From a virus: 23,800 nt of DNA. Positions 1 through 23,800 of the stretch are shown piece after piece (position 1 is the stretch's first letter; each line of letters starts with the position of its first letter). The translations under genes and the position numbers were made by a program. The notes below the pieces were generated by a model. The model ran no database searches, had not been told where the DNA came from, and saw only the letters and a program-made list of their open reading frames with translations. The stretch is taken from positions 1 to 23,800 of the IMG/VR virus record IMGVR_UViG_3300006929_000121. The stretch is one strand, 5' to 3'.

Positions 1-368
1 AAATTAATATTGAATGTATCATTGGCCCAATAATAAACATCCTGAGTTAATTTCTTAAACTCTTGTTTTGTTAGAGTGGTTGTAGATTTTAAACTCTGAT
101 GAATCTCCCCATCAATTATTTCTTCTCTCAATAGGAATCTATACTTGCAAATATCGTGAATCTCCTGTTTACCATATCCTAACTCATCAGCAATAATACT
201 CATCCAAGACCACCACAATTTGTTTTGCTGATTGGTCCTTACATTTTCGGCTTCTCTTATTTCAATAACAACTCTCACTCCATCTTCCATTTTACCAACG
301 GAATCAATGAACTCAGCTTTATTATCAAAAACTATCTTACCCTTGTGGATCTTTCCAAAGTATTTCAA
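1..368 (-). CDS. NinB-like recombination protein, 3' part cut by window edge
   Basis: 122 codons are visible and the gene continues past the left edge. The protein opens MKYFGKIHKGKIVFDNK and then has an RTNQQNKLWW stretch (about residues 44-53) and a HDICKYRFL helix near residue 71. This pattern resembles the NinB/Orf-type phage recombination proteins, which load or help recombinases on single-stranded DNA. The frame opens after a stop about 21 nt upstream and holds no ATG before residue 27. I therefore chose the TTG at 366-368, because the FGKI opening is typical of this family's N-terminus; an ATG start at residue 27 would lose it. The gene overlaps the preceding small membrane ORF by 32 nt. 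Membership of the family is likely but not certain. Confidence 0.6.
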   Translation of the reverse strand, partial: MKYFGKIHKGKIVFDNKAEFIDSVGKMEDGVRVVIEIREAENVRTNQQNKLWWSWMSIIADELGYGKQEIHDICKYRFLLREEIIDGEIHQSLKSTTTLTKQEFKKLTQDVYYWANDTFNIN

Positions 369-477
369 TTGCTCTAAATATATATATTAATACTAATGAG
401 GCCACTATGAAAGGCAAACTTATAATTGCCCCTATAATGTAACCAATCAACTCACATACCTGTTTTAATTCTTTCAT
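337..477 (-). CDS. 46-aa single-pass membrane protein
   Basis: A small ORF of 46 residues with one long hydrophobic segment at about residues 11-36 and a charged C-terminus ending WKDPQG. Its ATG at 475-477 overlaps the stop of the previous mini-ORF as ATGA. Such overlaps mark translationally coupled genes and support this ORF despite its size. Its 3' end overlaps the TTG start of the NinB-like gene. The function is unknown. It is the third of three consecutive tiny membrane proteins placed between the Dam-type methylase and the NinB-like gene. Confidence 0.6.
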   Translation of the reverse strand: MKELKQVCELIGYIIGAIISLPFIVASLVLIYIFRAIEILWKDPQG

Positions 478-575
478 ATTATTGATATTATTGCCAACAA
501 ATATATAAAAATAATTATAACCATAATTTTGTTTTGTCTGAATCTATGAATCAAAATGTCTAATTTATCCATCAT
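474..575 (-). CDS. 33-aa single-pass membrane miniprotein
   Basis: A 33-residue ORF starting with two consecutive ATG codons (573-575 and 570-572). A short charged N-terminus with several basic residues is followed by a hydrophobic C-terminal helix, about residues 18-33, rich in I and L. It overlaps the preceding mini-ORF and the following one by ATGA, so stop and start are shared on both sides. This coupling, with the positive-inside membrane pattern, is the evidence that it is translated. No family is recognised. Confidence 0.5.
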   Translation of the reverse strand: MMDKLDILIHRFRQNKIMVIIIFIYLLAIISII

Positions 576-685
576 TTTCTGTTTTTAACATCCGTTTGTT
601 TATTACTTTTTTTTATTGTTCCACTAAATAATCCATTGAGGATTGCACTTAATAAAATTATTAATACTATTATAATTATTTCCAT
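572..685 (-). CDS. 37-aa membrane miniprotein
   Basis: A 37-residue ORF with a hydrophobic N-terminal segment (residues 2-16, almost all I, L and V) and a basic, polar tail (KKSNKQTDVKNRK). It begins 3 nt after the Dam-type methylase stop, and its TGA overlaps the ATG of the next mini-ORF. Tight packing and the membrane pattern suggest a real gene. A role in the envelope, in lysis or in superinfection control is possible, but nothing in the sequence decides between these. Confidence 0.5.
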   Translation of the reverse strand: MEIIIIVLIILLSAILNGLFSGTIKKSNKQTDVKNRK

Positions 686-688
686 TGT

Positions 689-1486
689 TTAATAATTCAT
701 TATTAATAATTCAACTCCTTTGTTTTGTTTCTTTCCTTTCTGTGCTCCCGCCGCTTTAGTAAATTCTTTCTCTACCCAAGTAAATTCATTCTTTGGAAGT
801 AGTTCCTCTAACAAATCAAAATAATAATAAGACAAAGCCCATTTACCTTTGGTTTGTTTTAATATCTCAATCAATTTCTTGTGGTCCTCAACATCAAAAT
901 CATGATTGGAATAATAGTTCTCAGTTTTCCAATAAGGAGGATCAACATAAAAGAAAGTATTTTCTCCATCATATTTTGGAATAAGTTCTTCATAACTTAG
1001 ATTCTCAACATTTGTTATTCTTGTCAGTTTATCTTGAACGTCTGGTTTTGCCAATCTTCTTTGTAGAGCATCATACTTTGAAGAATATTTACCTTTTAAA
1101 TCTATAAACTTTGATTCCATAACCTTTGAACCACTGAACACCTGAGTAGCACAATAAGCATACTGAGTTCCTATTTCATAATCTCCCAAGTTGAAAAGAT
1201 TTTCTTCAATATTATTCAATCCGTTTTGAAACATCTTAAACAGTTCGGGAATTTGTGATTCATATTTTTTGAGATGTTCTCCAAACTTTTTTGGTTTTGT
1301 AAAGCATTGAAAAAGATTTGCCATATATTTATTAAAGTCATTATAAACTATTTGTTTGGATTCAATGTTTCCATTCACATAAACCCAAAACGCTCCTCCA
1401 AATACTTCAACATAAGTTTCATTTTGTGGGATGTATTCTCCTATCCATTTGGCCATTCGGCTCTTTCCTCCTATATAACTAATCAT
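689..1486 (-). CDS. dam: DNA adenine methyltransferase, D12/Dam class
   Basis: 265 residues with the class-defining order of the MethyltransfD12 (alpha-type N6-adenine) family. SYIGGKSRMAKWI lies at the N-terminus, followed by the SAM-binding VEVFGGA (about 27-32), an acidic YNDFN after it (48-52), and the catalytic DPPY at 182-185. The enzyme transfers a methyl group from SAM to adenine in a short DNA site and probably protects phage DNA against host restriction. The length is normal for Dam proteins. The start at 1486 overlaps the stop of the upstream zinc-ribbon-like gene by 4 nt. Its target site cannot be read from the sequence. It is the third methyltransferase in this 3.7-kb stretch. 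Confidence 0.9.
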   Translation of the reverse strand: MISYIGGKSRMAKWIGEYIPQNETYVEVFGGAFWVYVNGNIESKQIVYNDFNKYMANLFQCFTKPKKFGEHLKKYESQIPELFKMFQNGLNNIEENLFNLGDYEIGTQYAYCATQVFSGSKVMESKFIDLKGKYSSKYDALQRRLAKPDVQDKLTRITNVENLSYEELIPKYDGENTFFYVDPPYWKTENYYSNHDFDVEDHKKLIEILKQTKGKWALSYYYFDLLEELLPKNEFTWVEKEFTKAAGAQKGKKQNKGVELLIMNY

Positions 1487-1704
1487 TTTATTTGGTTTAC
1501 TGAAAGAATATGATATTTAAACTCTCTATTTCTGTTGTATTGTTCAATCAATGGTTGGTAAATACAATCTTCATGGCATTTCTCTCTCTCTCCACAATCA
1601 GAACATCTTTGGTGTTCATCACAAAATGTATCAAGGTCAATTGCTTCATCCCAACATAATTCACATCTTATAAATTCTCTGTCGGGTTCGTTTAGTTCTC
1701 TCAT
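1483..1704 (-). CDS. small cysteine-rich protein, possible zinc ribbon
   Basis: 73 residues with seven cysteines, in CELC (14-17), a single C near residue 28, CSDC (34-37) and a further pair (CHEDC, 43-47), with a nearby histidine (DEHQ). This spacing suggests one or two bound zinc ions. The protein is acidic in its N-terminal half. It overlaps the previous gene by ATGA and the Dam-type gene by 4 nt, so it is translated as part of the replication and modification operon. A role in DNA or protein binding is only an inference. No family is recognised. Confidence 0.75.
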   Translation of the reverse strand: MRELNEPDREFIRCELCWDEAIDLDTFCDEHQRCSDCGEREKCHEDCIYQPLIEQYNRNREFKYHILSVNQIK

Positions 1705-2063
1705 TTTAATAATTTTTGAATAGTTAGTAATCCAGTTCCGTTTCTACTTCTATACTTTAAACGTTTATCTTCTGAGTAATGGAGTTTGTTTTCTTTATTC
1801 CACTGGTCCTCATAAATTATTTTCTTTTGGTGTTTTATCCATTTGTAATAAGTTTTGACTGACAAATGCCATTCATCTGTTTCCCTTATACCTGTCCGAA
1901 AAGACTCTTCAATACTTTCCCAGTCCATGTTAGGGAAATCCCTCACTAAGTCCTCTGCTAATGTTGAAGCGAGAATAAGAATATCTTTATCAGTTTTTGT
2001 TTGTCCTAATTGAACTAAAGTTGAAGATATTAGTCCAATACATTTTTTAGTCAGTTCCTTCAT
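1701..2063 (-). CDS. hypothetical protein downstream of replication initiator
   Basis: 120 residues, mostly helical by composition, with a W-rich middle part (MDWESIEESF, DEWHLSVKTYYKWIKHQK) and a basic C-terminus. It starts inside the 3' end of the initiator-like gene, with a 17-nt overlap. Genes just after a phage initiator often encode helicase loaders or accessory factors, but I see no Walker motif or other signature here. The function is unknown; the placement suggests a role in replication. Confidence 0.7.
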   Translation of the reverse strand: MKELTKKCIGLISSTLVQLGQTKTDKDILILASTLAEDLVRDFPNMDWESIEESFRTGIRETDEWHLSVKTYYKWIKHQKKIIYEDQWNKENKLHYSEDKRLKYRSRNGTGLLTIQKLLK

Positions 2064-2694
2064 ATTTTTTGTTTAATAATTCTAAAGCTCCATAATGAGC
2101 GCTCATTTGATTCTCTATTTTTGAACGGCCTGAAGTTTTGGTTGTTCTTTTCCATCTTTTCATTCTCAAGTTGAGATCCCACGTCTTTTGAAGTTGCCAT
2201 CTCATTTTGCCCTTTTTGTTTTTTTCTGCCCAATAATCAACAAAGTTTTCAGCTTCTTCTTTGTTTAATATTCCTAACTCTAAAACTTCATTTGAAAAAC
2301 TTTCCCTATTGTGCTTTATTAAATTAGTATTTAATTTATTATTAGTATTTATTTGTGTGCAGTTTTCCACATCTGGTTTTTTGGCTTCTGGCTTTTTGGT
2401 ATGTGGTTTCTCATAAACCAATAGTTCCCATTTAACGACTTTTCCGGTCTTATCTGTTACTCTGTTACGTTCTACATATCCAAACCCATTAAGTTCCTTT
2501 AGGATTGAGTAGATGGTATTTTTAGACTCTTTTACTATTGCAACCAAACCATTAACAGACAATTCCCAATTATCAGGAAATGATAATATCAAACTCATCA
2601 ATCCCTTTGCTTTTAAACTTAAATCTTTTCTTTTCAATATTTCATTTGAAATGATTGAGTAATTTTTGCTTTTCTGTATTCTTTTTATGTTCAT
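2047..2694 (-). CDS. replication-initiator-like HTH protein
   Basis: 215 residues in two parts. Residues about 1-90 look like a winged helix-turn-helix (YSIISNEILKRKDLSLKAKG, then ELSVNGLVAIVKESKNTIYS and a wing GYVERNRVTDKTGKV), as in phage replisome organisers and DnaD/RepA-type proteins. A low-complexity linker (about 95-130) with a KKPEAKKPD repeat follows. The C-terminal part (about 140-190) has NFVDYWAEKN and KMRWQLQKTWDLNLRMKRW, a region common at the end of such phage proteins. It would bind the origin and recruit the helicase. The start shares a TAATG overlap with the upstream methyltransferase-like gene. The linker DNA itself looks like an origin (see 2323-2399). Confidence 0.75.
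   Translation of the reverse strand: MNIKRIQKSKNYSIISNEILKRKDLSLKAKGLMSLILSFPDNWELSVNGLVAIVKESKNTIYSILKELNGFGYVERNRVTDKTGKVVKWELLVYEKPHTKKPEAKKPDVENCTQINTNNKLNTNLIKHNRESFSNEVLELGILNKEEAENFVDYWAEKNKKGKMRWQLQKTWDLNLRMKRWKRTTKTSGRSKIENQMSAHYGALELLNKKYEGTD
2323..2399. other. candidate replication origin inside initiator gene
   Basis: In the linker-coding part of the initiator-like gene I see two copies of ATTAGTATTTA (2323-2333 and 2341-2351, 18-bp period) inside a nearly pure AT tract (about 2315-2354). Next to it is TTTTCCACA (2363-2371), which fits the DnaA-box consensus TTWTNCACA. Two near-identical 12-mers follow, CTGGTTTTTTGG (2373-2384) and CTGGCTTTTTGG (2388-2399). Lambda has its origin, with iterons beside an AT-rich tract, in the same place within gene O. 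This is inference from arrangement; the KKPEA repeat in the protein could also explain the 12-mers. Confidence 0.4.
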
Positions 2695-3719
2695 TAAAAT
2701 AAGGTTGTTTGTTTTGTTATTGATTTTTTAAAGACTAATATTAACTCATTTGTATTAATATTGTTATTGCGTAAAATGACACGATTTATATTCTTTAATT
2801 CAAAAGACTCAACATAAACAAAACCATTAGATTCAATGATATTCTGCATATCATTTAATGTGTTGTAACCCTTAATATTCTTCATATTCAATAAAAAATA
2901 TCCATCCAATGTTAAATACTTATAAATATTTTCAACTGTCGGCTTCCAATACTCAGATAACCATTTAGAATAACTCCTTTCATTAGTAGATTGATTACCA
3001 ATTCTATAATCCTCTAAATTAAAATATGGTGGAGAACTAAATGCTAAACCCATCTTATTAATCCATGATGGATTAAACTTTTCAGAACCTCGACATGAAA
3101 TATCAACATTTGACTCACTATCTGTATAAGTTGTAAAATTTAACGATAATCGTTTTAAACATTCAACCAACTCATGATTAGGATCTGTGCCAAAATAATT
3201 GATGTTGAAAGACATTGCTGCTAACATTCGAACTGCCCAACCACATGAAAAATCATAATAGTTGCCATTGGTATTATAACGTGAAAATATTTCAATCATA
3301 GTCTTATATGGGAAGTTAGAAACCTTGGCCGCTGTTCCTGATGGACTCAATCTTAATACACTTTTTATATTACCAATTTCTGACTTCTTATTATAGAAAT
3401 CACTACAGTTTGTTATCTTACCATGTAAAAATCTTATCAAATCATTACATTCAAATAATTCACTAATTGACCATTTAGAGGTTGATAGTCTAGCCTTGGT
3501 CATAACTGACTTTATATATCTATCAATAATTAAATTGATCATCTTACCTCCTGACTTTAATTTAATCATCTGATTAATTGTCTTGGATAAAGGTGGTAAT
3601 GCAAAATATGCATTTCTAATTTCATTACATCTTTCATCACTTATTGGACTATAATGAATTGTTGTGAAACTTTTACCCATGTGGGTTATGGTATATTTAC
3701 CATTTATAGGTTCTATCAT
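2694..3719 (-). CDS. SAM-dependent DNA methyltransferase-like protein (SPPY type)
   Basis: 341 residues. The C-terminal half carries a class I methyltransferase core: motif I DFSCGWAVRML (about 156-166), an acidic TDPN (178-181) for the SAM ribose, and SSPPYF (228-233) matching catalytic motif IV of amino-methyltransferases. The order (I before IV) fits the alpha/gamma layouts. The N-terminal 150 residues are helical and may serve target recognition. The DFSCGW/SPPYF form is seen in a group of phage proteins annotated as DNA methylases; substrate and base are unknown, so another DNA-base modification is possible. Its start overlaps the upstream methyltransferase stop by ATGA. Confidence 0.75.
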   Translation of the reverse strand: MIEPINGKYTITHMGKSFTTIHYSPISDERCNEIRNAYFALPPLSKTINQMIKLKSGGKMINLIIDRYIKSVMTKARLSTSKWSISELFECNDLIRFLHGKITNCSDFYNKKSEIGNIKSVLRLSPSGTAAKVSNFPYKTMIEIFSRYNTNGNYYDFSCGWAVRMLAAMSFNINYFGTDPNHELVECLKRLSLNFTTYTDSESNVDISCRGSEKFNPSWINKMGLAFSSPPYFNLEDYRIGNQSTNERSYSKWLSEYWKPTVENIYKYLTLDGYFLLNMKNIKGYNTLNDMQNIIESNGFVYVESFELKNINRVILRNNNINTNELILVFKKSITKQTTLF

Positions 3720-4360
3720 GAGAATAAATTATTTTCTATTTTACTTAATCTGTTCTTTGTTATTTCATAAGCTTTTTCAGATATGTCTGTGCCTATATAT
3801 TCAATCCCTAACTTTGAAGCAACCGCCAAAGTTGTTCCTGAACCCATAAAGGGATCAAAAATCTTTTCATTTTCAGATGTTGTTTTAATAATGTTTCCAA
3901 TAACTTTTTCTGGAATTTGATTTGAATAATCTTCTTTTTCAGAAGATACATTTTTCACTAAATTGATTTTCCACCAATCATAAATATTGACCTCACTATT
4001 TACCCTTATATCTTCAGGATTCTTTGGTTTTTGTTTTACTTTTGAAAAGTCTGGTTTGCAATTAAAAAAAGCAATACTTCGATGTTGTTTTCTCATATTG
4101 CTATTATAAACCCATTGAACAACCTTTTCAGGAACTCCCATTGTCGGCACTATGTATTTAATAATGTCCTCAATGTAATGAATTACAACTAACTTAAATC
4201 CATTGAAATGAGAAAACAATTCTAAATATTGATCATCTGAAATTTTATCATTGTATGTATCATATTTCCAACCAACATTATAAGGAGGATCTGTTATAAT
4301 TAAAGTATTTTCTTTATCCAAATCTTTAATAATTTCTCTAAAGTCTTTGTTTAATATCAT
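3716..4360 (-). CDS. DNA methyltransferase, N4/N6 (beta-class order)
   Basis: 214 residues of the N6_N4 methyltransferase family. Catalytic motif IV TDPPYN comes first (23-28), and the SAM-binding motif I FDPFMGSGTT comes late (168-177), followed by YIGTDIS (188-194). This circularly permuted order defines the beta class. The 100 residues between would hold the target recognition part and are short, so the enzyme is compact. It methylates adenine N6 or cytosine N4. It has a TAATG overlap with the winged-helix gene before it and ATGA with the methyltransferase-like gene after it, and probably protects phage DNA with its neighbours. No restriction endonuclease partner is visible. Confidence 0.88.
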   Translation of the reverse strand: MILNKDFREIIKDLDKENTLIITDPPYNVGWKYDTYNDKISDDQYLELFSHFNGFKLVVIHYIEDIIKYIVPTMGVPEKVVQWVYNSNMRKQHRSIAFFNCKPDFSKVKQKPKNPEDIRVNSEVNIYDWWKINLVKNVSSEKEDYSNQIPEKVIGNIIKTTSENEKIFDPFMGSGTTLAVASKLGIEYIGTDISEKAYEITKNRLSKIENNLFS

Positions 4361-4731
4361 TATTCAAATATAGATAGTTGTCCAGTCCCTCCAAACATTA
4401 TGTCCTGCTTTTCCAAGCAATGCAATGTTTTCATTTGGGAATAAATTCTTTGTTTTAAACTAATTAAACATTCCTCAAGTTCGTGAATGTCTTTTGCAAC
4501 ATAGTAACCTTTTCCATTGGAACAAATACCATTCACAATGTTGTTAGTTCTTATGTGTTGTATTATTTTATGAACTTTTTGTGAAGATAACCCTGTTTTG
4601 TCTTGAATCTCTTTATTTGTTACAGCATTTTCTTTTCCTATTCTTTTACTTATTGCTTTTGAAAAAGGTCCAATCCATTTAAGATCATCCTCACAAAGTT
4701 CAAACTTGATGTTTTCGTAACCCCTCAACAT
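4360..4731 (-). CDS. winged-helix DNA-binding protein
   Basis: 123 residues. A helix-turn-helix lies at about residues 36-62 (AVTNKEIQDKTGLSSQKVHK), followed by a wing-like NIVNGICSNGKGYYVAKD. The C-terminal part is helical with a short tail ending QLSIFE. It looks like a small winged-helix regulator or DNA-binding accessory. It sits between SSB and a DNA methyltransferase with TAATG overlaps on both sides, so it is co-translated with replication functions. Similar small proteins often accompany PD-(D/E)XK nucleases and SSB in flavobacterial phages; this is only an impression. Its own targets are unknown. Confidence 0.7.
   Translation of the reverse strand: MLRGYENIKFELCEDDLKWIGPFSKAISKRIGKENAVTNKEIQDKTGLSSQKVHKIIQHIRTNNIVNGICSNGKGYYVAKDIHELEECLISLKQRIYSQMKTLHCLEKQDIMFGGTGQLSIFE
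4365..4395 (-). promoter_or_regulatory. possible internal promoter just before the beta-class methylase
   Basis: On the minus strand TTTG (4392-4395), 19 nt, then TATATTTG (4365-4372) fits the Bacteroidota promoter pattern TTTG-N17-23-TAnnTTTG. The -7 box ends 4 nt before the ATG at 4360, so the transcript would be leaderless or almost so. It lies inside the 3' end of the winged-helix gene, and AT-rich coding sequence can produce such matches by chance. Confidence 0.3.
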
Positions 4732-5045
4732 TAGAACGGCATTTCATCAGATTCAACATCCTGGTCTGCAACTCCATCCTGTAAATTTATTTCCCAAGCA
4801 GAAATATTGTGGTAATATCTCCCTTTAAATTCTTTAGAACTAAGATTGATTTTAACCTCAATTTCTGCACCTTCTCTCAAGTTTTGAATAAGTTCAATCT
4901 TATCTCCAAAACAATCAATGCAAATCTCATTGTTAAAGTCCGCTCCAGTATCTAAAACGAAACTTTGTTTTTGCCATTCTTTTCCTGCTTTTGAAACTCC
5001 TGTTTGCTTTTTAAGCACCTTTGTTAATTTTCCTGTAATTTTCAT
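4731..5045 (-). CDS. ssb: single-stranded DNA-binding protein, DUF3127 type
   Basis: 104 residues with the DUF3127 pattern: GKLTKVLKKQTGVSKAGKEW, then QSFVLDTG, ICIDCFGDKIELIQNL and FKGRYYHNISAWEI. DUF3127 is an OB-fold family mostly found in Bacteroidota. The acidic tail ends DEMPF, like the C-terminal DDLPF peptide by which SSB proteins recruit partners. It would coat single-stranded DNA in replication and recombination. It ends with a TAATG overlap into the winged-helix gene and follows the DnaA-like gene by 2 nt, next to nuclease and annealing candidates. Confidence 0.85.
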   Translation of the reverse strand: MKITGKLTKVLKKQTGVSKAGKEWQKQSFVLDTGADFNNEICIDCFGDKIELIQNLREGAEIEVKINLSSKEFKGRYYHNISAWEINLQDGVADQDVESDEMPF

Positions 5046-5047
5046 TT

Positions 5048-5437
5048 TTAATATATATAATTTGAGTTAAAGTCTATGTTGTTTATTGTTTCAATTGTAT
5101 AATTCATATCTATTTTTAATTTTTTATATTCTTTATGGTCGGCATAAAATAAGAAAGTAATCCACTTTTTTTGAATGTCTTTATATATTTCCATTTCCTC
5201 CTCAAACTTTCTACAATGATATATTGAAGTAGCATGATTCATCCCATGAATATAATCTTTCATTCTATTGTGTTTTACGTCACAATGCTTCCATAAATAG
5301 TAAATAAAGAATCTTCTTGCAATAACAATGTTGGTATTTCTTTTCTTCATTAGTGTAAACTGGGACTCATTACATTCCCAAATTTTTGAAATTACATATT
5401 TTGCAATCTCCATTTTTTCCTTTTCGTATTTATTCAT
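5048..5437 (-). CDS. stand-alone DnaA domain IV-like DNA-binding protein
   Basis: 129 residues that resemble only the C-terminal DNA-binding domain IV of DnaA. A helix is followed by KKRNTNIVIARRFFIYYL (31-48), equivalent to the R.R.IV.ARQIAMYL helix, and then GMNHATSIYHCRKF (65-78), equivalent to the signature GRDHTTV that contacts the DnaA box. There is no AAA+ ATPase part and no room for one. It could bind DnaA boxes at the phage or host origin, either to direct replication or to block host DnaA. It lies between the nuclease and SSB genes with 1-2 nt gaps. The C-terminal 40 residues are not recognised. Confidence 0.7.
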   Translation of the reverse strand: MNKYEKEKMEIAKYVISKIWECNESQFTLMKKRNTNIVIARRFFIYYLWKHCDVKHNRMKDYIHGMNHATSIYHCRKFEEEMEIYKDIQKKWITFLFYADHKEYKKLKIDMNYTIETINNIDFNSNYIY

Positions 5438-5438
5438 A

Positions 5439-6188
5439 TTAATATAGTATTTGTTGAATATTTGGTTTTAAAACCCTTTTATTGCACATTACAGAACACT
5501 TTCTACAAATTGAGTAGTTGTCTATTGATTTTGGTTTAAAGTCCTTTAAATCCTTTTTAAATTGTTTTAATTTGTATCTGTATTCTTCTAACCTCTCAAA
5601 AGTTGGCTCAATCATTATGAATTTTGACCATCCACTTTTACCAAAGATTAAGTAAAAAAATGGTAAATAAACTCCATGTTCTTGAAAATACATTTCAATG
5701 TAGTGAATAGCCTGAGTAAAGTCTTTATAAATTTCTCCAGTGTTTTCATCCACTATGTTTCCCCATCCGTATGGATTCCACTTGCAATTCTCATCTTCTT
5801 TCATTGCTGTATATTTCAAATCCATTATTGCTAACTCTCCCTTATACTTAATTAAAGCGTCAGGATGTCCAATTAGTTCATCTGTTTCCCATTCAGGTTG
5901 AACATCAACCAATTCAATCTCCAAATCCTTCATCATAACCTTAGACTTTTCAGCTAATTCTAACAGGTCCGTTTCTCTTTTTAATGGTTTTCCAGTCTTT
6001 CCTTTTGGGATCTCATAAACCTCTCCTCCTCTACTCATCCCAATCACATTCTGTTCAAATACCAACCCATCCAACATTGATGCAGTTGGTTTTGTTCTGA
6101 ATCCATTTAAATAGGTTTCTTCCCATTTAATTTTACAATAACTAGGATTGTAAAAGTCCCTTAACATTGATTGACTAATTTTTATCAT
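5439..6188 (-). CDS. PD-(D/E)XK nuclease, Cas4/RecB-like, with Fe-S cysteines
   Basis: 249 residues. Motifs of the RecB/Cas4 nuclease group are visible: GHPD with D110, the MDLKY stretch with D123 and K125 (D-x-K), and Q159 in QAIHYIEMY, matching the QxxxY motif. One cysteine near the N-terminus (C18) and three at the C-terminus (C228, C231, C235) match the split four-cysteine arrangement that holds a 4Fe-4S cluster in Cas4 and AddB. The likely role is 5'-3' resection of double-stranded ends for phage recombination, with the small protein upstream, whose gene overlaps by ATGA, as a possible annealing partner. There is no CRISPR context. Confidence 0.8.
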   Translation of the reverse strand: MIKISQSMLRDFYNPSYCKIKWEETYLNGFRTKPTASMLDGLVFEQNVIGMSRGGEVYEIPKGKTGKPLKRETDLLELAEKSKVMMKDLEIELVDVQPEWETDELIGHPDALIKYKGELAIMDLKYTAMKEDENCKWNPYGWGNIVDENTGEIYKDFTQAIHYIEMYFQEHGVYLPFFYLIFGKSGWSKFIMIEPTFERLEEYRYKLKQFKKDLKDFKPKSIDNYSICRKCSVMCNKRVLKPNIQQILY

Positions 6189-6571
6189 AATACAGACGTT
6201 TTGTTTTTTTGTTGATAATCAACCTCATCTTTTCCTAAAGTATTTGTTAAGCCCATTGTTTTAATAATTACACGCGCCAAACTCCTTTTTTCTGCGATTT
6301 CAACAGGGAACTTTTGAAAACAATTTTCTTTTGAAGCTGATCCATAAGTTTCACATTTTCTTTCTCCATCTTGAAATGATGTTGCTTTAATTATAATGTT
6401 CCCAAGTTCTGAACTTATAATCTCAAACTTGACGTCTATCTTATTGTTCCATTGTATCTGTTCAATTCCCGATCTTGTGATTACACTGAAACCTCTTTTG
6501 TCTGTATAAACATCTTCTTTTGTTAAAGAGTTGTCTTTATACAGAGCTCTTAATATTTCATTTTTTTTCAT
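6185..6571 (-). CDS. putative recombination/annealing protein next to nuclease
   Basis: 128 residues. The most telling stretch is ETYGSASKENCFQKFPVEIAEKRSLARVIIKTMGL (about residues 74-108, motif core PVEIAEKRSLAR). A similar AEKRA..RA helix is found in small phage proteins of Rad52/ERF-like or single-strand-annealing neighbourhoods. The first part is beta-rich (FSVITRSGIEQIQ, IDVKFEIISSELGN). It overlaps the Cas4-like nuclease by ATGA, and exonuclease plus annealing protein is a standard phage pair. I do not recognise the family firmly, so the function is an inference from context and one motif. Confidence 0.5.
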   Translation of the reverse strand: MKKNEILRALYKDNSLTKEDVYTDKRGFSVITRSGIEQIQWNNKIDVKFEIISSELGNIIIKATSFQDGERKCETYGSASKENCFQKFPVEIAEKRSLARVIIKTMGLTNTLGKDEVDYQQKNKTSVL

Positions 6572-6574
6572 AGT

Positions 6575-6805
6575 CTAAAAGTTTGGAGTAAAGAAAATAC
6601 AAATTAATACTATAAGACAAATTGCACCGATAACCCCATAAGCAATCTCTTGAATCTCATCACCATCAATCTCATTTACTTTCTCAAGTTTATATTTATC
6701 GTGAAATACATTTCCCCTATCCATTGTTATTTGAACAAAGTTTGCACAATCTTCTGAGTTTCTGTATTGAATAAATCCTGTTTCCTTGTTTGTAATTTTA
6801 TACAT
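6575..6805 (-). CDS. small C-terminally anchored membrane protein
   Basis: 76 residues starting MYKITNKETGF. The first 50 residues are soluble, followed by one hydrophobic segment at about residues 54-73 (AYGVIGAICLIVLICIFF). The frame is open further up to an ATG at 6895, but that would overlap the previous gene. The ATG at 6805 is preceded by the same leader block as the two genes upstream, so I chose it. The function is unknown; a tail-anchored membrane protein made early could act at the host envelope. Confidence 0.7.
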   Translation of the reverse strand: MYKITNKETGFIQYRNSEDCANFVQITMDRGNVFHDKYKLEKVNEIDGDEIQEIAYGVIGAICLIVLICIFFTPNF

Positions 6806-6830
6806 AATTTTAATTTTTAATTTTAATTCG
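6806..6830 (-). repeat. early-gene leader block, copy 3
   Basis: Minus-strand CGAATTAAAATTAAAAATT followed by AAAATT lies directly before the ATG at 6805. It repeats the AAAAATTAAAATTATG initiation block of the two upstream genes. It also shares AACGAATTAAAA with the leader of the gene at 7413. It decides the start of this gene. Confidence 0.65.
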
Positions 6831-6837
6831 TTATTTA

Positions 6838-7095
6838 TTATACCAATATCGCTCCTACACTTTTTTTGTGTGAGGTATTTAATAATTCTCCCCACTCATC
6901 AACAGACTTAACACTATATTCAAACCACTCAATTTCTTTTGAGTTATCTTGTGTTCCCTCTATTAGATAAATCTTACTTATATTACCATTGTGGTTCATT
7001 ACCTCCCCTGTTCCTCTAATTAGACCAGTAAAACAGTCTAAAGTGTCGTAGTAACAAATTTTATCCCCGATTTTAAATTTTAATTCAGTTTTCAT
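6838..7095 (-). CDS. hypothetical early protein
   Basis: 85 residues, with a beta-rich start (LKFKIGDKICYYDTL, then FTGLIRGTGEVMN) that looks like a small barrel of the SH3 or KOW kind, though this is a guess. The C-terminus is polar. It lies just after the terminator of the acidic early gene and has the shared leader block. Read-through of that terminator, or a promoter I do not see, must supply transcription. The function is unknown. Confidence 0.7.
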   Translation of the reverse strand: MKTELKFKIGDKICYYDTLDCFTGLIRGTGEVMNHNGNISKIYLIEGTQDNSKEIEWFEYSVKSVDEWGELLNTSHKKSVGAILV

Positions 7096-7110
7096 AATTT
7101 TAATTTTTTT
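7096..7110 (-). repeat. early-gene leader block, copy 2
   Basis: On the minus strand AAAAAAATTAAAATT directly precedes the ATG at 7095. It is the same block as before 7413 and 6805. It may act as an A-rich translation enhancer, since no Shine-Dalgarno sequence is present. Confidence 0.65.
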
Positions 7111-7114
7111 AGTT

Positions 7115-7143
7115 AAAAAAAAGCGGACATATTTTGCCCGCTT
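7115..7143 (-). terminator. rho-independent terminator of acidic early gene
   Basis: On the minus strand AAGCGGGC (7136-7143), a 7-nt loop AAAATAT, and GTCCGCTT (7121-7128) form an 8-bp stem with one G-U pair, followed by a run of eight T (7115-7122, two of them in the stem). It begins 9 nt after the stop of the gene at 7153-7413. The stem is by far the most GC-rich sequence nearby. Confidence 0.9.
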
Positions 7144-7152
7144 GTGTTTTAT

Positions 7153-7413
7153 TTACATATCTTCAATTCGTTGAACTTCCTCTAATAATGTATGAAAGAT
7201 ATCGTTTACATCTAATTGAATTTCCTCTATTTCAGAAGTTTCATCTTCAAACTCCTGAGCTCTTTCGCTCTCTTGCCATTTTTCGCTCCTATCTTCTTGC
7301 CAGTTATTCCTATCTTCACGCAATTCTTCAAAATGAAAATGAATTTTATCTTTAAGTATTTCTACTTCTTCTATTAGCTTTGCTAATTCCTTATTAATTT
7401 TTAGATTTTTCAT
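7153..7413 (-). CDS. strongly acidic small early protein
   Basis: 86 residues, helical throughout, with 27 acidic and 12 basic residues by my count, so a net charge of about -15. The acidic residues crowd the second half (SEKWQESERAQEFEDETSEI). No domain is recognised beyond a probable coiled coil at about 1-45. The gene is a self-contained unit: it has a promoter at 7456-7488, the shared leader block before its ATG, and a terminator 9 nt after its stop. Small, acidic, strongly expressed early proteins in phages are often host-takeover or DNA-mimic proteins; that is an inference here. Confidence 0.85.
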   Translation of the reverse strand: MKNLKINKELAKLIEEVEILKDKIHFHFEELREDRNNWQEDRSEKWQESERAQEFEDETSEIEEIQLDVNDIFHTLLEEVQRIEDM

Positions 7414-7427
7414 AATTTTAATTTTTT
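7414..7427 (-). repeat. early-gene leader block, copy 1
   Basis: On the minus strand AAAAAATTAAAATT lies directly before the ATG at 7413. The same block precedes the ATGs at 7095 and 6805. No Shine-Dalgarno sequence is present. Confidence 0.65.
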
Positions 7428-7455
7428 GTTTGTTTTAATTCGTTTAATTATGATA

Positions 7456-7488
7456 CAAATATAGTAATTTTTTTAACACTATTACAAA
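7456..7488 (-). promoter_or_regulatory. Bacteroidota-type promoter for early block
   Basis: On the minus strand TTTG (7485-7488), 21 nt, then TATATTTG (7456-7463). This fits the known Bacteroidota consensus TTTG/TTG at -33 and TAnnTTTG at -7 with 17-23 nt between. It lies 43 nt upstream of the ATG at 7413 in a noncoding gap, which gives a leader of about 36 nt. It is the best promoter in the window. Confidence 0.75.
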
Positions 7489-7535
7489 AAACAAATAAAT
7501 TTTAAAATATTTTTTTCTTACCTAGTAAATCAGTG

Positions 7536-7664
7536 TTTTTCTTACTTTTTTTAATGTTTTTTTGTGTTTTTTGGTTGTTAAAAACCTTGGCATTTCATCA
7601 ACTTATCATTAATTAGAGTGGATTTTGAGCAAAAAGAAAGCCGAACCCCTTTAAATCCGACTCT
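7536..7664 (-). other. structured noncoding region between late and early blocks
   Basis: The 286-nt gap 7414-7699 has no credible ORF. Besides the promoter it holds an imperfect inverted repeat, AGAGTGGATTT (7615-7625) against AAATCCGACTCT (7653-7664): 11 pairs with one bulged G around a 27-nt loop containing the GC-richer GCCGAACCCC. On the minus strand the loop includes AAAG...CTTT followed by CTTTTTG, which may end late transcription after the phosphoesterase gene. TTTTTCTTAC occurs at 7512-7521 and 7536-7545. Whether this is a terminator, a small RNA or a control site is open. Confidence 0.45.
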
Positions 7665-7699
7665 CCTCACAACCAAATTATTAATAAACCTTTGCAAAT

Positions 7700-8932
7700 C
7701 TAAATAATTATTTTAAATATAGTATCTTTTTTATATGTTTTTGATAAGCTCTTGGTATTGTAGGAGAACAATTCCTGGTCTATATTGTAACCATCCCATC
7801 CATCTGTTTCCTGTAAATCTATTCTAACGTCTTGTCTGCCATCATTGGTAAAGATATAAATGTTCTGTGCAGCCTTTCCACTTAAATTCAGGGCTTTTTC
7901 TGAGTAGGCGTTAGATCCCACTAAAGAAGCACTTCTTGCTATAGAGTCCCTAATCATTGTTTCGTGTAAATGACCACATATTATGAAGTCAATTATTATT
8001 CCTTTATGAGCGTATTTACTAACCACTTTTCCCACGTCATTTGAAGTCATTCTTCCCAACTGATGGCCATGAATAACCAAAACATTATTTCCGTTTATTG
8101 ATATAACCATTTCCAAAGCATTATCTCCCCTCAAGAACTCAATTTGTGGAAGTAACAACCTCAACATTTCAAAGATGGTAAAATCGTAGTTATCAGAAGC
8201 TACAAGATCAACCCAACCAAGTTCTTGATTCACTCTTGATTCATTACCAGTTACACAGCAAACCTTAACATCTGCAAACTCTTGTAAATCCAATATAAAG
8301 TGTTTTAAGAGATGAACTCCGAGAAATGTGCTTTTTGCGCGATTTGTCGCCATTGACAATTTTTCATCAAGCCGGCGGTCGCTGTTAATCAAATCTCCAG
8401 TTATTCCAATAAGAAAAGAAGTTGCTTTGTGGAGTTTTGCATATTCCTTAACATAGTAAGCAAATTTTTGTAATCTTTTAGAGGCAATTTTAAAATCATA
8501 TTGATTGGATTCCATATCAACCAATTCATTAAAATGTGTATCAGCTATCTGGACCAGAACAACAGAACCTTTTTTTCTTTTATGTTTGGTAAGTTTAACA
8601 TCCAAAGAATTTTCTTTTAAAACTTTTACCAATTCCTTGTTGTATTCCACAAGAGCGTTTTCCCCTCTTGCATATTCTCTAAATGATTTGTTTGCTATCC
8701 TGTTTAAATCCTGAGCTCTTTGTTTCTGTTTTGCTAATTTAACATTCTCCTCAACTATTTCTTTATCTGAAACTAAATATGAAACAACAACTGAAATTTG
8801 TTTTCTTAAATGGTCAGGAGAAACATCTAGAAAATATTTATCAATTAAATGCCTTGCTATTTCTGTATAACCGACTCCACTTTCAAAGAGTTCAAGAATT
8901 TCCTCTTTATAGTCAAAGTATTTATTTTTCAT
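7700..8932 (-). CDS. calcineurin-like metallophosphoesterase with N-terminal HTH
   Basis: 410 residues. About 10-50 looks like a helix-turn-helix (GVGYTEIARHLIDKY), followed by a helical linker to about 120. The phosphoesterase core follows, with metal-binding motifs in order: ADTHF (130-134), GDLINSDR (179-186), GNES (229-232), VIHGHQ (287-291) and GHLHE (320-324). The usual GNH(D/E) motif is changed to GNES, so the histidine that normally aids catalysis is replaced. The substrate is unknown; nuclease or phosphodiesterase activity on DNA or RNA is likely, and the HTH suggests DNA contact. It is the last gene of the late block and overlaps the holin stop by 11 nt. Confidence 0.85.
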   Translation of the reverse strand: MKNKYFDYKEEILELFESGVGYTEIARHLIDKYFLDVSPDHLRKQISVVVSYLVSDKEIVEENVKLAKQKQRAQDLNRIANKSFREYARGENALVEYNKELVKVLKENSLDVKLTKHKRKKGSVVLVQIADTHFNELVDMESNQYDFKIASKRLQKFAYYVKEYAKLHKATSFLIGITGDLINSDRRLDEKLSMATNRAKSTFLGVHLLKHFILDLQEFADVKVCCVTGNESRVNQELGWVDLVASDNYDFTIFEMLRLLLPQIEFLRGDNALEMVISINGNNVLVIHGHQLGRMTSNDVGKVVSKYAHKGIIIDFIICGHLHETMIRDSIARSASLVGSNAYSEKALNLSGKAAQNIYIFTNDGRQDVRIDLQETDGWDGYNIDQELFSYNTKSLSKTYKKDTIFKIII

Positions 8933-9320
8933 TCTTACGTTTTATTTTCTCCCAAGAACGACCACCAAAATAAGCTCCAAAAGCTGTTATTGCCAACATC
9001 TGCCAAAGGTCAATCCATGCCTCTTGTATTTCCAAACCTAAAAAACTGAAATCAATCAACGTGAAAATTGTTAATGCAAAAAGTAAAAAAGCTAAAGTTA
9101 AAGGTCGTATGTTTTTAGAAAGCCAAGAATCTGAGTTCATGTCAGACTTCCATCTTTCTGAGATTTGATTCTGCATGTTGGATTCATGCTCAAGAATCTT
9201 TGCTTCAATCTGTTGTTTTAAGATTATTTTTTCTTCTTTTGAAGTTATAAGGTCATCAGCTATTTTTCCTACTTCTTTAACTAAGTCAGATCCTCCAAAT
9301 ATTTTTGTTAGTATATCCAT
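8922..9320 (-). CDS. phage holin, 3-TM family
   Basis: 132 residues. The N-terminal half is an amphipathic or coiled helix (GKIADDLITSKEEKIILKQQ). It is followed by SWLSKNIRPLTLAFLLFAL (about 64-82), a second hydrophobic stretch near 83-96, and a third near 104-122 ending GAYFGGRSWEK. The W-x-x-x-x-RP motif and the GGRS end fit the 3-TM holin family (Holin_3TMs/GTA type). It would form membrane holes that release the endolysin encoded just upstream; the two genes overlap by 13 nt. Topology was judged by eye. Confidence 0.8.
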   Translation of the reverse strand: MDILTKIFGGSDLVKEVGKIADDLITSKEEKIILKQQIEAKILEHESNMQNQISERWKSDMNSDSWLSKNIRPLTLAFLLFALTIFTLIDFSFLGLEIQEAWIDLWQMLAITAFGAYFGGRSWEKIKRKNEK

Positions 9321-9688
9321 ATTTTTGGATGTTGTTTTGTTTCATCTATATCAATGTGGGCAAAATTCCCTTTTGATTTTCCAGCCAATCCCACTCTAAA
9401 AGGCAAATCCAATTCATTACAAAGTTCCATTGCTTCATAAACAAAACGGGCTCTTTTTTTAGAATCAATCATTGCTATATCACAAGCTAATCCTTTTAAG
9501 TGTGCTGAGGTTTCAATTCCTCCAACTTTTTTATTGTGTTCAGGTGTTCTGTAACCACTTGTAACAATAAAGGGAAATTTACAGCGTTTTCTTAACTCAT
9601 TAATGAATCTTAAGAATTGGATATCCATGTTTTTTCCAGAGCCCTTGACATCAGGAGAATCAAATTCTTTTATTTTAAAATATTCCAT
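9308..9688 (-). CDS. endolysin, M15 peptidase family
   Basis: 126 residues of the Peptidase_M15 family. FIVTSGYRTPEHNKKVGG (40-57) is followed by the zinc motif SAHLKGLACD with H63 and D70, and by HIDID with H111 as third ligand and D113 nearby. The enzyme cuts peptide bonds in peptidoglycan stem peptides (D-Ala or L-Ala-D-Glu type). There is no signal peptide, so export needs the holin, whose gene overlaps the 3' end. A single short domain is typical of lysins of Gram-negative hosts. Confidence 0.9.
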   Translation of the reverse strand: MEYFKIKEFDSPDVKGSGKNMDIQFLRFINELRKRCKFPFIVTSGYRTPEHNKKVGGIETSAHLKGLACDIAMIDSKKRARFVYEAMELCNELDLPFRVGLAGKSKGNFAHIDIDETKQHPKIWIY

Positions 9689-9692
9689 TTCT

Positions 9693-9719
9693 CAAATATA
9701 GAAATTATTATTACACAAA
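9693..9719 (-). promoter_or_regulatory. possible promoter before endolysin
   Basis: TATATTTG on the minus strand (9693-9700) ends 4 nt before the endolysin ATG at 9688, with TTTG at 9716-9719. The spacing is only 15 nt, below the usual 17-23. A small palindrome AACATT/AATGTT (9743-9756) lies at the preceding stop. A separate lysis promoter giving a near-leaderless transcript is possible but weakly supported. Confidence 0.3.
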
Positions 9720-9755
9720 TAAATAATATTCTTATAATTTTCAACATTCAAATGT

Positions 9756-9911
9756 TTATTTTCTCTTTTTTAATAACTTAACTAGAGAAATTGATATGGC
9801 CAATAATATGGAAATAGTAAGCAAAACTTCATTAACTTGAGCTAGACTTAATCCAACAGCTCCTCCATTTGCAACTGTTAATTCTAAAACATCTTTTGTT
9901 TTTTCGTTCAT
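9756..9911 (-). CDS. small single-TM protein, holin-like
   Basis: 51 residues from the ATG at 9911. A polar N-terminus and a GG turn (about 16-17) are followed by a hydrophobic helix (about 29-45, LLTISILLAISISLVKL) and a basic tail KKRK. The frame stays open to an ATG at 9947 inside the preceding gene. The ATG at 9911 lies 2 nt after that gene's stop in a TAAAAATG context, so I prefer it. Its place between tail and endolysin genes suggests a second holin or an antiholin. Confidence 0.65.
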   Translation of the reverse strand: MNEKTKDVLELTVANGGAVGLSLAQVNEVLLTISILLAISISLVKLLKKRK

Positions 9912-9913
9912 TT

Positions 9914-12900
9914 TTAATTTTGTGTTAATGTTACTTTCCCTCCCCAAATTCTGTGATTTGTTGAAGATACTAAAACTTTTATTACTAAATAATTTACAGT
10001 AGTTGCTGCAATTGTTCCAATGCTAATTGCTGAACCATTTGTTGTCCCTGTTCCTATTGCTGAACCTATTCCGTTTGAAGCTATGTTAGCCTCATAAATT
10101 TCAACTGATTTTGATGTGTTACTTCCCCAAACTGCAACTTCTGTTGCTGTTGTTCCATAAGGAATGTTTACTGTTGCAATTAATTCTTGAGAAGTGTTTT
10201 CAACCGAAACCCCTGTATTTGTTCCATCATTAAAAATAGCTGGAGTTATATCTGGACTTGATGCATCATCATTTGTCATGAAATCAGATGGAAGAACTTT
10301 TACATATATTGGATCTACTCCCACAATAGAATAAATTCCTCCCTTATACTCATATTTACCAATGGAATCAGCTGTAACTGGCATTCCAGCAATTGTTCCT
10401 TCGGTTTTCCTCTGGTATTGTTCAAATAAGTTTTTGTTATCAATTCCAACAACTGTTCCCTCTCGTATGTCTTCCGTTATTGTTTGTGCAACAACTGTAA
10501 TTGTTGTATCTGTAGCTCCAACATCAGCTGAAACTTCAAATTCTAAATTGTCTCCGCTTTTATTGTCAGTTAAATAAATTTTATCTCCTGAGTAAATTAT
10601 TGCTTCATTAACTGTTGCAATGTTTAGGGATGTAATTGAACCCGCTGCAATTCTTTGGTTTATTGTTGTTGCTCCCCATGGCTGCCAACTCATTTGAGCT
10701 CCGTTACCAAAAGAATTTCCTTGAACCGTGCCTCCCAATACTGGACCAGATAAAGGACCTGTTTGACCTTCATCAACTGTTGTAACTGTTAACCCAGTTT
10801 CATATGTAAATTGAAACCAAACACCACTCCATTCATTTTTCAATGTTGAATAAGTTCCACTTAAAAAAACGTATTTTTCAGAATTTACATCTTTCAATCT
10901 TCCAACAGGATTGACCATTTTTAACTTCGTAGAGGTCAATTTATCTGTTTCACTTAAAGCAGAATTAACATTCATTCTTTGAGATGCAATATTTTGACAC
11001 TTCATTATTTCATTTGCAAGTAATTCATTAAATCCATTACTTCCTGAAGTTGTTCCTTTCCCCCATGAACCAGTTGGTGACGATCTTACAAAAGCTGAAC
11101 CATTCCAAACTCTTAAAGTTGAACTTGCATCAACAGTTGAAGAATCTCCCCAATATAAATTGTCAATTGTCATTGTGTAAGAATCTGATGTGTTTGAAGT
11201 GTGTTCAGAATCTATGTTATTTACTCCAACAGCTCCTGAAGTAATTTCTGCAAATATACCTGTGAAATTGTTGTTTGCATCAAATACGTCTGAATAGTCA
11301 AATGTAGTTCCAGTAGAACCAGCTCGAGATTGAACTCCTTGTGAAGGACTATCTTTTAATCTTCCATGTCTGCCTATGTTTGTAACCGTTAAACCATTTG
11401 AATAAGTAAAAAAATCAAACTCCCAATCTCCAGTAAAAGCAGCGTCTGTTGGGATAATTCCATTGTTGTAAAGTGCAGAGTCCCAAACAATTCTTTGGCT
11501 TGAACCATTTGGAATATAGTCAATACTCTTATTAATCATGTCATTAGGAACTCCATTTGTTGAAGTTGGAGCAGTATAAGCAACCCAACTTAAAGATGTT
11601 CCAGACTCGGTTAACATTTTAGTATATGGAGTTGTCCCAGCTTGTCTAGCTCTAATTGAGAAAGTCATTTGCATATTCAAAACGTGTGGAGTAGATGGTT
11701 GAGTTGTTGTTCCCTGCCATCTTGATTCAATGTTTGTAAATATCAATGGTATTTGACAATAAAAACCATCCATTTGATCAGCGTCAGTGTAAGTTGTAAT
11801 TTCTTTTGATTTTATTATATTACCCAAAGTTGTTGTTTGGTCCATAGATGGAAACCCTTGAAATTTGTTTTCATCTTCAAAAACTAGAAAATTTCCAACA
11901 ACTTTCTTTATAGGTGCATAAAAATCATATTGAGTCCCAGCTAATTTTTGTAGTCCAGCATTGTTTACATTTGTTGCATTTTCAAATTGTAAATCATACA
12001 AACCAAAATTAGATTCTCCAATACATGCTTCATCTGAACGTCTTGAGCCAGTGTAATAATATTCTCTAGTGTTGATATTGTCTTGAGATGTTGGTGTTCC
12101 TGTTTCACTTGCTTCATATTCAGCAATTTGAACAAAATGGAAAGTGTGATGCCAATAAACACATCTCATTCCCCAACTTTTACATAAAGCCTCTAAAACT
12201 TCATAAGTTGATTTAGGTGTGTAAATTCCCTTTTCATCCCTGTCATAAAGAGAGTTCATTTTGCATTGAGTCCAAAATAAAGGATCGTCTGTTTGGTTTG
12301 TTGATGGCATGACTGAGTTAAACCAATTTACTGAAGTTTTATAAGTATAATTTGCACATCCTTGAGCTGTTAAAGCAGAACCTGTTTTTAATAATATTAT
12401 TTCAATCCAGTTTGTTATTTTTGTGTAGTCATTCCAATAAACATCTTCCTTTTCATAAGGGAAAACAACCGTTGCTCCTGTCGCTGTGTTAGTATCTCTA
12501 ACAAATGGCCTATCCTTTAATAATGACAAACCATCAATTGCGGTTAATTTTACTTCATAAGGAAAAGAAACATCTTCTTTTGCTCCCAAATCCATTATAA
12601 CAAAACCACTCCATAAAGGTCTTGTTGTATCTCTTGAGTTATATAAATGAACATAAACATCCTGCTCTTCAAAAGTTCCATCTCTTAAGTCTGTTATGAA
12701 ATCTTCCATCCCAATGTTTTCTACAATGAAAGGAATCTCTAAAGAACTTGCTAATATATAAGTGAATTTTTCTTGTCCACTTGTTTCGTATTGTATTTCA
12801 GGACCACTTCCTCCAAGATTAATTTCTGTTGATGAACCAGCCCAACCATCAACCCAAAATTCTAAAGTGAAGTTCTCATTTGCCATTGACTTGTAGTCAA

Positions 12901-12925
12901 TTTCATATTTTTTTCCGTATGCCAT
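9914..12925 (-). CDS. large distal tail protein, likely baseplate/receptor-binding
   Basis: 1003 residues, following the tape measure with a TAATG overlap. The N-terminal 150 residues (MAYGKKYEIDYKSM, SGFVIMDLG, VKLTAIDGLSLLKDRPF) look like the first tail-hub-type domain seen at this place in flavobacterial siphoviruses. A long beta-rich middle follows. The last 130 residues (from about DFMTNDDASSP to GGKVTLTQN) resemble a beta-sandwich repeated at the ends of marine phage tail proteins. No protease or hydrolase motif was seen. Position and size suggest a tip or fibre that contacts the host surface. The exact role, hub or receptor-binding, cannot be told. Confidence 0.7.
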   Translation of the reverse strand: MAYGKKYEIDYKSMANENFTLEFWVDGWAGSSTEINLGGSGPEIQYETSGQEKFTYILASSLEIPFIVENIGMEDFITDLRDGTFEEQDVYVHLYNSRDTTRPLWSGFVIMDLGAKEDVSFPYEVKLTAIDGLSLLKDRPFVRDTNTATGATVVFPYEKEDVYWNDYTKITNWIEIILLKTGSALTAQGCANYTYKTSVNWFNSVMPSTNQTDDPLFWTQCKMNSLYDRDEKGIYTPKSTYEVLEALCKSWGMRCVYWHHTFHFVQIAEYEASETGTPTSQDNINTREYYYTGSRRSDEACIGESNFGLYDLQFENATNVNNAGLQKLAGTQYDFYAPIKKVVGNFLVFEDENKFQGFPSMDQTTTLGNIIKSKEITTYTDADQMDGFYCQIPLIFTNIESRWQGTTTQPSTPHVLNMQMTFSIRARQAGTTPYTKMLTESGTSLSWVAYTAPTSTNGVPNDMINKSIDYIPNGSSQRIVWDSALYNNGIIPTDAAFTGDWEFDFFTYSNGLTVTNIGRHGRLKDSPSQGVQSRAGSTGTTFDYSDVFDANNNFTGIFAEITSGAVGVNNIDSEHTSNTSDSYTMTIDNLYWGDSSTVDASSTLRVWNGSAFVRSSPTGSWGKGTTSGSNGFNELLANEIMKCQNIASQRMNVNSALSETDKLTSTKLKMVNPVGRLKDVNSEKYVFLSGTYSTLKNEWSGVWFQFTYETGLTVTTVDEGQTGPLSGPVLGGTVQGNSFGNGAQMSWQPWGATTINQRIAAGSITSLNIATVNEAIIYSGDKIYLTDNKSGDNLEFEVSADVGATDTTITVVAQTITEDIREGTVVGIDNKNLFEQYQRKTEGTIAGMPVTADSIGKYEYKGGIYSIVGVDPIYVKVLPSDFMTNDDASSPDITPAIFNDGTNTGVSVENTSQELIATVNIPYGTTATEVAVWGSNTSKSVEIYEANIASNGIGSAIGTGTTNGSAISIGTIAATTVNYLVIKVLVSSTNHRIWGGKVTLTQN

Positions 12926-15087
12926 TAAACGCTTCTTTGTCTGTTAATTCCTGTGTTTCTATTACTTAAAAATATATCATTTCCTTTTATAACTCCCTCA
13001 ACTATTACATTCTGAGATCCCCCAAAGTTTTTCAATTGATCTAAAGGAATAACCGCTTCAGGACCTGCCTCACCAATTAAAGCCATTTGAGGTCCCATAA
13101 CTACGCCTCCATCTGCCATTGCTGGAATGTTCATTATTTTCCCTAAGTTCCCCAATATGTTTTTTGATGAAAAAGCAGCCTTTCCGATTCCCCGCAAACT
13201 TGCGGGCATGATAGCTGAGATTAAAGTCATAACAGCTAGTTGAACCATTAAACTTGTTATTGCTTTTTTTATGTTTTTAATAAACACATCAAAGAATTTT
13301 TCTTGAGAATTTAAAGCACTATCCAATGAACTTGTTAAAACATCTCCAAACATCATCCATCCAGCTTTTGCTATTTGTTGTGATTCTGTTAATTTTAAAG
13401 TGAAAAAATCTACATCCTGCATAACAGCACCCACAACCCTATTAGCATCTGAATATTCTTTGATTTTTTCAATTAAAGGATCTAATGACCTTGAATACTT
13501 TTCTGTTTCTTCTTTTGTGTTTTTAGTATTTGTTGAAAGATTTGTTGTTGTATGGTCTAATTTTTTAAACTCCTCATTTGCATCTTCTGTTTCAACCATT
13601 AACTTTGTGAGCATATTTGTTAAAGCTTCCGCCTCTTTGTTTAAATTGCCTATTCCCTCAACACCAGTTTTTGTTGTAAGCGTTTTTAATAACATATCCA
13701 ATGGAGTGAACCCCTCTGTTAATCCAAAATCTTCCAGAAAAGAAGTTCCAATATTTTGCTGTGATTCTAAAATTTCTTTTTGAATTTCAGTTAATCTACC
13801 TTTCAAAGCTTCAACTTGACTTGCTTTTAATAAACTATTTATTAAGTTCTCATTTGCTTGTTTTAATGTTTGTGTGCTTAACGTCGCCTCATCTAATTCA
13901 TCATAATAGCCTGGATAGGTCTTTTTTAAATCATCTAGAAGTTTCTTTTTGTGTTTTAAACTTGTGTTTTCGTCTTCTAATAAACTAGTTGAAACTTTAA
14001 TTTTTGTTAAATCCTCTGAAATGTTTTGTCTAGCTTGTGCGTTTACTTTTTCAATTTGTTTTTGTATACTAAATTGATTGTTTAGACGATTTATTACTTT
14101 TTCTAAAATTTTAACAAAAGCAATTGCTCCCACAATAGCCAAAAGATAGGGATTTGTTGCAGCTAATCTTGCAAACAAAGGAATCAATGAAGAAATTCCA
14201 ATTGATATTTTTCCTATAATTATTAAAATAGGGCCAATAGCTGCAATAAGAAGTGCCCAATTTACAATGCTTTTTTTAGTAGATGCGCTTAAGCTATTAA
14301 ATTTATCTACTAATTCTCTAAAAAAACGAATTGCTTTTTGTGCCATTGGGATTAAATGTTCTCCTAAAGAAATAGCAGCGTCCGTCAATTCTGCTTTTGC
14401 AATTCTCATTTGATTGGCAAAAGTGTGGGATGTCCTTTCAAAATCTCCAACAGCTTTGGAACTTTGTTTTAATGCAAGTTGATATGTAAGTTGTGCTTTT
14501 GCTACTCGGTCTAATTCTTTAAATACAAGTCCATGTTGCGCTGCAAACTCCTTTAAATCCGCTTCAGTAATTGCTATACCTAAAGATTTGATTGATTCTC
14601 TTTCTCCTAACAAAGCCTTAGTTAAAGCAGCAGAAGCACCCTCTGCTCCTCCACTAAAGTTTGTAAAGGAAGCTAAATCAACAGCCAATTCATTCACTTG
14701 TTTGGATAAATCAAGAGCAGATTGTTCTGTAAATCCAAATCCAACTAATAAATCTCCAGTATCAGATAATAATTTTTTGGCAGCTAAATCAGAAAGTCCA
14801 AAAGATTCAGAAAAAACTTTTGCTGTTTGTTCGGCCTCTGCTTGAATGCTAGAGAATACAGTTTTAAACTTTGAATCTGTTTGTTCAAAATCAGAAGCTA
14901 GTTTTAAAGAAGCCGCTCCCAGCCCTACAATTGGTAGTGTTAATCCAGTAGTTAAATTCTGCCCAGTTCTTTGAACATTCTTCCCAAACTTTTTGAGATT
15001 CTTTTGAGCTTTTTTCATTGCTCGGTCAAACCCTTTTAGGTCTGCACCAAATTTGAAATTTAAAAAACCAATTGCTTTACTTGCCAT
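12925..15087 (-). CDS. tape measure protein
   Basis: 720 residues. The N-terminus (GADLKGFDRAMKKAQKNLKK, then GLTLPIVGLGAASLKLA) is typical of phage tape measure proteins. It has hydrophobic segments at about 270-330 (NWALLIAAIGPILIIIG; NPYLLAIVGAIAFVKIL), a long helical region, and near the C-terminus the family motif ALIGEAGPEAVIPLDQL. It sets tail length and passes through the host membrane at injection. 720 residues suggests a tail of roughly 100 nm if the usual rule of about 0.15 nm per residue holds. It overlaps the GT stop by 11 nt. Confidence 0.93.
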   Translation of the reverse strand: MASKAIGFLNFKFGADLKGFDRAMKKAQKNLKKFGKNVQRTGQNLTTGLTLPIVGLGAASLKLASDFEQTDSKFKTVFSSIQAEAEQTAKVFSESFGLSDLAAKKLLSDTGDLLVGFGFTEQSALDLSKQVNELAVDLASFTNFSGGAEGASAALTKALLGERESIKSLGIAITEADLKEFAAQHGLVFKELDRVAKAQLTYQLALKQSSKAVGDFERTSHTFANQMRIAKAELTDAAISLGEHLIPMAQKAIRFFRELVDKFNSLSASTKKSIVNWALLIAAIGPILIIIGKISIGISSLIPLFARLAATNPYLLAIVGAIAFVKILEKVINRLNNQFSIQKQIEKVNAQARQNISEDLTKIKVSTSLLEDENTSLKHKKKLLDDLKKTYPGYYDELDEATLSTQTLKQANENLINSLLKASQVEALKGRLTEIQKEILESQQNIGTSFLEDFGLTEGFTPLDMLLKTLTTKTGVEGIGNLNKEAEALTNMLTKLMVETEDANEEFKKLDHTTTNLSTNTKNTKEETEKYSRSLDPLIEKIKEYSDANRVVGAVMQDVDFFTLKLTESQQIAKAGWMMFGDVLTSSLDSALNSQEKFFDVFIKNIKKAITSLMVQLAVMTLISAIMPASLRGIGKAAFSSKNILGNLGKIMNIPAMADGGVVMGPQMALIGEAGPEAVIPLDQLKNFGGSQNVIVEGVIKGNDIFLSNRNTGINRQRSV

Positions 15088-15735
15088 GTTCTATTCTTTT
15101 TTTATATAATTCTGCCTTACTTTTTAAATCTTCAAAATCTATTTTCGTTGTGTCTTTCTCCCATTCAAATTTACCTAAATCCTGAGGCTTTAAACTCTTA
15201 CCTTTTGAAAGCTGGATGTTTAATAATAAACAAGTGCTCCATCTCGTTCTTTCCCAATCACTTCTTTGCCTCATATTCTCCAACTCATAAAACCCATCAA
15301 CCTTGTTCCAAAACTCTCTTGGTAACATGTCATAAAAATCATCAACATTCATTCCCAATTGTCCGAATGCTATCCTCTCAAGTTGTGGCCAAGTTAGCTC
15401 TTCTTTGCTCTCTTGGCCTTTGGCTTTTTTTCTTCATCTCCCACCATTGCTCTTCCTAATATTTCAAAAGCTTTTTCCATACAGTCCATATGTCCGTCAA
15501 ACATATCTGTAACGTCATCTATTGAATAATGGAAAGGTTGTTTTGCAGCTCTGTAACCATCTTCTAATCCACAATAAATCAAACTAAACGCATCATTGAA
15601 AGTCATTTTTCCCTCTGATAATTTATTTAAGTCATTCATTGTTGCTCCAGTCATTACGCTATATTTTCTTAATGCATTAAAACCAAACCTGATTGGCATC
15701 TTATGTTCTCCAATCTCTAATATTTCATATTTCAT
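15077..15735 (-). CDS. tail assembly chaperone GT, made by -1 frameshift
   Basis: A fusion of 219 residues. The first 104 come from the G frame, up to the AAG of A AAA AAG at 15424-15430. The next 115 are read in the -1 frame beginning GCC at 15422-15424 and ending at 15077. The -1 frame is open from the shift site and reads LTWPQLERIAFGQLGMNVDD, then PREFWNKVDGFYELEN, which is the conserved T-domain of phage tail chaperones. An ATG inside (15352-15350) or TTG (15358) would skip the conserved LTWPQLERIAFG part, so separate translation is unlikely. GT binds the tape measure, whose gene overlaps the end by 11 nt. Confidence 0.88.
15387..15430 (-). promoter_or_regulatory. programmed -1 ribosomal frameshift site
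   Basis: The heptamer A AAA AAG (15424-15430) is in the correct phase near the end of the G gene, nine codons before its stop. Five nt later GGCCAAG (15412-15418) can pair with CTTGGCC (15387-15393): a perfect 7-bp stem with an 18-nt loop. Heptamer, spacer and stem match known stimulators such as dnaX of E. coli, which uses the same heptamer. Confidence 0.88.
15394..15735 (-). CDS. tail assembly chaperone G
   Basis: 113 residues: MKYEILEIGEHKMPIRFGFN, FSLIYCGLEDGYRAAK, and a basic tail GDEEKKPKAKRAKKS. Length, place between the tail tube and tape measure genes, and the frameshift into GT identify it as a lambda G analogue. It coats the tape measure during tail assembly and is not found in the finished virion. 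Its start follows the structured gap 15736-15824. The zero-frame stop lies nine codons after the slippery site, as in other G/GT pairs. Confidence 0.85.
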   Translation of the reverse strand: MKYEILEIGEHKMPIRFGFNALRKYSVMTGATMNDLNKLSEGKMTFNDAFSLIYCGLEDGYRAAKQPFHYSIDDVTDMFDGHMDCMEKAFEILGRAMVGDEEKKPKAKRAKKS

Positions 15736-15750
15736 TTCTAAGTGTTTTTG

Positions 15751-15809
15751 TCTTTTCTGATAATAAAGAAACCTACCCCCCTACTCAGAAAAGAAAACAG
15801 GGAGGCAGG
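15751..15809 (-). terminator. terminator-like hairpin in pseudoknot topology
   Basis: On the minus strand CCTGCCTCCC (15800-15809) pairs with GGGGGGTAGG (15772-15781): ten pairs, two of them G-U, followed by TTTCTTTATTA. This looks like a rho-independent terminator 15 nt after the tail tube stop. Its loop contains TCTTTTCTGA (15785-15794), perfectly complementary to TCAGAAAAGA (15751-15760) downstream of the T-rich stretch. The two stems interlock as an H-type pseudoknot with loops of 5, 3 and 11 nt, or exclude each other. The GC-rich patch stands out in AT-rich surroundings. Confidence 0.7.
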
Positions 15810-15824
15810 ATCTTAAAATTGTTA

Positions 15825-16274
15825 TTAAGCAATAGTTTGTGTTAAAGCTCCACTTCCTTGAAAAGATACTGAAAATGTTGCTGTATCTTCTAAAGGTGCT
15901 GTTAAACTTGCAGAGGTTACCCATACACTACCAGTATATTTTGTATCTCCAGATGTTGAACCAGTTGTTCCAAAAGTTACATCTAATTTTGCTCTTGTAT
16001 GAATCATATCTGTAAATAACTCGCTTAATGTTAATCCTCCTATTGCTCCCCCTGATGCATCTAAGTAAGCATATAAAGCGTCGCAAGAAATATCCCAAGA
16101 TCTTAATCCTTCCATGTGCTCTTCCCAAGCCCCGCTTTCCTTATTTGTGGTCCCTCTGGTAGAGTGATTTATGTTTATTGTTGCGTTTGTTGCGTAAGCG
16201 ATTAAAGTCGCAGAACCCCCTGAAGGAGTTATATATACACTTAAATCAGTTCCGTTTAATTGTCCATTTGCCAT
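15825..16274 (-). CDS. major tail tube protein
   Basis: 149 residues beginning MANGQLNGTDLSVYI and rich in G, S, T and beta-strand patterns. It has the AYATNATININHSTRGTTNK and ESGAWEEHMEGLRSW stretches typical of the TP901-1-like tail tube family (phage major tail protein 2 type). Many copies polymerise into the tail tube. It is preceded by an A-rich leader (AAAATAAAAAAAA before ATG), as expected for a highly expressed Bacteroidota phage gene, and followed by a terminator-like structure. It lies between the two small unknowns and the chaperones. Confidence 0.9.
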   Translation of the reverse strand: MANGQLNGTDLSVYITPSGGSATLIAYATNATININHSTRGTTNKESGAWEEHMEGLRSWDISCDALYAYLDASGGAIGGLTLSELFTDMIHTRAKLDVTFGTTGSTSGDTKYTGSVWVTSASLTAPLEDTATFSVSFQGSGALTQTIA

Positions 16275-16304
16275 TTTTTTTTATTTTATAAATTTATAAT
16301 TATT

Positions 16305-16526
16305 TTATTTTTGCCCTTTTTGAGCTTTTTTTGTTTTCGTTTCTTTTTTGTTTTTAATATCTTGAGTTTCCCCAAATCCATTTTTTAAAAACCAATCTAT
16401 TCCGTCTTTTGTTGTTGGTATTTTTGTTCCAACTGGTAATAATTTACTCCCTCTTTGATAATCTTTTTTAAGTTCAAATAGATAAAGTTTTAATTCTGAA
16501 TTGTAATATTTTCCGTATTTATTCAT
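16305..16526 (-). CDS. small basic hypothetical protein
   Basis: 73 residues starting MNKYGKYYNSELKLYL, with a lysine-rich tail (KKETKTKKAQKGQK) that is probably disordered. The frame is open to ATGs at 16556 and 16538 inside the previous gene. I chose the ATG at 16526 because it follows the previous stop directly in a TAAAAAAATG context. It lies between the tail terminator and the tail tube genes, so a role in tail assembly is possible. No family is recognised. Confidence 0.65.
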   Translation of the reverse strand: MNKYGKYYNSELKLYLFELKKDYQRGSKLLPVGTKIPTTKDGIDWFLKNGFGETQDIKNKKETKTKKAQKGQK

Positions 16527-16530
16527 TTTT

Positions 16531-16764
16531 TTATTCATTTTTGTCAATCCAACCATTATCTGGATTGTTGATTATTTCAATTATTTCACTATGAGAATAA
16601 ACCTTTTCCCCATCCAAAAAAGGAGGTATATCTCCCACAAATTTTAGAATTGTTTTACTCCCATCCAAACTATATCTTAAGGTTGATTTTGATGTTTCAA
16701 TAACTTGTTTGAAATCTACCGCCTCAACCATTTCTTTATTTATTATAACATACTTTTTTTCCAT
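16531..16764 (-). CDS. small hypothetical protein in tail region
   Basis: 77 residues from the ATG at 16764 (MEKKYVIINKEMVEAVDFKQ), ending NNPDNGWIDKNE. A longer start at 16791 would overlap the LamG gene by 23 nt; the chosen start leaves 4 nt. It has mixed alpha and beta character without a recognisable domain. It resembles small proteins seen beside tail tube genes in flavobacterial phages, but this is only an impression. Confidence 0.65.
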   Translation of the reverse strand: MEKKYVIINKEMVEAVDFKQVIETSKSTLRYSLDGSKTILKFVGDIPPFLDGEKVYSHSEIIEIINNPDNGWIDKNE

Positions 16765-16768
16765 ATCT

Positions 16769-17854
16769 TTATTCTGGAACATCAGCTTCAAAGTCTGTTG
16801 ATGTCATGTTAGTCATTGTTCCATTATTGTTTCCAGTTTCATCTACAATTGTTGGATAAGTTGCAATAGGATTTCCTACTATACCTCCATCTCCCATTTT
16901 CCAGTAACCTTTCATATTTGCAACAGGTTGAGGATTAAATGGTAATCCATCATTGTAAAGATTTGAAACCTCTGTTCCACTAAGTGTTTTATTGAATAAT
17001 ACTACTTCATCAATATTCCCTTTCCAAAAATTCCCTCCCTCAGCATTGTTTCCAATTGCTGCTGCTGAAAAAGTTCCAGTAAATGTTCCACTTATTGCAT
17101 TAGCTTGTTTTAAAGTTCCGTCTAAATAAATAGAAAGATTCCCACTTGAATCCCAAGTTGATGAAACGTGATGCCATAAACCATCTGCCTCAACTACATC
17201 AGTTAAAACTGCCAATGTTGCTGTTCCTCCAGCTTTATAAACAGTTCTCAACTCATTACTTGAAGCATGATAAAAAACTCTTATGTTATTATTACTGTCC
17301 TCAAAAAGACGTATTATATCAACACTAGATGCGGTTGTTTCCAATTTAAACCATGCAGAAATTGAACCTGTATTTTTTACAGAACTCATTCCAGTAACTC
17401 CCAAAGAAACAAAATCATCAACCCCATCAAAATGAGTTGAATAAATATTATTAAATGAATTTATGATTCTGATATTAAAGTTTAAAGATTTTCTATAAAT
17501 ACCATCACTACCACTCATATCGTCAAATACGTCATCATAACCATCAAAATCAATTGCTTGAATATTTACAGCGTTATAAACTCCATTAACTCTGTCAAGT
17601 GCTGTTCTTATATAGTTTGCAAGTTTGGAAGCTTCTGAGTATGTTTTACAATAAGCTGAAACCATTATATTTGCAGTATCTAATAAAGCAACAGAATCTT
17701 TTTGTCCCTCTGGTTCATCAGATGAAACATCATAGACAATAAAAGGAAATGCTGAGGTTTGCTTCATTACATTTGGAGCAATCCTTGTTCCTACCATTGA
17801 TGATACTGCTATGTTATCATTTAAAATTTTATATATTGCTTTTCCTATATCCAT
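16769..17854 (-). CDS. tail terminator (DUF3168-like) fused to LamG domain
   Basis: 361 residues in two parts. About 1-132 (MDIGKAIYKILNDNIAVSSM, GTRIAPNVMKQTSAFPFIVY, ANIMVSAYCKTYSEASKLAN) fits the DUF3168/tail-completion family, which caps the tail and joins it to the neck. From about 138 (YSTHFDGVDDFVSLG) to the end lies a concanavalin/LamG-like domain with GSISAWFKL, WHHVSSTWD, GNLSIYLDGT and GNIDEVVLFNKTLSGTEVSN. Such domains usually bind sugars. Tail terminators are normally about 130 residues, so the added domain would project from the neck of the virion. It lies 1 nt after the gp10-like gene, which supports the first assignment. Confidence 0.8.
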   Translation of the reverse strand: MDIGKAIYKILNDNIAVSSMVGTRIAPNVMKQTSAFPFIVYDVSSDEPEGQKDSVALLDTANIMVSAYCKTYSEASKLANYIRTALDRVNGVYNAVNIQAIDFDGYDDVFDDMSGSDGIYRKSLNFNIRIINSFNNIYSTHFDGVDDFVSLGVTGMSSVKNTGSISAWFKLETTASSVDIIRLFEDSNNNIRVFYHASSNELRTVYKAGGTATLAVLTDVVEADGLWHHVSSTWDSSGNLSIYLDGTLKQANAISGTFTGTFSAAAIGNNAEGGNFWKGNIDEVVLFNKTLSGTEVSNLYNDGLPFNPQPVANMKGYWKMGDGGIVGNPIATYPTIVDETGNNNGTMTNMTSTDFEADVPE

Positions 17855-17855
17855 T

Positions 17856-18413
17856 CTAATATCCTAAACTTCCGTATTTTTTTAATCTGTTCTCATGTCT
17901 TTTTAAAGCTGAAGTAAAAATCTTTTCAGCATTTCTAAATCCTTTTGCTAGAACAGAACTACTTTGTTGATTCCATGCTCTCATCATATAAGGATTGGCT
18001 TTTGTTGTTCCTCCATGAACTAACTTATGACCGTATTCCACCCATGCACCAAAATATCCCCCTTTATTTTTTGCAAATTTTCCTTTTACTCTTGGGCCTA
18101 TATATGCTCCATGAATCCAGCTTTGTCTTGAAGCATTAGTTCTGTAAAATTTTATAGACTTTTTAAGAGTTCCTCTTGATATTGTCAATTTTTTATTTGG
18201 GGGATATGCAACTCCAACTCTTCCAGTAGTGCCTGGATCTAACAAAGGAGCTTCTCTTTCTGCAGCAGCTAATAAATCTTTCGTTGAAACCTTCCAAAAT
18301 TTCCCCCAAATTTTATCTTGATGTAATTGGTTGGGAAGTTGTTTAAACATCCTGTCAATAGCTTGAAGTCCCTCAAGTTCAACCGATACATTATTTGCAG
18401 TTTTTACAGCCAT
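17856..18413 (-). CDS. HK97 gp10-like neck/tail component
   Basis: 185 residues beginning MAVKTANNVSVELEGLQAID. The central GTLKKSIKFYR, YIGPRVKGKFAKNKGGYFGAWVEYG and HGGTTKANPYMMRAWNQ follow the HK97 gp10 family pattern (G..K.S......, EYG, ..PF..PA). It belongs to the head-tail connection. It sits in the standard order: connector, adaptor, gp10, tail terminator. It starts with a TAATG overlap on the adaptor gene. At 185 residues it is somewhat longer than many members, with a basic C-terminal helix. Confidence 0.85.
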   Translation of the reverse strand: MAVKTANNVSVELEGLQAIDRMFKQLPNQLHQDKIWGKFWKVSTKDLLAAAEREAPLLDPGTTGRVGVAYPPNKKLTISRGTLKKSIKFYRTNASRQSWIHGAYIGPRVKGKFAKNKGGYFGAWVEYGHKLVHGGTTKANPYMMRAWNQQSSSVLAKGFRNAEKIFTSALKRHENRLKKYGSLGY

Positions 18414-18742
18414 TATTGATTATCCTTTATTCTTGTTTCTAATTCCAAAAATTGTTCTCTTCCATCTATTTGTTTAATCCCATGAATTATGTAAGTTTCA
18501 GTTTCAAATTCAACTCTGTATGTTGTTTTAATCTCAACGCCTAAATTTCTAACATAAAAAATAAGGTCTGTTCTATTAACTTGTTCTTGAGATTCTTCTT
18601 TTCTGTTACTACTATCCCAGTCTGCTTTTGCCCATAACGTGTAAAGAGTAGCATAAACTTTTGTTTCCTCTCCATATTTATTTCTTGTATAAGTGGGAGA
18701 TAAAATCTTAATTCTTCTATCAAGTTGTCCTATACTTAACAT
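18413..18742 (-). CDS. head-tail adaptor (head closure)
   Basis: 109 residues: GQLDRRIKILSPTYTRNKYG at the start, LYTLWAKADWD in the middle, and YIIHGIKQIDGREQFLELE at the end. This is the pattern of the phage head-tail joining family (HK97 gp7/SPP1 gp16 type), which forms the ring that closes the connector after packaging. It overlaps the connector gene by 7 nt and the gp10-like gene by TAATG. Confidence 0.88.
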   Translation of the reverse strand: MLSIGQLDRRIKILSPTYTRNKYGEETKVYATLYTLWAKADWDSSNRKEESQEQVNRTDLIFYVRNLGVEIKTTYRVEFETETYIIHGIKQIDGREQFLELETRIKDNQ

Positions 18743-19314
18743 ACTTGAATTTTATATTGGTTTAATAAATATTGACTTGATAAAGGAAGTTCTGTTGCTG
18801 TTCGGCCTGTGATTACAGTCTGGCGGTTTTCATACCAGTTTCCAATGGTTAATAAAACAGCCTGTTTAATACCATCAGGAACATCCGTTGAAGCTGTTCC
18901 ATATCCAACTGTATATTTTACCTCTACAGCGTTTATTCTATCAGCTAAAGTTGGAAGTTCCCCATCAACAGCCAATCCAATTCTTGCAGGTTTTGAAGCG
19001 TTATCCAAAATGTAATTTGAAGCGGCTAATGTTTGCAAAGAATCATTTGAATCATAATATTTTATATGTGTAAGAGCTGATACTGGACTTTTATATAGTC
19101 TATAAACTTCCATCCAATTATCACTGTATTGTGTTACTAATGTATCCATGAAGTATTGGTTAGTATATTCCTCACAAGATTGAGTTGCTGCTTTAATTAA
19201 ATTGTCAATTAAAGTATCATCTGCAGTTGTGTCAACTTTTAAGAAATCCTTTGCTTCAGCTGTAGTAAACAATGGATTTGTTGCTAAGGTATTTACTTTT
19301 AAACTTCTATACAT
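18736..19314 (-). CDS. gp6-like head-tail connector
   Basis: 192 residues. TTAEAKDFLKVDTTADDTLIDNLI and CEEYTNQYF are the marks of the gp6-like connector family (phage QLRG/gp6-like). LPTLADRINAVEVKYTVGYG, VPDGIKQAVLLTIGNWYENR and a C-terminal helix follow in normal order. It forms the ring under the portal. The start at 19314 has an A-rich leader (AAAAAATAAAAAAAATG) and follows the capsid terminator, so its transcription depends on read-through. Confidence 0.9.
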   Translation of the reverse strand: MYRSLKVNTLATNPLFTTAEAKDFLKVDTTADDTLIDNLIKAATQSCEEYTNQYFMDTLVTQYSDNWMEVYRLYKSPVSALTHIKYYDSNDSLQTLAASNYILDNASKPARIGLAVDGELPTLADRINAVEVKYTVGYGTASTDVPDGIKQAVLLTIGNWYENRQTVITGRTATELPLSSQYLLNQYKIQVC

Positions 19315-19328
19315 TTTTTTTATTTTTT

Positions 19329-19364
19329 AAAAAAAAAGGACTGGCCATTTAAAACCAGCCCTTT
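19329..19364 (-). terminator. rho-independent terminator after major capsid gene
   Basis: On the minus strand AAAGGGCTGG (19355-19364) and CCAGTCCTTT (19335-19344) pair over ten positions, one a G-U, with a 10-nt loop, followed directly by six more T (19329-19334). It lies about 18 nt after the capsid stop. It would lower expression of the neck and tail genes relative to capsid. Confidence 0.93.
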
Positions 19365-19382
19365 CTTAATTATATAATCAAC

Positions 19383-20618
19383 TTACGCTGTTAAAGTTGT
19401 AAATTTAACAAAAGATGCACCATCTGCAACTCCCCAATCAAAGTGGTTATTCATTACAAGTCTAACCTCATTAGTAGTAGCAGCAGAATAAGGATCTACT
19501 ATAATGTTAGATGGTCCGAATTGTGCAAAATAAACTCTACCAAAATCTCCAAACATACCATCTCCAGACGCGCCAGCAGATTTAGCAGGAGCAGAAGAGA
19601 AGTATCCTGGATATCCAGCCAATCTATCATCTACATATAAAGGATATGTTGAAGCAACTTGAGCTTCTTTCTTTATAGCAGAATATAATTCCCAAGAATT
19701 AACGAAAGATAAATTCCCGTCTAATCCATGATCATCAGCGATAGTTTGGATAGCTTCTAACATATCAGAAGCAATAGAACCTGAACCAAAAGTAGCTTCA
19801 GTAAATGTTAAAGTTCCAGTAGTTCCAACAATACAACCAGGAGCATTTGAAACATTAGAAGAAGCAAACATTGCAGCATCAATTTGAGTTGCCATATTTC
19901 TTCCCATATCTCTCATCACAGAAGCTTCAGCAGCTGGTCCGTTTTGAGCTAAGATAACATTAGAGATGTCAGCATAACCTGTTACTCTTTTTGGAGTTAA
20001 AGTAACTTTTCCAAAGTTTGCACCACCATCAGAAGCAGCAGCAACTTCAGCACCCCAAGCAACAGTAGATCCTCCAGCGATAGGAAGAACAGTATCTGCA
20101 GCAACAGTTCCAAGATCGTTAAGACCTACTCTGTTATAAAGACCAGAAGCTTGTAAACTATCAACATACGCTCCAACTGATGTTGGTGCAATAGCAGAGT
20201 TAGTTTGGTCAATTGCTCTTTCTTCTTTCATCATTGTTGGAATACCAATTCCTTGCAAAGATTTTCTACTCTCTACCTCTGCCTCCTGATGCATTTCCAA
20301 CTCTAATCCCGTTAGTTGTCCACCATTTCTGATTTCACTAACAGCCTTAAATAAAGACCATCCTCTTGTTGCTTTGTCAGTGTTTACTTTTTGAACTGGA
20401 GTTCCTGAAAACTTTGCATTATTTCTAATCTCAGTCTCAACTTTCTCAGCTCTTTCAATTTTTACAGATAAGTCATCTGCTTTTTTTAGAAGTGAATCCA
20501 TGTCATTATTCTCCTCAGTAGTTAAATCTCTTTCTTCTGCTGTTGCAGTTAATTTGATAACTTCTAATTCTGAAATAATATCATTTCTCAATTCTTTCAA
20601 TTCAATACTTGATTTCAT
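19383..20618 (-). CDS. major capsid protein, HK97 fold
   Basis: 411 residues. About 1-75 is a charged coiled coil (ELRNDIISELEVIKLTATAE, LLKKADDLSVKIERAEKVET) matching the HK97 delta domain that acts as scaffold and is removed by the protease. The rest has the HK97 pattern: GAYVDSLQASGLYNRV, WGAEVAAASDGG, KRVTGYADISNVIL, IDAAMFASSN, YVDDRLAGYPG, and a final RLVMNNHFDWGVADGASFVK. The 5' leader is A- and T-rich (AAAAATTTTTAAAAATG). It is followed by a strong terminator, and its coding sequence is visibly richer in GCA and other preferred codons than its neighbours, as for a very abundant protein. Confidence 0.95.
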   Translation of the reverse strand: MKSSIELKELRNDIISELEVIKLTATAEERDLTTEENNDMDSLLKKADDLSVKIERAEKVETEIRNNAKFSGTPVQKVNTDKATRGWSLFKAVSEIRNGGQLTGLELEMHQEAEVESRKSLQGIGIPTMMKEERAIDQTNSAIAPTSVGAYVDSLQASGLYNRVGLNDLGTVAADTVLPIAGGSTVAWGAEVAAASDGGANFGKVTLTPKRVTGYADISNVILAQNGPAAEASVMRDMGRNMATQIDAAMFASSNVSNAPGCIVGTTGTLTFTEATFGSGSIASDMLEAIQTIADDHGLDGNLSFVNSWELYSAIKKEAQVASTYPLYVDDRLAGYPGYFSSAPAKSAGASGDGMFGDFGRVYFAQFGPSNIIVDPYSAATTNEVRLVMNNHFDWGVADGASFVKFTTLTA

Positions 20619-20643
20619 TTTTAAAAATTTTTATTATTATTAT

Positions 20644-21246
20644 TTATTTTCGTTTTATTAATTCAATTTTAAGTTTCGCCAACGAACGCGCCACTAAATC
20701 GTTTTCCTCTTCTTTTATTTCTTGTTTTTCTTTATACATTGCCAAACCTCTTTGAGCAACTACTAAATCAGCTCCAGATTGAGAATAAGCAGGATATGTT
20801 ACTGGACTAACATCATAAAGCCTGTCAATGGATGTTATTGTTCTAATATCATTTCCTTCATCATCTGTGCTCCACTCATCAGAACCAACAGTAAAAGCAA
20901 ATGAAGATTGATTGATGTTTCCATTCTTCATGTTTATTGCTAAATCTTTTCCGTAAGAAGTTTCTGGAATAGAAAATTCATATCTCAAACCTTTATCATC
21001 AACTGACAAATTTAAATTCCCAGCAGTTGAACGTGCTAAAACTAAATTAGGGTCATGATTGATTAAAGCTCTCACATCTGATTTTGCAATAGTTTCCTCT
21101 GTTATTGCACTTGGAGAGATGTATTCATAGAATCCTCCTAAGTTTTCAGAACGTGAGTTCCAAATTGAACCATAGCCAACAACTACTTCTTGACCATCTT
21201 CTTTTGTTTCAAATCTGTTTTCAATGTTAAATATTCTTTTTTCCAT
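20644..21246 (-). CDS. HK97-type prohead protease
   Basis: About 200 residues from MEKRIFNIENRFETKEDG. The family pattern is clear: GYGSIWNSRSENLGGFYE, VRALINHDPNLVLARS with the catalytic histidine, GLRYEFSIPET, NINQSSFAFTVGSDEW with the catalytic serine, and RLYDVSPVTYPAY. It is peptidase family S78 (U35), which trims the capsid N-terminal domain. An in-frame ATG at 21291 would give 15 extra residues and overlap the portal gene. I prefer 21246 because it matches the usual protein start and follows an A-rich leader, but the longer form is possible. Confidence 0.9.
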   Translation of the reverse strand: MEKRIFNIENRFETKEDGQEVVVGYGSIWNSRSENLGGFYEYISPSAITEETIAKSDVRALINHDPNLVLARSTAGNLNLSVDDKGLRYEFSIPETSYGKDLAINMKNGNINQSSFAFTVGSDEWSTDDEGNDIRTITSIDRLYDVSPVTYPAYSQSGADLVVAQRGLAMYKEKQEIKEEENDLVARSLAKLKIELIKRK

Positions 21247-21277
21247 AATTGTATTATTGTATTTTTTGTCCCAAATG

Positions 21278-22468
21278 TTAAGCTTCTTCATCTGTTCCTA
21301 TTTTGTTTATTGTCGTCATGTTCATCTGAAGATAATTATTATCTCCATCCTCAATTCTGTTTAAATCTTCTTTTTGTCTTACTTCATTGATTGTCATCCA
21401 ACCATTTGTTACTGCTGTTTTGTAATAATCAGCTCTATCTTTTACGTTTCCTCTAAGTAATCCGTTTACATTGAACTTAACATAATCTCTTCCAACTAAA
21501 TTTCTTCTAAATAATTTAAGACTCATTTCCAATTCTATCTTTGATATATAAGGCATTAAAGAATAAGAAACGAATTCTTGAGATTGCATTTCAATGTTAT
21601 TGAAACTTGACTTTGATAAATCTCTTAATAAGTGTGGAGGAAGTCCGAAGATACGAGCCACCTCTTCCACAGAAAACTGCCTGGACGCCAAGAACTGGGC
21701 CTGATCTGGAGTAACGCTAATGCTTTTATATTTTAATCCCTCTTCCAATACAGCTGTTTGATTTGAGCCAGCTAATGTTCCGTAGTTTTTATTAAATGAA
21801 TTTCTTAATCTATCAATTGCTTGTTCACTTAAAGCTCTATCAGATTCCAAGATTCCCGACAGTTTCCCTCCGTTCTTGAAGAATGTAGAACTGTATTCTT
21901 GAACATCCATTCCCCATCCAATTGCTTTTCTACATTGTTCAATTGGAGAAAGTCCTGTTATTCCATCTGGACCAGTTATCATTTTAAAGTGAAGAATATT
22001 ATCTGAGTCATGAGTCATTCCTGATTTCTCATCTTCATAAAATAATCTGTTATCTAAAACGTAAGTATTTACATCTCCATAATTCAATGGTAATAATTCC
22101 AATATCCTTCCATTTCTATTTCTCACAATTTGAACATAAGAGTTTCCATCTGAAAGCATATCCATAATTATCTTTTCATAAAAAGTAATTTTGTTTTGAT
22201 ATGAGTTTGGTTGGTATTTTATAAGAAATGAAAGTTCAGAATTTACTTCTAAATTATCTCCATTAGGTTGTCTGCTAAATACTCCAACAGGAAGAGTTGA
22301 AATACTTTCAGAAAGTAATCTCATTGCAGCCCATACGGCTGAAAATGTTAAAGCTGTTTCAGGCGATACTGTTTGAGCTGGACCAAACGGCATTGTGTAA
22401 TTTATGCTTCTTGTTTCCTTTTTTGGTTTTCCTGAAAAAATGTTTTGGATTGAATTGAGTATTCCCAC
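21278..22468 (-). CDS. portal protein, HK97 family
   Basis: 396 residues: AQTVSPETALTFSAVWAAMR, SISTLPVGVFSR, MDMLSDGNSYVQIVRNRNGR, ILHFKMITGPDGITGLSPIE, FFKNGGKLSGILE and ASRQFSVEEVARIFGLPPHL. These are the ordered landmarks of the HK97 gp3 portal family, which forms the 12-mer ring through which DNA enters and leaves the head. The length is normal. It precedes the protease gene and is separated from the next gene upstream by a 244-nt noncoding gap. Confidence 0.95.
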   Translation of the reverse strand: MGILNSIQNIFSGKPKKETRSINYTMPFGPAQTVSPETALTFSAVWAAMRLLSESISTLPVGVFSRQPNGDNLEVNSELSFLIKYQPNSYQNKITFYEKIIMDMLSDGNSYVQIVRNRNGRILELLPLNYGDVNTYVLDNRLFYEDEKSGMTHDSDNILHFKMITGPDGITGLSPIEQCRKAIGWGMDVQEYSSTFFKNGGKLSGILESDRALSEQAIDRLRNSFNKNYGTLAGSNQTAVLEEGLKYKSISVTPDQAQFLASRQFSVEEVARIFGLPPHLLRDLSKSSFNNIEMQSQEFVSYSLMPYISKIELEMSLKLFRRNLVGRDYVKFNVNGLLRGNVKDRADYYKTAVTNGWMTINEVRQKEDLNRIEDGDNNYLQMNMTTINKIGTDEEA

Positions 22469-22494
22469 TATATAATTTTTTGCAATTATACGAC

Positions 22495-22717
22495 AAAAAG
22501 ACTCATTTTTTGTGTAACATTGTTTCCCTCTTAAATGGTATTTAGAGTCGTTTTAAGAGACTTTAAGCCTTTTTTAGTATGTGTATATTAAAAATAAAAG
22601 ATATTAAATTTACTAGATTACAGAAAAATTAAATAAAATTATTATGTTAAATAGAAAAAGTTGAGTTTTTTTGTGATTTTTAGGCTTGTTTAAATTTAAT
22701 TTTTAGACTTGTCTAAA
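22495..22717. repeat. inverted repeats in the gap before the portal gene
   Basis: The noncoding gap 22469-22712 has no ORF. It contains AAAAAGACTC (22495-22504) facing GAGTCGTTTT (22545-22554), 9 of 10 complementary, with a further GAGACTTT just after. TTTAGAC-TT-GTCTAAA is a perfect palindrome at 22702-22717 that overlaps the stop of the 65-residue ORF. On the plus strand the palindrome is followed by nine T. A partly matching 17-mer copy of it lies at 22681-22697. A control site or terminator is possible; no TAnnTTTG promoter was found here. Confidence 0.45.
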
Positions 22718-22910
22718 TTTTTTTTTGTATATTTTTTACTTTCCTATCACGACAAACTCTGAATGAATTGTAGTCCACATATTTTCTTTTTCCAAAAATT
22801 TCAATGTGTTCTTGTTCCAAAGATTCGTAAGCTTCTTTTAAATATTTGTAGTCTTTGGCTCTTGACCAAAACTCTCTAATGAAACCATCTGCTGAATATA
22901 TTCTTATCAT
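22713..22910 (-). CDS. small hypothetical protein between terminase and portal
   Basis: 65 residues beginning MIRIYSADGFIREFWSRAKD, charged and helical, ending in a basic KVKNIQKKI. It starts 1 nt after the terminase stop and so is probably co-translated. No family is recognised. HNH nucleases or capsid accessory proteins are often found here in HK97-like phages, but this ORF has none of the HNH residues. Confidence 0.6.
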   Translation of the reverse strand: MIRIYSADGFIREFWSRAKDYKYLKEAYESLEQEHIEIFGKRKYVDYNSFRVCRDRKVKNIQKKI

Positions 22911-22911
22911 A

Positions 22912-23800
22912 TTATAAAATTAAAAGTCCTCTACCATCATAAACTGAATTTATATCTCCCTCTGTCATGTAACTTCCCAAGGCCATAATCAATGCAACAA
23001 CCCCATCAATTTTCTCAGTTGATTTTGCTTTATTCGGTTTTATGTTTCCAGCTGGATCTTCTTGCAAAGCAATGTTTGATAACATCCAACTCATAACAGG
23101 ATTCCCATCATGAACAATCTGTTCTCCTAAAATAAGTTTTTCCAGTTCCTTTGTTGGTGCGGACATGGATTGAAATCCTTGGCCAAATGGCTCCATTGGA
23201 ACTCCCTCGTTTGTTAAGTCAATAACTAACTGACTAGCATTCCATCTATCATAACAAATTGATTGTATTCTAAATTGCATTCCCAACTCCATGATTTTAT
23301 TCTTTATGAAATTGTAGTCTGCAACATCTCCACTTGTTCCAATTATGTGGTCCTGTTTTAACCATGTAACGTAATCAACTTTATCTCTCTCACTTCTTTT
23401 CTTTGCGTTTTCTTCAGGGATAAAAAAGTAAGGAACAACAATAAACTTTTCTTCCTCTTTAAAAATTAAACATAGACAACTTATATCTCTAGTTGATGCT
23501 AAGTCTAAACCAGCCCAACATTCTTTATCTTTTAATTTTTCCAAATCAATTTCTCCTTGACATAGCTCCCATTCCTTTGCACCAATCCAAGCAGTTTGAG
23601 AATCAGTCCAAATGTTTAACATCAATCTCTTGAATGTGTTTTGATATGATGGAACATCCATTGCTCTTTGGGATTCTCTTTTCATGTATTCCTCTCTTAA
23701 ACTTATCCCATAATTTGGATTACATTTTTTCCAAACTTCAGGATCTGTTATATCACAATCCGTTTCAGCTTCATAGATAGCAGAATAAAAAGACTCATCT
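22912..23800 (-). CDS. terL: terminase large subunit, C-terminal part
   Basis: The frame is open to the right window edge, giving 295 residues of a longer gene whose ATPase part lies outside. The first visible stretch (DPEVWKKCNPNYGISLREEY) is the typical link after the ATPase domain. The nuclease domain follows: CWAGLDLASTRDISCLCLIF with the first metal-binding aspartate, QSICYDRWNASQLV, QGFQSMSAPTKELEKLIL, and near the end EKIDGVVALIMALG with the last aspartate. This is the Terminase_1 family, which packages DNA into the prohead. An ATG at 23685 is internal and is not the start. Confidence 0.95.
   Translation of the reverse strand, partial: DESFYSAIYEAETDCDITDPEVWKKCNPNYGISLREEYMKRESQRAMDVPSYQNTFKRLMLNIWTDSQTAWIGAKEWELCQGEIDLEKLKDKECWAGLDLASTRDISCLCLIFKEEEKFIVVPYFFIPEENAKKRSERDKVDYVTWLKQDHIIGTSGDVADYNFIKNKIMELGMQFRIQSICYDRWNASQLVIDLTNEGVPMEPFGQGFQSMSAPTKELEKLILGEQIVHDGNPVMSWMLSNIALQEDPAGNIKPNKAKSTEKIDGVVALIMALGSYMTEGDINSVYDGRGLLIL

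Follow-up and report, generated by a model that had tools for sequence, protein, structure and literature searches.

Phages need many tail-tube subunits and few tail assembly chaperones from one late transcript, and to our knowledge the setting of this ratio beyond the G/GT frameshift has been little studied. In the IncI-alpha, IncB and IncL/M systems, a hairpin loop on a polycistronic RNA base-pairs with leader sequence of repZ or repA, the gene that follows, and the resulting structure is reported to act as an activator opposed by an antisense RNA. In phages T4, T2 and RB69, a pseudoknot in the gene 32 leader, 67 nt upstream, nucleates gp32 binding while the A+U-rich stretch of the ribosome binding site is unstructured, and a 2010 review suggested that T4 gene 32 might be the sole instance among viruses of translational autoregulation that uses a pseudoknot (PMC3014915). 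The rpsO leader of E. coli and mycobacteria also carries a pseudoknot, the mutational disruption of which abolished S15-mediated repression (PMC8470358).

The locus described here was found in a 23,800-nt stretch of DNA from an uncultured virus (IMG/VR record IMGVR_UViG_3300006929_000121, positions 1 to 23,800), the whole of which is referred to as the window. An original prediction, made from this DNA by itself, had placed an H-type pseudoknot in the minus-strand RNA between a tail tube gene and a chaperone gene. As in gene 32 and rpsO, the structure is located within, or adjacent to, the region where translation of the gene it would control is initiated.

The tail tube/chaperone junction in the window

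The predicted gene context was borne out by profile matches on both sides of the element, and the features are as follows, in the order in which they are transcribed.

15825-16274, minus strand: tail tube (major tail) protein gene (PF06199 Phage_tail_2, E 2e-14; phrog_1407 major tail protein, E 7e-25)
15799-15809, minus strand: stem 1, 5' arm, CCTGCCTCCCT / CCUGCCUCCCU, of a covarying 11-bp helix
15783-15798, minus strand: hairpin loop of 16 nt, GUUUUCUUUUCUGAGU, near-invariant in clade 1, the window's type
15794-15785, minus strand: stem 2, 5' arm (distal pairing), UCUUUUCUGA, inside the stem 1 loop
15791-15783, minus strand: 5' arm of the alternative proximal pairing, inside the stem 1 loop
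15772-15782, minus strand: stem 1, 3' arm, AGGGGGGTAGG / AGGGGGGUAGG, pairing with 15809-15799
15761-15771, minus strand: U-rich linker, UUUCUUUAUUA, directly 3' of stem 1, a terminator-like U-tract in clade 1 only
15751-15760, minus strand: stem 2, 3' arm, which is the distal leader site, UCAGAAAAGA, 16-25 nt 5' of the chaperone ATG
15736-15743, minus strand: proximal leader site, ACUUAGAA, adjoining the chaperone ATG; its complement is the 3' half of the loop, and the pairing runs into the A of AUG
15394-15735, minus strand: gene for the G-like tail assembly chaperone (match to phrog_2115, tail protein, at E 2.5e-9), its N terminus conserved in all lineages
15077-15358, minus strand: second chaperone ORF (T of G/GT; phrog_16333), in the -1 frame

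Direct reading of the minus strand confirmed that both complementarities reported earlier are present at this junction. The tail tube stop codon occupies 15827-15825, stem 1 begins 15 nt further on, and the chaperone start codon is the ATG at 15735-15733. Stem 2 was present exactly as claimed, with ten perfect Watson-Crick pairs between 15794-15785 and 15760-15751. Stem 1 had been given as ten pairs including two G-U; the two G-U pairs stand, and the count is 11, a closing U-A pair having been overlooked. The proximal site at 15743-15736, which touches the chaperone ATG, had also been missed. With an 11-bp stem 1, the loops of the predicted pseudoknot are 4, 2 and 11 nt long, which is plausible, and the last of these, which would cross stem 1, is the U-rich linker itself.

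The two chaperone ORFs are likely to be joined by a -1 frameshift as in classical G/GT tail chaperones, judging from the sequence: a slippery A_AAA_AAG lies in frame at 15430-15424 on the minus strand, shortly before the first ORF ends, and the -1 frame enters the second. A frameshift-stimulating role for the pseudoknot was ruled out, as the slippery site lies ~320 nt downstream of the element and not a few nt upstream of it. Genes of the window have A-rich leaders and no Shine-Dalgarno sequences, and such starts on minus-strand genes across the window suggest a Bacteroidota host. Further upstream, a tail-terminator protein (16769-17854, minus strand; PF11367, phrog_347) is fused to a C-terminal LamG/concanavalin-like domain (PF13385), which is unusual at such a position. 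A canonical terminator, GGGCTGG...CCAGTCC followed by nine T, was observed directly 3' of the major capsid gene (19315-19382, minus strand); beyond it lies an A-rich leader belonging to the gene that comes next.

The window by itself gives modest support, and the case depends on relatives. The 89-nt intergenic region had a fold z of -2.7 with the pseudoknot left out of the fold, the loop-to-leader pairing gave p 0.018 against dinucleotide shuffles, and a terminator scan of the window picked up the stem 1 hairpin as one of 3 hits against 1.5 expected, which is not significant alone.

Both helices are selected in the sense RNA

Searches of IMG/VR with the chaperone and tail-tube proteins each returned at least 50 loci, and the intergenic regions of these loci comprised 43 distinct sequences, the window included. 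A scan with the motif pattern yielded 79 contigs; every motif-bearing locus encodes the chaperone and/or the tube, and both are encoded except at four loci where the element lies close to a contig end. The element is conserved across a large, widespread group of uncultured marine phages.

Clade 1 was represented by 33 distinct close relatives, in which stem 1 was paired in 363 of 363 cells, with two-sided changes at nine of its 11 pairs, and stem 2 in 96% of cells, the differences being mostly G-U or at the end pair. The covariation score for both stems together was 0.447, against 0.150 for shuffles and 0.06-0.09 for slid partners. The stem 1 cells included 83 G-U and 0 A-C, indicating that the sense RNA is the folding strand and excluding a DNA-level hairpin or an antisense-strand RNA. 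Within this clade there was hardly any variation in the loop core UUUUCUUUUCUG or in the leader CAGAAAAGA, what differences there were being G-U or at the helix end, except in one relative, L505, which has lost the distal site. A second complementarity was found in clade 1, between the last nucleotides before the ATG, ACUUAGAAAA, and the loop, UUUUCUGAGU; most members had an energy near -10 kcal/mol for this pairing and some a weaker one, and this proximal site is the one that L505 retains. The distal and proximal pairings use overlapping loop nucleotides and are therefore mutually exclusive, only one forming at a time.

More distant relatives of the chaperone carried unrelated hairpins at the tube/chaperone junction, and here again the loops were complementary to their own leaders. 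In clade 2, the loop sequence UUUUGUUUAGU pairs with ACUAAACAAAA, immediately 5' of the ATG. Within this clade the pairing is rewritten to UUUGUUAGGU with ACCUAACAAA in L371 and L383 (L388 is listed with these two among the re-paired lineages) and to UUUUGUGGGU with ACUCACAAA in L424, while in L459 an extra loop C is matched by an extra leader G. Elsewhere the partners are CCUUUCGUG with CACGAAAGG in L427, L464 and L465, UUCGGUGAG with CUUACUGAA in L409, UCGGUAGAU with AUUUAUCGA in L504, UUUUUCAGGU with ACUUGAAAAA in the L410 group, and GUUUGUUU with AAACAAAC in the L440 group, for which single-sequence support is weak (p 0.01-0.26). The clade 2 pair counts (94.6% paired; nine pairs with two-sided changes) back stem 1, an outer helix and stem 2, and stem 2 alone had three pairs with two-sided changes, matched by 0 of 500 shuffles for both cells and score. 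The last three stem 2 pairs in clade 2 overlap stem 1, so that the full-length forms cannot coexist there.

The outer helix, which lies 5' of stem 1 in sequences of the L195/L308 type, contains a symmetric UGAU/UGAU internal loop with possible tandem G-A pairs; this feature is present in one subgroup of clade 2 and altered in the other.

An upstream ORF resembling the tail tube was present in every lineage where it could be read, the distance from the tube stop codon to the loop was 23-35 nt in all lineages measured, and in the lineages other than clade 1 the gap between the 3' arm of stem 2 and the chaperone ATG is 0-4 nt. A chaperone tree, built from few columns, joined clade 1 with clades 2 and 4-6 (94/90). 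In GC-richer relatives (L199-L227, L469 and similar) this junction is occupied by a tight terminator with a small loop in place of the pseudoknot, indicating that the loop-leader pairing is a property of certain lineages.

The specificity of the pairing was examined by exchanging loops and leaders among 21 representatives. The mean energy was -12.1 kcal/mol for a loop with its own leader and -5.9 kcal/mol for swapped partners, and 0 of 20,000 permutations fell below -9.2 kcal/mol; the representatives and loop boundaries were hand-picked after the pairing had been seen, which inflates the absolute energies, while swapping preserves composition and includes near relatives, which works against a difference between own and swapped partners. 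In AT-rich contigs, 55 of 62 hairpin-bearing chaperone leaders paired at or below -9 kcal/mol, compared with five of 96 other genes, and two of those five proved to be chaperones missed by their label, leaving ~3/94. Single-sequence p values for the loop-leader pairing ranged from 0.002 to 0.26.

Taken together, these data show that both helices are selected in the sense RNA at the tube/chaperone junction, and that the pairing has been kept while the sequence was rewritten in several lineages. The arrangement fits an H-type pseudoknot, in which a hairpin loop pairs with sequence outside it, stem 1 being supported by covariation within clade 1 and stem 2 by re-pairing within clade 2 and between lineages. 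The compensatory changes that the original prediction had asked for in both stems were found.

Searches for described relatives of the element were negative. Covariance models of Rfam release 15 gave no family match at the gathering threshold and chance-level hits only at a permissive threshold. There was no nucleotide match among 50,697 cultured-phage records, nor any match there for the two distant-lineage chaperones that were tried, and the tail tube matched proteins in those records at up to ~34% identity only. The element was absent from the 26-nt junction of Cellulophaga phage phi39:1, from the 41-nt gap of Streptococcus phage P738 and from Paenibacillus phage Lilo, where the genes abut. 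A chaperone scan of bacterial genomes found nothing; one Lachnospiraceae contig matched the motif pattern, and this was taken as chance as no GC-rich stem was present. A literature search for pseudoknots together with tail chaperones returned frameshift work.

Proposed function and rival readings

What all pseudoknot lineages share is pairing of the loop with the translation-initiation region of the chaperone. In Flavobacterium johnsoniae, A-rich leaders promote initiation and structure in the initiation region reduces it (PMC6847099). If the same holds here, as expected for Bacteroidota-type mRNAs, the loop-leader pairing should mask the start. The interpretation we favour, with a probability of about 0.62, is of a leader pseudoknot acting in cis, by which the chaperone initiation region is masked; the structure is well supported, and the function is inferred. 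A hairpin placed ~15 nt after the tail-tube stop codon of a late phage mRNA would present a large U-rich loop, and this loop would pair with the A-rich leader of the tail assembly chaperone gene that follows. The pairing would hide the open A-rich stretch 5' of the ATG that serves as the initiation region in mRNAs lacking a Shine-Dalgarno sequence, and so would lower or gate chaperone synthesis relative to that of the tail tube from one shared transcript. The element thus probably keeps chaperone output low relative to tail tubes. A counterpoint to masking is that the stronger site in the window's clade lies 16-25 nt 5' of the ATG, which puts it at the border of the initiation footprint.

A more elaborate version, put forward tentatively, is an RNA switch for the stoichiometry of tail morphogenesis. 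In such a switch, the loop would choose among leader sites, of which there are two in the window's clade, and would open on a signal of chaperone need, be it a tail protein, a translating ribosome or RNA processing. This would make the element a regulator of structural genes conserved in structure and rewritten in sequence between lineages.

It could be that the hairpin is an intrinsic terminator or attenuator only, in which case stem 1 and the U-tract would end most transcripts after the tail tube and the loop-leader complementarity would be secondary. A GC-rich hairpin with an immediate U-tract is indeed present in the window and in most of clade 1 (an 11-12 bp stem; of the four members measured, three have T at 6-8 of the 8 positions that come after it), there is a canonical terminator after the capsid gene of the same phage, and plain small-loop terminators occupy the tube/chaperone junction in the GC-richer relatives and in gut phage MT835917. 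The earlier description of stem 1 as a terminator is therefore plausible for the window's clade. It does not carry over to the other pseudoknot lineages, which have 1-4 T in 8, nor to L505 (4/8 T), and most pseudoknot lineages have no U-tract yet keep the loop-leader pairing. As the U-tract is confined to clade 1, termination cannot be the shared function. In addition, the leader arm falls outside any terminated RNA, a terminator has no need for a constant 16-nt loop, and the swap result would be left unexplained. Termination as the sole role is accordingly judged unlikely. Termination in clade 1 is likely an added function, and there the hairpin and U-tract would probably end part of the transcripts, giving a second layer of stoichiometry control. 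A role for stem 2 as an anti-terminator, also suggested at the outset, is unlikely, because its 3' arm starts 11 nt past the hairpin and is transcribed after the polymerase clears the U-tract.

An opposite effect was also considered, namely that the pseudoknot works like that of IncI-alpha repZ and promotes chaperone translation, or couples it to that of the tail tube. The topology matches that design, with a hairpin loop bound to leader sequence of the gene that follows, and the window hairpin, ~15 nt past the tube stop, lies near the edge of a terminating ribosome, with the stop-to-loop distance held within its narrow range across lineages. On the other hand, the pairing reaches the ATG in most lineages, where it should block 30S binding and not help it, and we identified no second helix that would lie over the ATG and be inhibitory. 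We regard activation as doubtful.

Action in trans, with terminated tail-tube transcripts exposing their loop and acting in an antisense-like way on the chaperone leaders of readthrough transcripts, is very unlikely: a terminated clade 1 RNA would carry a free loop complementary to two leader sites, yet the pairing is kept in lineages without a U-tract, and a cis partner at 10-20 nt should win over one in trans. That a U-rich loop and an A-rich leader are complementary by chance, as the compositional bias of both and the individual p values might suggest, is scarcely credible against the swap control, the background-gene control and the two-sided changes, unless the swap result is an artefact of the choice of representatives.

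Comparison with known systems

We know of no relation by sequence or gene context between the element and the gene 32, rpsO or repZ pseudoknots, and the likenesses are those of design. As with T4 gene 32, the pseudoknot is in a phage mRNA, in the leader of the controlled gene, and the initiation region is A+U-rich; the differences are that the second helix uses the leader next to the ATG, that the gene is of another class, and that no regulator protein is known here. The rpsO pseudoknot is likewise located in an initiation region or leader, but it serves S15 in autoregulating its own gene, does not follow a tail tube gene, includes coding sequence in its E. coli form and is unrelated to the element in sequence. 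The contrast with repZ and repA is that here the initiation region is covered by the pairing and that we know of no antisense RNA. The clade 1 form, a hairpin with a U-tract, resembles the intrinsic terminators that follow major capsid and tail genes, and occupies the junction at which GC-richer relatives have plain ones; it is set apart from these by a large conserved loop paired with the leader of the next gene, and most of the lineages have no U-tract. The candidate RNAs of Weinberg and Breaker, such as manA and wcaG, are also conserved marine-phage RNAs found by covariation (PMC2864571), whereas none is placed near tail genes in the main text of that report, where the word "tail" is absent, and the present element matches no Rfam family.

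If start masking is indeed kept across these sequence-unrelated versions, the element would constitute a new RNA family and would add a phage case of translational control by a pseudoknot to that of T4 gene 32. It would point to a way of regulating mRNAs without Shine-Dalgarno sequences, by covering an A-rich leader with a U-rich loop, and the natural compensatory variants make masking directly testable in a reporter. Among leader pseudoknots it is a new RNA element, distinguished by a new position and by conservation of pairing rather than of sequence.
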